From Wenyingzhuangia heitensis (GTDB taxonomy: Bacteria; Bacteroidota; Bacteroidia; Flavobacteriales; Flavobacteriaceae): DNA of 64,000 nucleotides. Position 1 is the first letter of the stretch. Each line of letters opens with the position of its first letter. The stretch covers positions 186,001-250,000 of the forward strand of contig NZ_JAASQL010000002.1 in the NCBI RefSeq assembly GCF_011762155.1, written 5' to 3'. The position numbers were made by a program, and so were the translations under genes. Of this stretch, positions 1-64,000 are shown one piece after another. The notes under the pieces are model-generated. The model was not told the origin of the DNA. It made no database searches and saw only the letters and a program-made list of their open reading frames with translations.

Positions 1-768
1 AATCCTGATTCATATGTAATTTCGGTAGATCATAACCCAAGACCATTGGATGGGTTTTCTTTAAAAAAGAGAATTAAAAAAAGGTTAGAAGGAGTTTTGT
101 ATAGCAAGTTTATTCATCAGTTTATAGGAGTTTCGCAATATACAGTGAATCATATTTTAAATGATTACGGTCAGTTTTTAAAAAAGAAAACCAAAGTTGT
201 TTATAATGGAATTGACACCGATGTTTTTGTGAAAAGAACACAAGAAAATAAAAACAAGTTTATTGTCGCTTCACATTTAAGACCTTCAAAAGGGATTCAA
301 GACTTATTAAAAGCTTTAAGCTATATGAATCCTGAATTGTTAGAAGACGTTGTTGTTGATATATATGGAGAAGGAGCCTCTAAAGAAGAATTGGAAAGAC
401 TCACTAAAGAATATAAGTTACAAAAGGTTATTACATTAAAAGGGAGTTCTTCTAAATTAAATGAATTGTTTTGTAACTATCGTTACATGATTCAGCCAAC
501 CTATATGGAGTGTTTTAGTTTGTCAATTTTAGAAAGTTTATCTGCTAACATTCCTGTAATTACAACCACAGTTGGAGGAAACTTAGAGGTTGTAGAAAAT
601 AATAAAAATGGTTACATATACAATCCTGGAGATTGCAAAGCATTGGCTGCTATTTTAGAGAATATTATTACGGGAGAAAATAACATTACAGAGAATACAT
701 CGGATTTAATTGTACAAGAATTTCATTTGACCAAAATGGTAACGAATCATATAAACTTATTGCCATGA
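1..768 (+). CDS. GT4 glycosyltransferase (5' end outside window)
   Basis: This is the C-terminal part of a GT-B fold glycosyltransferase that adds a sugar during exopolysaccharide or O-antigen assembly at the inner membrane. The frame is open from base 1 (it reads NPDSYVISVDHNPRPLDGFSL), so the TTG at 46 is not the true start; the gene begins upstream. Visible marks are the sugar-acceptor/linker signature VYNGID, a GEG loop, and the donor-site EX7E motif ECFSLSILE followed by VGGNLEVVENNKNGY, all usual for GT4. Its stop overlaps the next ATG by four bases (ATGA), which suggests translational coupling. The donor sugar and the linkage cannot be read from sequence. Confidence 0.88.
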   Translation, partial: NPDSYVISVDHNPRPLDGFSLKKRIKKRLEGVLYSKFIHQFIGVSQYTVNHILNDYGQFLKKKTKVVYNGIDTDVFVKRTQENKNKFIVASHLRPSKGIQDLLKALSYMNPELLEDVVVDIYGEGASKEELERLTKEYKLQKVITLKGSSSKLNELFCNYRYMIQPTYMECFSLSILESLSANIPVITTTVGGNLEVVENNKNGYIYNPGDCKALAAILENIITGENNITENTSDLIVQEFHLTKMVTNHINLLP

Positions 769-1901
769 GGTTAGCTTTCATCACTCCAGAATATCCTATT
801 GCTAGTTTTAAAGGAAATATTGGTGGTATTGGAACTTTTACTAAAAATATTGCAGAGCAGTTGGTAAAAAATAACTGTGAGGTAACCGTTTTTGTTCATA
901 GTCAATCCACAGAAAATACATTCGTAGAGAACGGAGTAGAAATTCATTTGGTACAAAAGAAAGTTGTTAAAGGGATTACTTGGATTACCAATAGGCGATA
1001 TTTTAACAACTATGTAAATAAAGTTATTAAGCAAAAAAATATACAAATAATAGAAGCACCAGAATGGACAGGTTTTACTGCTTTTATGACGTTTAAGTGC
1101 CTTTTATTAATTAGGTTACATGGTTCTGATACTTATTTTTGTGATTTAGAAAACAGACCTGTAAAAGCTAAAAACAAGTTTTTTGAAAAACGAGCTTTAC
1201 TAACTGCAGATAAAATTGTTGGAGTTAGCAAATTTGTAGCAGAAAAAACACAAGAGCTGTTTAAGTTAAATAAGAATATTGATGTTGTTCACAATGCAAT
1301 CGATACAGCATTATTTACTCCAAATCATCAACAAATGAAGCCAAAATCTTTGTTATATTTTGGAACTATAGTTCGTAAAAAAGGAGTTTTAGAAATTGCC
1401 AAAGCTTTTAATAATATTGTAAAACAAGATCCAGAGGTAACGTTAACATTTTTAGGAAGAGATAATAAAGATGTGTTCACAAAACAATCAACTATTGATA
1501 TAATAAAATGTTTGTTGACAGAAAAGGCATTGAATAATACGACTTTTATCAATTCAGTTCCTTATAAACAGGTGATAACTTATTTACAAAAAGCTGAAGT
1601 AATTATATTACCAAGCTTTGCAGAGGCTTTTCCTATGACCTGGTTAGAGGCCATGGCCTTAGAAAAAAAGTTGATAACCTCTAATATTGGTTGGGCAAAA
1701 GAATTAATGATAGATAATGATACTGGTTACACAGTAAATCCAATAAATACAGAAGATTTTACAACTAAAACTTTAGCTTTGTTACATAATAAAGAAAAAG
1801 CGTTGGAGATGGCAAAAGAAGCAAGAAAAAGAATTATAAATGAGTTTGATATGAAAGAGGCTGTTCTAAAAAATATTAAATTATATAGTAATTTATTATG
1901 A
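765..1901 (+). CDS. GT4 family glycosyltransferase
   Basis: A complete 378-residue GT4 transferase with a GT-B fold. The N-terminal domain opens with ITPEYPIASFKG and a glycine-rich NIGGIGTFTKNIA loop; the C-terminal domain carries VVHNAIDTALF, the start of the donor domain at LLYFGTIVRKKG, and the EX7E motif EAFPMTWLE. It should transfer a nucleotide-activated sugar to the growing lipid-linked repeat unit on the cytoplasmic face. The ATG overlaps the upstream stop by four bases, and its own stop overlaps the following gene by four bases, so it sits in the middle of a coupled operon. Substrate is unknown. Confidence 0.92.
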   Translation: MRLAFITPEYPIASFKGNIGGIGTFTKNIAEQLVKNNCEVTVFVHSQSTENTFVENGVEIHLVQKKVVKGITWITNRRYFNNYVNKVIKQKNIQIIEAPEWTGFTAFMTFKCLLLIRLHGSDTYFCDLENRPVKAKNKFFEKRALLTADKIVGVSKFVAEKTQELFKLNKNIDVVHNAIDTALFTPNHQQMKPKSLLYFGTIVRKKGVLEIAKAFNNIVKQDPEVTLTFLGRDNKDVFTKQSTIDIIKCLLTEKALNNTTFINSVPYKQVITYLQKAEVIILPSFAEAFPMTWLEAMALEKKLITSNIGWAKELMIDNDTGYTVNPINTEDFTTKTLALLHNKEKALEMAKEARKRIINEFDMKEAVLKNIKLYSNLL

Positions 1902-3442
1902 TTGTTCTTCTTCATGACGGGATCAAGCCCGTCAAGTACATAAATACAATTACAAATTCAGAAATTGTTTGTAAAGAAAAAACAGTTCAGGAGTCTTTGT
2001 ATAAATTGTCAAATGAACACCCTAAAGAATTATTATTGTGGTGTCTTCTAGAATTAAAAAATAATATTAACTATAGAGAGATTAGCTCTGTTTTTCATCA
2101 TGAACTAATTTTTGCTAGCTATGGTAATAGTTCAGTTTCCGATAATATTGGATATGTAGATCAACACTGTTTTATCAATGTTAAAAAAGACGTTCAATAC
2201 CCTACTTGGATTATGTCTGGTGATATTGGTGGTGTTTATGCAAGTGTATTACAGCAATCAAAAGATATTGTGAAAATATCTCAGTCTTTTGATATGTTTT
2301 TATCTAGTTTTGCAAAATTGAGTATGCCAAAAGGTTTGTTTTGTTACTCAGAACCAAAATTAATAATAGATCAGTTAGCTATTGTTCAATCAGATGATAG
2401 AACAACAAATACAGAGCTATTTAAATTTGTAAAAAGACATTATAAGGTTCAGTGGGTTTTTATTTTGTTTTTTCTGTTGATGTATAATCAAAATAAATTT
2501 TGTTTAAAAAGTTTGCTAGTTAGTTTTTTTGTAATAAGACCAAAAAGAGCTGGTGTTAATTTTAAAGACATAAAAATTCAGTCTATAAAAGAAAAGGAGA
2601 GGAGAGAGCATTTTACGATAGATGTTTTAATACCAACACTTGGTCGTAAAGAGCATTTGTATAATGTTCTGTTAGATTTATCAACACAAATTATTTTACC
2701 TAAAAAGGTAATTATTGTTGAACAGAATGGAGAAGAAAATTCAGTGTCTGAATTGGATTATTTGAATAATGATTGGCCTTTTGAAATTGATCATACATTT
2801 ACGCATCAATTGGGAGCTTGTAACGCCAGAAATATAGCGCTGTCTAGAGTAACTTCTAATTGGGTGTTTTTTGCGGATGATGATATAAGGTTTAAAGAAA
2901 ATTTATTGGAGAAATCATATCATAAAATAAATGACTTAGGAACTAATTGTATTGTGATGAGTTGTTTACAAGAAAAAGAGGAGCAAAAAAAAATAATGAT
3001 AATCCAAAGCGAACATTTTGGTTCAGGAACGAGTATTGTAAAAGCAAGTTTATTGAAAGAAGTTAGTTTTAAAAAAGAACACGAATTTGGTTATGGTGAG
3101 GATAGTGATTTTGGAATGCAGTTAAGAAATAATGGAGATGAAATAGTAAATGTTCCCCAAATAAGTATGCTACACTTAAAAGCCCCAGTAGGTGGTTTTA
3201 GAGCAAAGGTTTCTACTAAATGGGAAAAAGAATTTATACAACCCAAACCATCTCCAACAGTAATGGCTTATAATTTAAAACATTTAACAAAAGAACAATT
3301 ACAAGGTTATAAGTTTTTGTTAGGTGTGAAATTTTATAATAACCAAACAATTAAAGATCCATATAAGTATTTTAAAAACTTTAAACAACGTTGGGAAATG
3401 AGTGTGAAATGGGGAACTAAATTAATGGAACATGAAGTTTAG
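1898..3442 (+). CDS. GT2-type glycosyltransferase with unrecognised N-terminal domain
   Basis: A 514-residue protein in two parts. The N-terminal ~215 residues match nothing I recognise; they end in a hydrophobic stretch near residues 184-213 that may contact the membrane. From about residue 240 a GT-A fold begins (DVLIPTLGRKEHLYNVLLDL), with a metal-binding DDD triplet at about residue 326 (FADDDIRF), the NARNIALS nucleotide loop, and EDSDFGMQLR late in the domain, all typical of GT2. It starts at ATG 1898, overlapping the previous gene by four bases, and overlaps the next gene by eleven. Codons 6-12 are built from a GC-rich palindrome (1915-1934) unlike its surroundings. It probably adds one sugar to the repeat unit; the N-terminal domain may hold a second activity or a partner-binding role. 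Confidence 0.85.
   Translation: MIVLLHDGIKPVKYINTITNSEIVCKEKTVQESLYKLSNEHPKELLLWCLLELKNNINYREISSVFHHELIFASYGNSSVSDNIGYVDQHCFINVKKDVQYPTWIMSGDIGGVYASVLQQSKDIVKISQSFDMFLSSFAKLSMPKGLFCYSEPKLIIDQLAIVQSDDRTTNTELFKFVKRHYKVQWVFILFFLLMYNQNKFCLKSLLVSFFVIRPKRAGVNFKDIKIQSIKEKERREHFTIDVLIPTLGRKEHLYNVLLDLSTQIILPKKVIIVEQNGEENSVSELDYLNNDWPFEIDHTFTHQLGACNARNIALSRVTSNWVFFADDDIRFKENLLEKSYHKINDLGTNCIVMSCLQEKEEQKKIMIIQSEHFGSGTSIVKASLLKEVSFKKEHEFGYGEDSDFGMQLRNNGDEIVNVPQISMLHLKAPVGGFRAKVSTKWEKEFIQPKPSPTVMAYNLKHLTKEQLQGYKFLLGVKFYNNQTIKDPYKYFKNFKQRWEMSVKWGTKLMEHEV
1915..1934. repeat. GC-rich palindrome inside the start of a GT gene
   Basis: Seven-base arms tgacggg (1915-1921) and cccgtca (1928-1934) flank the six-base loop atcaag. 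The island of G/C stands out in very AT-rich DNA and resembles the dispersed REP-like palindromes common in bacterial intergenic DNA. It is translated here as part of the glycosyltransferase N terminus. No second copy was found in the window, so repeat status is an inference. Confidence 0.45.
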
Positions 3443-4424
3443 TCTTATAATTTGTACCTATATGCGACCCACAGCTTTGTTAAAGCTGTTAAAAACGGTT
3501 GCAACTCAAAGTTTATATCCGAATGAAATTTTAATAATTGATGGTTCTTCTAATAATTTAACCGAAGAAATATTAGAGGTTAATTTTTTTGAGAATTTAA
3601 CTTATTATAAAGTGACTCCTGAAGAAAGAGGTTTAACAAGACAACGTAATTTGGGAATTAAACATGTTAATAAAGACATAGATATTGTTTGTTTTTTAGA
3701 TGATGATACTTTGTTAGAGCAGGATTATTTTAAAAATATAATAAGCACCTATGTAACCTACCCAGAAGCTTTGGCTGTTGGAGGATATATTGTGAATGAA
3801 ATTGAATGGAAACAAAAAGAGAGCGCTAATACAAGTGAATTTTTTTACGATGGTTGGGTACGAAAAGAAGGTTCTAGATTTAAGTTGCGTAAAAAATTAG
3901 GGTTGTTAGATAATACTCCTCCAGGTTGGATGCCCAAATTTTCTAACGGTCGTTCTGTTGGTTTTTTACCACCAAGTAACAAAGTATATCCTGTAGAGCA
4001 AATTATGGGAGGAGTAGCATCTTACAGAAAAGAAATTTTTAAAGAATTGTCTTTTTCAAAATATTTTGAAGGTTATGGTTTGTATGAAGATGCAGATTTT
4101 TCTTTACGATTGGCAAAAAAAGGAAAAATTTATATAAACACAGCTGCTAGATTAGAACACCATCACGATGCTGCAGGAAGACCCAATAAGTTTAACTACG
4201 GAAAAATGGTGACCCGAAATGGTTGGTATGTTTGGATAGTAAAATATGAAAATCCTAGCATAAATGCTCGTATTAAATGGAACGCTATTGCTATTGTATT
4301 GATGCTATTACGATTTGTGAATGTTTTTACAACAACTAAAAGAAAAGAAGCTTTTACAGAATCGTTAGGGAGATTTATGGGGCTATTATCTTTAATTTTT
4401 AACAAACCAAAAGTAGAACAATAA
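3432..4424 (+). CDS. GT2 family glycosyltransferase
   Basis: A 330-residue GT-A fold transferase. The Rossmann-like start (FSLIICTYMRPTALLKLLKTV), the QRNLGI loop, the CFLDDDT metal site, and the late GYGLYEDADFSLRLAKKG motif with an acidic catalytic pair mark it as GT2. A hydrophobic segment near the C terminus (AIAIVLMLLRFVNVF) may be a membrane anchor. The start ATG lies eleven bases inside the upstream gene; the next gene begins directly after its stop. It probably adds one residue to the polysaccharide repeat unit; the sugar is unknown. Confidence 0.9.
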   Translation: MKFSLIICTYMRPTALLKLLKTVATQSLYPNEILIIDGSSNNLTEEILEVNFFENLTYYKVTPEERGLTRQRNLGIKHVNKDIDIVCFLDDDTLLEQDYFKNIISTYVTYPEALAVGGYIVNEIEWKQKESANTSEFFYDGWVRKEGSRFKLRKKLGLLDNTPPGWMPKFSNGRSVGFLPPSNKVYPVEQIMGGVASYRKEIFKELSFSKYFEGYGLYEDADFSLRLAKKGKIYINTAARLEHHHDAAGRPNKFNYGKMVTRNGWYVWIVKYENPSINARIKWNAIAIVLMLLRFVNVFTTTKRKEAFTESLGRFMGLLSLIFNKPKVEQ

Positions 4425-5534
4425 ATGAAAACTATTTTAATTGCCCATAATTATTCTAAGAAATCATTTGCTTATATGAGTTTTGAGTTAGCTAATTATC
4501 TCTCAAATAATGGTTTTAAAGTCGTTTTTATTTCTCATAAACCTTATTTCAAAGAAGAAAAAATAATAATAAATAAAAAGGGAGAATTAATTATTACATC
4601 TTGGAGCTCTATAGATAGACCAACAGGGTTAAAAGATTTTTTTTGGTTTATTAAAATATATAAAAAGCACCAACCAAATTATGTTATCGGTCATTTTGTA
4701 GGAGCAAATATTTCAACTATGGTTTCTAAAATATTATCATTAGGGAAAACCAAATGTTTTGTTTACTACCATACACTTTCATCTCAAATTTTAAGTGATT
4801 TACGATCTAATAGTTTAAAGTATAAGTTTAAAAAAACAAGAAAAAAAATATTTTTTAAATTATTTATAGACATATTCATATGTCCATCAGAATTATCAAA
4901 AAAAGATATTATTAGAACATTTGGTGTAAATTTAAATAAAACTAAAGTTGTCTTAAATGCAATTGAGGATCGAAAAAATAATAATGTTTCAAGTAATTTA
5001 CAAAAAGAAGGAATACAAATAAATTACTTAGGTCGTTTGGATCCTTCTAAAAATGTAAAAGTATTAATCGCTTCATTTATAGAATTTAAAAAACGAAATC
5101 CAAACAAAATAATGACTTTGTCCATTGCTGGTACAGGACAATTGTCTCAAGAAGTTAAAAAAATAAGTAATCAATTTTCATTTATAAATTTTTTAGGAGG
5201 GATATCTTATCATCAAGTAGATGATTTTTTATCAAAAGGTGATTATACAATTATACCATCACTTTCAGATAATTTACCAACCGTTGGTCTTGAATCGTTA
5301 ATGAATGGTATTCCAATTATTATTTCTAATACGACAGGATTATCTAAATATTGTTTGGATAATGTAAATAGTATTGTCATTTTACCTAACGAAACTAGTT
5401 TAATAAAAGCCTTTGAAGAAATTTCTAAAGGAAAACATGATAAAATGAATATTCAAGCAAGAGCTTTATATGAAGAAAAGTTTAGTATAGAAAACTATCA
5501 TAAAGAAATTATAAAAATAATAAATAGTTTTTAA
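4425..5534 (+). CDS. GT4-like glycosyltransferase
   Basis: A 369-residue GT-B fold protein. The start MKTILIAHNYSKKSFAYMS, the linker VVLNAIEDR, the donor-domain entry INYLGRLDPSKNVKVLI, and the C-terminal LPTVGLESLMNGIPIII identify it as GT4-like. The first Glu of the usual EX7E donor motif is Asp here (DNLPTVGLE), a conservative change also seen in 9039-10049. It follows the previous stop without a gap and overlaps the next ATG by one base (TAATG). Acceptor and donor are unknown. The gene is slightly richer in A/T and Lys/Asn than its neighbours, common in flavobacterial capsule genes. Confidence 0.87.
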   Translation: MKTILIAHNYSKKSFAYMSFELANYLSNNGFKVVFISHKPYFKEEKIIINKKGELIITSWSSIDRPTGLKDFFWFIKIYKKHQPNYVIGHFVGANISTMVSKILSLGKTKCFVYYHTLSSQILSDLRSNSLKYKFKKTRKKIFFKLFIDIFICPSELSKKDIIRTFGVNLNKTKVVLNAIEDRKNNNVSSNLQKEGIQINYLGRLDPSKNVKVLIASFIEFKKRNPNKIMTLSIAGTGQLSQEVKKISNQFSFINFLGGISYHQVDDFLSKGDYTIIPSLSDNLPTVGLESLMNGIPIIISNTTGLSKYCLDNVNSIVILPNETSLIKAFEEISKGKHDKMNIQARALYEEKFSIENYHKEIIKIINSF

Positions 5535-6652
5535 TGAAATTTGGAATCATTACACATGCTGTTCATAAAATAAAAGATGGACAAATTTATGCTTATGAAC
5601 CCTATGTTCGTGAAATGAATTTGTGGGCAAGCTATGTAGATGAAGTTTTAATTGTTGCTCCAGTTTCTAAAGAGAAAATCACCGACATAGAAGTTTCATA
5701 TAAGCATACCAAAATAAGAGTAGTTCCAATCCCTAATTTTGATATTACTACTTTTAAGAATTTAATAAGATCTTTGTTTGTTATCCCAAAAATATGTTGG
5801 ATAATATATAAGGTCATGAAAGAAGTAAATCACATTCATTTACGTTGTCCTGGTAATATTGGTTTGTTAGGGTGTTTGGTACAGATTTTATTTCCCTTAA
5901 AACCCAAAACGGCTAAATATGCAGGGAATTGGGATCCAGAAAGTAAACAACCGGTTACTTATAGAGTTCAGAAATGGTTATTAAGTAATACTTATTTAAC
6001 AAAAAACATTAAAGTATTGGTCTACGGAGATTGGCCAAATCAATCTAAAAACATAATTCCATTTTTTACGGCAAGTTACCATCAAAATGAAATCGTAGAG
6101 ATCTCTAAAAAAGAGTTAACAGGACAAATTAACTTAATTTTTGTAGGAGGATTAACAGTAGGTAAACAGCCATTAATTAGTGTAAAATCAACTCATCAAC
6201 TTATACAAAAAGGCTACAATGTTGTCTTGAATATTTATGGAGATGGAATTAAAAGAACTGAGGTAGAAGAATATATAAAAATAAATAAATTAGAAGAGAA
6301 CGTTATATTACATGGTAATGTTGCTAAAGATGTAGTAAAATCAGCTTTTCAGCAATCTCATTTTCTTATTTTTATATCAAAATCAGAAGGCTGGCCAAAA
6401 GTAGTGGCAGAAGCGATGTTTTGGGAATGTTTGCCTATTACAACTAAGGTGTCTTGTGTTCCTTATATGTTGGGGAATAATACTAGAGGACAGGTAGTAA
6501 ACTCCAAGATTGATGAGGTTGTAAGTGCTATAGAGAGTTACATTAAAAATAAAGACATGTATCTAGACCATACTCAAAATGCAAAAGATTGGTCCAGAGA
6601 ATATACGTTAGAAAAGTTTGAGAATGAGTTGAAAAAAATCTTAGATGCCTAA
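5534..6652 (+). CDS. GT4-like glycosyltransferase
   Basis: A 372-residue GT-B protein with an unusual N-terminal domain: it opens FGIITHAVHKIKDGQIYAYEPYVREM and contains HLRCPGNIGLLG and AKYAGNWDPESKQP, a layout seen in some capsule/O-antigen transferases. The donor domain is standard: NLIFVGGLTVGKQPLI, YGDG, and the EX7E motif EGWPKVVAE. It overlaps the upstream stop by one base and the next gene by eight. It should extend the lipid-linked repeat unit in the cytoplasm; the sugar cannot be inferred. Confidence is high for fold and family, low for chemistry. Confidence 0.87.
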   Translation: MKFGIITHAVHKIKDGQIYAYEPYVREMNLWASYVDEVLIVAPVSKEKITDIEVSYKHTKIRVVPIPNFDITTFKNLIRSLFVIPKICWIIYKVMKEVNHIHLRCPGNIGLLGCLVQILFPLKPKTAKYAGNWDPESKQPVTYRVQKWLLSNTYLTKNIKVLVYGDWPNQSKNIIPFFTASYHQNEIVEISKKELTGQINLIFVGGLTVGKQPLISVKSTHQLIQKGYNVVLNIYGDGIKRTEVEEYIKINKLEENVILHGNVAKDVVKSAFQQSHFLIFISKSEGWPKVVAEAMFWECLPITTKVSCVPYMLGNNTRGQVVNSKIDEVVSAIESYIKNKDMYLDHTQNAKDWSREYTLEKFENELKKILDA

Positions 6653-7718
6653 AAAATTAAATGTTATACAAATTATAGACTCTCTAGCAGTGGGGGGAGC
6701 AGAAATGATGGCGGTTAATATAGCCAATGGGCTTGATGATAAAAGTATAAACTCTCATATTTGTGTGACGAGACAGGAAGGATTGTTAAAGCAAAAAATT
6801 AAAGATTCTGTAGGTTATTTATTTCTAAAGAAAAAAGGAAGTGTTGATGTAAGAGCTGTTTTAAATTTAAAAAAATATATTAAAAAACATCACATAGAAA
6901 TTATTCATGCACATTCTTCTTCTTTTTTTATTGCGATCTTAATTAAGATAATAACTCCTAGTATTCGAGTTATTTGGCACGATCATTATGGGAAAGCCAA
7001 TGAAATAGAAAAAAGGAAAACATTTTTTTTAAAACTAGGTTCTTTGCTTTTTAAGTCGATACTATCAGTAAATCAAATACTATACAAGTGGGCTAAAGAT
7101 AATTTACATACAAAAGATGTAAATTATTTAGCTAATTTTTCTGAATTAATAGACATAAATCTCGTAACTCAGCTAAAAGGAGTAGAAGGAAAAAGAATTA
7201 TATGTTTGGCAGCGTTTAGACCTCAAAAAGATCATTTAAATTTACTGAAATCTTTTGTGTTTATTAAAAATAAATATCCAGACTGGACATTACATTTGAT
7301 TGGGAATCATCAAAAAGATACTTGTTTTAAAGGGGTTCAGAATTTTATTGAAGACAATAATTTAAAATCATCAGTATTTATTTACAATGCCTGTTTAGAT
7401 GTGAAAAATGTCTTAACACAAGCAAGTATAGGTGTATTATCATCAAAGTCTGAAGGTTTGCCTTTAAGTTTATTAGAGTATGGTCTAGCGGGCTTGCCTG
7501 TGGTAGTAACAAATGTGGGAGAGTGTAAAAATGTAGTTGGAGATAATGGGTTAGTTGTTGAAAAGCAAAATAGCAAAAATCTGTCTTTAGCGTTAGAAAA
7601 GTATATCATAAATAATAACTTTAGAAAAGAGGTGGGGCAGAAATTCCAACACCATATTGATGAGAATTACTCTAAAAGTTCTTACTTTACCAATCTATTA
7701 AGTGTATACAATCAATGA
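6645..7718 (+). CDS. GT4 family glycosyltransferase
   Basis: A 357-residue GT4 transferase. It begins NVIQIIDSLAVGGAEMMAVNIA, the classic GGAE acceptor-domain loop, and ends with the EX7E motif EGLPLSLLE followed by GLPVVVTNVGECKNVVGDNG. The donor domain starts near RIICLAAFRPQKDHLNLLK. The gene overlaps the previous one by eight bases and the next by four (ATGA). It is a cytoplasmic or membrane-associated repeat-unit assembly enzyme. The GGAE start and length are those of many capsule-locus transferases, which supports the family but not the sugar. Confidence 0.91.
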   Translation: MPKKLNVIQIIDSLAVGGAEMMAVNIANGLDDKSINSHICVTRQEGLLKQKIKDSVGYLFLKKKGSVDVRAVLNLKKYIKKHHIEIIHAHSSSFFIAILIKIITPSIRVIWHDHYGKANEIEKRKTFFLKLGSLLFKSILSVNQILYKWAKDNLHTKDVNYLANFSELIDINLVTQLKGVEGKRIICLAAFRPQKDHLNLLKSFVFIKNKYPDWTLHLIGNHQKDTCFKGVQNFIEDNNLKSSVFIYNACLDVKNVLTQASIGVLSSKSEGLPLSLLEYGLAGLPVVVTNVGECKNVVGDNGLVVEKQNSKNLSLALEKYIINNNFRKEVGQKFQHHIDENYSKSSYFTNLLSVYNQ

Positions 7719-9031
7719 TAAAAAATAGAACCTTACTTGTAGGAATCCATTTGTTTGCAGGTTTTTTCTTAACCATATCTATAGTTCCTAAGTTAGTTGC
7801 TATAGGAATTTTAGTATATGCTTTGTTTGATATTTATGCGACTAAAAACAAGAACAATCAATCTTTTTTATGGGCAGCTTATTTTGTAAGTGCAGAAGTA
7901 TTAATGAGAATGACAGGTGGTGCTGTTTTTTGGGAAATGGGTAAATACGTAACTATGTTACTTCTTTTTTTAGGATTAATAATTGAAGAAAAACACAAAG
8001 GAGTTCCCATTGTTTTTTTAATGTATATTTTTTTATTGTTAGTTGGTGTCACTTTTTCTAACATTCCTGTAGGGTACTCTATTAGAAAAGCAGTGGTTTT
8101 TAATTTAAGTGGCCCTATTACTTTGGGAGTAGCAGCTATGTATTTTTACAAAAGAGATGTAGATTATGAACGCTTTAAAGAAATATTATTTTTCTCTTTG
8201 CTACCAGTATTATCTATGTTGGTTCTATTGTATTTTAGAACACCGAGCCTAAAAGAAATTACGTTTGGTTCTTCAGCTAATTATAGCACTTCTGGTGGTT
8301 TTGGACCTAATCAAGTAGCAACTGCTTTAGGTTATGGAATTTTTATATTGGCTACTTTATTGTTAGTAAAAGAAAAAGTATCCGGTTATTTAGCAATTGA
8401 TATTTTATTATTGTTTTATTTAATTTATAGAGGTTTATTAACTTTTTCTAGAGGAGGTATTTTAACTGGTTTTATTGCTTTTGTATTACTTTCGGTATTT
8501 TATTTATATTCAAGAGGTAAAATATCATCTATATTAAAGTACATGGGAATGATGTTGTTTTTTTTGGTGTCTGTATGGATATATAGTACTAATATAACAG
8601 GAGGAATGCTAGAGAATAGATATTTAGGTAAAAATGCAAAGGGAGTTCAGAAAGAAGATATATCCTCTGGACGTGTAGATATTTTTGAAAATCAATTAGA
8701 AACATTTATGGACAACCCAATTTTTGGAATTGGAGTAGGCTCTGGTAAATATATGCGAATAGAAGAAGAGGGAGGACATGTAACTGCAGCATCTCATAAC
8801 GAAATGAGTCGACTGTTAGAAGAACATGGGTTGATAGGTTTATTTGCTTTGTTATTACTTTTTTTTGCTTCTACTATTAACTTTTTTGAACAACCACTCT
8901 ACTTTAAAGGTTTTGTAATAGCGTTTGCTAGTATTTGGTTTTTAACCATCAATCACTCTGCTATGCGGGTTGCTTTTCCCGGATTTATTTATGGGTTAAG
9001 TTTGATTAATGTAGTTAAAAGGGATAAATAG
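7715..9031 (+). CDS. Wzy/O-antigen ligase-like polysaccharide polymerase
   Basis: A 438-residue polytopic inner-membrane protein with roughly eleven hydrophobic segments. Two marks point to the O-antigen ligase/Wzy_C family: the SRGGILTGFIAF segment and, in the following large periplasmic loop, GVGSGKYMRI...SHNEMSRLLEEHGLIG with its conserved His. Members either polymerise lipid-linked repeat units (Wzy) or ligate chains to lipid A core (WaaL). Its place among glycosyltransferases favours Wzy, although no Wzx flippase lies in the visible part of the cluster. It overlaps the previous gene by four bases; the next start is seven bases beyond its stop. Confidence 0.83.
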   Translation: MIKNRTLLVGIHLFAGFFLTISIVPKLVAIGILVYALFDIYATKNKNNQSFLWAAYFVSAEVLMRMTGGAVFWEMGKYVTMLLLFLGLIIEEKHKGVPIVFLMYIFLLLVGVTFSNIPVGYSIRKAVVFNLSGPITLGVAAMYFYKRDVDYERFKEILFFSLLPVLSMLVLLYFRTPSLKEITFGSSANYSTSGGFGPNQVATALGYGIFILATLLLVKEKVSGYLAIDILLLFYLIYRGLLTFSRGGILTGFIAFVLLSVFYLYSRGKISSILKYMGMMLFFLVSVWIYSTNITGGMLENRYLGKNAKGVQKEDISSGRVDIFENQLETFMDNPIFGIGVGSGKYMRIEEEGGHVTAASHNEMSRLLEEHGLIGLFALLLLFFASTINFFEQPLYFKGFVIAFASIWFLTINHSAMRVAFPGFIYGLSLINVVKRDK

Positions 9032-9038
9032 ACTACTT

Positions 9039-10049
9039 ATGAGAATACTATATTTAGGAAACGACTTGTCTAAAGCATCAAAATACCATAGTGCATATGC
9101 AACTTTAAAAATAAATTTACGTAAAGAAGGTTATACTGTTTTTACTGCTTCTACTCAAAAAAAACAGTTGCTTAGGTTATTAGATATGATCTATTATATT
9201 TTAAAATACAGACATAAAGTAGACTACGTATTGATTGATACTTTTAGTACCAATGCTTTTTATTTTGCTTTTATTTGTTCGCAAATATCTAGGTTATTTA
9301 GATTAAAATATATTCCTATTTTACATGGAGGAAATTTACCTAGTAGACTAGATCGTTCTTTTTTATTGAGTAATTTGATTTTTAAAAATTCAGAATATAA
9401 CGTTTCACCTTCTAACTATTTAAAGTATGAGTTTGAAAAAAGAAATTTTAAGGTTTTATTAATTCCTAATACTATAGATATTAATGAATACCCTTTTAAA
9501 GAAAGAAAAAAAATAGAACCCAAAATATTATATGTGAGAGCTTTTGCAAGTATTTACAATCCTTTAATGGCTATAAAAGTTTTTAAAAAAGTTTTTAGAA
9601 TATATCCAAACGCAAAACTTTGTATGGTAGGACCCAATAGAGATGGAATTTTGTCAGAGGTTTTAAAGGAAATAGAACTTAATAATTTACAAAATAATGT
9701 TAAAATAACAGGGGTTCTACCTAAAGAGGATTGGCACAGCTTGTCAAAAGATTATGATATTTTTATAAATACTACCAATGTAGATAATACACCTGTAAGT
9801 TTAATAGAAACGATGGCGTTAGGACTGCCTATTGTATCTACTAACGTTGGGGGAGTTCCTTACTTGGTGTCTGATAAAATAGATGGGTTATTAGTAGACA
9901 AAAATGATGTAAATCAAATGTATACACATATAATTGATTTATTAGAAAATGAAGATTTAACCAATCAATTATCAAAAAAAGGTAGAGAAAAAGCAGTGTT
10001 GCTAGATTGGGAAAATGTAAAAGAAAAATGGATTAAGATTTTAAAATAA
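9039..10049 (+). CDS. GT4-like glycosyltransferase
   Basis: A 336-residue GT-B protein. The acceptor domain contains IPILHGGNLPSRLDRS and the linker VLLIPNTIDINEYPF; the donor domain opens at ILYVRAFASIYNPLMA and carries VDNTPVSLIETMALGLPIV with a VGGVPYLV loop. As in 4425-5534, the first Glu of EX7E is replaced by Asp (DNTPVSLIE). It begins at the ATG seven bases after the polymerase stop. The next gene follows after one base. It probably adds a late residue to the repeat unit; substrate unknown. Confidence 0.87.
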   Translation: MRILYLGNDLSKASKYHSAYATLKINLRKEGYTVFTASTQKKQLLRLLDMIYYILKYRHKVDYVLIDTFSTNAFYFAFICSQISRLFRLKYIPILHGGNLPSRLDRSFLLSNLIFKNSEYNVSPSNYLKYEFEKRNFKVLLIPNTIDINEYPFKERKKIEPKILYVRAFASIYNPLMAIKVFKKVFRIYPNAKLCMVGPNRDGILSEVLKEIELNNLQNNVKITGVLPKEDWHSLSKDYDIFINTTNVDNTPVSLIETMALGLPIVSTNVGGVPYLVSDKIDGLLVDKNDVNQMYTHIIDLLENEDLTNQLSKKGREKAVLLDWENVKEKWIKILK

Positions 10050-10050
10050 T

Positions 10051-11334
10051 ATGTTGCATAAAATTATATACAAAATCGGGGTTAAAACTAGAAATCCATC
10101 TTTAAATAAATGGATTTCTTTTTTAAACAAAACACAATCTTGGTCAATTGATGAGTTAGAATCTTATCAATTAAAAAAACTAAAAGAATTGTTGTTGTTT
10201 GCTTATCAATATTCTCCTTTTTACAAAGAGTATTTTGATAAAAATAATGTAGATTTAAAAGAAATAAAAAGTTTAGATGATATTACCAAAATTCCTATTT
10301 TAGAAAAACAAACGCTACTTAACAATATTAATGAGATACATACAAAATATGTTTTTAAAAAAACATTAAAAGCAATTACATCTGGAACTACAGGTAAATC
10401 GTTAAGTTTTTTAAGGGAAGAGAGCGCAGACTCTTTTAATAGGGCCTCTATCTTTAGAGGATATAGTTGGTATGGTATAAAACCATGGGATAGAAATGCT
10501 TATTTTTGGGGTTTTAATTTTTCGTTAAAAGATAAAATTAAAACTAGATTTTTAGATTTTATTCAAAATAGATTTCGAGTTTTTAGTTACAATAAAAAAT
10601 CTTTTTTACCTTTTATTAAGAGATTAAAAAAAGTAAAATACATTCATGGATATTCTTCTATGTTATATCAAACAGCTAAATTAATAAATGAACAAAAGCT
10701 AGAGACACCCCAAAAACTAAAAATGATTAAAGGGACTAGCGAAAAAATATTTGAAGTTTATCAAGAAGAAGTTCAAAAAGCGTTTGGGCTAAAGATGATT
10801 AGTGAATATGGAGCTACTGAGTCGGGAATTATTGCATTTGAGTGTCCAGAAGGTAATATGCACATAAATATGGAAGGATGTTTGGTAGAAGAGATTGAAG
10901 GAGAAGTAATTGTTACTAACTTACAAATGAAATCTTTTCCAATAATAAGATACAAATTAGGGGATTATATAGAATTAGCACCTAAAAACAATACATGTTC
11001 TTGTGGAAAAGAACATAGGATATTAAATGATATTACAGGTAGAGTAGGAGAAAATGTTTATGGGAAAAACGAAATATATCCTAGTTTTTCATTTTATTAT
11101 ATTTTTAAAAATATTTTAAAAAATGATAACTTAAAATTAAGTTATCAGGTACTTCAAAATAACAAAGGTTTTTTAGAGTTTAAGATAGGACAAGAATTAA
11201 CACCAAAGGAATTAACAATTGTAAACAATGAAATTAAAAAATATTTTAAAGAGGATATAGACGTCACTATAAAAGACAAAGTTAAATTTGACAATTCTAA
11301 AGGGAAATTTAAAAGTTTTATTTCTACATTGTAA
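10051..11334 (+). CDS. CapK/PaaK-like adenylate-forming enzyme
   Basis: A 427-residue protein of the phenylacetate-CoA ligase-like (PaaK/CapK) branch of the ANL superfamily. Residues 110-120 form the phosphate-binding loop TSGTTGKSLSF; EYGATESG is the adenine/active-site motif; the C terminus has ITGRVGENVYG and a ~100-residue lid domain. Relatives in capsule and O-antigen clusters are thought to activate an acid as an acyl-adenylate or thioester for decorating the sugar chain, but the acid is rarely known. No acyltransferase partner is visible nearby. It lies one base after the previous stop and two bases before the next gene. Confidence 0.86.
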   Translation: MLHKIIYKIGVKTRNPSLNKWISFLNKTQSWSIDELESYQLKKLKELLLFAYQYSPFYKEYFDKNNVDLKEIKSLDDITKIPILEKQTLLNNINEIHTKYVFKKTLKAITSGTTGKSLSFLREESADSFNRASIFRGYSWYGIKPWDRNAYFWGFNFSLKDKIKTRFLDFIQNRFRVFSYNKKSFLPFIKRLKKVKYIHGYSSMLYQTAKLINEQKLETPQKLKMIKGTSEKIFEVYQEEVQKAFGLKMISEYGATESGIIAFECPEGNMHINMEGCLVEEIEGEVIVTNLQMKSFPIIRYKLGDYIELAPKNNTCSCGKEHRILNDITGRVGENVYGKNEIYPSFSFYYIFKNILKNDNLKLSYQVLQNNKGFLEFKIGQELTPKELTIVNNEIKKYFKEDIDVTIKDKVKFDNSKGKFKSFISTL

Positions 11335-11336
11335 AT

Positions 11337-12086
11337 ATGATGCAACAACCCTTAGTTTCTATTATTACACCGTGCTATAATTCTGAAAAATTTATAACAG
11401 AAACAATACACAGTGTTCTTAATCAAACGTATCAAAACTGGGAATTGTTAATAACAGATGATGGTTCTATAGACAATTCAATTAGCATAATTCAAAGTTT
11501 TGCAGATAAAGATGATAGAATACAGTTGTATACAATTAAAAATGGTGGTGCTGCTGTTGCACGTAATCATTCCATAAAACTATCGAATGGTGATTATATT
11601 GCATTTTTAGATAGTGATGATGTTTGGTCTCCACAAAAACTTGAAAAACAGATTGATTTTATGGAAATCAATAATTATCCAATATCTTATACCTCTTATC
11701 AAAGAATGACAGAAGATAGCGTTTTATTAAATCAAACTGTAATAGTATTACAACGTGTTAATTATAAAGACATGCTTGGGGCTAATAAAATTGGTTGCTT
11801 AACAGCCGTATACAATAAAAATATTCTAGGAAAAATATACATGCCCCTTATTAGAAAAAGACAAGATTATGCATTGTGGTTAAAAATTTTAAAAACAACA
11901 CCATATGCATACGGTTTAGGTGATGTTTTAGCGGTTTATAGAATAAGAAACACATCGTTATCTGCTAAAAAAACAGAAATGTTAAAATGGAATTGGTTGT
12001 TATTCAGACAAGTTGAAAAGAAAAGTATCATCGTATCTATTTATTATGTTTTATATAATGTTTATAATAAATTATTACATAGGTAA
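11337..12086 (+). CDS. GT2 family glycosyltransferase (WcaA-like)
   Basis: A compact 249-residue GT-A transferase. It shows the N-terminal VSIITPCYNSEKFITETIHSV, ITDDGSIDNS nucleotide-binding loop, GGAAVARNHS, and the DXD-type metal site IAFLDSDDVWSPQKL. Length and order fit single-domain WcaA-like GT2 enzymes. The C-terminal ~40 residues are basic and hydrophobic and may rest on the membrane. It ends 30 bases before the initiating transferase gene. The role in the repeat unit is inferred from position only. Confidence 0.92.
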   Translation: MMQQPLVSIITPCYNSEKFITETIHSVLNQTYQNWELLITDDGSIDNSISIIQSFADKDDRIQLYTIKNGGAAVARNHSIKLSNGDYIAFLDSDDVWSPQKLEKQIDFMEINNYPISYTSYQRMTEDSVLLNQTVIVLQRVNYKDMLGANKIGCLTAVYNKNILGKIYMPLIRKRQDYALWLKILKTTPYAYGLGDVLAVYRIRNTSLSAKKTEMLKWNWLLFRQVEKKSIIVSIYYVLYNVYNKLLHR

Positions 12087-12116
12087 TTCATTATATTTAC
12101 AAAAGAACCACATAAT

Positions 12117-13502
12117 ATGGCCTTAAAAACAAAATTATATTTATCAGAAAGAATTGTATTACTTAGAATTATAGATGTTTTGTTTATAGGTCTAGGGTTA
12201 ATGTTTTCAAATCTGTTTTTTAATCTTAAATACTTAAATGTAGTACAGGCTCCAATATCTACAAACACTGGAGTTTTAATAGCTTATTACTTAGTATGGG
12301 CTCAAGTGTTTCAATTGTTTAATTTAAGAGATTCTGCCAGTAGATTTCAAACTGTTAGAAACTTATTTATAACCACATGTGTTTGTGTATTACAATACTT
12401 GTATACACCTATTTTAACACCAGTACTTCCTGCTAACAGAATAGAAATTCTAATATTTTTTGTGACTATATTTATTTCTGTTTTTATATGGAGAAATATT
12501 TACATTTTCACAATTTCTAAAAAACAGTTCTACAAACATATTCTTTTCGTAAGTGGTGAAAAAGAAGTATTATCAGACATGTATTTAAATGCAGGTCTCT
12601 ACGCTAGAGATAATGCAGTTGTAGGGTATATTTCAGAAAATGAAACACTAGAAAATCAGGTTTTTTTAGATGTTAACAGAACAGATATAAACAAAGTGAT
12701 AGAGGAAAATGATGTGAAAGAAATTGTAATATCATTAAAGGGATTTTCTAAAGATAGTATAGAGGCGTTAAATCAAAAACTAGTACGTGTTTTTGAGCAA
12801 GGAATTAATATTGTAAATTACGAAGATTACATAGAAAAAATAACGCAATGTGTTCCAGAAAACAACTTGACAGAGTATTTTTATAAATACTTCAATTTTA
12901 GTGAGAATCATGAAAATAGATTGTATTTAGCGGTATTAAGGTTGTTAGATATTTTTGCAGGTATAGGTGGCTTATTATTTTTAGTATTGTTTTTACCTTT
13001 AATTATATTAGGAAATTTAATAGGAAATAGAGGAGCTCTTTTTTACAAACAAGAAAGAGTGGGACGTAAAGGAAAAAACTTTAATATTATCAAACTAAGA
13101 AGTATGGTGACCAATGCTGAAAAGAATGGTGCACAGTGGGCGGTACAAAATGATAGTAGAATTACAAAATTTGGTAAGTTTTTAAGAAAAACTAGGTTAG
13201 ATGAAATTCCTCAGTTTTGGAATATTTTAAACGGAGAAATGAGTTTGATTGGTCCAAGACCTGAACGACCAGAATTTGTTAAAGAACTAGAAAAAGAAAT
13301 ACCTTTATACGGTATAAGAAACGTAGTTAAACCTGGTTTAACAGGTTGGGCACAAGTAATGTTTCCTTATGCAGCAACGATAGAAGAACAACAAAAAAAG
13401 TTAAGGTATGATTTGTATTATATAAAGTACAGAAATCTATATTTAGATTTTAAAATAGTGATCAAAACAATCAATACTGTTTTGTACTTTAAAGGGCAGT
13501 AG
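12117..13502 (+). CDS. Polyprenyl glycosylphosphotransferase (WcaJ/WbaP-type)
   Basis: A 461-residue initiating enzyme that moves a sugar-1-phosphate from a nucleotide sugar to undecaprenyl phosphate. The N-terminal half has four hydrophobic segments, then a CoA-binding/Rossmann-like stretch; a further hydrophobic hairpin (IFAGIGGLLFLVLFLPLIILG) precedes the catalytic core. That core shows KQERVGRKGKNF, IKLRSM, the catalytic TRLDEIPQFWNIL, SLIGPRPERP and KPGLTGWAQV, all diagnostic of the bacterial sugar transferase domain. It is the last gene of the operon, and its stop overlaps the convergent DUF4105 gene by 14 bases. A weak -7-like box (TATATTTA, 12092-12099) lies upstream. Confidence 0.95.
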   Translation: MALKTKLYLSERIVLLRIIDVLFIGLGLMFSNLFFNLKYLNVVQAPISTNTGVLIAYYLVWAQVFQLFNLRDSASRFQTVRNLFITTCVCVLQYLYTPILTPVLPANRIEILIFFVTIFISVFIWRNIYIFTISKKQFYKHILFVSGEKEVLSDMYLNAGLYARDNAVVGYISENETLENQVFLDVNRTDINKVIEENDVKEIVISLKGFSKDSIEALNQKLVRVFEQGINIVNYEDYIEKITQCVPENNLTEYFYKYFNFSENHENRLYLAVLRLLDIFAGIGGLLFLVLFLPLIILGNLIGNRGALFYKQERVGRKGKNFNIIKLRSMVTNAEKNGAQWAVQNDSRITKFGKFLRKTRLDEIPQFWNILNGEMSLIGPRPERPEFVKELEKEIPLYGIRNVVKPGLTGWAQVMFPYAATIEEQQKKLRYDLYYIKYRNLYLDFKIVIKTINTVLYFKGQ

Positions 13503-14625
13503 ACTTGTTTTTAATCTGTTTGATGTAAATACTCGTTATGGCAATTGACAAAATATAAATAGACACGTTAAATTCTTGAAAACCGATGATTCCAATAACT
13601 AAAAAGACGAATAACTGAACGGTTCCCAGGTAGCTAAGTATATTTTTTATTTTTGTTTTTACAAATGGGAAAAGTACTAACAATGGACTAGCCCATAATA
13701 TGTTCATGTTTATTTTAGTAGTGCTGTGTTCTGTTAAAAACCACAAGCTAAATATTACCAAACCGAGAACTCCGTAGATTATAGTAATAATAGTAATTCC
13801 TTTTTTGTTGTTTTTAATAATTGAGAAAACACTAAATAACAATACTAAAATCGATGTAAATAGAGGACTTATAAAAAAGTTGGTTTTAGTAGGTTTTAAA
13901 TGGTAATCTGGAAGTACATAATTTTCTTTATCAATTATTTTTTTTCCGTTTATAGTACTGTTTTTAAAACCACTATAAATATAATCGGGCAAAAACATAT
14001 ATTGCTTTAAGGTTGCCTTTTTATCAATCACGGATCCTAAAGCCAAGTCAATACCAAACTTAGCCCAAGAATTTTTCACTAAGTATAAGTGAATCAGTTC
14101 TCTGTGAGTTAATCCTTTTGGAAAACTACTGTAGTCAAAATCTATATTTCCCACACTTTTTTCAATTACCTCATACATTTTTGTAGCACAATTGTCGTAG
14201 AAAAAATCATAATGATAATCTTTGTTTTCTGGCAATGCATTCCACTCTAAATAATTAAAAACTTTTTGATTTTGATCAATCGTAAAATTTAATACTTGTG
14301 CCTTCACCCATCTGTTTTCTTTGTAATAGGTGTATGGAAAATATTTAAATTCATAACTACTTACTTGATACAACAATTTACCTTGGCAAAATTTTAAATA
14401 AAAATTGGGTGTGTTAAAATCAAACGTACCATAATTGTAAACTCTGTCTAAATTGTTTTGTATATCATGTACTCTTATAGCACTGTGTCCAAATGCAGAA
14501 TACAATTCGTTTTGCCCAGGAGCACAGGTTAAAATACTAATTTGAGCTTTGTTTGATAACTGAATGTTTTTTTGTGAAAAAATTGAAAAAGTAGTGAGTA
14601 AAAATAGGACGTACGTTAATTTCAT
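13489..14625 (-). CDS. DUF4105 / Lnb-type periplasmic-domain membrane protein
   Basis: A 378-residue envelope protein: a signal peptide (MKLTYVLFLLTTFSIFS), a periplasmic DUF4105 domain (about 25-250), then four or five hydrophobic C-terminal segments. The domain has the conserved FGHSAIRV (His) and YDNCATKMYEV (Cys) motifs, suggesting a papain/NlpC-like Cys-His site. Members of this family in Bacteroidota have been linked to lipoprotein N-acylation (Lnb), replacing Lnt; I infer that role from the family and have no direct proof here. It follows the PorV/PorQ-like gene (stop/start overlap of one base) and is convergent with the sugar transferase gene. Confidence 0.8.
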   Translation of the reverse strand: MKLTYVLFLLTTFSIFSQKNIQLSNKAQISILTCAPGQNELYSAFGHSAIRVHDIQNNLDRVYNYGTFDFNTPNFYLKFCQGKLLYQVSSYEFKYFPYTYYKENRWVKAQVLNFTIDQNQKVFNYLEWNALPENKDYHYDFFYDNCATKMYEVIEKSVGNIDFDYSSFPKGLTHRELIHLYLVKNSWAKFGIDLALGSVIDKKATLKQYMFLPDYIYSGFKNSTINGKKIIDKENYVLPDYHLKPTKTNFFISPLFTSILVLLFSVFSIIKNNKKGITIITIIYGVLGLVIFSLWFLTEHSTTKINMNILWASPLLVLFPFVKTKIKNILSYLGTVQLFVFLVIGIIGFQEFNVSIYILSIAITSIYIKQIKNKSTAL

Positions 14626-15707
14626 TATCTCATTTCGTTAAGTTGTACTTTTATAGAAAATACATTTGAATAATTTATTCCAGAACCAGCACCAACATTT
14701 GTTAAAGCATAGTCTAAATGAATTCTTTTAAAAACAATTCCCATACCTAAACTTGGCTCTAAACTTACAGATTCAGAAGCATCAAAATCAATTTCTTTTT
14801 GAATATTTCCTATACCCGCTCTAAAATAAGTTCTGTTTTTATAACCTAATTCTAATCCTAAGTTGGGAGAAAAACTAGCGTATTTAGAGGAAAATAAATC
14901 ATTAGTTTCTATAAATCTACCAATCAAATCTATAGAAGTTAATAACGAATATTTTTGATTTAATTGTTTAAAATAAGAAGCTCCAATCTGAAATTTAGGT
15001 AAAGTCACTTCGTAGCTTTCTGGTTTTTCTTGGTTTTGACCTTCTTCTGTGGTTTGTGCACTGGCAATGTCATCAAAAATAGAATCATCTACAGTCCAAG
15101 CGGTAAATGTTGTTGTTACATCACGAATTACAGCACCAAATTTAATTCCATTCCATGTGTATTGGGCACCCACATCAAAACCAAAACCATTACCTTCTGC
15201 AAAACCTCCTATATTTCTTCTAATAATTTTTGCATTTACACCTACGTTTAAATGTAATTTAGGAAAAGATTTAGCCAAACTAAAAATAGCTGCAACATCA
15301 GAACTAGAAAATGAATTAATGTTATTATAGTTTATATTTCCGTTACTATCTATAAGATTTGTGGTGTTTAAAATATCATCAACACCTAATCTAATTAAAG
15401 AAATACTCATGGCAAGATCGTCTCTTTCTATTGGTAAAGCAGCTCCAAAATAATCGTAACTACCAATTCCGTTGTAAAGCGAGTTATGCATGGCTGCAAA
15501 CTCAAAATCTTGTACGGTTATTACACCTGCAGGGTTCCAATAACCAGCCTCTACACCAGTAGAAAAAGAAGATACAGATTTACTTAAAGCCATAGCTCTT
15601 GCTCCAATACCAATGTTTAAAAACTCATTAGAATAGCTACGAACTAACTGCGCTTGCGAAGTTAGATTAGTGAACACAACTAGGATAAATAAATAGTATT
15701 TCTTCAA
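14625..15707 (-). CDS. PorV/PorQ-family outer membrane beta-barrel protein
   Basis: A 360-residue outer-membrane barrel of the FadL-like PorV/PorQ family, associated with the type IX secretion system of Bacteroidota. It has a signal peptide ending TSQAQ and the family N-terminal hallmark FLNIGIGARAMALSKSVSS...GVEAGYWNPAGV. Alternating short hydrophobic strands run to the end. In the type IX system PorV shuttles or holds cargo at the outer membrane and PorQ is a related anchor; this one could also be the less characterised PorV2. It is the first gene of a two-gene minus-strand unit with the Lnb-like gene. A TATATTTG box (15743-15750, minus strand) is a likely promoter. Confidence 0.82.
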   Translation of the reverse strand: MKKYYLFILVVFTNLTSQAQLVRSYSNEFLNIGIGARAMALSKSVSSFSTGVEAGYWNPAGVITVQDFEFAAMHNSLYNGIGSYDYFGAALPIERDDLAMSISLIRLGVDDILNTTNLIDSNGNINYNNINSFSSSDVAAIFSLAKSFPKLHLNVGVNAKIIRRNIGGFAEGNGFGFDVGAQYTWNGIKFGAVIRDVTTTFTAWTVDDSIFDDIASAQTTEEGQNQEKPESYEVTLPKFQIGASYFKQLNQKYSLLTSIDLIGRFIETNDLFSSKYASFSPNLGLELGYKNRTYFRAGIGNIQKEIDFDASESVSLEPSLGMGIVFKRIHLDYALTNVGAGSGINYSNVFSIKVQLNEMR

Positions 15708-15742
15708 AAGTAATTTAGTTAGAATAATAACTTAAAAGTATA

Positions 15743-15778
15743 CAAATATATTGTTTCAGTTTTAAGAATGGATGACAA
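15743..15778 (-). promoter_or_regulatory. Candidate promoter for porV/porQ-like gene
   Basis: On the minus strand a perfect flavobacterial -7 box (TATATTTG, plus-strand 15743-15750) lies about 36 bases before the start at 15707. A TTG (15776-15778) sits 25 bases further up, a little beyond the usual 17-23 spacing. Confidence 0.4.
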
Positions 15779-15820
15779 ATTTAAATTAACTTATTTTATT
15801 TAGTTACACAAAACTATGTT

Positions 15821-15828
15821 TAGATTTG
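15821..15828 (+). promoter_or_regulatory. Candidate -7 box for pssA
   Basis: TAGATTTG fits the Bacteroidota TAnnTTTG consensus, 26 bases upstream of the pssA ATG. No clear TTG at -33 was found, so confidence is modest. Confidence 0.38.
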
Positions 15829-15853
15829 TAATGTAAAAAAATATGAAAAATAT

Positions 15854-16591
15854 ATGAAAATTTTAAAGTTTATTCCTAATCTATTAACCTTATTAAATTT
15901 ATTATCAGGTTGTTTGGCTGTAGTATATGCGGTTAACAATCAAATTCAGTTTTCTGTGATGTTTGTGATGTTAGGAATCTTTTTTGATTTTTTTGATGGA
16001 TTTGCTGCTCGCCTATTACACGTACAAAGTGAATTGGGTAAACAATTAGATTCTTTGGCAGATATGGTAACTAGCGGAGTAGTCCCGGGTGTAGTTATGG
16101 TGCAAATGTTGTTAAAATCTGGGAATCAAGAACCTTTAAATTATATAAATGGTTTTGAGAGTTTTCCTTTTTTAGCCATGATTGGTTTTTCTATCACTTT
16201 AGCATCTTGTTACCGATTGGCTAATTTTAATATTGATGAAAATCAGATAGAAAATTTTGTGGGATTACCAACACCAGCCAATGCTTTGTTTATACTTTCT
16301 TTGCCTTTAATGCACATGTATTCAGAGTATCAATACATTAGTTATGTTGTAGATAATCAGTATGTATTGTTGTTAATCACAGTGTTGAGTTGTTATATGT
16401 TAAATGCAAAAATAGAGTTGTTTGCTTTAAAGTTTAAAACATTTGGTTTTGTTAAAAATAAATTAAAATATGTGTTTTTAATTTTATCTTTTATTCTGAT
16501 TGTCTTAATCAAGTTAGCTGCAATTCCTACAATTATTTTAATGTATTTAGCTTTGTCTATGATTAGTAATACTAAAAAGAAGAAGGCATAG
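15854..16591 (+). CDS. pssA: CDP-diacylglycerol--serine O-phosphatidyltransferase
   Basis: This 245-residue membrane enzyme makes phosphatidylserine from CDP-diacylglycerol and serine, the precursor of phosphatidylethanolamine. The complete CDP-alcohol phosphotransferase signature DG-x2-AR-x8-G-x3-D-x3-D is present as DGFAAR...G...D...D near residues 50-75. Around seven hydrophobic segments span the length. An earlier ATG at 15843 runs into a stop after four codons, so ATG 15854 is the start. It converges on lptB with only 27 bases between stops and no clear hairpin. Confidence 0.94.
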   Translation: MKILKFIPNLLTLLNLLSGCLAVVYAVNNQIQFSVMFVMLGIFFDFFDGFAARLLHVQSELGKQLDSLADMVTSGVVPGVVMVQMLLKSGNQEPLNYINGFESFPFLAMIGFSITLASCYRLANFNIDENQIENFVGLPTPANALFILSLPLMHMYSEYQYISYVVDNQYVLLLITVLSCYMLNAKIELFALKFKTFGFVKNKLKYVFLILSFILIVLIKLAAIPTIILMYLALSMISNTKKKKA

Positions 16592-16618
16592 GTTTATTAA
16601 GTTTAAAAAGGAATAGTA

Positions 16619-17371
16619 TTAATTAATATTTTTTTTCTTAAATCTGTTTTCTTTTAATACAAAACTTTCTCCTAAGTATACTCTACGAACCATTTCATCA
16701 TCGGCAAGTTCTTGTGGAGTTCCACTTTTTAATATGCTTCCTTGATACATTAAATAGGTTTTATCTGTAATAGCTAATGTTGCTTGTACATCATGATCAG
16801 TAATTAAAATACCAATATTTTTGTCTTTTAAAGTGGCTACAATAGATTGTATGTCTTCTACAGCAATAGGGTCTACACCTGCAAAGGGTTCATCTAACAG
16901 AATAAATTTGGGATCAGAAGCCAAGCATCTGGCAATTTCGGTTCTACGTCTTTCTCCTCCAGATAATAAATCACCTCTGTTAGTTCTTACATGTCCTAAA
17001 CTGAATTCTTCTATTAATTCTTCTAGTTTTTGTTTTTGTTCGGCTTTGTTTCTATCTGTAAATTGTAAAACAGAAAGTATGTTTTCTTCAACAGTTAATT
17101 TTCTAAAGACAGAGGCTTCTTGAGCTAAATATCCAATTCCGTGTTGTGCACGTTTGTACATTGCGTAATCTGTAATCTCTTTATCATCTAAAAAAATATG
17201 ACCTTCGTTGGGTTTTACCATTCCAACAATCATGTAAAAAGAAGTTGTTTTACCAGCACCATTGGGACCTAATAAACCAATAATCTCTCCTTGTTCTACT
17301 TGTAAAGAAATTCCTTTTACAACTTTTCTACTTCCGTATATTTTCTGAATATTATCAGCTCTTAAAATCAT
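16619..17371 (-). CDS. lptB: LPS export ABC transporter ATP-binding protein LptB
   Basis: The ATPase that powers lipopolysaccharide extraction by the LptB2FG complex at the inner membrane. All ABC motifs are present: Walker [11 protein letters not shown]-loop YLAQEASVF, signature [13 protein letters not shown], Walker [14 protein letters not shown], and H-loop ITDHD. The ATG at 17371 ([17 protein letters not shown]) gives about 250 residues, close to LptB, and leaves a four-base gap after tatC. A longer reading from 17401 would add ten basic residues and overlap tatC, so I prefer the shorter one. It is the last gene of the kdsD-tatC-lptB unit, an envelope-biogenesis grouping. Confidence 0.93.
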
Positions 17372-17375
17372 AAAC

Positions 17376-18179
17376 TTACTTTTGATTTTGTTTTTTAACA
17401 ATTATTCTAGACACCCAAATACTAATTTCATAAAGAATTAAAATAGGAATGGCTACAATAATTTGACTAGCAACATCTGGGGGTGTAATAATAGCAGAAA
17501 CTATCAAAACCAATACCAAAGCATGTTTTCTGTAAGTTTTTAAAAATTCTGGAGTAATCAATCCAAATTTGGTTAAAAAATAAACAATTAATGGAAGTTC
17601 AAAAACAACAGAAACCCCTAGTAATGTGTTGGTAATTAAACCTATATAGCTGTCAAACTGAAAGTTGTTTACAATTAAATCTGTTATTTGATAATTGTAA
17701 AAAAAGTAAACAGACATTGGAGCGATTACAAAATAACTAAAAGACAATCCTATAATTAATAACAAGGTGGCAATAACTATAAAACCTTTACTTTTTTGTT
17801 GTTCTTTATTTGTTAAACCCGGTGTAATAAAACGCATCATTTCCCAAATAATATAAGGGAAAGATAAAATTAAACCCAAAATAAAGCTAGACCATAAAGC
17901 ATTCATTAATTGATTTGTAGGAGCTAGACTTTGTAGTTTTGCATTGAACTGAATGTTGCAAAAACTACTTTCTAATCCTATTTTGGTAAATACATCACAA
18001 AACCATTGATAGGTAATAAAATCGGGTTGTAAATGTGCTAACAAAAATTGATTGTATACTTGTTTTTGAAATACAAATAAGACAATTGTAAATGCTAAAA
18101 TACATAAGGTAGATCTTACCAAATGCCATCTTAATTCTTCTAGGTGGTCTAAAAAAGACATTTCTTTATTTTCTTCCAT
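17376..18179 (-). CDS. tatC: Sec-independent protein translocase TatC
   Basis: A 267-residue inner-membrane protein with six hydrophobic segments, the receptor for twin-arginine signal peptides. The cytoplasmic N terminus [13 protein letters not shown] is the diagnostic TatC signature, and [22 protein letters not shown] matches the conserved mid-region. No tatA/tatB gene is visible nearby, so they must lie elsewhere. A ~45-residue insertion between the first two membrane segments (periplasmic side) contains two Cys, which could form a disulfide. It sits three bases after the kdsD stop in a co-directional unit. Confidence 0.95.
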
Positions 18180-18182
18180 AAT

Positions 18183-19145
18183 TTAGAAAATCCCTTCTTT
18201 AATTAAATCGTGAATATGTACTATTCCTTTGTAATTGTCTTGTTTGTCTACCACAATTAATTGAGAAATATTGTTTGTTTCCATAACATCCATGGCTTCT
18301 ATAGCCATTGCATTAATGTCTATTTTTTTTGGATTTTTAGACATAATATCTAAAGAGGTAAGTGATAAAAAATCATCACTTTTATTTAGCATTCGTCTAA
18401 TATCCCCATCAGTAATAATTCCAGCCAATTTGTTATTATCTAAAACTGCAGTTGCTCCCAAACGTTTGTTCGAAATTTCTAACAGTGCATTTTTTACACT
18501 TGTATCAATATTTACCTTTGGAGCTTCATTATTTTCAACCAAATCGCTAACACGTAAATATAGTTTTTTACCTAACGCTCCACCTGGGTGGTATTTTGCA
18601 AAATCTTTACTTGTAAATTGATTCAGTTCTAATAAAGTAACTGCAATAGCATCTCCCATTACTAATTGTGCTGTTGTACTTGTGGTTGGTGCCAAGTTAT
18701 TAGGACAAGCTTCTTTTTCTACAAATGTATTTAAGGTATAAGTAGCTTGTGTTCCTAAAAAAGAGTCTTTATTACCTGTAATTGCTATAATAGGATTGTT
18801 GTTTCTTTTAATAAGAGGAATTAACACTTTTATTTCGGGAGTGTTTCCACTTTTAGAAATACAAATAACCACATCGTTATTTTGTATAATTCCTAAATCT
18901 CCATGTATAGCATCGGCTGCATGCATAAATATGGCAGGAGTTCCGGTAGAGTTTAGAGTCGCAACAATTTTAGTGGCTATAGTAGCACTTTTACCAATTC
19001 CTGTTATAATTACTCTTCCTTTACTTTTAAGAATACATTTTATAGCATTTTCAAAATTGGAATCAATTAAATTGGTTAAATTAGCAATTGCATTGCTTTC
19101 TAGTTCAATAGTTTTCTTGGCAATAGAAAGTATATCGTTATTCAA
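18183..19145 (-). CDS. kdsD: D-arabinose-5-phosphate isomerase (KdsD/KpsF/GutQ)
   Basis: A 320-residue cytoplasmic isomerase converting ribulose-5-phosphate to arabinose-5-phosphate, the first step toward Kdo for lipid A core. It has an N-terminal SIS domain (GRVIITGIGKSATIATKI and the CISKSGNTPEI sugar-phosphate loop) and two C-terminal CBS domains (LAGIITDGDIRRML and YKGIVHIHDLI). It heads the kdsD-tatC-lptB unit and diverges from recQ across 73 bases. A TACATTTG -7 box lies 43 bases upstream on its strand. Linking Kdo synthesis and LPS export (lptB) in one unit makes functional sense. Confidence 0.93.
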   Translation of the reverse strand: MNNDILSIAKKTIELESNAIANLTNLIDSNFENAIKCILKSKGRVIITGIGKSATIATKIVATLNSTGTPAIFMHAADAIHGDLGIIQNNDVVICISKSGNTPEIKVLIPLIKRNNNPIIAITGNKDSFLGTQATYTLNTFVEKEACPNNLAPTTSTTAQLVMGDAIAVTLLELNQFTSKDFAKYHPGGALGKKLYLRVSDLVENNEAPKVNIDTSVKNALLEISNKRLGATAVLDNNKLAGIITDGDIRRMLNKSDDFLSLTSLDIMSKNPKKIDINAMAIEAMDVMETNNISQLIVVDKQDNYKGIVHIHDLIKEGIF

Positions 19146-19187
19146 GGTTGTAATTTTTTACTAAAAAAAAAGTTATATCTTTAATTG

Positions 19188-19195
19188 CAAATGTA
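19188..19195 (-). promoter_or_regulatory. Candidate -7 box for kdsD-tatC-lptB
   Basis: Minus-strand TACATTTG matches TAnnTTTG and lies about 43 bases before the kdsD start. No TTG at the ideal -33 distance was seen. It shares the short divergent region with recQ. Confidence 0.38.
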
Positions 19196-19218
19196 TTTAA
19201 AATTAGCATACTATTATT

Positions 19219-21423
19219 ATGAATCAAGATAAAATTGATTTGTACGGGCCGCTAAAAAAGTATTTTGGCTTCAACAAATTTAAGGGTTTACAAGAAGATG
19301 TGGTAAGAAGCATTGTAGAAGGAAATGATACTTTTGTGATCATGCCTACAGGTGGTGGAAAATCACTTTGTTATCAACTACCAGCATTAATGCAAGAGGG
19401 AACAGCTATTGTTGTTTCTCCCTTAATTGCATTGATGAAAAATCAGGTTGATGCCATTAGAGGAATTTCTGAAAACCAAGGAGTAGCACACGTGCTAAAC
19501 TCATCATTAAACAAAACAGAAATTGCGAAGGTAAAGTCTGACATATCAAACGGAATTACAAAACTATTGTATGTAGCTCCAGAATCTTTAACCAAAGATG
19601 AATATGTAGATTTTTTAAAAGAGCAAACTATTTCTTTTTTTGCGATTGATGAGGCTCATTGTATTTCTGAATGGGGACATGATTTTAGGCCAGAGTACAG
19701 AAACTTAAGAAAAATTATTCAACGAATAGGAAATGTTCCTATTATTGGTTTAACAGCCACAGCTACACCTAAGGTTCAAGAAGATATTATTAAAACGTTG
19801 GCAATGAACAATGCCAATACATTTCAAGCATCTTTTAACAGACCTAATTTGTTTTACGAGGTAAGACCAAAAACAAAAAATGTAGCCAGTGATATTATTC
19901 GTTTTATAAAACAGAGACAAGGAAAATCTGGAGTTATTTACTGTTTAAGTAGAAAAAAAGTTGAAGAGTTAGCACAAACACTTCAAGTAAATGGTATTTC
20001 GGCTTTGCCTTACCATGCAGGTTTAGATGGTAAAACAAGAGCCAAGCATCAAGACATGTTTTTAATGGAAGATGTAGATGTAATTGTAGCCACCATTGCT
20101 TTTGGAATGGGGATAGACAAGCCAGATGTTCGTTTTGTAATCCACCATGATATTCCTAAAAGTTTAGAAAGCTATTATCAAGAAACAGGTAGAGCTGGTC
20201 GTGATGATGGTGAAGGTTATTGTTTGGCTTTTTATGCTTATAAAGATATAGAAAAGTTAGAAAAATTTATGGCCAACAAGCCTATTGCAGAGCAAGAATT
20301 AGGTCATGCTTTGTTACAAGAAGTGGTTGGCTATGCAGAAACATCTATAAGTAGAAGACAATACTTATTGCATTATTTTGGAGAAGAGTTTGATGCTGTA
20401 AATGGTTTAGGTGCTAAAATGGATGACAATACCAAAAATCCTAAAAAACAAACCGAAGCCAAAGAAAGTGTAGTAACGCTTTTAAAAGTGGTAAAAGGTT
20501 CTAAAGAAAAGTACAAAACTAAAGACATTGTTGCCACGTTAATGGGAAAAGCCAATGCTATGTTAAGTTCTCATAAAACAGATGAAAGAGACTTTTTTGG
20601 ACTTGGAAAAGATAAAAACAACGAATATTGGACCGCTTTAATTAGACAAACGTTAGTAGCGGGTTATTTGCGTAAAGAAATTGAGCAATATGGTGTGGTA
20701 AAATTAACTCCCAAAGGACTAGAATTTCTAGAAAAACCAGTTTCTTTTATGATGACAGAAGATCATATTTATGTAGATGAAGATGATAGAGCTGTAATTA
20801 TAGCCAATGCTAAAAATAAAGCTGCGGTAACTACAGATGCTCAGCTAATGAGTTTGTTAAAATCACTTAGAAAAACGGTAGGTAAAAAGAAAGGAATTCC
20901 TCCTTATGCAATTTTTCAAGATCCGTCTTTAGAAGACATGACTTTAAAATACCCAACAAGTATAGAAGAGTTGTCTAATATACATGGAGTAGGAGATGGA
21001 AAAGCGAAAAAATTTGGTAAAGAATTTATTGAATTAATCGCAAAATATGTTACTGAAAATGAGATAGAAAAACCAGATGATTTGGTTGTGAAAACAACAG
21101 GAGAAAAATCGGGGTTAAAGTTGTATATCATTCAGAATACAGATAGAAAATTACCTTTAGAAGATATTGCAAGTGCAAAAGGATTGCAAATGAATGATTT
21201 GATTAAAGAGATTGAATCCATTGTATATTCTGGAACAAAACTTAATATAGATTATTATTTAGAAGATATTTTAGATGAAGACCAGCAAGAAGAAATACAT
21301 GATTATTTTATGGAGGCTGAATCTGATAGTATTAAAGAAGCTTTAGATGAGTTTGATGGAGATTATGATGATGAAGAGTTACGTTTAATGCGTATAAAAT
21401 TTATTAGTGATATAGCTAATTAA
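19219..21423 (+). CDS. recQ: ATP-dependent DNA helicase RecQ
   Basis: A 734-residue 3'-5' DNA helicase for recombination and replication repair. In order: helicase core with Walker A TGGGKSLCYQLPAL, DEAH box FAIDEAHCISEWGHDFRP, LTATATPKVQ and QETGRAGRDDGEGY (about 1-340); an RQC region (about 345-520); an HRDC domain (SLLKSLRKTVGKKKGIPPY...LSNIHGVGDGKAKKFG, about 535-610); and an acidic C-terminal extension with a helical winged-helix-like segment. The four RQC zinc cysteines of E. coli RecQ are missing (HYFGEEFDAVNGLGAKMDDN instead), apparently normal for a flavobacterial subgroup. A long hairpin terminator follows. Confidence 0.95.
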   Translation: MNQDKIDLYGPLKKYFGFNKFKGLQEDVVRSIVEGNDTFVIMPTGGGKSLCYQLPALMQEGTAIVVSPLIALMKNQVDAIRGISENQGVAHVLNSSLNKTEIAKVKSDISNGITKLLYVAPESLTKDEYVDFLKEQTISFFAIDEAHCISEWGHDFRPEYRNLRKIIQRIGNVPIIGLTATATPKVQEDIIKTLAMNNANTFQASFNRPNLFYEVRPKTKNVASDIIRFIKQRQGKSGVIYCLSRKKVEELAQTLQVNGISALPYHAGLDGKTRAKHQDMFLMEDVDVIVATIAFGMGIDKPDVRFVIHHDIPKSLESYYQETGRAGRDDGEGYCLAFYAYKDIEKLEKFMANKPIAEQELGHALLQEVVGYAETSISRRQYLLHYFGEEFDAVNGLGAKMDDNTKNPKKQTEAKESVVTLLKVVKGSKEKYKTKDIVATLMGKANAMLSSHKTDERDFFGLGKDKNNEYWTALIRQTLVAGYLRKEIEQYGVVKLTPKGLEFLEKPVSFMMTEDHIYVDEDDRAVIIANAKNKAAVTTDAQLMSLLKSLRKTVGKKKGIPPYAIFQDPSLEDMTLKYPTSIEELSNIHGVGDGKAKKFGKEFIELIAKYVTENEIEKPDDLVVKTTGEKSGLKLYIIQNTDRKLPLEDIASAKGLQMNDLIKEIESIVYSGTKLNIDYYLEDILDEDQQEEIHDYFMEAESDSIKEALDEFDGDYDDEELRLMRIKFISDIAN

Positions 21424-21434
21424 AGTTGATTTTA

Positions 21435-21482
21435 AAACCCTAAAAAGCCATTTGTATTTTTACAAATGGCTTTTTAGGGTTT
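21435..21482. terminator. Bidirectional terminator between recQ and a hybrid kinase gene
   Basis: A perfect 22-base-pair inverted repeat (21435-21456 with 21461-21482) and a four-base loop. Each arm starts or ends in A/T runs, so it can terminate both convergent genes; it overlaps the kinase stop codon. Confidence 0.9.
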
Positions 21483-24400
21483 AGTTGGGTTTGTATTTGT
21501 GTACTAATTTAATAAGAGATTCTTTAGAAATAGGTTTAGATATATACTCGTTAAATTTTAATTTTTGTAATTTTTCTTCATCAGTTCTAAACGTATGTGC
21601 GGTTTGCGCAATAATAGGAAGTTTAGGTTTTAGTTTTCTTATTTGTTCTGTTGCCTCCCAACCATTAATAATGGGCATCTTAAGATCCATTAAAACTAAA
21701 TCTATATTCTTGTTGTCTTTACAAAAAGCAATAGCTTCAGAGCCATTTAAAGCCCAAATAATATGATCTACTTCATTACTTAAAATTTGTTTTAAATAAG
21801 TAAAATTACTTTCATTATCCTCTGCAATTAAAACAGTGAATAGTTTATTGTTTGTGTTCTTTTCTGATGATATATTGACAACTTCTTCAATTTTAAATGG
21901 GATTGTAAATCTAAATTCGGAGCCTTTTTCTATTTCAGAAGTAAGCTTAATTTCTCCTTTCATTAAATCTAATACCTTAGCTACAATAGACAAACCTAAG
22001 CCTGTACCTTGAGAAAAGTCATCAATTTTAAAAAATCTTTCAAAAATCTTAGATTGCTTTTCTAATGAAACACCAATACCTGTGTCATTTACAAAACAAA
22101 CAATATTGTTGTTTACATCTAATTCATATCCAAATGTAATGTTTCCTTTATGGGTAAATTTAATAGCGTTGGATAGTAAATTGATAAAGATTTGTTTTAC
22201 TCTGTTTTTGTCAGAATAAATAATCATTTTAGAATAATGAGTTTTTAGAACTAAGTTTACTTTAGAATTGCATTTGTTGTCGTAGGTTTGAAAAATTTCT
22301 TCTAACAAGGAGTTGATGTCAAAAGTAGTTTCTTTAATTTCTATAGATTCAGATTCTATTCTTGCAAAATAAATTAAATCATCAACCAATTGCAATAATA
22401 TTTCACTTTGATTATTGATAATAGTGGTAAACTCTTTAAATTCTGGTCTGGTAGATTCATCTGCAATAACATTAGAAAAACCAACAATAGAATTTAAAGG
22501 AGTTCTAATTTCATGACTCATAGAGGTTAAAAAAGCTGTTTTTAGTCTGTCTGATTCTTCTGCTTTGTTTTTGGCTTTTTCTAAATCTTCTAATATTTTT
22601 TTCTTTTCTGTTATATCTTCTTTAAGAGCGACAAAGTGAGTAATTTGATTTTCATCATTTTTAATAGGAGCTATGTTTACATTTTCCCAATACAGTTCTC
22701 CATTTTTCTTTTTGTTTTTTATTTCTCCTTCCCAAGGTTTTCCATTGTATAAAAAGTTCCACATGGTTTTGTAGTATTCTTTGGGATGATGCCCAGAATT
22801 TAGAATTCGTGGATTTTTACCTAAAACTTCTTTATAGCTATAGCCTGTAGTTTTCTCAAAGCAAGGGTTAACATATTCTAGATCGCCATTAAAGTCTGTA
22901 ATCATTATACAGATAGGACTTTGCTCTAAAGCCTTGGTTAATTTATTTGTTTCTTCTTCTGTTTTTTTTCTATTGGTTAGATCTCTTACAAAGGCTAAAA
23001 ACATTTTTTCTCCTTTATTAAAAAAAGCACTAAGTTGAATTTCCACAGGAAAAGTACTACCGTCTTTTCTTATGTGAAAGCTAGATATTGAAATTCTTTT
23101 ATTTGTTTCTAGTTGTTTCCAAGTGTTTATGACTAAATCTTTATCAGATTTATTACTTTTAGCATCAATATCAAAAACAGTTAGAGATTTAATTTCTTTT
23201 TTTGTGTAACCCAAATCTTGAGTTGCTTTTACATTTGTGTTGCATATATTACCTGTAATGTCATGAACATACATGGCATCTGGAGCATTGTACATAAAGT
23301 TTTTAAATTTTTGCTCACTTTCTCGTAATGCAATTTCTGCTGTTTTTTGATAGGTTATATCTGTATGTGTACCAATAGCTCTTTTAGGTTTTCCATGTTT
23401 GTCGGTTTCAAATGTTTTTATTCGTGATCGAATCCACATCCATTCTCCGTTTTTTTGCTTAAACCTAAATTCCTCATCATAACAATTACTTATTCCAGAT
23501 AAAAAATTTGCTGTTTTTGTCTGTACCCTATCAATATCATCTATATGAACTCTTTTTTCCCACTCTGCAGCATTGCCAGGAAATTCATTTGGTTGGTAGC
23601 CAGCCATTGTGTAATAACGAGAATCATAATAAACATTGTTTGATGAAATATCCCAATCGTAATAACCGTCATTGTTTACCGCTAAAGCAAAGTTATTTCT
23701 TTCTTCACTTTTTTGAATTTCTTTTTCTGCTTTTATACGATCTGTAATATCTATAGAAGAAACCCAACATCCTTCTATTTCTGTTTCACTTTTATAAAGG
23801 CTAACAATGTTGTTTAAAAAAAACTTAACTTCTCCATTGGCTGTAGTCTCCTCGGTGGTAATATTAACCCATTCATATTGACTAGAAATGTATAATTTTA
23901 TAAGCTCTAAAGCTGTTTCTTCACTTTCCCATAAAACGGTTAAAGGTTTGTTGGTTATTTCTAAAGCACTCTTAAATCCATAAAACTGAGCAAATAAGTC
24001 ATTACATTCTGCTATATAGGCATTTTTTAAAAAGAAATTAATTTGTTCTTTAACAGGTAAATCTGTTTTTAAAGGAATGGTAGTTGCTATTCTAAATAAT
24101 CCTTGTATAGAGGAATTGATTAGTTTTTGATGGCTGTTTAACGTTTCTTGTAGTTTAATTTCTGCGTTTCTTTCTGCAGTTACATCTAAAAAGGTTCCTT
24201 CTGTTGTTTCTGTATTGTTACTAGGGTTTGTAACTAGTCTAGCGTTAACCATTGCTACAAATGGTGTCTTGTCTAATTTTGTAGCGTTTACAATAAAGTT
24301 TTTTACATAACCCTGTTCTTTTATTTTAGAAATAAATAGCTCTCTTTCTTTAGGGTCTTGCCAAAAATTTAGAATAAGAGATCCTTTGTGATTAATAGAA

Positions 24401-25167
24401 GGGTCTAGTCCTAAAGTTTTTTCAAACTCATTATTATAACTTAATAATTTACCGTCTAGAGTGGCTGTATAGTAACCTTCTAGTAAGTTTGTAATGGTAT
24501 TTCTAAATTTTTGCTCGGACACTATTAGTTCGGAATTTAACTTTTTTATCCCTTTAAAAGATTTGTATATGTAATACCCTAGTGAGCTAATAATTAAAAG
24601 AATAAGAATTCTGGAAAACATAAAATATTTTATGTTTTTTTTTATTGAACTTATTTTAATGCTATTGTCAGTAATTAATTGATTTGTTAAGTTTTGATGA
24701 TTTAAATAAGCTTTTTCAATATAATTGAATAACTGATTTTTATAATTAAAATAAAGATCACTTTCTAAAATTAGTAGTGCTTGTTTTTTGTTGTGATTAG
24801 CATTTGCTAAAAAAGATTGTTGTTCTAGCTTAAATATAGAATCAGAAATACTGTTAGGTATTTGTTTTAAAGTGTTTAGGCCACTTACTTTTTGATTAAA
24901 ATATTTTTTTGTTTTATAGTACTCTTTTAGCCAAATACTGTCTGATGTTTTTATGAATTTTTTAGCTGTATAACCTAGTTTTTCATTTAAAAATAATAGG
25001 TTGTCAAACCTTTTAGGTAGTTGTTGGTTTAATTCAATTTGATCAAAGTGATTGATAATACTTTTTGTGTTTTTAATTAATAGTAAGTTGATACTTATAA
25101 AAACAAATAGCATTATAGAATATATAGATATGGTAATCTGTTTAGGGGTTAATTTTTTCATGTTCAA
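21481..25167 (-). CDS. Multi-PAS hybrid sensor histidine kinase
   Basis: A 1228-residue membrane sensor. Two hydrophobic segments (about 10-30 and 182-202) bracket a helical periplasmic sensor of ~150 residues. Then come about five PAS domains between residues 215 and 860 (the third resembles PAS_3, with EFRFKQKNGEWMWIRSRI), a HisKA domain with phospho-His 885 (SMSHEIRTPLN), an ATPase domain (NLLSNAIKF, DTGIGV, GTGLGLSIV) and a C-terminal receiver with phospho-acceptor Asp 1161 (LVLMDLKMPIINGWEA). There is no Hpt domain, so a separate phosphotransfer partner is expected. No response regulator with an output domain adjoins it; a lone receiver (27414-27788) is 2 kb away. The signal is unknown. 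Confidence 0.9.
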   Translation of the reverse strand: MNMKKLTPKQITISIYSIMLFVFISINLLLIKNTKSIINHFDQIELNQQLPKRFDNLLFLNEKLGYTAKKFIKTSDSIWLKEYYKTKKYFNQKVSGLNTLKQIPNSISDSIFKLEQQSFLANANHNKKQALLILESDLYFNYKNQLFNYIEKAYLNHQNLTNQLITDNSIKISSIKKNIKYFMFSRILILLIISSLGYYIYKSFKGIKKLNSELIVSEQKFRNTITNLLEGYYTATLDGKLLSYNNEFEKTLGLDPSINHKGSLILNFWQDPKERELFISKIKEQGYVKNFIVNATKLDKTPFVAMVNARLVTNPSNNTETTEGTFLDVTAERNAEIKLQETLNSHQKLINSSIQGLFRIATTIPLKTDLPVKEQINFFLKNAYIAECNDLFAQFYGFKSALEITNKPLTVLWESEETALELIKLYISSQYEWVNITTEETTANGEVKFFLNNIVSLYKSETEIEGCWVSSIDITDRIKAEKEIQKSEERNNFALAVNNDGYYDWDISSNNVYYDSRYYTMAGYQPNEFPGNAAEWEKRVHIDDIDRVQTKTANFLSGISNCYDEEFRFKQKNGEWMWIRSRIKTFETDKHGKPKRAIGTHTDITYQKTAEIALRESEQKFKNFMYNAPDAMYVHDITGNICNTNVKATQDLGYTKKEIKSLTVFDIDAKSNKSDKDLVINTWKQLETNKRISISSFHIRKDGSTFPVEIQLSAFFNKGEKMFLAFVRDLTNRKKTEEETNKLTKALEQSPICIMITDFNGDLEYVNPCFEKTTGYSYKEVLGKNPRILNSGHHPKEYYKTMWNFLYNGKPWEGEIKNKKKNGELYWENVNIAPIKNDENQITHFVALKEDITEKKKILEDLEKAKNKAEESDRLKTAFLTSMSHEIRTPLNSIVGFSNVIADESTRPEFKEFTTIINNQSEILLQLVDDLIYFARIESESIEIKETTFDINSLLEEIFQTYDNKCNSKVNLVLKTHYSKMIIYSDKNRVKQIFINLLSNAIKFTHKGNITFGYELDVNNNIVCFVNDTGIGVSLEKQSKIFERFFKIDDFSQGTGLGLSIVAKVLDLMKGEIKLTSEIEKGSEFRFTIPFKIEEVVNISSEKNTNNKLFTVLIAEDNESNFTYLKQILSNEVDHIIWALNGSEAIAFCKDNKNIDLVLMDLKMPIINGWEATEQIRKLKPKLPIIAQTAHTFRTDEEKLQKLKFNEYISKPISKESLIKLVHKYKPN

Positions 25168-25266
25168 TTTTAGGGTATACTACTAGCTATAATATGATAA
25201 CTGAAATTTAATGAAAAAACAATAGAATAGTTGTTGTAAACTTTAACTTTATTCGTTTAAATTTAA

Positions 25267-25300
25267 AAAGCACGCTAACTTTTTAAATTAGTGTGCTTTT
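25267..25300 (-). terminator. Terminator of the SnoaL lipoprotein gene
   Basis: Thirteen-base arms (25267-25279 and 25288-25300) with one G-T pair, flanked by a T run on the minus strand. It lies 26 bases past the stop at 25326. Confidence 0.75.
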
Positions 25301-25325
25301 AGGTATGCAAAAATTGTATTTCTAT

Positions 25326-26198
25326 TTAAAAATTAAACTTTCCGTTGTTGTTTTTCCAGGTATCTTTAGGTGTTATAGGTTCAATAACATCCCAATGTTC
25401 TGCAATTTTTCCATTTTCTACTCTAAATAAATCATAGAAAGAATTGTGAATACCTCCAAAATGTCCTTCGCTAACTACTAACACAAAATTTCCTTGTCCT
25501 AAAACTTTATGAATGGTGTCAAACTTTAAAAAAATTCCTTTTTTAGCCAAAACACTTAAGGTTGTTCCTAACCCAGAAAGTTGGTCGGGAATGTTTGGGT
25601 TGTGTTGAATATAATCGTCACCATGAAAATAACTTGCTAATCTTTCCATTTTCCCGTTTACCAAAATATCAGTAACAAAGTTTGTAACCAATGTTTTGTT
25701 TTCTTCGGTTTTGTTAAGATCTTTAATTTGAGTGTTTCCATCAATCATAGTGTGCCCACTTGGGTTTGGAGTTGCTGGAGTTTCTTGTAAATTATCCCAA
25801 TGTTCTACAATTTGACCTTCTTCAAACTTAAAAATATCAAATCCTATTTTGGGACCAAAAAAATTATATTCAGTATGTGTAAAAACATAATCCCCATCTT
25901 TAAAAGTTCTTATGGTATTTACTTTTGCAGAGTTTTTAGGTACTTGTTGTAGTAAAGCTCCAAACCCTGCCAAACCATCTGCAACTCCAGTGTTATGCTG
26001 TGTGTACTTGTTTGGGTTAATATAGCTTGTGGGCTCTTGTGCACCTGTTTCTATACTTTTAAGTAGTGCTACTACTTTTTGTTCTTTAGTTTTTTCTGTT
26101 TTTTGTTCTTTTTGTGACTGAGTATTCTTTTTGTTTTGGTTATTACAAGCAGTAGTTATTGCTGCAATAATTGATAGACCTACAAATAATTTTTTCAT
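25326..26198 (-). CDS. Lipoprotein with two SnoaL-like (NTF2-fold) domains
   Basis: A 290-residue predicted lipoprotein: signal peptide with lipobox ITTAC (Cys 18), a charged linker of Gln/Lys/Glu, then two tandem NTF2-like domains (about 40-155 and 165-285). Each repeat shows the family pattern: YTQHNTGVADGLAGFGALL / YIQHNPNIPDQLSGLGTTL near the start and EHWDNLQE / EHWDVIEP at the end. SnoaL-like proteins form a small cone-shaped pocket and include cyclases, isomerases and hydrolases, and many are uncharacterised. The internal duplication suggests a pseudo-dimer in one chain. An AraC-type regulator gene lies 88 bases upstream on the same strand. A single-domain relative is at 49777-50151. 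Confidence 0.85.
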   Translation of the reverse strand: MKKLFVGLSIIAAITTACNNQNKKNTQSQKEQKTEKTKEQKVVALLKSIETGAQEPTSYINPNKYTQHNTGVADGLAGFGALLQQVPKNSAKVNTIRTFKDGDYVFTHTEYNFFGPKIGFDIFKFEEGQIVEHWDNLQETPATPNPSGHTMIDGNTQIKDLNKTEENKTLVTNFVTDILVNGKMERLASYFHGDDYIQHNPNIPDQLSGLGTTLSVLAKKGIFLKFDTIHKVLGQGNFVLVVSEGHFGGIHNSFYDLFRVENGKIAEHWDVIEPITPKDTWKNNNGKFNF

Positions 26199-26286
26199 TG
26201 TTTTTTGTGTTGATTATTAATGTGCCACAAAGGTGCAATGATTGTAAGTTGATAAAAAGGTGAAAATATTGCTTTACATGATACTT

Positions 26287-27159
26287 TTAGTCCATTGTAA
26301 ATTGTTCTCTAAATTCTATGGGAGTTTTTAGAGTTCGTTTTTTAAAATATTTAACAAAGTTTGTGGGTTCTTCAAAACCTAAAGAAAATCCAATTTCTTT
26401 AACACTATCATTAGTATGTGCTAGTAGTCTTTTAGCTTCTAATAAAACCCTGTCATTTATAAATTCTTTAGGAGTTTTTCCAAAAACATTAGACGTTGCT
26501 AAATTTAATCTTTTTGGAGTTACGTGCATTTGGTCACAATAAAAAGAGACTTGTTTGTGGGAAATAAAATATTGATCTACCAGATCTCTAAAGATTAGAA
26601 TGTAATCTAAATTGGCATCCTTTTTAAGTTCTGTAAAATTTTGTTTACGTCTTTCTCTTTCTGAGTGGAGTAGTAAATTTTTTAAATAATTTCTTAAAAT
26701 ATCTGCTTGATAATTGTCTTTGGTTAGTGTGGTTTCTTTTTGAATTTGTTGGAATAAAGTAGAAAAGATCACTTCATTGCTTTTTAAAACTATTTGTGAT
26801 ATAGATAATAAATCGTTAAATAAAATACTACTTTTTAAAAATTGGGTATCTGTATCAGTTTTACAAAAGAAATTATCTGTAAATAATAGAATTATACCCT
26901 CTACATTTTTAGTGAAAGAAAATTGTTGAACACTATTTTTATTGATGTATAGAAGGCTGTTTTCTGAAATTTTAATACTATTAAAATCTACCATTTGATT
27001 AGGTGCTTTGTTTTTAAACCATATTAAATGGTAAAAGTCCGTTCTGTGTGGTTGCGACAGCTCGTCTCCAAAATTATTGTAAAGATCAGATATGTTAAGT
27101 ACCTCAAACTCTTGAGGCAGTCCTTCTTTAAAATTATATTTCTGGATTACGTTGTTCAT
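26287..27159 (-). CDS. AraC family transcriptional regulator
   Basis: A 290-residue regulator. The N-terminal ~165 residues form a cupin-like sensing domain (HRTDFYHLIWFKN, ILLFTDNFFC). The C-terminal ~100 residues hold two helix-turn-helix units typical of AraC: SFYCDQMHVTPKRLNLATSN, and VKEIGFSLGFEEPTNFVKYF followed by KTPIEFRE. It probably controls the SnoaL lipoprotein gene directly downstream on the same strand; the ligand is unknown. A TACTTTTG box (27188-27195, minus strand) may be its promoter, but no -33 element was found. Confidence 0.92.
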   Translation of the reverse strand: MNNVIQKYNFKEGLPQEFEVLNISDLYNNFGDELSQPHRTDFYHLIWFKNKAPNQMVDFNSIKISENSLLYINKNSVQQFSFTKNVEGIILLFTDNFFCKTDTDTQFLKSSILFNDLLSISQIVLKSNEVIFSTLFQQIQKETTLTKDNYQADILRNYLKNLLLHSERERRKQNFTELKKDANLDYILIFRDLVDQYFISHKQVSFYCDQMHVTPKRLNLATSNVFGKTPKEFINDRVLLEAKRLLAHTNDSVKEIGFSLGFEEPTNFVKYFKKRTLKTPIEFREQFTMD

Positions 27160-27187
27160 TCTAAATCTATATTCTTTAATAAATTTT

Positions 27188-27195
27188 CAAAAGTA
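27188..27195 (-). promoter_or_regulatory. Candidate -7 box for the AraC-family gene
   Basis: Minus-strand TACTTTTG fits TAnnTTTG, 29 bases before the start. A matching TTG is not visible at the expected distance. Confidence 0.3.
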
Positions 27196-27413
27196 TTTAA
27201 ATTATGTTTAATTAAAAATGTTAATAGATGAATAAAAACTAAAAAAGAATGTTTTGATTTAAATAAAGTGTTTTTTTCTGCTTATCTACATATAAATGTA
27301 TTATAACTGTTTTAACCGCTTTCTAAGCGATAATAGATGTTTTTAAAATATAGATTTTTGTAACTTAAATAGAAAAAAATGAGAATGTTAACTGTTTTTT
27401 AAAAGCTGTACAA

Positions 27414-27788
27414 ATGAAAAAGAAAGTATTATATGTAGAAGACAATTTTGTAAATAGACTGTTGTTAGAAAAATCTTTACATGGTATTGTAAAAATAGAT
27501 ACCGAAGAAAATGGTTTTAAAGGAATAGCGTTGGCAGAAGAAAAAAAATACGATGTGTATATTTTAGATTTAAACTTAGGGGATCCAGAAATTGATGGAT
27601 TTGGTGTTTTACAATCAATAAAAGTAAACAAACAACTTAAAGGGCTTTATGTAGCTTTAACAGCTTATGATGGTACGGAGTGGAAAAATAAATGTATAGA
27701 TTCTGGCTTTGATATGTATTTTACCAAACCTGTAAACGCTAAAAGTATGTGGTTAGATATTGAAAATTATCTAAAAATAGGACACTAG
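27414..27788 (+). CDS. Stand-alone response regulator receiver protein
   Basis: A 124-residue single receiver domain of the CheY type. It shows the acidic pocket YVEDN, the phospho-acceptor Asp in YILDLNLGD, the switch Thr in ALTAYDG, and the conserved Lys in FTKPV. There is no output domain, so it may pass phosphate within a phosphorelay or act by protein contact. The nearest hybrid kinase (21481-25167) lacks an Hpt domain and may or may not be a partner. A strong bidirectional hairpin separates it from ndk. The 254-base upstream region holds only a small cgctt/aagcg inverted repeat at 27317-27329. Confidence 0.92.
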   Translation: MKKKVLYVEDNFVNRLLLEKSLHGIVKIDTEENGFKGIALAEEKKYDVYILDLNLGDPEIDGFGVLQSIKVNKQLKGLYVALTAYDGTEWKNKCIDSGFDMYFTKPVNAKSMWLDIENYLKIGH

Positions 27789-27820
27789 TTTTATAGTTTA
27801 TAACTACAGTATTCTCTGTT

Positions 27821-27861
27821 AAAAATCAGCTTTTTGTTATTTAAACAAAAAGCTGATTTTT
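27821..27861. terminator. Bidirectional terminator between receiver gene and ndk
   Basis: Perfect 18-base arms (27821-27838 and 27844-27861), with flanking A and T runs on both strands. It serves the two convergent genes. Confidence 0.9.
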
Positions 27862-27869
27862 TTTAATTA

Positions 27870-28289
27870 TTAATAGTCAATAATTTCATTTTCGTTAAAA
27901 TGAAAGGCACATTCTATGTTAGCATTTTCGTCGCTGTCTGATCCGTGAACGGCATTTTGAGTTACAGAACTCGCAAATAAATTTCTTATAGTTCCTTCGG
28001 CAGGATCTACGGTAGCACCAATTAAAGCTCTAAAATCGTCAACAGCATTTTTTTTCTCCAAAATAGCAGCAATAATAGGTCCGCTAATCATAAAATCAAT
28101 CAACTCATCATAAAACTTTTTCCCTTTATGTATACCATAAAATTCGGCAGCCTGTTCAGTTGTTAATTTGGTAAGTTTTAAGGCGATTATTTTAAATCCA
28201 GAATTGGTTATTTTCTGAATAATGGCACCTGTGTTTCCCTGCTCAATGGCATCGGGCTTAATCATAGTAAGTGTTCTGTTGTTAGCCAT
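27870..28289 (-). CDS. ndk: Nucleoside diphosphate kinase
   Basis: A 139-residue cytoplasmic enzyme transferring the gamma-phosphate of ATP to nucleoside diphosphates. The active-site motif NAVHGSDS, with the phospho-His, is intact, as are [10 protein letters not shown] at the N terminus and the GATDPAEG-like segment [12 protein letters not shown]. Length fits the family exactly. It is a single-gene unit with its own hairpin downstream; a TATATTTA box lies 43 bases upstream on its strand (28332-28339). Confidence 0.97.
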
Positions 28290-28392
28290 GTTGATTTCTT
28301 TAGGTTTGTATAGCTAATATACTTTTTTAGGTAAATATAGACCAATCTTTATTAGGGTAATTAATTATATACTATTTCTAGAAATTCACTAG

Positions 28393-28420
28393 TTGAGGGA
28401 GTTCCTAATTGTTATATTTA
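28393..28420 (+). promoter_or_regulatory. Candidate promoter of the Pel-like operon
   Basis: TTG (28393-28395), 17 bases, then TATATTTA (28413-28420): the Bacteroidota -33/-7 layout with one mismatch in the last base of TAnnTTTG. It lies 36 bases before the ATG of the first gene and 100 bases after ndk, the only sizeable gap before the six-gene run. Confidence 0.45.
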
Positions 28421-28455
28421 CAAATTAATTCCAATTGCAAAAAAACTTAATAAAA

Positions 28456-29925
28456 ATGCGTAAGTCGGTAATGCTTGTGGGAGAGGGGAATTATCCTTTT
28501 ATGGGAGGTGGTGTTTCTACTTGGTGTCATTCTATTTGTACAGAGGTTAGTGAAGTAGATTTTAGTATACTTTCTTTTACTGCAGATGTATCGTTGCCTA
28601 TATATGAGTTGCCTAAAAACGTAATATCTGTTAAGCAAGTTCCTTTATGGTCTGTAGAAGAACCTATAGAATTATTAAGGTATAACGAAAAGTATTTTGA
28701 TAGAGTTTTAAAAAAAGAACGTACTAAGTCTAGTGTCGTTCGCAATCAATTTATACCTCTTTTTGATCAGTTTATAAAAGCTATTTTTTCTAAAGAAGAA
28801 GATACAGAGTATTTATTAGAGTTATTAATTCAACTTTATACTTATTTTAAAAAATACGACTATAAGGATAGTATGTATAGTATTGAAGTTTGGGATCATT
28901 ACAAAGGTGTGGTGGGAAATGTTGCAGAAGATGATACTTATATTTCTAAGGTGAAAATATCAGATATTGTTACTTCTTTAAGATGGATTTATCGTTTTTT
29001 ATTGCCTATTACGGTAGATTTAGATAAAACAGATATCAACCATGTAACCATATCTGGTTTTCCTTTTTTACCTGTAATTATAGCAAAACATAAATATAAA
29101 ACACCTATAGTGTTAACAGAGCACGGAGTGTTTATGAGAGAGCGACTTATTAATTTAAGTGCATCTCCAATGTCTTATTTTTTAAAATCGTTTTTAATTA
29201 ACTTTTCAGAGTTGGTCACCAAAATGGCATATAAAAGTGCAGATGTGGTTGTGTCTGTAAATACCTACAATTTAAAATGGGCACAGATGTATGGTGCCGA
29301 TCCAAAAAAATGTAAGGTCATATATAATGGTGTTGATGAAAATAAATTTGTACCAAAACCTAAGCCCTTAAAACATAAAGACACTAAAGTAGTTGTAGCT
29401 GCCGCTAGAATTTTTGAGTTAAAAGATATTTTAACCATGATTAGGTCTTGTGCTGAAGTTAAAAAAGAAATTCCAAACGTAAAATACATCGTATATGGAA
29501 ATAAAGATGCCGTACCAGAATATACAACTAAATGTGAAGAATTAATCATAGAATTAGAATTAGAGGAATACTTTATATTGGCAGGATTAAACACAGATCC
29601 TCCCTCTATTTTTGTAGAAGGAGATATTTCTATTTTAACCTCTATTTCTGAAGGATTTCCCTATACTATTATAGAGTCTATGAGTTGTGGTGTGCCTGTC
29701 GTTGCTACAGATGTAGGTGGAGTAAAAGAGGCTATAGATGATGGTGTAGACGGGTTTGTGTGTAAGCCAAAAGATTATAAAGCCATTGCCGAAAAAGTAA
29801 TTATTTTGTTAAAAAACGAAGATTTACGAAAAGAAATGGCTCAAAAAAGTAGAGAAAAAGTAGTAAATAATTTTACCATTGAAGTTGTTAGAAAAGCATA
29901 TTCAGAATTGTATAAATCCCTGTAA
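28456..29925 (+). CDS. PelF-like GT4 glycosyltransferase
   Basis: A 489-residue GT-B transferase closely resembling PelF, the cytosolic enzyme that polymerises the Pel polysaccharide from UDP-GalNAc/UDP-GlcNAc-type donors. The PelF hallmark GEGNYPFMGGGVSTWCHSIC opens the protein; the long N-terminal insertion before TEHGVFMRER is also PelF-like. The donor domain has IYNGVDENKF, ARIFELKDILTMI, and the EX7E motif EGFPYTIIE with VGGVKEAIDDG. I place the start at ATG 28456 rather than an in-frame TTG at 28435. It heads six tightly packed plus-strand genes and ends two bases before the PelG-like gene. Confidence 0.87.
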   Translation: MRKSVMLVGEGNYPFMGGGVSTWCHSICTEVSEVDFSILSFTADVSLPIYELPKNVISVKQVPLWSVEEPIELLRYNEKYFDRVLKKERTKSSVVRNQFIPLFDQFIKAIFSKEEDTEYLLELLIQLYTYFKKYDYKDSMYSIEVWDHYKGVVGNVAEDDTYISKVKISDIVTSLRWIYRFLLPITVDLDKTDINHVTISGFPFLPVIIAKHKYKTPIVLTEHGVFMRERLINLSASPMSYFLKSFLINFSELVTKMAYKSADVVVSVNTYNLKWAQMYGADPKKCKVIYNGVDENKFVPKPKPLKHKDTKVVVAAARIFELKDILTMIRSCAEVKKEIPNVKYIVYGNKDAVPEYTTKCEELIIELELEEYFILAGLNTDPPSIFVEGDISILTSISEGFPYTIIESMSCGVPVVATDVGGVKEAIDDGVDGFVCKPKDYKAIAEKVIILLKNEDLRKEMAQKSREKVVNNFTIEVVRKAYSELYKSL

Positions 29926-29927
29926 TA

Positions 29928-31520
29928 TTGAAACCAATACCTGAAAATATATCCGTTTTAATTCTAGAAATTAAAAACTTAATAGGAATGCCTGTTAGCG
30001 TTAATGCGGTAATGGCAGTTTTGGAGTCTATGGGGATAAGAGAAATAGATGTCAAAGAGGATTATCATTTAGAATCTTTAGCTGTGTTAGCGGCTCTTAT
30101 ATTTAAAGAATTACTAAAAGAAGAATATTCTGATGAGGAAATGAACCCTTCTAGTTCTGAAGCTGAAGCATACATAAAATCTAATCGTGGATTTAATAAA
30201 TACAAAGATGCTATTAAGTTTTATATAAAAGGGTTAATGAGTGTTTTACCTATATTTATACAGATTGCCTGTGTAGTTATATTTGGATATGCTATTTGGG
30301 TAAATGTTGGTTTTAATGATTTGCAAAGTACAGCTGTAGTATTAAGTGTAATTTGGGCACTAATACTTACAGGTGGGTTTATACAAATGATTGGTAGAGT
30401 AGGGTCTTATTATTGGTGTTCATTACAAAAAGTAAAAGCTTATATAGCCATGAATAGACTTTTTTTTAAGGCTATAAGATTTGTGTTAACTATTTTGCTA
30501 TTTATCAACGTAGTTAATTTTTTTCTACATCTTTACCCCTACATAATGATCTTAATATATAGTATTTATACCATCTTAATAAGTATACTTTTATTATGTC
30601 TAGCTCTTATGTATCCAATAGAAAAAAGGTGGACTATTATTTTTACAATAACAACAGCTACCGCTATTGGGTTGTTTTTAAAATTCTATACCAATTTACA
30701 CATTTATCTAACTCATTGGATAGGAATTTCCACCGTAATTCTATTATCATTCTTAGTGTATCAATGGACGTTTAGAGATGTAAAGAAGAATAAAAAAAAT
30801 GAATACAAGCGATTTATTAGGGATGGAGTTATTATTTACAATAACAATCTATACTTTTTATATGGTACCTTTTTGTACATATTGGTTTTTATGGATCGTT
30901 TTTTAGCTTGGTCTGCAGATAGAGGTACTGTGATTCCTTATGTTATTTATTATGAAAAAGATTATGAAATAGGTATGGATTTGTCTATTGTTATTTTCTT
31001 TTTAGTGGCAGGAGTTTTAGAGTATAGCATGTTTGTGTTCTCTAAACAATTAAACATTGTTTTACAAAAATTAGATTTTTATAGTATAGCTGTATTTAAA
31101 AAAGCATTTGCTTATTTATATTTTAGAAATCTATTATCTTTTTTAATAACCTCTTTAGTCGCTTTTTTATTTGTGTATGGTTTTATGCATTACGATTGGG
31201 GGTATAAAAGTGCCTTTGGAGAGGGGTTTCCGGAAAGAAGTTATAATGTGTTAATTTACGGTAGTATAGGGTATTTTTGTCTATCATGGGCAATGTTAAA
31301 CGTACTGTATATGTTTCGATTAAATCAACCTAAAAATGCAGTTAAAATAGTAGGTATTGCCATTATTATAGATTTTGTAGTAGGGGCTTTTTGTAGTAGA
31401 TTTATAAGTTATGAATACAGTGTATTAGGAATGTTGGCGGGGATGTTATTTTTCTTATTAGGAAGCCTTTATTACAATTACAAAATTTTTTCAAGAATAG
31501 ACTATTATGCAGTATTGTAG
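29928..31520 (+). CDS. PelG-like polysaccharide transporter (TTG start)
   Basis: A 530-residue inner-membrane protein with a ~100-residue soluble N-terminal segment followed by about twelve hydrophobic segments. Position after PelF, length, and motifs such as YLFYGTFLYI-like NLYFLYGTFLYILVFMDRFLAWSAD match PelG, the MOP-superfamily flippase that works with PelF, PelD and PelE in Pel synthesis. The reading frame begins with TTG at 29928, two bases after the pelF-like stop; no ATG occurs until about residue 21 (GMPVSV). That start is inferred from frame and from sequence similarity in length. It overlaps the next gene by 14 bases. Export across the inner membrane is the expected role. Confidence 0.8.
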   Translation: MKPIPENISVLILEIKNLIGMPVSVNAVMAVLESMGIREIDVKEDYHLESLAVLAALIFKELLKEEYSDEEMNPSSSEAEAYIKSNRGFNKYKDAIKFYIKGLMSVLPIFIQIACVVIFGYAIWVNVGFNDLQSTAVVLSVIWALILTGGFIQMIGRVGSYYWCSLQKVKAYIAMNRLFFKAIRFVLTILLFINVVNFFLHLYPYIMILIYSIYTILISILLLCLALMYPIEKRWTIIFTITTATAIGLFLKFYTNLHIYLTHWIGISTVILLSFLVYQWTFRDVKKNKKNEYKRFIRDGVIIYNNNLYFLYGTFLYILVFMDRFLAWSADRGTVIPYVIYYEKDYEIGMDLSIVIFFLVAGVLEYSMFVFSKQLNIVLQKLDFYSIAVFKKAFAYLYFRNLLSFLITSLVAFLFVYGFMHYDWGYKSAFGEGFPERSYNVLIYGSIGYFCLSWAMLNVLYMFRLNQPKNAVKIVGIAIIIDFVVGAFCSRFISYEYSVLGMLAGMLFFLLGSLYYNYKIFSRIDYYAVL

Positions 31521-32304
31521 TAAATTAAATATAATAGTAATGTTAACAATGTTTTCCTCTGTTTTTGGAGTTAATAAGCCAGATTTTTTCATCTCTTATG
31601 AAAATATTCCTCCCTATCAAATTAAAGGGTTTGATACCGTGTTTTTAGAGTCCGCTTTTTATAACTCAGAAGATGTGGCATCTTTAAAAAAGGAAAATAA
31701 AAACGTATATGCATATATAAGTTTAACAGAAGTTAGTGAGCATAATATAGATTTATACAATAAGTTAAAACCTTATTTATTATCAAAAAATGAAACCTGG
31801 AACAGCTATTATATCAACATAGCAGATGCTAGAGCAAGAAAAATAGTCCTTAATGAAATTAAACTTATTTATAAAAAAGGGTTTGATGGACTTTTGTTAG
31901 ACAATTTAGACAACGTATCTATTCACGGTCCTTACAAAGCGTTACAATCGGCTTTGATAAAGTTGATACTTGAAATTAAAGAGCAATTTTATAACAAAGA
32001 ATTAATTCAGAATGGTGGCTTGTTTTTGTTAAATAAAACACATGCTTTTTTAAAAGGAATATTGGTAGAATCTGTTTATACCAATTATGATTTTAACTCA
32101 CAATTGTATCAATTAAGAAATAAAAGAGAAGCATTACAAAAAAAATCAAATTTAGAAAATAGTATAAAACATTATAATTTAAAAGGTTTTGTAATAGAGT
32201 ATGCTGTAGATAAAAAAATAGCGAACAAAATATACAAACACTACAGGTCTAGTAAACTGGCTGTAGTGGTAACAGATATTAATTTATCAAACAACTTACA
32301 GTAA
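31507..32304 (+). CDS. GH114-like secreted glycosidase domain protein
   Basis: A 265-residue exported protein: hydrophobic N terminus (KLNIIVMLTMFSSVFG) and a TIM-barrel-like domain of the GH114 (endo-alpha-1,4-polygalactosaminidase) type. Marks are FDTVFLESAFYN, the strand VYAYISLTEV, and GFDGLLLDNLDNV, where the paired acids are expected at the active site. In P. aeruginosa the PelA N-terminal domain has this fold and cleaves partially deacetylated GalNAc polymer. Here the domain is a separate small protein. A second relative is at 38354-39295. The start overlaps the PelG-like gene by 14 bases. Whether it is catalytically active cannot be told. Confidence 0.75.
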   Translation: MQYCSKLNIIVMLTMFSSVFGVNKPDFFISYENIPPYQIKGFDTVFLESAFYNSEDVASLKKENKNVYAYISLTEVSEHNIDLYNKLKPYLLSKNETWNSYYINIADARARKIVLNEIKLIYKKGFDGLLLDNLDNVSIHGPYKALQSALIKLILEIKEQFYNKELIQNGGLFLLNKTHAFLKGILVESVYTNYDFNSQLYQLRNKREALQKKSNLENSIKHYNLKGFVIEYAVDKKIANKIYKHYRSSKLAVVVTDINLSNNLQ

Positions 32305-32307
32305 CGT

Positions 32308-34260
32308 ATGTTATATATAGGTCCATTAAGAGTACTTTTAGTCATACTTTTTTTTCTGTTTATAGGAAAAAAAGTGTTTAGATACCCTTTGCCTTCAGAC
32401 AAAATTAATTTTTTTGTTAAGAAATGGCTTAAGTACGGAACCATTATGTATGCTTCTATTTTTGTATTACATCAACTTGGTTTTTACGATTTGTTTGCAG
32501 TACTCTTAATTATTATATTTTTAATAATAGCACATGTTTTTGGTATAAAATTTAGAGATCTATTTGCTATTGGAGAAAGGTCTAACATTGTATTGCTATA
32601 TTGGGTAGAAATTTTAGAAAAAAAGTATTTAGGAACTTTTAAAGAAAAAGAAAAGAAAAAAGCTAAAATAGTAAGAGGAGAGTATATGTTTCTTATCAAT
32701 GTTTTAATAATAAGCTTTGTACTTTTCTACTTTTTAGGTAATGACTTGTTTACATCTACTTTTGTATGGAACGATGATTTAGCAAAAATAAGGCTGTTCA
32801 ATAATCAAATGTGGTTTCTAGATAATTTAAATGAAATTGGAGATTATTCTTTAATATCTATTTATGCTAAACTTACGGGGTTAACTAATGAGTTGGCTTT
32901 AAAAACATTTGGAGTTATAGAAATTAGTATTCTATCAGTAGTCCTAAGTTGGTTTGCCTATAAATTAACTAAAAGATCTCATATACTAGCAACTTTGTCT
33001 ATGTTGTCTGTAGTAGTGTTGTTTATGTATGCTCCTACACACACAGGGTATATTGTAGCACATAACTCCATTTATTTAAGTTTAAGTTTTACAATACCTT
33101 TAATTGTTTATGCTTTAGAGCAAAAAGAAAAAACGATAAACCATAAGTTGTTTTGGTTTAGAGTTCCCTTTATTTTTTTAACCTTGTTTTTTATAAACTT
33201 ACATGTTTATATTGTTATTTTACCTTTGTTTTTTGCTTCTTTATTACTGTTTAAAAAAGATAAAAAAGGATCTTTAAAGTTTTTAGGAGCATATGGAATA
33301 GCTTTATTTATTGGTTTGGTTTATATTTATTTTGTGTCAGATTTAGACTATTTTATGTCTTACATAAGAACCAATCTAATAGCAGTAAACACTTATACGT
33401 ATCCTAGAACTTTAAAGTACAATTGGGACGATTATATAAATGTTTATTTAATTATAGGAGCACTATTTAATCTTATTTTACTAGCAGTATTTAAAAAACG
33501 TAAAGTAGATACCAAAGTATTGGTCTTTAATATGTTTATGTTTTTCTTGTTTTTACTATTTAAAACCAATACCTATTATATAGATAAAGACGTACTTACT
33601 ATTATTGTTAGAATGTTTATGCCAGTTACCATTCTAACAGCTGTATATGTTATTTATAGCAATGTTTTAGGATTCACTTTTTTAAAAAAATTAAGAACCA
33701 GTATACCTGTAAGTATTTTATGTGTATTAATATTTGTAAGCGGTTCTTATTATTATCAAAAAAATAGAGTTTATAACATTGTTCCGCCAGGAAATTATGC
33801 AAACACAGTATTAGAGGCTTATAATAAAATATTAATGAACAACTTACCCTATTCCTATATGTTGGTAAATGATAGTGATCATTTTATTTTAGACAGTGAA
33901 AATCATTTTTTAATGAATTACGATGAATTTATTCATAATTATACCAAGCAAGATTCTATCTATAGTAAATACAAAGACAAAAAAGAAGTTTTAAAAAAAC
34001 ATCCAGAATATGTGTTGCCAAATAGTATTTATGTTTTTAAATACGATGATTATGGTAAAAAGAAATCAGATGACCGTGTAAGTAATTTAAAAGAAGAATC
34101 TAAAGGTAGTTTAGAAAACAAAGCAATAGACAGTATTGTAATTAAGTTAAAAGATAGAGGTAGAAAGGTAAATGTATTTTATAAAGAAAATAATATTTCG
34201 GTATACGAAATAGAAAATATTCCCAATTCTAGTAACGTAATCGATTTAATGTTTCAGTAA
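32308..34260 (+). CDS. Unassigned polytopic membrane protein in Pel-like locus
   Basis: A 650-residue inner-membrane protein that I do not recognise with certainty. Two hydrophobic segments start it; residues 75-125 are a cytoplasmic Lys-rich loop; nine or ten more segments follow up to about residue 495; the last ~150 residues are hydrophilic (YSYMLVNDSDHF onward). The loop after the third segment carries an acidic pair (FVWNDDLAKIRLFNNQMW), and the order of segments recalls GT-C fold glycosyltransferases. It sits where PelD/PelE would be expected but shows no GAF, GGDEF or TPR features. It may supply the inner-membrane scaffold or a sugar-transfer step. Three bases separate it from the gene before, and it abuts the gene after. 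Confidence 0.6.
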   Translation: MLYIGPLRVLLVILFFLFIGKKVFRYPLPSDKINFFVKKWLKYGTIMYASIFVLHQLGFYDLFAVLLIIIFLIIAHVFGIKFRDLFAIGERSNIVLLYWVEILEKKYLGTFKEKEKKKAKIVRGEYMFLINVLIISFVLFYFLGNDLFTSTFVWNDDLAKIRLFNNQMWFLDNLNEIGDYSLISIYAKLTGLTNELALKTFGVIEISILSVVLSWFAYKLTKRSHILATLSMLSVVVLFMYAPTHTGYIVAHNSIYLSLSFTIPLIVYALEQKEKTINHKLFWFRVPFIFLTLFFINLHVYIVILPLFFASLLLFKKDKKGSLKFLGAYGIALFIGLVYIYFVSDLDYFMSYIRTNLIAVNTYTYPRTLKYNWDDYINVYLIIGALFNLILLAVFKKRKVDTKVLVFNMFMFFLFLLFKTNTYYIDKDVLTIIVRMFMPVTILTAVYVIYSNVLGFTFLKKLRTSIPVSILCVLIFVSGSYYYQKNRVYNIVPPGNYANTVLEAYNKILMNNLPYSYMLVNDSDHFILDSENHFLMNYDEFIHNYTKQDSIYSKYKDKKEVLKKHPEYVLPNSIYVFKYDDYGKKKSDDRVSNLKEESKGSLENKAIDSIVIKLKDRGRKVNVFYKENNISVYEIENIPNSSNVIDLMFQ

Positions 34261-37200
34261 ATGAAAAAGTATATAAATCTTTTAGTGGTTTTATTATTTT
34301 TTATCTCTTGCGATAAAGAAAAAATAAGCAAGAAAAAACAGATTGCCCCTAAGCAAGAGCATGGGGTTTTGTATGTAACAAATCCAACAGATAGTTTGTC
34401 TTTGGTGGTAGAGCAAAACTTAAAACATTTATGTGATTATACTAAATTCCCTTTTAAAAGTATTACAAATTCAGAGTTGGACTATCTTACAGAAATTAAT
34501 GAGAAAACCGCTTTGTTAGTACTTACAGGTTCTGATACATTGCATCAAATAACTATAAGAAAAATTGTAAAATACGTTCAAAACGGAGGAACTCTATTTA
34601 TTCCTAATCTAACAACAGACCAAAGACTTTCTTATTTGTTAGGTCTTAAAGTAGATGCAGACTTTAGTAAAGATTATACTTCTGGAGGTTTTTCTTTTAA
34701 CGAGATCTTAATTCCAGGGTATAAAAACATAACGCACAAAACAGAATATTTACACGGAGGATTAACTTTAGATAACTTTAATAATGACGTAAACATATAT
34801 GCAACAGCAGTAAACAATCCTATGTATCCTGTAATTATAGAAAATTATGTAGGTAAAGGAAAAACCATCTATGTAAACTCTAATTACGAATATGAAAAAA
34901 ACGATAGAGGATTACTTTTAATGCCTTTATTAAAAGCTATGGAAGGTATTCCGTTTCCTATAGCCAATGTGAGTACTATTTTTTTAGATGATTTTCCATC
35001 TCCTGTATACCCTACCAAAACAGAACCTATAAAGTCTGAATTTGGTTTAACCAATGCAGAGTTTGTTAGACAAATATGGTGGCCAGATATGGCAAAATAT
35101 GCAGACTCTTTGGGATTAAAATATACAGCTCTCTCTATTTATGATTATAGTTTAAATACAGTCCCTCCGTTTTCTTACAGCGAGTGGGAAGAAATAAGCG
35201 ATTCTTTATTAGTTGGAAATAAAAGTATTGTATCTACTATATCTAAAAATGTGATAAAAGACGGTCATGAATTAGGTTTACATGGTTACAATCACGTATC
35301 TCTTTTAAACGATGAATGGTTTAAAAGACCAGACTACATGGCTTTGGCACTAAAAAGTGTTTCTAAAAAATGGAAAACAGAAAATTTAGGAAAATTGCCT
35401 ATTTCTTATGTACCACCTACAAATTATATAGACAGTGTTGGTATTCAAGCATTGGTAAAAGGAATGCCATCAACCAAATATATGTGTAGTTTGTATTTAG
35501 GAGAAAAATATGATGGAGGAGATAGAGAGTTTGATGTGGAGCCTTTTCATAAAAAGTTGTACGATTATCCTAGAATATCTGATGGTTACGAACCTAGCGA
35601 CAAAATTAAATATTCCTATTATTCATTGTTTTTGTATACTGGTATTTGGACCCATTTTATACATCCAGACGATGTATACCAAATTCCGGACGAAAGTAAT
35701 TTAGAAAGTAAAGGAGAGTTTGAGTTTAGAAATAAAAATAATTTAGGATGGAGAACTACTCCGTCTAGAGCCGATAAAAAAGGAATGTTGCCTATTTTTA
35801 TTGACGATGTAGTTATTCCAATAAAAAAAACATATCCTTTTCAGCGTTATAAAACTGTAAAAAATGCGGTACCTATTGTACAAAAATGGAGAAACACATA
35901 TCCAGAATTTAAAATAACAGATAAAGAATTAACCGTTGTTAGCAACAAAAACAACCAGGACACTTATTGGCGAGTATTTGTCGGAAAAAACTTTACAAAA
36001 GAATACGAGCAATCTTTAAAAGAAAATAAAACTATCTATACCAAAACAACTTATTTAGATGGCCATTTGTATTCTCTTCATCTGCAAAATAAATCTATTT
36101 CTTTGATAAATGTAAACAACTTAAATCATCAAAAAACAGAATTAAAAACAAGAGATATAGAGTATGAACTTTTTGAATTGTTAAACGGAGAAATTAAAGA
36201 TTTAGTAAAGCAAAATAGATTAAGAGAAGCTACCAATCTTTTGGAAAACTACATCAATCAAAGACCAACAATTAAAGACAGAGTTTTTAGAATTTATGCA
36301 AAATACATGTCTTGGCAAGATAGAAATAACGGAACTTGGAAGTTTTTATATGACTATTGTAATCGTTACAATACCAAAGAAAACTTTGATTATTCTAAAA
36401 CGTTAAAAACCTATTTAACGCTACCAAGTAACAATGTTTACAATTTGTGGTTATACAAATACATGTTGTTAGAACCTAATAATACAGAGCATTATAAGGA
36501 TTTTATTACAAATAATTATGAGCCTAGGTTTTATAGTGAGCTAAAAAGAATGTATAAAATCATTCAAAAATTAGAACCTACCAATCAAAATAGAGCCAAT
36601 CAATTGTTGTTTTTATTTAGCTATTTTCCTGATGAGTTTGTAAACGAATTAAAAATGGAAGAGGTTTGTAGCAATCCTATTTTAAAAGAACAATCATCAG
36701 ATTTTTCATGGTTTTTTGCTGATAGAAAATTATATAAAAAAGCTTTAGAATGCACAAGTTGCAACAATACAATAGATGATGATACAAAGTACAATTGGTA
36801 CACAGCATTGGGAGATACTATTGCTGTAAAAAAACTATATTACAACAAGTACTTTGCCGATTTATTATATAACAATCCAGAACAAGCACTGATTGAAATA
36901 GAAACCAAAGACGTTTGTGAAGATGAAGTATTTATAAATCATTCTAACGAAATTACATGGTTGTATGCAAGTAAAAAGAACTACAGTAAAGCACTTTCTT
37001 GGAGTAAATGCTCCGATAGTATAAAACTTTTAGAAAAGTTTGATTGGATGTATCAAATGAAAGATAAAGAAGCTATCATAACAGCATATCAAGAACATTT
37101 GGTGTTACAAAAAGAAGAACAGACTCGTTTGTTATTAGACATAACAGCATTAAGAAAAAGTGCATTTTCCAATAGTATTGATGAGAATCCTAAACTAGAA

Positions 37201-38379
37201 AAAGCAGAACAAATCTATTTAAATTTTGAAGACTCTAATATAGATAACAATGCTCAGTTAGCCAATTATGTAGCTGATGTTTATTTAGAAGATGATAAAT
37301 TTAAGGAAGCGTGGCAAGTTGTAAATAACATGCCAGAGGGGGATTTAAAAACGCAGAAACAAAAAACATTAAACGATCAAGTTTTAGAACAAAAAGCAAG
37401 TACTCAAAGTTACTTGTTAGCCAATGCAGAAGAGTTGTTTTATCCTAAAATTTTAAACGATATAAAAGCATCTATTATTTTAAGAGAGCATAATTATGCA
37501 GAATGGGAAACCATAATTTCTTTAGATAAAACAAGTGTAAATGCAGTTTTAAATAGTCTGTCAGGTGTGGTAATAGATAAATATCAACACAAACACAAAG
37601 TAACGGTAAACAATCCTAATATTTATAAAGTTAAAAATCTAAATAGGTTAAATCGTTTTAGAAGAGAAAATATTCAGCACACCTATTTTGGATTAAAATA
37701 TACTTATATAAATGATAAAGTAATAGAAAACTGGAACTATCAAATAGGAGCAGGAATGGATGTAAGTGCTCAAGGAAATAAATCATTATTTAATTTTATA
37801 AGTGGTGTTTCTTACAAAGGAGAAAAATTGTTTTCTAACATCGTATTAACACATCAGGTTCCTTTAACAAGTGTTGCTTACACTATGGGTATATATGATA
37901 CCAAGTTAAATTGGTATTCGGAATATTTTTACAAGAAAAAACACGAATTTAGATTGACCACAGAAGGGGATTTATATAGTGATGGAAACAATCAAATAGC
38001 AGCTGTTATACGTTACTACAGATTGTTTAAAACAAACACAAAAAGTACCTTTTCTCCTTTTGCAGAAACATCGTACAGTCTGGGGAGTGCAGATTTACCA
38101 GGAGGTTTGCCCTACTTTGTCTTAAAAAACAGAGCTTATTATGGAGGAGGACTAAGATATCAATACCAAGCAGATCAAAATGAGATATTAAATAAATTTT
38201 CGGGTATGATTGAACCTGCTTATTTTGGCGATAGCTATTTTAATTCTTTTGGGAGAATTTACGGAGAGCTTACCTATAGATTTAGAGACTATACCTTTTT
38301 CTATTTTTCAGGAGAATATTTTTCACAAGATAATTTTTATTCAAATACATTCAATGTCGGTTTTAAACACATATTTTAA
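34261..38379 (+). CDS. Lipoprotein fusing PelA-like deacetylase, helical repeats and C-terminal outer-membrane barrel
   Basis: A 1372-residue predicted lipoprotein (lipobox FISC, Cys 17). Residues ~30-230 form an alpha/beta (glutamine-amidotransferase-like) domain; ~235-560 is a DUF2194/CE4-like deacetylase with the metal triad pattern Asp 243/244 (FLDDFPSP), His 341 and His 345 (LHGYNHVSL), plus THFIHPDDV further on. From ~640 to 1130 the chain is helical with repeated Trp/Tyr/Leu pairs, resembling TPR scaffolds. Residues ~1145-1372 are amphipathic strands ending in Phe, like an outer-membrane barrel. In P. aeruginosa, PelA (deacetylase) docks on the PelB TPRs leading to the PelB pore; here the parts look joined in one chain. 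It abuts the previous gene and overlaps the next by 26 bases. Confidence 0.72.
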   Translation: MKKYINLLVVLLFFISCDKEKISKKKQIAPKQEHGVLYVTNPTDSLSLVVEQNLKHLCDYTKFPFKSITNSELDYLTEINEKTALLVLTGSDTLHQITIRKIVKYVQNGGTLFIPNLTTDQRLSYLLGLKVDADFSKDYTSGGFSFNEILIPGYKNITHKTEYLHGGLTLDNFNNDVNIYATAVNNPMYPVIIENYVGKGKTIYVNSNYEYEKNDRGLLLMPLLKAMEGIPFPIANVSTIFLDDFPSPVYPTKTEPIKSEFGLTNAEFVRQIWWPDMAKYADSLGLKYTALSIYDYSLNTVPPFSYSEWEEISDSLLVGNKSIVSTISKNVIKDGHELGLHGYNHVSLLNDEWFKRPDYMALALKSVSKKWKTENLGKLPISYVPPTNYIDSVGIQALVKGMPSTKYMCSLYLGEKYDGGDREFDVEPFHKKLYDYPRISDGYEPSDKIKYSYYSLFLYTGIWTHFIHPDDVYQIPDESNLESKGEFEFRNKNNLGWRTTPSRADKKGMLPIFIDDVVIPIKKTYPFQRYKTVKNAVPIVQKWRNTYPEFKITDKELTVVSNKNNQDTYWRVFVGKNFTKEYEQSLKENKTIYTKTTYLDGHLYSLHLQNKSISLINVNNLNHQKTELKTRDIEYELFELLNGEIKDLVKQNRLREATNLLENYINQRPTIKDRVFRIYAKYMSWQDRNNGTWKFLYDYCNRYNTKENFDYSKTLKTYLTLPSNNVYNLWLYKYMLLEPNNTEHYKDFITNNYEPRFYSELKRMYKIIQKLEPTNQNRANQLLFLFSYFPDEFVNELKMEEVCSNPILKEQSSDFSWFFADRKLYKKALECTSCNNTIDDDTKYNWYTALGDTIAVKKLYYNKYFADLLYNNPEQALIEIETKDVCEDEVFINHSNEITWLYASKKNYSKALSWSKCSDSIKLLEKFDWMYQMKDKEAIITAYQEHLVLQKEEQTRLLLDITALRKSAFSNSIDENPKLEKAEQIYLNFEDSNIDNNAQLANYVADVYLEDDKFKEAWQVVNNMPEGDLKTQKQKTLNDQVLEQKASTQSYLLANAEELFYPKILNDIKASIILREHNYAEWETIISLDKTSVNAVLNSLSGVVIDKYQHKHKVTVNNPNIYKVKNLNRLNRFRRENIQHTYFGLKYTYINDKVIENWNYQIGAGMDVSAQGNKSLFNFISGVSYKGEKLFSNIVLTHQVPLTSVAYTMGIYDTKLNWYSEYFYKKKHEFRLTTEGDLYSDGNNQIAAVIRYYRLFKTNTKSTFSPFAETSYSLGSADLPGGLPYFVLKNRAYYGGGLRYQYQADQNEILNKFSGMIEPAYFGDSYFNSFGRIYGELTYRFRDYTFFYFSGEYFSQDNFYSNTFNVGFKHIF

Positions 38380-39295
38380 GTACGTATTGCTATTGTTAAT
38401 AATAGTTGGTTGTAATACCACTAAAAAAACAATTGTTGCTTCTCAAAAAATGCAACAAATGGTTATAGATATATCTAAAACCGCCAAGCAACAAAACACT
38501 AATTTTAGTATTATTCCTCAAAATGGATTAGAACTTCTCTATCAAAATATAGATATGGAAAATGGTTTAGATACTAGCTATGTAAATGCCATTAACGGTG
38601 TTGGGGTAGAAGCTTTGCATTATAACAAAAATGAAGACACAGATGGATATAGACGTTTGTTATTATCAAAATTACCAAAGAATAAAAAGGTATTATCATC
38701 AGAGTTTATTAATAATGATAAAGATCTAGCTAAGGCAAAAGAATTAAATACAAGTAAAGGATACATTCCGTTTGTTCGTACAAAAAACAACTTGTATTAT
38801 AGAGAAATTCCATCAACCAATAACACAGGAAAAGAAATTAAAGAGCTACAAGATGTTCAAAATTACTTATACCTTATCAATCCAGATGCCTATACAACCA
38901 AGCAGGCTTATTTACAAGCCTTGTCTACAACCAATTACGATTTGTTGTTGATAGATTTATTTTATGAGAATACTCCGCTAACCAAAAGCGAAGTCGCTTA
39001 TTTAAAAATAAAGAAAGACGGAACCCAAAGAAAGGTAATTGCGTACATGAACATTGGAGCTGTAGAAAATTTTAGATATTACTGGAAAGAATCTTGGACA
39101 AAAAAACAACCCTCTTGGTTTAAAAAACAATACGCTGGGTATGAAGATGAGTATTGGGTAGAATTCTGGAATAAAGAGTGGCAGCAAATTATTTACAAAT
39201 CAAAAAAATCTTATCTGTCTAAAATTATAGATCGCAATTTTGATGGTGTATATTTAGATAACGTAGAGGCTTATTATACGTTGTATCACAACTAA
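38354..39295 (+). CDS. GH114-like lipoprotein
   Basis: A 313-residue predicted lipoprotein: MSVLNTYFKYVLLLLIIVGC has a lipobox ending at Cys 20. The body is a GH114/TM1410-like TIM barrel: EALHYNKNE, YDLLLIDLFYEN, VIAYMNIGAVENFRYYW, PSWFKKQYAGYEDEYWVEFWN and FDGVYLDNVEAYY, where YLDN carries the expected acid. The ATG at 38354 is preferred over an upstream in-frame start at 38210 because it begins a clear signal peptide; it overlaps the barrel-protein gene by 26 bases. As the last gene of the Pel-like run it may hydrolyse or release the polymer outside the cell. It is larger and more motif-complete than the other GH114-like protein. Confidence 0.78.
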   Translation: MSVLNTYFKYVLLLLIIVGCNTTKKTIVASQKMQQMVIDISKTAKQQNTNFSIIPQNGLELLYQNIDMENGLDTSYVNAINGVGVEALHYNKNEDTDGYRRLLLSKLPKNKKVLSSEFINNDKDLAKAKELNTSKGYIPFVRTKNNLYYREIPSTNNTGKEIKELQDVQNYLYLINPDAYTTKQAYLQALSTTNYDLLLIDLFYENTPLTKSEVAYLKIKKDGTQRKVIAYMNIGAVENFRYYWKESWTKKQPSWFKKQYAGYEDEYWVEFWNKEWQQIIYKSKKSYLSKIIDRNFDGVYLDNVEAYYTLYHN

Positions 39296-39323
39296 GTTTT
39301 TGGCAAGGCTAAAAAAAACGAGG

Positions 39324-39345
39324 AATATATTCAGAATATATTTTT
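39324..39345 (+). terminator. Weak terminator after the Pel-like operon
   Basis: Arms aatatatt (39324-39331, 39335-39342) flank cag and are followed by a T run. Only A-T pairs make the stem, so it is a weak candidate. Confidence 0.4.
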
Positions 39346-39364
39346 AATTGTATTTTAGCAAACT

Positions 39365-40396
39365 ATGAATATAAAAGACATTAACGTTTTAAAAACATAT
39401 TTTAATACCCCTAAAAAAATTGTTTTTGTAGCGCATAAAAATCCAGATGGAGATGCTGTTGGTTCAACAACAGCATTGGCTAAATTTTATAAAAAGTTAG
39501 GACACGAGGTTCAAGTTGTATTGCCTAACGGAATTCCAGATTTTATTTCTTGGATACCAGGATCTGATGAGGTTTACAGATACGATTTACAAAACATACA
39601 ATCAAAAAGAGCATTAGATCAAGCAGATGTTGTTTTTTTACTAGACTTTAATGCCTTGCATAGAGTGGGAGATGACATGCAAAATGGATTAGAAGCTTTT
39701 AAAGGAGACTTTATTATGATAGATCATCATCAACAGCCTGATGATATTGCCATGGTCACATATTCTGATACTTCTATTTGTTCTACCTGTCAAATGGTAT
39801 ATCACTTTATAGATGCATTGGAATTAACAGATTTAATAGATGCTGATATTGCTACTAGTATTTATACCGGAATTATGACAGATACAGGATCTTTCCGTTT
39901 TCCATCTACCACAAGTACTACACATAGAATTATAGCTGATTTAATTGATAAAGGAGCTGAAAACGCGAACATTCACAATCAGGTTTATAGTAATAATTCC
40001 TACAGTAGGCTACAGTTGTTAGGTAAATCTTTAACCAATTTAAAGGTGATAGAAGATTGTAAAACAGCATATATTACTTTAACTCAACAAGAGTTAAAAA
40101 TGTATAATTACCAAAAAGGAGATACAGAAGGAGTCGTAAATTATGCATTGTCTTTAAAAGGAGTTGTGCTTGCAGCTATTTTTATAGAAGATACAGATCA
40201 AGGAATTGTAAAAATTTCTTTTCGTTCTAAAGGAAAATTCTCTGTAAACCAATTTGCAAGAAATTATTTTGATGGAGGTGGACACGACAATGCTGCTGGA
40301 GCAAGGTCTATAACCTCATTAGAAGAAACGATTGATAAATTTTTATCAATTGTTCCAAAATATAAACAAGAATTATTCGTTTCTTATGAAGCATAG
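39365..40396 (+). CDS. DHH family phosphoesterase (NrnA-like)
   Basis: A 343-residue metal-dependent phosphoesterase with DHH and DHHA1 domains, related to NrnA, which degrades nano-RNA and converts pAp to AMP. The metal-site motifs are HKNPDGDAVGST, LLDFNALHR, MIDHHQQPDD (DHH) and, in the C-terminal half, GGGHDNAAGA. It precedes gldI (11-base overlap), a frequent pairing in Flavobacteriia. Cytoplasmic location is expected. Upstream is the weak hairpin at 39324 and a TATTTTAG-like box near 39350. Confidence 0.92.
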   Translation: MNIKDINVLKTYFNTPKKIVFVAHKNPDGDAVGSTTALAKFYKKLGHEVQVVLPNGIPDFISWIPGSDEVYRYDLQNIQSKRALDQADVVFLLDFNALHRVGDDMQNGLEAFKGDFIMIDHHQQPDDIAMVTYSDTSICSTCQMVYHFIDALELTDLIDADIATSIYTGIMTDTGSFRFPSTTSTTHRIIADLIDKGAENANIHNQVYSNNSYSRLQLLGKSLTNLKVIEDCKTAYITLTQQELKMYNYQKGDTEGVVNYALSLKGVVLAAIFIEDTDQGIVKISFRSKGKFSVNQFARNYFDGGGHDNAAGARSITSLEETIDKFLSIVPKYKQELFVSYEA

Positions 40397-40910
40397 TTGG
40401 TTATTTATTTTAGGAATGCTTTTTGTTTCTTGTACACAATCAAAACCTAGAAGGGCTATTAATAAAGTTAAAGCTTCAAAAAAGGTAGAATATTCTATTT
40501 TATACAACAAGAAAATTAATAGTATTCAAGAAAAATTAATTAAAGATTATATTCAAAAAGATTCCCTTTTAACTTATGAATATTCTCCATATGGTTTTGC
40601 TTATGCAGTTGTAAAATCATCAACAAAACCTAAAAAAGTGATAAAGGAAAGCTCTGTGTTAACGTTTTCTAAATCGGTTTTTTTATTAAACAATAAAGAA
40701 GTTTATCCAGAGGAAATTTTAACTGTAAAATTGAATACTTCTAATTTGATAAAGGGAATAATAGAAGGGCTTAAATTAATGCGAGAAGATGAGGAAATTA
40801 AATTTATTTTTAGTTCATTTGTAGCCCATGGATTAAATGGAGATAAAAATAAAATTGGGAGTCACACTCCCATAGTAGTAAATATTAAACTTTTAAAAAT
40901 AAATAATTAA
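40386..40910 (+). CDS. gldI: Gliding-motility lipoprotein, FKBP-like isomerase (GldI-like)
   Basis: A 174-residue predicted lipoprotein: MKHSWLFILGMLFVSC gives a lipobox at Cys 16. The C-terminal ~100 residues resemble an FKBP fold (LNTSNLIKGIIEGLKLMREDEE, FSSFVAHGLNG, IGSHTPIVVNIKLLKI), although several catalytic-site residues of active FKBPs are not obvious. GldI is a gliding-motility-associated lipoprotein isomerase needed for gliding in Flavobacterium. The ATG at 40386 is preferred to an in-frame one at 40332 because it begins the signal peptide; it overlaps the DHH gene by 11 bases and ends one base before the FKBP gene. Confidence 0.82.
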   Translation: MKHSWLFILGMLFVSCTQSKPRRAINKVKASKKVEYSILYNKKINSIQEKLIKDYIQKDSLLTYEYSPYGFAYAVVKSSTKPKKVIKESSVLTFSKSVFLLNNKEVYPEEILTVKLNTSNLIKGIIEGLKLMREDEEIKFIFSSFVAHGLNGDKNKIGSHTPIVVNIKLLKINN

Positions 40911-40911
40911 G

Positions 40912-41607
40912 ATGAACATCATTAAAGGATTAGCTTTAGGATTAGCAGTAACAGGTATGGTATCTTGTAACCAACAAGCACCAAAAAAAACAGCTTTAGC
41001 AACAGAAATGGATTCTGTAAGTTATGCTTTAGGTGCCTATATTAATGGAAACTTTAAAGTAAGTGAAGATTTTAAAGATTTAGACTTAAACGTTTTTAAC
41101 CAAGCATTAACAGAATCTCAAGACACTGCAGTTTCATTAATTGCTCAAAAAGATATTGCTCCAATTTTAATTGCTTACACTAAAAAAATAGCTGAAACAA
41201 AAGGAGCATCTGCTAAAACAGAAGGAGAAGCTTTTTTAGCTGAAAACAAAAAGAGAGAAGGAATTGTAGTTACAGAAAGCGGGTTACAGTATGAAGTATT
41301 AACAGAAGGTTCTGGTGAAAAGCCATTAGCAACTAATACTGTAAAAGTACACTACCACGGAACAACTCCTAGTGGAGAAGTTTTTGATAGTTCTGTAGAT
41401 AGAGGAACTCCAGCAGAATTCCCATTAAACAGAGTAATTCCAGGATGGACAGAAGGTGTTCAGTTAATGTCTGTAGGTTCTAAATACAAGTTTTATGTAC
41501 CTCAAGAATTAGCATATGGAGCTAACGCACCTCAAGGTGGTTCAGGACCAATTAAAGCATATATGCCATTGGTATTTGAAGTAGAATTGTTAGAGATTGT
41601 TAAGTAA
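40912..41607 (+). CDS. FKBP-type peptidyl-prolyl isomerase lipoprotein
   Basis: A 231-residue predicted lipoprotein (lipobox GMVSC, Cys 19). Residues ~35-110 are the helical dimerisation region (DSVSYALGAYINGNFK); residues ~115-230 are a complete FKBP domain (TVKVHYHGTTPSGEVFDSS, GTPAEFPLNRVIPGWTEGVQLMSVGSKYKFYVPQELAYG, VFEVELLEI). Organisation is that of Mip/FkpA periplasmic foldases. It lies one base after gldI, making a DHH-gldI-fkp unit closed by a strong hairpin. Confidence 0.95.
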   Translation: MNIIKGLALGLAVTGMVSCNQQAPKKTALATEMDSVSYALGAYINGNFKVSEDFKDLDLNVFNQALTESQDTAVSLIAQKDIAPILIAYTKKIAETKGASAKTEGEAFLAENKKREGIVVTESGLQYEVLTEGSGEKPLATNTVKVHYHGTTPSGEVFDSSVDRGTPAEFPLNRVIPGWTEGVQLMSVGSKYKFYVPQELAYGANAPQGGSGPIKAYMPLVFEVELLEIVK

Positions 41608-41629
41608 TTAGCAATATTTAAATACATAT

Positions 41630-41665
41630 AAAAGCCCAATTAAGAATTTCTTAATTGGGCTTTTT
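41630..41665 (+). terminator. Terminator after the FKBP gene
   Basis: Fifteen-base arms (41630-41644 and 41650-41664) and a five-base loop followed by T residues, 22 bases beyond the stop codon. Confidence 0.88.
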
Positions 41666-41725
41666 CTTGTTATTATAATACAAGTATAAAGTTTATCTTT
41701 ACCCTTTAAAATTAAAAATAACTTC

Positions 41726-43204
41726 ATGAGCTTATTTCAAGATCAGCCTTTAAAAATCTACAATTCAATATCAAAAAACAAAGAATTATTTACCACGGTT
41801 ACCCCAGGTAATGTGGGTATGTATGTGTGTGGACCTACGGTGTATAGCAATGTGCATTTAGGAAACGTTCGTACATTTATGAGTTTTGATATGGTGTTTC
41901 GTTATTTACAGCATTTAGAGTATAAAGTACGCTATGTAAGAAACATTACCGATGCAGGTCATATGGAAGATGATGCTGATGAAGGAGAAGATAAAATTGC
42001 CAAAAAAGCAAGAATAGAAAAAATAGAACCTATGGAAGTGGTGCAACGTTACACCTTAGACTTTCATAACATTTTAGAAAAATTAAACAATTTACCTCCT
42101 AGTATAGAACCTACAGCAACAGGGCATATTATAGAGCAAATTGAATTGATAAAAGGTATTTTAGATAAAGGTTTGGCCTATGAGGTAAACGGTTCTGTTT
42201 ATTTTGATGTACTTAAATACAACGAAGAAAAAACATACGGAGTTTTATCTGGACGAAAAATAGAAGATGCCATTCATAACACTCGTGTGTTAGATGGTCA
42301 GTCCGAAAAGAAAAACCCGCAAGATTTTGCCTTGTGGAAAAAAGCGAGTCCACAACATATTATGCGTTGGCCATCTCCTTGGGGACTTGGTTTTCCGGGT
42401 TGGCATTTAGAGTGTACTGCTATGAGTACAAAATATTTAGGCGATAAATTTGACATTCACGGAGGAGGAATGGATTTAAAATTTCCGCACCACGAATGTG
42501 AAATTGCACAGGCAGAAGCTTGTAACGGTCATGATCCTGTAAATTATTGGATGCATGCTAACATGTTGACTCTAAATGGACAAAAAATGTCTAAATCTAC
42601 AGGGAATAACATTTTACCAGGTGAAATTTTTTCGGGAGAAAACAATATTTTATCAAAACCATTTACGCCATCCGTAGTTCGTTTCTTTATGATGCAAGCT
42701 CACTATCGTAGTATTTTAGATTTTTCTAGCGAAGCTTTAGAAGCCTCAGAAAAAGGATACAACAAGTTGGTAGAAGCCATTAAAAATTTGGCAAATGTAG
42801 AAGCAGGAAAAACATCTACCTTTGCGGTTTCTGGTTGGATAGAACAATGTTACGAAGCTATGAATGATGATTTTAATACACCTATTTTAATTTCTCATTT
42901 ATTTGATGCTGTAAAACACATCAACCTTTTAAAAGAAGGAAAAGAAACATTAACACAAATAGATTTAGATTTGTTTACAAACACTTTACACGCTTTTGTA
43001 TATGATGTATTAGGTTTGATAACTGAAGCTACTGAGCAAGGTTCTAATAAATTAGAAGGAGTGGTAAATATGTTAATAGGTATGCGTAAGCAAGCTAGAG
43101 ATAACAAAAACTGGGCTTTGTCTGATCAAATTCGTGACGAATTAAAAGCGTTGGGAATTCAGTTAAAAGACGGTAAAGACGGAACAGCATTTATTATAGA
43201 ATAA
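41726..43204 (+). CDS. cysS: Cysteinyl-tRNA synthetase
   Basis: A 492-residue class I synthetase charging tRNA-Cys. The Zn/HIGH region [19 protein letters not shown], the second zinc segment LECTAMS...[18 protein letters not shown], and the KMSKS loop (QKMSKSTGN) are intact. Length matches the bacterial enzyme. A TATCTTTA box (41694-41701), 25 bases upstream, may be the -7 element. yidD follows after four bases, then lgt, so the three genes form one unit ending in the hairpin at 44271. Confidence 0.98.
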
Positions 43205-43208
43205 GAAT

Positions 43209-43463
43209 ATGGATAAATTGAAAAAAATAATCATCTTTCCATTTATCCTGTTAATTCGTTTTTATCAAGGAGCCATATCTCCTTTTACACCAGCTACTTG
43301 TAGGTATCAACCTACTTGCTCTAGTTATAGTATAGAAGCTTTGCAAAAGCATGGCATTATTTATGGTAGTTGGTTGGCAATAAAACGTATATTTAGCTGT
43401 CATCCTTGGGGAGGAAGTGGTTACGACCCTGTTCCCGATAAACAAAATAAAAAAGAAATATGA
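43209..43463 (+). CDS. yidD: Membrane protein insertion efficiency factor YidD
   Basis: A small 84-residue membrane-associated protein that helps YidC-dependent insertion. It carries the family signature: an N-terminal amphipathic helix ([22 protein letters not shown]), then [19 protein letters not shown] and the [14 protein letters not shown] end. All three conserved Cys are present. It begins four bases after cysS and overlaps lgt by four bases (ATGA). Confidence 0.96.
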
Positions 43464-44272
43464 ATTTACTAGCCATTACTTGGGATCCCTCTTTAGGTTT
43501 AGATCTTGGTTTTTTTGTAATTAGATATTATAGTTTAATGTTTGTGATTGCCTTTGCTTTAGGATATCAAATCATGAAAAAAATATTTATTTATGAAAAT
43601 ATTGAATTAGAAAAATTAGACAAGCTGTTAATGTATGTTGTTTTTGCAACTATTTTAGGAGCAAGATTAGGACACGTTTTCTTTTACGATTGGGCTTATT
43701 TTAGTCAGCATCCCGAAGAAATTTTATTGCCATTTAAATTTAGACCAGAGTTTAGATTTACAGGTTTTGCAGGTTTAGCAAGTCATGGTGCAGCTATAGG
43801 TATTATTGCATCATTATGGTATTTCTCTAAAAAAATATTACAAAAACCTTTGCTATATGTTTTAGATAGAGTGAGTTTAACTATTGCTAGTGGTGGTGTT
43901 TTTGTTCGTTTAGGAAACTTAATGAATTCCGAAATTATTGGTCACCCAACAGGAACCGATTATGGTTTTATTTTTAAAGCTTTGGGTGAAGATTTTCCTA
44001 GACACCCAACTCAATTGTACGAATCTTTTGGATATTTAATGGTATTTGCCATTATCTTTTATATGTTTTGGAAAACAAATGCAAAAGAAAAGTTAGGATT
44101 GATTTTTGGAGTTTTCTTTACTCTGTTATGGTCTGTAAGATTTGTAGTAGAATTCTTTAAAGAAGCTCAGGTAGATGATAGAGCTAGTTGGGCATTAAAT
44201 ACCGGACAATGGCTAAGTATACCGCTAATATTAATTGGAATTTACTTTGTAATACAAGCAAAAAAGAAATAA
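43460..44272 (+). CDS. lgt: Prolipoprotein diacylglyceryl transferase
   Basis: A 270-residue inner-membrane enzyme that attaches diacylglycerol to the lipobox Cys of prolipoproteins. Seven or so membrane segments are visible; the central signatures [29 protein letters not shown] and [12 protein letters not shown] hold the His, Arg and Glu residues of the active site. It is the first step for the many lipoproteins in this window (GldI, FKBP, GH114 protein, the Pel-like fusion). The start overlaps yidD by four bases. Confidence 0.96.
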
Positions 44273-44311
44273 CAAAAACCCCTAATCAATTATTGATTAG
44301 GGGTTTTTGTT
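44271..44311 (+). terminator. Terminator after lgt
   Basis: Perfect 19-base arms (44271-44289 and 44293-44311), a three-base loop and a T run; it overlaps the lgt stop codon. Confidence 0.9.
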
Positions 44312-44418
44312 TTAAGACTCTAGTTCTTTTAAATATTGTGTAGAGTTTCATTAATAACATTTTTTTTAAGATAAAATTAGTAACTATCTTTATAAGATAT
44401 TCGTTTTATTTATTCTGT

Positions 44419-46839
44419 ATGCAATCTCCCAAACATAGAATTACATTTAAAATTTTAACAGGTTACATTATTCTTGGAATTTTGGCAACTATTGCGGGTA
44501 TTTTGGTTATTTCTGAAATAAAAACCTTTACACAGCTACAAAAACAAGATATTTCTGACGGAAGTAAAATTGTGAAAATAGGAAGTTTAATTGCTAGTAT
44601 TTACGAAAATGAAAGCTTGTCTAGAGCTGCACTTCAGCTAAATTCAGCCAAAGAATTAAAAGAATATACTGTAGAAAACGAACAATTATTGTTAAAAATA
44701 GATTCGCTAAACTTTATTGTAGACAATCCTTTTCAAGAAAGTATTTTAGACAGTATTAAGCTGATTATAGATCAAAAATCAAAGAACATTATTGGTTTAA
44801 AAAGGTTAAAATTAAAAGACAATTCCGACAAATCTATACATACAGCAATAAACAAATTAAGTACCATAGATTCTTTGTTAGGAAAAATGTTTGTTGCTGA
44901 TTTTTATAAAAAAACAAAGCCGTTAGACAAACAAAATTATTGGGATATAGAAGAATATATAAAGGTTTTAAAAGATATAAACCCTAAAAATTCTGATAGT
45001 AATATGACACAGCATCAGATTGATTCTTTATTAACCATTTCTAAAAGTAAACTAAGAGAAGCTCAAATAGAAATAGAATATCAGCGTAAAATTTTAGAAA
45101 GAAAAGAAAGAGAATTGGTAGAAAATGATGTAGTGGTTTCTAGAAAATTACGTGAGTTATTAAATGCTCTGGAAAAAGATATTATTCAGAATACAAAAAC
45201 AAGTAATATCCAAAGAGAGAAATCTTTAAACAGAAGTAAAAATATTATTCTGTTCGCTGCCATTATCAGTTTTATTATTATTGTTATTTTCTCTTTTGTG
45301 TTTCTAAACGATTTTTGGAAAAGCGAACGCTATCGAAAAAAATTAGAAGAAGCTAATGAGACTAGTTCTTCACTTTTAAAAAGTAGAGAGCAAATAATCT
45401 CTATGGTGAGTCACGATTTAAGAACTCCTTTAAATACTATTACAGGATATGGCGAGTTGCTTCAAAAATCTAAAAACACAACAAAAGAAATTAATTATGT
45501 AGAGCATATTCAAAGTGCATCTACTTATATGGAACAATTGGTAAACGACCTTTTAGAATTTTCTAACCTAGAAAATAATAATATTTCTATTACTTCTGTT
45601 CCTTTTGATTTGGAAAAATTAATGCAGGAAATTGTTAAAAGTACAGAGAGTTTGGCACAAGACAAACCCATTACTTTTAAATTGATATTTGATGAAAATA
45701 TTAAAAACTTGGTTATTGGAGATCCTTTTAGGATGAAACAAATTTTATACAATTTGGTTATAAATGCCTATAAATTTACAGACAAAGGAACCATTATACT
45801 TCAAAGTTTTTTAGACAAAAAGACTAAAACGTTACATCTTTCTGTAAAAGACACAGGAATAGGAATTGGCAAAGAACAACAAAAAAATATTTTTAAAGCC
45901 TTTACGCAAGGAGAAAATTCTAAAACGAACAAACAAAATGGTTTTGGTTTGGGACTGACTATTTCTAAAAAAATATCAGAATTATTAGGAGGGGATTTAA
46001 CCTTAAATAGTGAATTAAATAACGGTAGTACATTTACATTGTCTGTACCTGTAACCATGTCTAATAAAGTGTTAAGTGATGATAAAACCATCAAACCGCA
46101 AATAAAATTTGAAATTAAAGTGGTTGTAGTAGAAGATGATGTTTCTATGAGACAACTTTTAAAAGAATTGTTAAAACAGTATGGAATTGAATCTTTTATT
46201 TTTGAAAACGCACAAGAAGCATTAACAGCAATCAAGAGTATTCCTTTTGATTTGGTTTTAACCGATATTCAGTTGCCCAAAATGAATGGAATCCATTTTA
46301 TGGAAGTGCTTAAAAATGATAATTCTTACAAAAATCAGCCAATTATAGCCATGACAGGTAGAACAAATCTATCAGTTACAGACTATTTAGACAGTGGTTT
46401 TTCTGCGGTATTAACAAAACCTTTTAGCTCTGATAGATTAGAAACGGTATTGCAACAGTTTTTTAACGTAAGTACATTAGAGGTAAATGCTGAACCAAAA
46501 CAAGAATTACTAAAAAGCCCAGAAGGTTTTAGTATTCAGACTTTAGGTTTGTTTTTAAATAATGATATTATTGTTATAAAAAACAATTTAAAGGTGTTTT
46601 TAGAAGACACCAAAACAAACAAAATGTTGCTAAATAAAGCACAAAAAGAACAAGATGTAGCTACTGTAAATTATGTGAGTCATAAAATGATTAGCATGTT
46701 TAAACAGTTAGAAGTAACCTCTGTTGTTCCCTTTTTAGAAATGTTTGAAACCACCAAAAAAATAGACATTCCTCTTTTTACAGCTTTTGAAAATGAACTT
46801 TCTAAATTTATAACATCTTTAGAAAACTATCTTAGTTAA
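44419..46839 (+). CDS. Hybrid histidine kinase with receiver and Hpt domains
   Basis: An 806-residue membrane sensor. Two hydrophobic segments (about 9-29 and 276-296) enclose a ~245-residue helical periplasmic sensor rich in Lys/Asp/Ile. Then come HisKA with phospho-His 332 (MVSHDLRTPLN), the ATPase domain (NLVINAYKF, DTGIGIG, GFGLGLTI), a receiver with Asp 616 (LVLTDIQLPKMNG), and a C-terminal Hpt-like helix bundle with His 755 (VNYVSHKMISMF). It carries a complete internal His-Asp-His relay whose likely final acceptor is the sigma-54 regulator encoded convergently (8-base 3' overlap). A TATCTTTA box (44385-44392) lies 27 bases upstream. Confidence 0.93.
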   Translation: MQSPKHRITFKILTGYIILGILATIAGILVISEIKTFTQLQKQDISDGSKIVKIGSLIASIYENESLSRAALQLNSAKELKEYTVENEQLLLKIDSLNFIVDNPFQESILDSIKLIIDQKSKNIIGLKRLKLKDNSDKSIHTAINKLSTIDSLLGKMFVADFYKKTKPLDKQNYWDIEEYIKVLKDINPKNSDSNMTQHQIDSLLTISKSKLREAQIEIEYQRKILERKERELVENDVVVSRKLRELLNALEKDIIQNTKTSNIQREKSLNRSKNIILFAAIISFIIIVIFSFVFLNDFWKSERYRKKLEEANETSSSLLKSREQIISMVSHDLRTPLNTITGYGELLQKSKNTTKEINYVEHIQSASTYMEQLVNDLLEFSNLENNNISITSVPFDLEKLMQEIVKSTESLAQDKPITFKLIFDENIKNLVIGDPFRMKQILYNLVINAYKFTDKGTIILQSFLDKKTKTLHLSVKDTGIGIGKEQQKNIFKAFTQGENSKTNKQNGFGLGLTISKKISELLGGDLTLNSELNNGSTFTLSVPVTMSNKVLSDDKTIKPQIKFEIKVVVVEDDVSMRQLLKELLKQYGIESFIFENAQEALTAIKSIPFDLVLTDIQLPKMNGIHFMEVLKNDNSYKNQPIIAMTGRTNLSVTDYLDSGFSAVLTKPFSSDRLETVLQQFFNVSTLEVNAEPKQELLKSPEGFSIQTLGLFLNNDIIVIKNNLKVFLEDTKTNKMLLNKAQKEQDVATVNYVSHKMISMFKQLEVTSVVPFLEMFETTKKIDIPLFTAFENELSKFITSLENYLS

Positions 46840-48172
46840 GATCGTATAGTTTCATTTTATTGTACAATGTTTTTCGGGTAATGTTTAACAACTTTGCCGC
46901 TTGTGTTTTGTTATTGTCAGCCTCGTGTAAAGCACCTATAATCAATTCTTTTTCATTTTCTTTGGTAGAAAAACTCGTGGTAGTTGATTTTGGTTTGGGA
47001 GCTAAAAATAACTCGCTAGGCAATGCTGTTTTTTCAATAACGTTGCTAGGAGTAAGCAAGGTTGCTCTTTTAATTACATTAGAAAGTTCTCTTAAATTTC
47101 CTGGCCAATTGTAATTCTGAAAAATGGTTAAAACCTCTTTAGAAAAACCAATAATAGATTTGTTTAATTGTTGATTAGCTTTGTTTAAAAAGAAATCAGC
47201 ATATAGAATTAAATCATCATTTCTGTCTTTTAAACTGGGCACTTTGATAGAAAATTCATTTAAACGATGGTATAAATCTTCTCTAAAACTTCCTTTGTCT
47301 ACAGCATCTAATAAATCTTCGTTAGTAGCCGTTATTAGTCTTATATCTACTTGTATTTCGGTACTACTACCAATAGGTTTTACTCGTCTTTCTTGCAAAG
47401 CTCTAAGAAGTTGAATTTGATTTTCGTAACTTAAATTCCCTACTTCATCTAAAAAAAGAGTTCCACCATTGGCTGCTTCAAAATGTCCAATTTTGTCGTT
47501 TATTGCTCCAGTAAAAGACCCTTTTTTATGTCCAAAAAATTCACTAGATGCAATTTCTTTAGGAATTGCACCACAATCTACAGCCACAAAAGGTTGATTG
47601 TGCCTTAGGCTTTGTAAATGAATATTTTTAGCCACAACTTCTTTTCCTGTTCCACTTTCTCCGGTAATTAATACAGATATTTCTGTAGGAGCTACCAAAT
47701 GAATGTATTCTGTTAAAGATTTTGAGGCAGCACTAATACCTGTTACAAAATTGTTGTTAGTTGTTTCCTTTTTTTCGGGTTTATTGGTAGTTGTAGATAA
47801 TGGTTTCACATCTTTAACTTCTAAGGCATTGTTAATTACTTCTAAAACCTCATTTGGATTAAAGGGTTTAGAAATATAATCAAAAGCTCCTTGTTTCATA
47901 GCTCGTACGGCTGTAGAAACTTCTGCGTATCCTGTCATTAGTACTATGGGAGTAGTACTGTTTTTTTCCTTCATTTGTTTTAACAACTCAATACCATCAC
48001 CATCGGGAAGACGTAAATCAGTAAAAATTAAGTCGTAATCATTCTTTTTTAAAAGCTGTGTAGCATTTAAAAGAGTATAACCTACATCCACTTTATATTG
48101 ATGACGTTCCATAAAATTTTTTAACATTTTAGAAAAACTTACATCATCTTCTATTAGTAATATTTGCTTCAT
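46832..48172 (-). CDS. Sigma-54-dependent response regulator (NtrC family)
   Basis: A 446-residue transcription activator. The receiver (1-120) has Asp 52 (LIFTDLRLPDGDG) and a Lys in SKPFNP; the AAA+ domain holds Walker A GESGTGKE (171-178), the sigma-54 contact loop GSFTGA (218-223, Ser where most have Ala), and GGTLFLDEVGNL; the C terminus is a Fis-type helix-turn-helix (NKTQAAKLLNITRKTLYNKM). It converges on the hybrid kinase gene with an 8-base overlap. Its target may be the sigma-54-like promoter before the triplicated PepSY-like genes just upstream on the same strand. A 10-base inverted repeat lies 25 bases before the start. Confidence 0.96.
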   Translation of the reverse strand: MKQILLIEDDVSFSKMLKNFMERHQYKVDVGYTLLNATQLLKKNDYDLIFTDLRLPDGDGIELLKQMKEKNSTTPIVLMTGYAEVSTAVRAMKQGAFDYISKPFNPNEVLEVINNALEVKDVKPLSTTTNKPEKKETTNNNFVTGISAASKSLTEYIHLVAPTEISVLITGESGTGKEVVAKNIHLQSLRHNQPFVAVDCGAIPKEIASSEFFGHKKGSFTGAINDKIGHFEAANGGTLFLDEVGNLSYENQIQLLRALQERRVKPIGSSTEIQVDIRLITATNEDLLDAVDKGSFREDLYHRLNEFSIKVPSLKDRNDDLILYADFFLNKANQQLNKSIIGFSKEVLTIFQNYNWPGNLRELSNVIKRATLLTPSNVIEKTALPSELFLAPKPKSTTTSFSTKENEKELIIGALHEADNNKTQAAKLLNITRKTLYNKMKLYDLN

Positions 48173-48196
48173 AAAATTGGGACTTAATAATTACAA

Positions 48197-48220
48197 AAAT
48201 ATCAAGTTATCTTGATATTT
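48197..48220. promoter_or_regulatory. Inverted repeat before the sigma-54 regulator gene
   Basis: Arms aaatatcaag (48197-48206) and cttgatattt (48211-48220) around ttat. It lies 25 bases upstream of the regulator start and 20 bases from the peptide-operon terminator. Symmetry and position suit an autoregulatory operator, though a hairpin in the leader is also possible. Confidence 0.45.
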
Positions 48221-48240
48221 GGTTATAAATAAGAATATAA

Positions 48241-48270
48241 AAAAAGACGTTTAATTAAAAACGTCTTTTT
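48241..48270 (-). terminator. Terminator of the PepSY-like gene cluster
   Basis: Twelve-base arms (48241-48252 and 48259-48270), a six-base loop and T-rich exit on the minus strand, 39 bases past the last stop. Confidence 0.82.
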
Positions 48271-48308
48271 AAAATAAATAGTAGGTGTTACGCTACATTT
48301 ATGCTTGC

Positions 48309-48617
48309 TTATTTAACAGCACTTTCTTCTAGCCAGTTTCCGTCTTTGTCAATATAGACAGCACTTGATGCACCCTCTGCAGTAAGCTCTAATTTGTATT
48401 GTCCGTTAGCGTTTACATAAGCCTTGCTAATGGTAGCAGTAGAAAAGTCTTTTTCTACTGCGCTTGTTACTGCTGCAGGTAATTCGTCTAGAGAAACTTC
48501 TGTAAATCCATCGTTCATAATAATGTTGATAGAAGTGGCAGGAGTGACGTTGTTTGTCATTGCAAATGTTGACATTCCACTTGCTAAAATTGCGATTGAT
48601 AAAATGATCTTTTTCAT
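48309..48617 (-). CDS. Secreted PepSY-like small protein, copy 1
   Basis: A 102-residue exported protein: signal peptide cleaved near STFA (residue 19), leaving ~83 residues. The mature part resembles the PepSY-like (BLIP-like fold) family common in Bacteroidota: an acidic helix start (SLDELPAAVTSAVEKDF) followed by strands KAYVNANGQYKLELTA and VYIDKDGNWLEES. It has no Cys. It is the third gene, by transcription order, of three paralogues of identical length, about 80% identical to copy 2. The role is unknown; binding a partner protein in the periplasm is a common idea for the fold. It lies next to the sigma-54 regulator gene, with a terminator between. Confidence 0.85.
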   Translation of the reverse strand: MKKIILSIAILASGMSTFAMTNNVTPATSINIIMNDGFTEVSLDELPAAVTSAVEKDFSTATISKAYVNANGQYKLELTAEGASSAVYIDKDGNWLEESAVK

Positions 48618-48662
48618 GATATATGGTTTTTAAAATTTATAATTATGTACAAGGTTGTTTAC

Positions 48663-48971
48663 TTATTTAACAGCACTTTCTTCTAACCAGTTTCCGTTTT
48701 TGTCAATATAAACAGTGTTGGTAGCACTATCAGCTGTAAGCTCTAATTTGTACTGTCCGTTAGTGTTTGCATACGCTTTGCTAATGGTAGAGGTAGGGAA
48801 ATCTTTTTCTACTGCGCTTGTTACTGCTGCAGGTAATTCATCTACAGAAACTTCTGTAAACTCATCATTCATAGTTATGGTAATAGAGGTTGCTGGAGTA
48901 ATGTTGTTAGACATTGCATAAGTTGATACTCCACTTGCTAAAATTGCGATTGATAAAATGATCTTTTTCAT
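48663..48971 (-). CDS. Secreted PepSY-like small protein, copy 2
   Basis: A 102-residue paralogue with the same layout: signal peptide to about residue 19 (STYA), SVDELPAAVTSAVEKDF, KAYANTNGQYKLELTA and VYIDKNGNWLEESAVK. Differences from copy 1 cluster in the first 20 mature residues and in the loop DSATNT, consistent with surface variation on a fixed fold. The 45-base spacers on both sides are nearly the same. It should be co-transcribed with its neighbours. Family recognition is by pattern only. Confidence 0.85.
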   Translation of the reverse strand: MKKIILSIAILASGVSTYAMSNNITPATSITITMNDEFTEVSVDELPAAVTSAVEKDFPTSTISKAYANTNGQYKLELTADSATNTVYIDKNGNWLEESAVK

Positions 48972-49016
48972 GATATATGGTTTTTAAAATTTATAATTAT
49001 GTACAAGGTTGTTTGC

Positions 49017-49325
49017 TTATTTAATAGCACTTTCTTCTAACCAGTTTCCGTCTTTGTCTGCATAAACAGTGTTTGATGCATTGTCTGCAGTAAGTTCTAG
49101 TTTGTATTGTCCGTTAGCGTTTACATAAGCTTTGCTAATGGTTGCCGTTGTAAAATATTTTTTAACAGCGTTGGTAACTGCTGCAGGTAATTCGTCTACA
49201 GAAATTTCTGTAAATTCTTGATTGGCTATAATGCTTACAGTTGTAACAGGAGTAACGTTGTTTGTTATTGCAAATGTTGACATTCCACTTGCTAAAATTG
49301 CTACTGATAAAATGAACTTTTTCAT
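49017..49325 (-). CDS. Secreted PepSY-like small protein, copy 3 (promoter-proximal)
   Basis: The first gene of the triplet. It is also 102 residues long and is the most divergent copy: FILSV in the signal peptide, VTTVSIIANQEFTEIS in the N-terminal mature part, and AVKKYFTTATISKA where the others have AVEKDF. The signal peptide, the QYKLELTADNASNTVY strand and the DKDGNWLEESAIK end are retained. Its upstream region lacks the 45-base spacer and instead has a sigma-54-like promoter (49371-49387), giving a leader of roughly 35 bases. It is probably the ancestral end of the array. Confidence 0.85.
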   Translation of the reverse strand: MKKFILSVAILASGMSTFAITNNVTPVTTVSIIANQEFTEISVDELPAAVTNAVKKYFTTATISKAYVNANGQYKLELTADNASNTVYADKDGNWLEESAIK

Positions 49326-49370
49326 AAAATATTTTCTTTTAATGTTATTAATTATTTACAATTAGGATAT

Positions 49371-49387
49371 AGAAAGAAATGTGCCAG
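49371..49387 (-). promoter_or_regulatory. Near-consensus sigma-54 promoter of the PepSY-like cluster
   Basis: Minus strand reads CTGGCAC, five bases, TTTCT: a perfect -24 element and a -12 element with one change (TTTCT for TTGCT), with correct GG-N10 spacing. The predicted start site near 49360 leaves ~35 bases to the first ATG. A sigma-54 activator gene lies at the far end of the cluster. Further up, acctgt (49421-49426) and acaggt (49460-49465) are inverted and could be an activator site. Confidence 0.48.
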
Positions 49388-49680
49388 CAAGCCACGTGTA
49401 TATTTAATTAGTAGTTAAAAACCTGTATTTGAGGGGTTTGTGTTTTTTTAGGTTTGGGGACAGGTATAAAAAGCTGAGTAAAGTACGAGTAAACAGGGGA
49501 GGACTCCGTGTAAATATTATACAAAAACATGAGTTTTAAAAAAAGTAAAAGTAATTAGAGTTGATAAAAGAAATGTTACTCTAAGAAATTTAACGCATGT
49601 AGCAGACAAGTTACATAGAGAAGAGGATAGAATAACTTTATAAATACATTAGTATTTGAAATTATAAGATACTGAATAAA

Positions 49681-49717
49681 AAATAGCAGATTGAGTTAGG
49701 GCTCAATCCGCTATTTT
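49681..49717. terminator. Hairpin terminator downstream of the SnoaL gene
   Basis: Fifteen-base arms (49681-49695 and 49702-49716) with one mismatch, flanked by A and T runs. It lies 60 bases beyond the minus-strand stop at 49777 and could also end a plus-strand transcript. Confidence 0.72.
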
Positions 49718-49776
49718 TTATAGGTTGTAACTAGGCTTTGCCAAACAGGTTAAGTGTTGCTTATTAATTGTATATA

Positions 49777-50151
49777 TTAATACATTTTATTTTTGTTGGC
49801 AGACTTTTTTGGTATTTGCTGAATAGCATCCCAATGTTCAATAATTTTTTCGTTCTCATCAAATCTAAAAAAATCCATAGTGACGTATTCATCGTTATCT
49901 GGCCATACCTGATGCGTATGTAATGCCACCAAATCATTTTCAGAGATTACTCGAACAAACTCAATAGATTTATTTGGATACTCAGTTTTCATTCGCTCAA
50001 AATATTCAATAAACCCTTCAATTCCATTTTGTACATCAGGGTTGTGTTGAATGTAGTCTGCTCCAACATACAATTTGGTAGCCTCTTTAGGATTTCCTTC
50101 ATATGCCATTTTATAAAATTCTACAGCATTTTTTTTTAGGTTTTCATTCAT
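49777..50151 (-). CDS. SnoaL-like (NTF2-fold) protein
   Basis: A 124-residue single-domain cytoplasmic protein of the SnoaL/NTF2-like superfamily. The pattern AVEFYKMAYEGNPKEATKLYVGADYIQHNPDVQNGIEGFIEYF and the closing FRFDENEKIIEHWDAIQQIP match each half of the lipoprotein at 25326-26198, without a signal peptide. The pocket residues vary across the family, so no substrate can be given. It stands alone on the minus strand; the 200 bases upstream carry a palindrome at 50202-50217 but no clear promoter. Confidence 0.88.
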   Translation of the reverse strand: MNENLKKNAVEFYKMAYEGNPKEATKLYVGADYIQHNPDVQNGIEGFIEYFERMKTEYPNKSIEFVRVISENDLVALHTHQVWPDNDEYVTMDFFRFDENEKIIEHWDAIQQIPKKSANKNKMY

Positions 50152-50201
50152 AGTGTATGTTTTTCGATATATTAAAGCTGTTTTTTTTAGTCACTAAGCC
50201 A

Positions 50202-50217
50202 TCCCGAAGCTTTGGGA
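50202..50217. repeat. REP-like palindrome
   Basis: tcccgaagc followed by tttggga: an imperfect palindrome, G/C-rich against its surroundings, in the 214-base gap upstream of the SnoaL gene. It resembles short dispersed palindromes frequent in flavobacterial intergenic DNA; no second copy exists in this window. Confidence 0.4.
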
Positions 50218-50365
50218 CAACAAGATTTGAGGACACTTTAAATATAGACAAAACATTTAGAAAAAACTAAACCCACATTAACTATAGCAGGTGTTGTGTA
50301 AAGGTTTTTTCAATTCAGTTTATGATTATTTTCAATAATTTTTAAAGTGAATTAATTTGTTTTAA

Positions 50366-50833
50366 TTACCAAGCATAAATAACAAGCAATACTAGTGATG
50401 TTAAAAAAGAGATTAAACAAACTATAAAAGTCAATAAAATTATATAGAAATATGGTTTACCAGTCCTTACGATGTCTTTATCCAAATCCGATGGGTTTTG
50501 TTCTTCCGCCATCTTTTGAAGTTTCTTGCCAAGATTGTGGTAATCAATTGTTATTATGGAAATACAAATTACTCCTAAAAAAATGGAGAGTAGAAGAATA
50601 CAAAGTAAATAACGGTAGATGGAAATGTTGTGATTATCTCTCTAGGATAAAGTTGAAAGAATCACAATTAATGAAACTCCTAAAAGAATAATATGATTTA
50701 TAGTATTAGTGAGGAGTTTATTCGTAGCTTCAGTTTGAACTTCTATTCCGTTTTTAAGAAAAGTCTGTTTTTTTCTTTCAAGAAGATTTTTTTCAGTTTT
50801 TTCAAGAATAGTTTATTTATTTTCTTTTTCCAT
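50366..50833 (-). pseudogene. Membrane protein pseudogene with two nonsense codons
   Basis: A 156-codon minus-strand frame beginning at ATG 50833 and ending at TAA 50366, interrupted only by TAA at codon 7 (50813-50815) and TAG at codon 64 (50642-50644). Read through, it encodes a ~155-residue protein with a charged N-terminal segment (TEKNLLERKKQTFLKNGIEV), and three hydrophobic segments: NHIILLGVSLIVILSTLS; YRYLLCILLLSIFLGVICISII; and YIILLTFIVCLISFLTSLVLLVI near the C terminus. Two stops in an otherwise open, protein-like frame show a recently lost gene. Plus-strand ORFs here are shadows. I do not recognise the family. Confidence 0.78.
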
Positions 50834-50927
50834 TTTTTAGGAATGAGTGAGAAATTACTACCAAGGTTGTTGTATAAGATTAGTTGAGTGTTTTAAGCAC
50901 TAAATTTAGCAAATAAAACACAAATTT

Positions 50928-50990
50928 AAAGTCCGAGAGGACTTTCGTAAGTAGGCAAGAAGCCAGCAATAAATTATATACGGTGTTGGC
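50928..50990. repeat. Hairpins in the gap before the HxlR gene's 3' end
   Basis: Two inverted repeats: aaagtcc/ggacttt around gaga (50928-50945) and gccagca/tgttggc (50962-50968, 50984-50990; one G-T pair). The latter contains tatacggtgttggc, which resembles spacer sequence often seen between flavobacterial genes. Function is not evident. Confidence 0.35.
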
Positions 50991-51002
50991 AATAGTATTT
51001 TT

Positions 51003-51428
51003 CTATTCAATGATAAATTCCCCCTTCTCTTGAGCTGCAATAATTCCCCATTCAGTGATCATTTCAAGAATTGGTATTAAACCTTTTCCAAATTTTGTAA
51101 GAGCATATTCTACTTTTAAAGGAGGTTTTTTATAATACGCCTTTCTAGAAATTATACCATCGGCTTCTAATTGTTTTAATTGCATACTTAATGTACGTTC
51201 ATTAAGCAGCGGAATTTCTTTTCGTAATTCGTTATACCGTTTTTTACTAGAAATTAGATGAAATAATATGACACCTTTCCATTTTCCTCCTATTAATTCC
51301 ATTGCCGTACTTGTAGGACAGGAAAAAATTTTGTCATTCAATTTAATTTGGGGCTTTTTTAAGAATAATACTTCTCTATCCAATTCCCCATTTAATTTGT
51401 ACAATGATTTATCGCTTTTATTTTCCAT
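51003..51428 (-). CDS. HxlR family transcriptional regulator
   Basis: A 141-residue winged-helix regulator of the HxlR (MarR-like) type. The family's conserved Cys sits in CPTSTAMELIGGKWKGVILFHL, followed by the recognition helix NERTLSMQLKQLEADGII and the wing RKAYYKKPPLKVEYALTKFG. Members often sense electrophiles, quinones or formaldehyde through Cys. It diverges from the dehydrogenase-nitroreductase operon across 203 bases, so regulation of that operon is likely. A TATATTTA box (51447-51454, minus strand) is its candidate -7 element. The N-terminal ~30 residues extend beyond the usual HxlR length. Confidence 0.93.
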   Translation of the reverse strand: MENKSDKSLYKLNGELDREVLFLKKPQIKLNDKIFSCPTSTAMELIGGKWKGVILFHLISSKKRYNELRKEIPLLNERTLSMQLKQLEADGIISRKAYYKKPPLKVEYALTKFGKGLIPILEMITEWGIIAAQEKGEFIIE

Positions 51429-51579
51429 TTTTCTTAAATTATCCAGTAAATATATTAAAACTTTACTTTTTATAGTAGCTTAATTTTATTTAGTAATTAT
51501 TTTTTTATTTAACTTACTGGTTTTTAGTTGTTAATTAATAGAAATATAGTGATTTTAGTACTGACCTTTTTGTCCGTTA

Positions 51580-51610
51580 TTGCTTAGTTTTAACAATAGA
51601 CTTAATTTTG
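51580..51610 (+). promoter_or_regulatory. Promoter of the dehydrogenase-nitroreductase operon
   Basis: TTG (51580-51582), 20 bases, TAATTTTG (51603-51610): a full match to the Bacteroidota consensus TTG-N17-23-TAnnTTTG. The ATG at 51632 follows 21 bases later. It is the best sigma-A-type promoter in the window and lies in the HxlR divergent region. Confidence 0.65.
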
Positions 51611-51631
51611 TGCCTTTAAAAATAGTAACTT

Positions 51632-52573
51632 ATGAAAGCAATAACAATAGCACAAGCAGGAGGTGTAGAAAACTTAATTTTAACTACCGTTGAAAAACCT
51701 ATTTTAAAGGAAAACGAGGTATTGGTTAAAACAAAAGCGATTAGCATTAATCCTGTAGATTATAAAATAAGAAGTGTAGAACCAGGATTGAACATGATGT
51801 ATGGAGAACAACGTCCAGTTATTTTAGGATGGGATATTTCTGGTACAGTATCGCAAATTGGTAATAAAGTAACAAAATTTAAAGTAGGAGATACCGTTTT
51901 TGGAATGGTTAATTTCCCTGGAAACGGAGCTGCATATGCAGAATATGTGGCTTCTCCAGAAGATCATTTAGCAAAAATGCCTAAAAACATTTCTTTTGAG
52001 GATGCTGCTGCGGCAACTTTAGCAGCTCTAACAGCTTTACAAGTTTTAGAAACAAGAATAAAAAAAGACGATCGTATTTTAATTCATGCTGGTTCTGGTG
52101 GTGTTGGTCATTTTTCCATTCAAATTGCTAAAGCTATGGGAGCTTATGTGATTACAACATCTTCCGCTAAAAACAAAGATTTAGTAATGGGATTTGGAGC
52201 AGATGAACATATAGATTACATAAAACAAAAATTTGAAGAAGTTGTGTCAGATTTAGATTTTGTTTTTGATATGTTTAACGGAGATATTCTATTAAAATCT
52301 ATAGATGTAGTAAAATCAGGAGGTACCATTATGTCTTTACCAGCACCAGATTTTTCAGATGAAATTACAACATTAGCTAAAGAACGAAATGTTAATATCA
52401 CCAATCTATTAGTGCAATCTAGTGCTAAAGACATGCATACTATAAGTAAAATGTTAGAAGAGGGTACACTTACATCTCATGTATCTGAAACTTTTTCTTT
52501 TGAAGATCTTAATAAAGCACATCAACACTTAGAAAGTGGAAGAACTGTGGGAAAAGTAATTGTTAAATTATAA
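51632..52573 (+). CDS. Zinc-independent medium-chain NADP-dependent oxidoreductase (quinone-reductase-like)
   Basis: A 313-residue medium-chain dehydrogenase/reductase. The N-terminal GroES-like domain reads KAISINPVDYKIRS and LGWDISGTVSQIG; the Rossmann domain has HAGSGGVGHFSIQIAKAMGA and a C-terminal EDLNKAHQHLESGRTVGKVIV. The catalytic zinc Cys/His residues of alcohol dehydrogenases are missing, so it fits the quinone oxidoreductase/alkenal reductase branch, acting in the cytoplasm on electrophilic substrates with NADPH. It heads an operon with a nitroreductase and ABM-SMP30 lipoprotein, divergent from hxlR. Confidence 0.92.
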   Translation: MKAITIAQAGGVENLILTTVEKPILKENEVLVKTKAISINPVDYKIRSVEPGLNMMYGEQRPVILGWDISGTVSQIGNKVTKFKVGDTVFGMVNFPGNGAAYAEYVASPEDHLAKMPKNISFEDAAAATLAALTALQVLETRIKKDDRILIHAGSGGVGHFSIQIAKAMGAYVITTSSAKNKDLVMGFGADEHIDYIKQKFEEVVSDLDFVFDMFNGDILLKSIDVVKSGGTIMSLPAPDFSDEITTLAKERNVNITNLLVQSSAKDMHTISKMLEEGTLTSHVSETFSFEDLNKAHQHLESGRTVGKVIVKL

Positions 52574-52584
52574 TAAAAAATAAA

Positions 52585-53238
52585 ATGGACATCATAGACG
52601 CATTAAAAAACCGCTATTCAGTAAAAAAGTTTGACCCTTCAAAAACAATTTCAGAAGAAGATTTCGAAAAAGTAAAAACCCTTTTACGTTTTAGCCCATC
52701 AAGTACCAACTTACAACCTTGGCACTTTACAATAGCACATACAAAAGAAGGAAAAGAACGCATTGCAAAAGGAACAGAAGGTTTTTATCATTTTAATACA
52801 CCTAAAGTAATGGATGCTTCTCATGTAATTGTGTTTTCTGCAAGATTAGATGCAGATGAAAACTATAGGACTAAGGTCTTAAACCAAGAAGACAAAGATG
52901 GTCGCTATGCAAAAGAAGAATTTAAAATAGGAGTAAAAGCGGGTAGAAAACTATTTGCAGACCTTCATAGATACGACCTTAAAGACTTACCACATTGGTT
53001 AGACAAACAAGTGTATTTAAATATGGGCGTTTTGCTACTTGGTGTTGCTGCTTTAGGTATTGATGCTGTGCCAATGGAAGGTGTAGATGTTAAAGCGTTA
53101 GATAAAGAATTTGGATTAAGAGAAAAAGGATACATGCCTTTAGCAGTAGTGTCTTTAGGTTATAAGGCTGAAGATGATTTTAATGCCAAAGTTCCTAAAT
53201 CACGTTTGCCAGAAGAAGATATTATAACATTCGTATAA
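52585..53238 (+). CDS. nfsB: NAD(P)H-dependent nitroreductase, NfsB-like
   Basis: A 217-residue FMN flavoenzyme closely similar to E. coli NfsB throughout: the start MDIIDALKNRYSVKKFDPSK, the FMN-binding FSPSSTNLQPWHF, the DASHVIVF strand, the NMGVLLLGVAALGIDAVPMEG signature and the C-terminal KSRLPEEDI. It reduces nitroaromatics and quinones by two-electron steps. Eleven bases separate it from the dehydrogenase gene. HxlR-family regulators controlling nitroreductases are well known, supporting the assignment of the operon to electrophile/quinone detoxification. Confidence 0.95.
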   Translation: MDIIDALKNRYSVKKFDPSKTISEEDFEKVKTLLRFSPSSTNLQPWHFTIAHTKEGKERIAKGTEGFYHFNTPKVMDASHVIVFSARLDADENYRTKVLNQEDKDGRYAKEEFKIGVKAGRKLFADLHRYDLKDLPHWLDKQVYLNMGVLLLGVAALGIDAVPMEGVDVKALDKEFGLREKGYMPLAVVSLGYKAEDDFNAKVPKSRLPEEDIITFV

Positions 53239-53268
53239 TTAAGTTTATACATTCTAAAAGTTTAAAAA

Positions 53269-54768
53269 ATGAAAAATATAGTTATTGCACTATGTAGTCT
53301 AGTGGCAGTTTTCGGCTGTACTAAAAAAGATGAAACCATTACGCAAATGGTGAAATTTACCGTAAAACCAGCATACGTACAAGAGTTTAGAAAAGCACAA
53401 GTTAACAGTTTAAATAACTCTTTAAAGGAAGAAGGGAATTTAGAAATGAAATTATACGGAGACGATAATAATCCAACTGTATTTTATGTGTTTTCTAAAT
53501 GGAAAAATGAAGAAGTATACGAATTGCATAAAGGTTTGCCGCATAGTAAAGAATTAGCACCTTTATTTAAAAATGCGTTGCAAGGTGCACCAGATATTTT
53601 ACGATTTAAAGATACAAAACCAGCTCATATAGATTCAAAACCTTTAATTTCTACAGGTAACGAGCAAGCAATCTTTATTTCTTTTAAGGTAAAAGAGGGC
53701 TATAGTGATCGTATTATAGCGCAATTTGAAAAACATACTACAAATTCTCGAAAAGAAGCAGGAAATGTATTTTTTGATTTCTATAAAGTAGTTGGACAAG
53801 AGAATGTATTTTACGCATATGAGAATTGGAAAAATTCGCCTGAAGTAATGGAGAATCATAGAGGGCAAGCTTATGTAAAAGAAACCATGACATTGTTAAA
53901 GGAAGCTGTTGATGGTAAATTAGAAGAAGGTATTGCAATGACAACGGAATATGATGAAAACACTTTGAATGAAAGCTATACGTTAGAAAAACTATGGGAA
54001 GTAGAAAATGTAGTTATGCCAGAATCTATGTTGTCTATTCCGAATCATGATTTTATTTATGTTTCTGTCATCAATACCTATCAAAAAGAAGGTTTTATCA
54101 GTAGATATACAAAAGAAGGAAAATTAGATACAGAAAAATGGGCAACCGGAATCAATATTCCAACAGGAATGGCTTTTTACAATGGAAACATTTACGTTGT
54201 AGATCAATCGCAAGTGCATGTTATAGATTTGGAAACTGGTAAAATGGTGAAAACAATTCCGTCTGAAGCAAAAACATTAAATGATATTACAATTGGTAAA
54301 GATGGTGTTGGTTATGTTTCAGATTTAGCAACAGGGCGTATTTTTAAATTGAAAGATGACAAATTAGCTCTTTGGTTACATTCAGGTCAATTTCCGGTAC
54401 CTAATGGTGTTTTAATAGATGGAAATCATTTAGTTGTAGGAAGTATAGGAGCTGAAATGTCGCCTAATTTAACACCAGCACAATACGGTTCTTTATTTAA
54501 AATTAATTTAGTTGATAAATCTGTTGAAGTTATAAAACTAGCTGAAAAAATGGGTGCTTTAGACGGTGTTGTTAAATTTAAAAACGGAATTATAGCAAGT
54601 GACCCAATGCACGGAAAAATATTTTATGTAACCAATTATAAAAAAGAATTAATTTGTGATTTTGCAGGTAGTAATGCAGACATAGGGATTGATGCTGATG
54701 CTCAAATATTATATGTTCCTAGTTTATTTCACAACAAAATTGGAGCTTATAAAATAGTTAAAAAGTAA
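53269..54768 (+). CDS. Lipoprotein with two ABM domains and an SMP-30-like propeller
   Basis: A 499-residue predicted lipoprotein (lipobox VFGC, Cys 17). Two ferredoxin-like ABM (antibiotic biosynthesis monooxygenase) domains follow, about 25-110 (QMVKFTVKPAYVQEFRKAQ...FYVFSKWKNEEVYELHKGL) and 123-215 (IFISFKVKEGYSDRIIAQF...FYAYENWKNSPEVMENHRG). The last ~270 residues form an SMP-30/gluconolactonase-like beta-propeller (IPTGMAFYNGNIYVVDQ, LNDITIGKDGVGYVSDLATGRIF, LPNGVLIDGNHLVVG-type strands). ABM proteins oxidise aromatics or bind small ligands without cofactor; the propeller may hydrolyse a lactone. It lies 30 bases after nfsB and ends before a hairpin. This domain mix is unusual. Confidence 0.87.
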   Translation: MKNIVIALCSLVAVFGCTKKDETITQMVKFTVKPAYVQEFRKAQVNSLNNSLKEEGNLEMKLYGDDNNPTVFYVFSKWKNEEVYELHKGLPHSKELAPLFKNALQGAPDILRFKDTKPAHIDSKPLISTGNEQAIFISFKVKEGYSDRIIAQFEKHTTNSRKEAGNVFFDFYKVVGQENVFYAYENWKNSPEVMENHRGQAYVKETMTLLKEAVDGKLEEGIAMTTEYDENTLNESYTLEKLWEVENVVMPESMLSIPNHDFIYVSVINTYQKEGFISRYTKEGKLDTEKWATGINIPTGMAFYNGNIYVVDQSQVHVIDLETGKMVKTIPSEAKTLNDITIGKDGVGYVSDLATGRIFKLKDDKLALWLHSGQFPVPNGVLIDGNHLVVGSIGAEMSPNLTPAQYGSLFKINLVDKSVEVIKLAEKMGALDGVVKFKNGIIASDPMHGKIFYVTNYKKELICDFAGSNADIGIDADAQILYVPSLFHNKIGAYKIVKK

Positions 54769-54783
54769 GATACTTATTTTTTT

Positions 54784-54830
54784 AAGACACCAATTGAGTT
54801 CATAATTAGTGTGAAATCAATTGGTGTCTT
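54784..54830 (+). terminator. Terminator of the detoxification operon
   Basis: Fourteen-base arms (54784-54797 and 54817-54830) beginning 16 bases past the stop and followed by a T-rich tract. The loop is long (19 bases). Confidence 0.78.
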
Positions 54831-54880
54831 TGCTTTTAAAAGAATGAACGTTTCAAAACAGGAAACAACAATACAGCCTT

Positions 54881-55602
54881 ATGTCAAATAAAAACCCACT
54901 AATTTTTAATAAAGAGATTACCAATAAAAACAAAGACCTTTTTTAGTAGATCAAGAAGAATATCCTTTTAAAAGTAATTGGTATGAGAAAGACGGTACTT
55001 CTATGCATTATATTGATGAAGGAAAAGGCATACCTATTGTATTAGCACACGGAAACCCAGAATGGTCATTTATATACAGAAATATTATAAAAGAGTTAGC
55101 TGGAGAAGCAAGGTTAATAGCTTATGATTTACCAGGTTTTGGATTTTCAGATACACCTAAAGATTTTGATTATACGCTACAAGAACATGCGAAATGGGTA
55201 AAATCTTTGGTGCTTGATCATTTAAAACTTGAAAAGTTTATTTTGGTGGTGCAAAATTGGGGAGGACCAACTGCATTGCATCTAGCTACAAACCATCCAA
55301 ATTGTATTTTAGGAACCGTTATTTCTAATACTTGGGCATGGAAAACGAATGCTGAATCAGAAAAATTTTCTAATTTCTTTAAATCAGAAGAAGCGAAAAG
55401 ACTTATTTATGAGGAAAATTATTTTGTAAGAACATTGCTTTTAAAAAGTATGAATAAAAAACCGGGTAATAATCAAACAATTATAGATGCTTACGAAATG
55501 GCGTTACCAACACCAGAATCTAGAAAAGGAACATTGATTTTTCCACAAAGTTTAAAAGTTTTTAACAAATGTTATTTATTGTCACTTCGAGTGTTTTCGT
55601 AA
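54881..55602 (+). pseudogene. Haloalkane-dehalogenase-like alpha/beta hydrolase, broken
   Basis: Three lesions mark decay. First, the N terminus starting at ATG 54881 (MSNKNPLIFNKEITNKNKDLF) meets a stop at 54944; adding one T to a run of six restores LVDQEEYPFKSNWYEKDGTS in the frame of the main body (from 54946; ORF from ATG 55003). Second, the nucleophile motif, VVQDWGG in haloalkane dehalogenases, reads VVQNWGG (Asn at 55255-55257). Third, the chain runs into repeat DNA at 55581 and stops at 55602, leaving ~235 residues, far short of the usual ~300, without the catalytic His. HGNPEWSFIYRN (oxyanion hole) and YDLPGFGFSDTP confirm the family. The end is encoded by repeat element A. Confidence 0.85.
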
Positions 55603-55855
55603 TGCAATGGAGAAAAAGTATCGAGAAGTATTTTTAAAGTGAAACCACCTGTTCTCGATACTTATTTTGTTTCTGTTTTACTACAGCAAAAATAAACTCG
55701 AACTGACAGGAATTGTCTAATTTGTTATTGTCATTTCGAGTTCATTACGGAATGCAATGGAGTAATGAGTATCGAGAAGTAATTTATACTAGTAAGTCCC
55801 GTTCTCGATACCTCTTTTACTTTCGTTTTACTACAGCAAAAAAACTCGAACTGAC
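55581..55855. repeat. Palindromic repeat dimer, copy 1 (units A 55581-55707 and B 55730-55855)
   Basis: Each unit of ~127 bases begins gtcaYttcgagt and ends actcgaactgac, an inverted terminal pair, and holds an inner inverted pair tatcgagaa/ttctcgata around a variable centre. Units A and B are clearly related but distinct (aatgcaatgg shared, centres different). The 22-base link between them contains aattgtctaatttgttatt. Folded, each unit gives a long double hairpin. It resembles a REP/MITE-like non-coding mobile element and lies at the broken end of the dehalogenase-like gene. Confidence 0.88.
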
Positions 55856-55879
55856 AGAATAGTTTTTTTAAGTGTAATT

Positions 55880-56153
55880 GTCGCTTCGAGTGTTTTCGTA
55901 ATGCAATGGAGAAAAAGTATCGAGAAGTATTTTTAAAGTGAAACCACCTGTTCTCGATACTTATTTTGTTTCTGTTTTACTACGGCAAAAGAAACTTGAA
56001 CTGACAGGAATTGTCTAATTTGTTATTGTCATTTCGAGTTCATTACGGAATGCAATGGAGTCATGAGTATCGAGAAGTAATTTATACTAGTAAGTCCCGT
56101 TCTCGATATTTATTTTGTTTTCGTTTCACTACAGCAAAAAAACTGGAACTGAC
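55880..56153. repeat. Palindromic repeat dimer, copy 2 (units A' 55880-56005 and B' 56028-56153)
   Basis: This is a near-identical direct copy of the preceding dimer (period 298-299 bases), with small changes in the inner tail (tacggcaaaagaaac, actggaac). The terminal actcgaactgac is decayed to acttgaactgac and actggaactgac. Order A-B-A'-B' points to duplication of the dimer as a whole. No gene lies in the 675 bases from 55603 to 56277; the last ~120 bases contain only the GH16 gene's terminator. Confidence 0.88.
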
Positions 56154-56213
56154 AAGATGTGTTTTGAATTAAGTATGCTCTTGGTAGTTTTAAACTACTT
56201 GCTTAAAAATAAA

Positions 56214-56252
56214 AAAACACCTATAAACTAAAATATAGTGTATAAGTGTTTT
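56214..56252 (-). terminator. Terminator of the GH16 gene
   Basis: Twelve-base arms (56214-56225 and 56241-56252) with one mismatch and T-rich exit on the minus strand, 26 bases past the stop. Confidence 0.7.
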
Positions 56253-56277
56253 AAAAAGTCAGAATATTAAAAACTGA

Positions 56278-57468
56278 TTATTTTACTAACGTTATTTGAT
56301 ATGTATAAGTTTCCTTTTTAGAAATTTTATGGTCTAATTTTACAAGCTGACTATTGTTTCCAAACCCTGCTAAAACTTTAAAGCTAGTGGTAGAAACTAC
56401 TTTATTGCTGGCATCTACTACTTTTAAAAGTGCCTTGGTGTTTTTGTTGGCTTTGTAAGTGTAAGATATTTCTATCTTTTTTCTACTCATCACCTTTGGA
56501 GTTTCAGTCAACTGAATTTCCTCTTTATAAATAGGAGCGTAGTTACTTGTGTAATTTTTGTCTACAGGTACTAATTCATAAGAACGAATCCAATTGTAAT
56601 AAGAGGTGTTAATTTTATCATTGTTTAGCTCTTCTATGGTAGGAATAGGCTGTACCCAGTTGTAAGTTTCTGTAACCATATTAATTTTCATAGATCTGTC
56701 AAAAGGTTTGTCTACCACTTCGGTACTAACTTTTACATCTCCCACAAAACGATTGTCTGCATAAAAAGAAACTTCGTTTGCATTTTTCCAATAAGCTCCA
56801 TAGGTATGAAAATCTTGCCAAGATTCTGAACTTAATTTGGCATTGCTCTTTTGCCCATTTCCTTCAATTGCATTGTTTCCTGCCGAATAAAATTTTTCTC
56901 TACCACCGTTACAATCAACATATCTGTAGTGGGTGTTAAAGTTCATTTGTGTTCTAAATTTATTAGTTCTGTTAAAAGTACCACCAATACTTTCTACAAT
57001 GTCTAGTTCTTGACTGTATTTGTCTTTAGCACAATTTTCTCCGTTACTTTTGTTGGTCACAAAATCTACAGGTTGTTTGCTGTTAGACATCCAAAAAGTG
57101 GTAGACATGTTTATTTTAGAAGCTTTAAAGTTTACTTCGTAATACCCAAAACTAGCGGTTTCTTTTTTACTTTGTACTGCACCACCTGCAATGGTATAAC
57201 CATTTTTTTCTTGGGGTAACATTCCGTTTTTAATTTGCATGTTTCCGTTGTTTACAGATACAGTGCTAGGATCAAACATGGCTGGTTTTCTTCCTTTCCA
57301 TCCGTGAAACGTATTGTTCCATTTGCTACGGTCTAATTCGGTTCCGTTAAATTCATCAGAATATTCTTGATTAATCACCCAACGATATCCTTTTTTAGGA
57401 GTAGGAGGGTCTGCAAATAAACTAGTAATGCTAAATAAAGAAAGTGTGATGCTTACAATTTTTTTCAT
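56278..57468 (-). CDS. GH16 family endo-hydrolase (agarase/porphyranase-like)
   Basis: A 396-residue secreted enzyme. A signal peptide ends near LFA (residue 19); the GH16 beta-jellyroll spans ~25-300. Entry strand YRWVINQEYSDEFNGTELDRSKW and catalytic motif QELDIVESIGG (Glu 154 nucleophile, Asp 156, Glu 159 acid/base) are complete. Gene neighbours (GH2, two sulfatases) and the sequence between strands suit beta-agarases or beta-porphyranases acting on red-algal galactans; laminarinase and kappa-carrageenase remain possible. The C-terminal ~90 residues (from IQLTETPKVMSRKK) form a separate beta-sandwich-like module with no type IX sorting tail visible. Confidence 0.88.
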   Translation of the reverse strand: MKKIVSITLSLFSITSLFADPPTPKKGYRWVINQEYSDEFNGTELDRSKWNNTFHGWKGRKPAMFDPSTVSVNNGNMQIKNGMLPQEKNGYTIAGGAVQSKKETASFGYYEVNFKASKINMSTTFWMSNSKQPVDFVTNKSNGENCAKDKYSQELDIVESIGGTFNRTNKFRTQMNFNTHYRYVDCNGGREKFYSAGNNAIEGNGQKSNAKLSSESWQDFHTYGAYWKNANEVSFYADNRFVGDVKVSTEVVDKPFDRSMKINMVTETYNWVQPIPTIEELNNDKINTSYYNWIRSYELVPVDKNYTSNYAPIYKEEIQLTETPKVMSRKKIEISYTYKANKNTKALLKVVDASNKVVSTTSFKVLAGFGNNSQLVKLDHKISKKETYTYQITLVK

Positions 57469-57576
57469 TGTTGATGTTTGTTTTGATTTTTTTACTAAAA
57501 TATAGATAAGACCATAGGTTTAGGAATACCGTTGTTTTAAAAAGTATTCCAAATGATTATTGATCTTATTATAAAC

Positions 57577-57616
57577 ACAAAAACCTCCTAAAATGTGAGT
57601 TTTAGGAGGTTTTTGT
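57577..57616 (-). terminator. Terminator of the GH2 gene
   Basis: Sixteen-base arms (57577-57592 and 57601-57616) with a short loop and T run on the minus strand, 15 bases beyond the GH2 stop at 57631. Confidence 0.88.
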
Positions 57617-57630
57617 AAAGTAATAGAAAG

Positions 57631-60906
<3,276 letters not shown>

Positions 60907-61001
60907 CTAAAATACTATATATATTGGCTCATAATTAAAACTGTTGATTAGATGTCTAGTTCAAATGTTTAATTGATGTCTTTAATTTTATCAAATTAAA
61001 A

Positions 61002-61029
61002 AATCCCTAAGTAATTACACTTAGGGATT
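61002..61029 (-). terminator. Terminator of the first sulfatase gene
   Basis: Eleven-base arms (61002-61012 and 61019-61029) and a T-rich exit on the minus strand, about 24 bases past the stop at 61053. Confidence 0.75.
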
Positions 61030-61052
61030 GAGTATTTTAGAGAATAATACGA

Positions 61053-62573
61053 TTATAAACTTTTATAAATTTCTGAAATATCTAAAGGATCGTTCATGTT
61101 TTTTTGCAACTCTAACAAGTCTTTAAATAGACTATTTACTTTTTCTTTATACTCAGCATTATTAGCTAAGTTGTTCATTTCTTCAGGATCTTTATTCATA
61201 TCAAAAAGTAAAACCTTTTTAATATCTGGATACACCAATAGTTTGTAACCGTTTTTACGAATCATTCTTTGTACACTTAAATACGCTCCGTAAATTTCTT
61301 TGTAATTACTTTCTTTTTTGGTTCCTTCTGCAATGTCTAAAAAGCTGTTAAAATCTATATAAGCAGGCTTTTCTACATTGGCAATGTCTAAAGTTGTAGC
61401 CATTACATCTTGTAAATAAACATCGGTATCTACTTTTTTGTTTTTAGGAATATTAGGTCCTAAAATAACCATTGGAGGTCTAATACTATGATCAAATAAA
61501 TTTTGTTTTCCAATTAAACCATGTCTACCCATAGCCAAACCATGATCTGCTGTAAAAATAATATAGGTGTTGTCTAGCTTTCCAGATTTTTTTAATGCTT
61601 CTAGAATTAATCCTATTTGAGCATCGGCATGTGTAATACTAGCATAGTATTCTTTAATATGAGTTTTTACAGCATATTCTGTTCTAGGAAAAGGAGCTAA
61701 GGCTTCGTCTCTTAGGTTATTTCCGTTCCCAATAGATTTTCTGTAAGGATATTCTGGTATAAAACTTTCTGGAACAGAAATATCGTTTACATTGTACATT
61801 TCTTGGTATTCTTTGGGAGCTTGTCTAGGATCGTGAGGGGCATTAAAAGCCAAATACATAAAGAATGGATTTTCTTTGGTTTTAGCAGTGTTAATAAACG
61901 CTATAGCATCATCTTTTACAACTTCACTCCAGTGTTTACCACCTTGCCAATAACCTCCAAATTTTGTGTCTGTTGGATCCCATGAATGATCATTTTCATC
62001 TTGTGGTCTATTGTATCCTACAGGCATTAAATCATCTGGGTTTGCTCCTTTTATTTTTGAAATAGAATCAAACTTAGCCACCATTTTAAAGTGATCCCAA
62101 GCATCTTTAGGCATTCCAGGACGTTCGTGTTGTACGTGGTTAAATACCTTTTTAGCAGGTGCATGTACGTGCCATTTTCCTGTCATATAGGTTTCATAAC
62201 CGCCAGACTCTAATAATTTAGCCCATGTTTTTGTAACGTTGTTTTCTTTATTAATTTTTTGGGTAAAGTCTTTAGCGTTCCAAACAAATCTACCTGTATT
62301 CATCATAGCTCTAGAAGCTAAACAAACAGCACCACTCCAAGATCCCATGTTGTAGGCATGTGTTAAAGTAGTTCCATTGTGAACCAATTTGTCCATGTTT
62401 GGAGTAATAATTTCGTTATTACCTAAAGCGTGAATAGAGGAGTAAGTTTGATCGTCAGTAAAAATAAAAACGATATTAGGTTTTCCTTTCTGTTCTTGTG
62501 TTTTTTGAGTTTTAGCACCACAACTAGCTAGTGTAATACTAAGTGTGATGAAAAGAAATCTTTTAAGAAACAT
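61053..62573 (-). CDS. S1 family sulfatase lipoprotein
   Basis: A 506-residue formylglycine-dependent sulfatase. The N terminus has a lipobox (LASC, Cys 18), so it is probably a periplasmic or surface lipoprotein. The formylglycine motif is CLASRAMMNTG with Cys 84 (C-x-A-S-R form). Metal and substrate residues appear in FIFTDDQTY, TGKWHVH, APHDPR and TADHGLAMGRHG. It should remove sulfate esters from algal galactans such as porphyran or agar precursors. The exact sulfatase subfamily cannot be set by eye. It lies between two hairpins and downstream of a second sulfatase gene. Confidence 0.93.
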   Translation of the reverse strand: MFLKRFLFITLSITLASCGAKTQKTQEQKGKPNIVFIFTDDQTYSSIHALGNNEIITPNMDKLVHNGTTLTHAYNMGSWSGAVCLASRAMMNTGRFVWNAKDFTQKINKENNVTKTWAKLLESGGYETYMTGKWHVHAPAKKVFNHVQHERPGMPKDAWDHFKMVAKFDSISKIKGANPDDLMPVGYNRPQDENDHSWDPTDTKFGGYWQGGKHWSEVVKDDAIAFINTAKTKENPFFMYLAFNAPHDPRQAPKEYQEMYNVNDISVPESFIPEYPYRKSIGNGNNLRDEALAPFPRTEYAVKTHIKEYYASITHADAQIGLILEALKKSGKLDNTYIIFTADHGLAMGRHGLIGKQNLFDHSIRPPMVILGPNIPKNKKVDTDVYLQDVMATTLDIANVEKPAYIDFNSFLDIAEGTKKESNYKEIYGAYLSVQRMIRKNGYKLLVYPDIKKVLLFDMNKDPEEMNNLANNAEYKEKVNSLFKDLLELQKNMNDPLDISEIYKSL

Positions 62574-62604
62574 AATTTTTTATATAATTAATTGTACAAA
62601 AAAA

Positions 62605-62638
62605 TAGAGCATCTTTTTCAATTTAGAATGATGCTCTA
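62605..62638 (-). terminator. Terminator of the second sulfatase gene
   Basis: Nine-base arms tagagcatc/gatgctcta (62605-62613 and 62630-62638), with A/T-rich flanks, ten bases past the stop codon at 62648. Confidence 0.68.
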
Positions 62639-62647
62639 AGCATTTTT

Positions 62648-64000
62648 TTAATGTCCTCCGTTTGGATGACTATCGTTGGTGTATCTATAAACAGAAGGAT
62701 TACCTGTTCCTCTTGCTTTTGTAATTTCAATTTTCCAAGCTGCTTTTAATTTGTTTAAAATAGCAGAGTGTTCCTTATTGTTGATTAAATTATGCAATTC
62801 GTTAGGGTCTTCTTTTAAGTTATACAGTTCTTCATAAACAGGTTGCTCTCCTTGTAAAGATGATTCTGCCAAATGTTTGTAGTATGCAATATCTGGATCG
62901 TGAACAGCGTATAACATTTTGTTTACAGGAATTCTCATCGCTTTGGCTGTTTTAATTTCTTGTGTAGCAGAGCGTGTTGTGTTTTTGTAATAACGAATGT
63001 ATTTCCATTCTTTATCTTGTACGGCTTCACATTTAGGATTTCCAAAATGGGTAGACCATAAGTTTTCTGTATAAACAAAGTCTCTTACGTCTTTTTTACC
63101 ACCTTTAATTAGGCTAGAAATATCTTTTCCTTGCATTTCTTTAGGAATTTCTATTCCTGCTATAGCTAACATAGTAGGAGCAATGTCTATCGTTTGCACC
63201 AAAGCATCACTTTGTATACCTCTAGCTTTTCTTTTTGCTTTAGGGTCTAATACAATAATAGGAACATGCGTTGTTTTTTCGTAACACAATGCTTTTCCTC
63301 CCAAACCTTGTTCTCCCATAAATAAACCGTGATCAGAAGTAAATATGATGATGGTTTCTTTGTCGATTTTTAAGTCTTTTAATTTCTTTCTTAAATTTCC
63401 AACCAAACGGTCAATTCCAGTCATTGCTTCTAACTGACGAATGTATCTTTCTTTAAAACCTTCAGGGGTGTCAGAATAATTATATCCGGCTTGTCTGTCT
63501 TCAGCTCTTAGTAAATCAGCAGGTAATTTAGGGGTTTTAATATCTTTTTTAGCAATATAGTTATCAGGTAACGGAATGTCTATATCTCTATATTTAGTTC
63601 TGTACAAAGCATCATCTGTAGGTTTCATTTTCATGGTACTTGTACTTGCACTATGTGGCAAGTTAAAGTTGATAGACAACATAAATGGCTTATTGGCAGG
63701 TCTGTCTTCTAAAAATTTAATAGCTCCTTTTAATTTGCGTGCATTAGGATCTAAAAAATCATCCACTCCTTCATTAATAATTTCTGGTTGTGTAAAAGCA
63801 ATGGCATCGTTAAAAATTTTGTGTCTGTTTTTGGGATAAAAACCTAAATGTCCGTGTCCAGCATACCAATAGTCAAAACTTTTTTCCATAAGTCCACTTT
63901 CATAGCCTCCTTGTCCTACAGGAGCATGATTTTTACCAATCCAACCTGTGTGGTAACCAGCTTTGCGCATTACCATAGGGTAAGATTTTTCCCAGGCTTT
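62648..64000 (-). CDS. S1 family sulfatase, N terminus outside window
   Basis: The frame is open to the right edge (KAWEKSYPMVMRKAGYHTGWIGKNHAP), so the gene starts beyond 64000 and the formylglycine-site segment is not visible. The rest is a typical S1 sulfatase: GKNHAPVGQGGY, NLPHSAST, FTSDHGLFMGEQGLGGK (metal site) and TIDIAPTMLAIAGIE, and it ends in a His/Gly-rich tail. The HAPVGQGG stretch and overall pattern recall sulfatases of agar/porphyran or heparin-like polymers. It belongs to the same polysaccharide utilisation locus. Confidence 0.92.
   Translation of the reverse strand, partial: KAWEKSYPMVMRKAGYHTGWIGKNHAPVGQGGYESGLMEKSFDYWYAGHGHLGFYPKNRHKIFNDAIAFTQPEIINEGVDDFLDPNARKLKGAIKFLEDRPANKPFMLSINFNLPHSASTSTMKMKPTDDALYRTKYRDIDIPLPDNYIAKKDIKTPKLPADLLRAEDRQAGYNYSDTPEGFKERYIRQLEAMTGIDRLVGNLRKKLKDLKIDKETIIIFTSDHGLFMGEQGLGGKALCYEKTTHVPIIVLDPKAKRKARGIQSDALVQTIDIAPTMLAIAGIEIPKEMQGKDISSLIKGGKKDVRDFVYTENLWSTHFGNPKCEAVQDKEWKYIRYYKNTTRSATQEIKTAKAMRIPVNKMLYAVHDPDIAYYKHLAESSLQGEQPVYEELYNLKEDPNELHNLINNKEHSAILNKLKAAWKIEITKARGTGNPSVYRYTNDSHPNGGH

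Follow-up and report, generated by a model that had tools for sequence, protein, structure and literature searches.

In Pseudomonas, the deacetylase PelA (GH166 + CE21) binds the TPRs of PelB and this contact enhances deacetylation; for the way it guides the chain, knowledge comes from models (PMC12022489). PelB comprises an N-terminal inner-membrane helix and 19 TPRs plus ten helices, and is accompanied by a ring of twelve PelC (PMC12141448, PMC12022489). BcsC (cellulose) and PgaA (PNAG) are also built from TPRs plus a 16-strand barrel. To our knowledge, neither of them carries a deacetylase. In the case of PgaA, the exporter works with a separate deacetylase, PgaB (PMC12022489), and in Zymomonas cellulose operons a fusion of hydrolase and pore, BcsZC, has been recorded (PMC7112194). 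Finally, PelADA of Bacillus cereus (CBM114 + CE26, 9ZAU) de-N-acetylates alpha-1,4-GalNAc oligosaccharides (PMC13254593).

The window analysed here, a stretch of 64,000 nucleotides from Wenyingzhuangia heitensis, contains an open reading frame of 1372 aa (34261..38379; this and all features below lie on the + strand) in which a PelADA-type deacetylase is joined to a predicted TPR-barrel exporter. Quite probably, its product both modifies and exports a Pel-type exopolysaccharide rich in N-acetylgalactosamine, and does so as a single chain. This reading is based on homology, intact active-site residues, repeats and a barrel predicted in one chain, the operon context and the occurrence of the joined frame in five families. 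No report of a deacetylase-exporter fusion of this type was found in the open-access literature searched. The Zymomonas BcsZ-BcsC fusion is alike in joining a modifying enzyme to an export pore, but there the enzyme is a hydrolase and the polymer cellulose, whereas here they would be a deacetylase and a Pel-type polymer.

The deacetylase half

The chain starts with a signal sequence and lipobox (34261..34311), the lipobox-like FFISC closing on Cys17. This pattern occurs in 25 of the 34 fusions considered below and was recognised by eye in 2 more; a lipid anchor thus appears to be common, not universal. Next comes a domain that matches the CBM114 of PelADA (residues about 30-235, 34348..34965), whose limits were taken from the PelADA paper and whose phmmer match to 9ZAU is the sole ground for assigning residues 1-235, since the AlphaFold2 model starts at residue 236. 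The CE26-type deacetylase domain (residues about 236-545, 34966..35895) is defined by homology, the model and conservation, and is followed by a beta-rich domain of the kind that PelADA also has (residues about 546-617, 35896..36111), defined by modelled strands and the PelADA architecture.

The fusion matches DUF2194 (Pfam PF09960) with an E-value of 6.6e-68, and a phmmer search of the PDB matched the solved B. cereus PelADA at 1.8e-47 over residues 18-481. Counting along the alignment places D243, D244, H341 and H345 on D262, D263, H350 and H354 of PelADA, and R438, H468 and D471 on R458, H488 and D491. According to the residue roles given in the PelADA literature, the metal triad Asp-HxxxH, the catalytic base and acid, the arginine and the activating Asp of that enzyme are all present in the fusion. 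In addition, D243, H345, P385, P386, R438, H468, D470 and D471 are invariant in the 40 full-length DUF2194 proteins compared, and D244 and H341 occur in 39, all but L093, which is a separate, unfused protein. Judged by sequence, the deacetylase is of the DUF2194/PelADA (CE26) kind.

A sequence-only reading of this DNA had described the 1372-aa frame, the lipobox at Cys17 and a metal-triad pattern formed by Asp 243/244, His 341 and His 345, all of which are present. It had also named a failure of the deacetylase residues to align with Pel proteins as the outcome that would speak against it, and that outcome did not occur: the residues align with PelADA and are conserved. What has to be revised is the family, CE26 PelADA and not the CE21 PelA. 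We rejected a CE21-type PelA, the GH166+CE21 enzyme that docks on PelB in Pseudomonas, because PelADA is the match of known structure and the hydrolase has a gene of its own; a Pfam scan found no hydrolase domain in the fusion, and a PelA-like hydrolase is encoded at 31507-32304. Both systems pair a deacetylase with a TPR-barrel exporter, but Pseudomonas uses two proteins with the hydrolase inside PelA, whereas here one protein carries a deacetylase of another family and the hydrolases are separate genes. PelADA, for its part, is encoded in a pel operon, as the fusion is in a pel-like one; it is however a stand-alone protein of a Gram-positive organism, anchored by a transmembrane helix, whereas the fusion has a lipobox and about 755 more residues (repeats and barrel).

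Predicted repeats and barrel

The AlphaFold2 model covers residues 236-1372 with a mean pLDDT of 83.1 and a pTM of 0.42, and because the pTM is only 0.42 it does not fix how enzyme, repeats and barrel are placed relative to each other. Between about residues 628 and 1076 it shows 28 helices, each at least 4 residues long, in a TPR-like region (36142..37488) that also gave profile matches to TPR chains; then come 16 strands at 1079-1371, predicted by the model and Foldseek to form an outer-membrane beta-barrel (37495..38373). From residue 1076 onwards, 26 of 30 ten-residue blocks have a mean pLDDT of 80 or more, the lowest being 66. Pseudomonas PelB, in the entry with its PelC ring (9H80), likewise has its helical repeats ahead of a barrel of 16 strands. 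The fusion differs from PelB in having a lipobox and a deacetylase at its N-terminus, no inner-membrane helix and 28 helices in the model; moreover, no PelB sequence match appeared in the profile search, and no PelC-sized gene is among the listed operon ORFs.

The five best Foldseek matches of the model were BcsC, BcsC, BcsC, PgaA and PelBC, the last at rank 5 with an E-value of 2.9e-7, and porins ranked after these. TM-scores normalised to the whole query were low (0.21-0.26); normalised to the target, PgaA had the highest of the five (0.74). When a profile of 34 sequences was compared with PDB chains, the 60 matches listed included TPR chains, a BcsC TPR chain among them at 0.0044, and did not include PelB. 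Pfam TPR families were matched by 5 of the 27 fusion members tested, while the window fusion itself matched none of the Pfam TPR models; PgaA_barrel was matched by one of the 27 (E 0.0023). As modelled, the exporter half resembles PelB by fold only, and BcsC ranks ahead of it by Foldseek E-value.

These matches also suit another explanation, in which the exporter half would be of BcsC/PgaA-like origin, not PelB, and the GalNAc polymer would be unlike Pel, for instance if the GT-C-like protein described below added side sugars; the protein would still be a deacetylase-exporter. The order of the Foldseek hits, the PgaA score, the single PgaA_barrel match and the listing of BcsC without PelB all point that way, but BcsC, PgaA and PelB have one overall fold in common (PMC12141448), so their ranking decides little. 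Of the earlier proposal that one chain unites a PelA-like deacetylase, PelB-like repeats and a barrel, the joining of three parts holds, but the deacetylase is of another type and the repeats did not align with PelB by sequence: they are TPR-like helices with likeness in fold. The C-terminus is predicted to be a barrel and not soluble, as had been expected, although the limits proposed for it (residues 1145-1372) were too narrow and left out the first strands.

The pel-like operon

The order of the operon is pelF, a pelG-like gene, a GH114-type hydrolase, a GT-C-like gene, the fusion and a second GH114-type lipoprotein. The pelF product (28456..29925), a GT4 glycosyltransferase (DUF3492), exceeds the cut-off of 100 of the NCBIfam PelF equivalog with 176.5 bits and matches Pfam DUF3492 at 1.7e-50; the scans used the listed TTG start at 28435, and the ATG at 28456 was picked by eye. 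The pelG-like gene (29928..31520, listed TTG start) encodes a multi-pass membrane protein that gave no direct hit to PelG in Pfam or NCBIfam; we rejected a direct family assignment and accepted it only through the homologue L103:5781-7484, to which it is 28.5% identical (BLAST E 1e-52 to 7e-55) and which passes the PelG model PF16933 with 29.9 bits (cut-off 29). This PelG would be a divergent one, identified through an intermediate just over the cut-off. The place of the fusion in a pel-like operon, next to pelF and a pelG-like gene, is thereby supported.

The product of 31507..32304 is a GH114-type hydrolase (Pfam GH114, 1.8e-13) whose closest solved relatives are the PelA hydrolase domain (5TCB, 3.3e-11; 9CGY, 2.3e-10). 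Downstream, 32308..34260 encodes a polytopic membrane protein with no Pfam or NCBIfam family, whose predicted fold (AlphaFold2 pLDDT 74.0) is GT-C-glycosyltransferase-like. Its best Foldseek matches were OST, PglB, ALG12, DPY19 and ArnT, which we take to be GT-C enzymes; only 2 matches reached an E-value of 0.001 or better, and TM-scores were 0.34-0.49 for the first seven. Such a protein is not among the canonical pel genes. The second GH114-type protein (38354..39295, ATG picked by eye) is TM1410-like (PDB TM1410, 1e-21) with a lipobox-like N-terminus, and scored 128.1 bits (3.5e-37) with NCBIfam TIGR01370, under the cut-off of 181.25, when scanned from the listed TTG start at 38210. Its gene overlaps the 3′ end of the fusion gene by 26 nt.

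From pelF to 39295, every listed + strand ORF of 120 aa or more has a length of at least 265 aa, and none is PelC-sized. A GGDEF search of the window's genome gave no match, and matches in 8 of 14 controls; the PelD model PF16963 found nothing in the genome, but no control matched it either. There is no NCBIfam name for the fusion, and the neighbours are pelF, the pelG-like and the GH114-type genes, with no cellulose or PNAG synthase genes beside the fusion. A promoter scan returned 48 sites, fewer than in shuffles (mean 67.3), and carries no weight in what follows. The lack of a PelC-sized gene among these ORFs and the GT-C-like gene directly upstream of the fusion are further points for a BcsC/PgaA-like exporter and a polymer unlike Pel. 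However, PelF together with PelG-like, PelA-hydrolase-like and PelADA-type proteins indicates alpha-1,4-GalNAc chemistry, and we regard that explanation as rather unlikely.

Proposed export route and occurrence in Bacteroidota

How would a Pel-type machine of this kind work? We infer its enzyme activity, the identity of its polymer, its membrane location and the direction of hand-over, as well as the absence of PelC and of c-di-GMP control. Polymerisation by PelF would take place in the cytoplasm, and the PelG-like protein would bring the chain across the inner membrane. Once in the periplasm, the chain would lose acetyl groups at the metal centre of the PelADA-type half; now partly cationic, it would be guided by the fused TPR-like superhelix into the 16-strand barrel and so out of the cell. 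The permanent link would stand in for the docking of PelA on PelB seen in Pseudomonas, couple deacetylation to export and hold the ratio of enzyme to pore at 1:1, and in lipobox-bearing fusions the enzyme would be kept at a membrane. Because a GT-C-like protein is encoded in the operon, the polymer may differ from Pel. It is conceivable, if somewhat short of probable, that such loci form a Bacteroidota class of Pel-type secretion with a one-protein deacetylase-exporter, separate hydrolases, no PelC ring or c-di-GMP control and a GT-C-fold membrane protein as a fixed part, exporting a Pel that is perhaps modified or anchored. A natural fusion with its partners fixed at 1:1 offers a single polypeptide for studying the hand-over between deacetylation and export, and might help to explain what Pseudomonas requires a PelC ring and c-di-GMP for, should another phylum really do without both, as these loci suggest. 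Flavobacteriaceae and other Bacteroidota thereby join the likely makers of a Pel-type matrix.

Of 40 full-length DUF2194 proteins collected across Bacteroidota, 34 have the joined long frame, in 33 genomes and five families of the phylum as numbered by the search tool; the other 6 are separate and all come from one genus. The orthologue of the window fusion in Wenyingzhuangia aestuarii DSM 105044 is 76% identical to it. With open joined frames recurring in this way, we rejected a sequencing or assembly artefact that joined two neighbour genes; nothing spoke for it, and its probability is practically negligible. Alternatively, the chain might be cut after translocation, so that the halves act apart and the joining serves expression only. 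Low-confidence model positions 387-404 (fusion residues 622-639), at the junction of beta-rich domain and repeats, could be an exposed linker, but the joined frame is retained in those 34 proteins despite very diverged sequences, which makes cleavage improbable. A genome-contig scan with the window protein as sole query found one locus only. Plain BLAST with its exporter half recovered only part of the other fusions, that of L044 not being among them, which counts against the preferred reading.

When the deacetylase half of the 34 fused proteins was placed in a tree with the 6 separate proteins and 1 Cetobacterium sequence, one change set the fused proteins apart from the separate ones, a weakly supported split (49/20; 52% of 200 bootstrap trees); Cetobacterium, L044, L043 and L101 were flagged by the program as long branches. 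The tree is compatible with a single origin of the fusion. TPR-barrel proteins in the genus with separate deacetylases (g263) were found with an exporter profile, A2, that includes their nearest relative, L044, so closeness to the other fusions does not follow. A further point against the preferred reading is that, at the g263 locus examined, the TPR-barrel gene lies outside the pel operon and adjoins Wzy_C, GT4 and QRPTase genes.

A deacetylase joined to an exporter-like half

The open reading frame at 34261-38379 (+) encodes 1372 aa, of which residues 23-570 match DUF2194 (Pfam, 6.6e-68). Its top sequence match in the PDB, over residues 18-481, is 9ZAU (E 1.8e-47), identified as B. cereus PelADA in passages of PMC13254593 that also name the functional residues D262, D263, the HxxxH pair H350/H354, R458, H488 and D491. 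Counted along the sequence alignment, these correspond to D243, D244, H341, H345, R438, H468 and D471 of the fusion. Among the 40 full-length DUF2194 proteins collected, D243, H345, R438, H468 and D471 are invariant, and D244 and H341 are kept in 39. The exception is a separate DUF2194 protein (locus L093, 9873-11693) with N and L at these two metal-site positions, because of which it is probably inactive or altered.

AlphaFold2 was run on residues 236-1372 with an alignment of 34 sequences (mean pLDDT 83.1, pTM 0.42), and the model comprises, in order, a CE domain, a small beta-rich domain, 28 helices and 16 strands, the latter predicted to span residues 1079-1371. In a structure search with this model, BcsC occupied ranks 1, 2 and 3 (best E 1.2e-9), followed by PgaA (rank 4; E 2.2e-7, target TM 0.74, rmsd 4.6) and PelBC (rank 5; E 2.9e-7, target TM 0.53), with porins ranking below them from 5.8e-5. 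Query TM-scores are low (0.21-0.26) because the match covers only part of the model, and 9ZAU was absent among the best 50 rows. A profile of the 34 sequences found TPR chains in the PDB, natural or designed (best 2.7e-5), including that of BcsC at 0.0044; PelB was not among the chains listed. Pfam TPR families were matched by 5/27 fusion members and PgaA_barrel by one of the 27 (0.0023); the window fusion itself matched neither. Taken together, the structure ranks and TPR matches support the fold class of the modelled C-terminal half well, without establishing descent from PelB in particular.

The sequence-only reading had proposed a PelA-like deacetylase, PelB-like repeats and an outer-membrane barrel in one polypeptide. 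The combination of deacetylase, TPR-like repeats and barrel in one ORF is borne out by the DUF2194/9ZAU match and the predicted helices and strands. The natural reading of the mechanism is that the fusion would link enzyme and exporter permanently. From sequence and model, we regard a single-chain deacetylase-exporter for a Pel-type polymer as likely, our confidence being slightly reduced by the diversity of the exporter halves.

According to passages of PMC12022489 and PMC12141448, PelA and PelB are distinct proteins that work as partners, their contact enhances deacetylation, and twelve PelC form a ring. Passages of PMC7112194 record BcsZC and BcsAB fusions and pelA/pelB rearrangements, and none of these passages mentions a PelA-PelB fusion; the Gram-positive pel cluster is described in PMC7112168. 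No report of a PelA-PelB fusion was found in open-access titles and abstract openings, a coverage that lacks preprints altogether and the majority of subscription journals; the evidence for novelty is accordingly weak.

The operon of the window

Six + strand genes lie in a row, neighbours being 0-3 nt apart except at two junctions, where they overlap by 14 and 26 nt. The first, pelF (28456-29925), exceeds the NCBIfam PelF cut-off. The pelG-like gene (29928-31520) has no direct family match and is assigned via a homologue from G410, a deep-branching genome; that homologue exceeds the PF16933 cut-off by 0.9 bit and shares 28.5% identity with the window's protein across their length. GH114a (31507-32304) is nearest to the PelA hydrolase in the PDB. 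The membrane protein (32308-34260) has no Pfam family and a GT-C-like predicted fold (pLDDT 74), with OST, PglB, ALG12, DPY19 and ArnT as top structure matches at modest scores; since its nearly invariant positions lack acidic residues, it may not be a canonical enzyme. The fusion is followed by the GH114-type GH114b (38354-39295), which looks like a circular permutation of TM1410, as its residues 188-307 align with chain 21-135 and, weakly, its residues 29-124 with chain 149-242.

Distribution of fused and separate forms

The joined ORF recurs across the phylum. A DUF2194 match with E < 1e-50 was found in 27/395 phylum genomes, each time within an open frame 1268-1372 aa long; one more genome had a short partial match over the family cut-off and a further 18 had weaker matches. 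Among 196 genomes of the window's order there were 3 strong matches (frames of 1340-1372 aa), and the order of genome G229 gave 25, with at least one in 24/128 genomes (1283-1650 aa). The window's class gave 2 matches in 345 genomes, both in long frames, and among 149 genomes of G410's class there were 7, namely the fused protein of G410 and six separate ones of 620-627 aa from a single genus. These samples overlap; the distinct total, W. aestuarii included, is 34 long (fused) and 6 separate proteins.

By BLAST labels, the order pelG-like, GH114a, membrane protein, fusion is present in 31/34 fused loci (missing in L044, L099 and L101), and the membrane protein lies directly 5' of the fusion in all but L044, the G410 locus. 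Many fused loci carry an HD-domain gene after pelG. HD_5 proteins were seen within the pel-like operon at L047:4403-6025, L045:13903-15534 and L103:11488-13038 (the last also with GAF), in several lineages outside Flavobacteriaceae; the window's operon has none.

Profile A2 of the exporter half (27 rows including L044) was run on the six genomes with stand-alone DUF2194. Its best match was a frame of 552-566 aa in five (E 4.6e-7 to 5.3e-13); in G707 the corresponding 569-aa frame reached only 1.7e-4, below another frame at 8.5e-5. Background was 0.002 in G002 and G018, both without a strong DUF2194 match. From the first ATG these ORFs encode 527-555 aa in five loci and 319 aa in the sixth. The five longer proteins match the L044 exporter half by BLAST at 1e-48 to 5e-57. 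In other fusions that half finds just the barrel part well (best 1e-7), and it does not find the exporter half of the window fusion; the separate protein of L126 matches fusions other than L044 at 2e-5 or worse. Because of these poor matches, L044 may form a branch of its own or stem from a second joining event. At L126, the sole locus with neighbours scanned, the candidate TPR-barrel gene lies outside the pel operon and adjoins Wzy_C, GT4, QRPTase and ABC transporter genes.

Anchors, regulators and outlying loci

A lipobox pattern occurs in 25/34 fusions, in two more by eye (L054, L057) and in all six separate proteins; it is missing from L044, L047-L050 and L053, and the start of L051 is unreadable for scoring. 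GGDEF gave no match in the window's genome nor in 4/6 other genomes (G410 and G683 have one), with 8/14 controls positive. The PelD model PF16963 found nothing in the window's genome or in any control, which makes its silence uninformative.

The fusions at L099:9169-13929 (1586 aa) and L101:6351-11300 (1649 aa) carry about 300 or more additional residues C-terminal to the part shared with other fusions; SPOR is above cut-off in L101 and marginal in L099. A DUF5777 membrane beta-barrel gene (L047:13475-14332) lies on the opposite strand just 3' of the fusion of L047; many related loci have similar-sized opposite-strand ORFs there, of which this one was scanned for families.

On a 705-kb plasmid of Cetobacterium somerae (Fusobacteriota), a stand-alone 609-aa DUF2194 protein (L132:8875-10704) lies near annotated pelF and pelG; the displayed stretch has no annotated TPR-barrel gene, and two hypothetical proteins in it have no Pfam match. 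The plasmid collection holds two more DUF2194 matches, in Cetobacterium and Fusobacterium.
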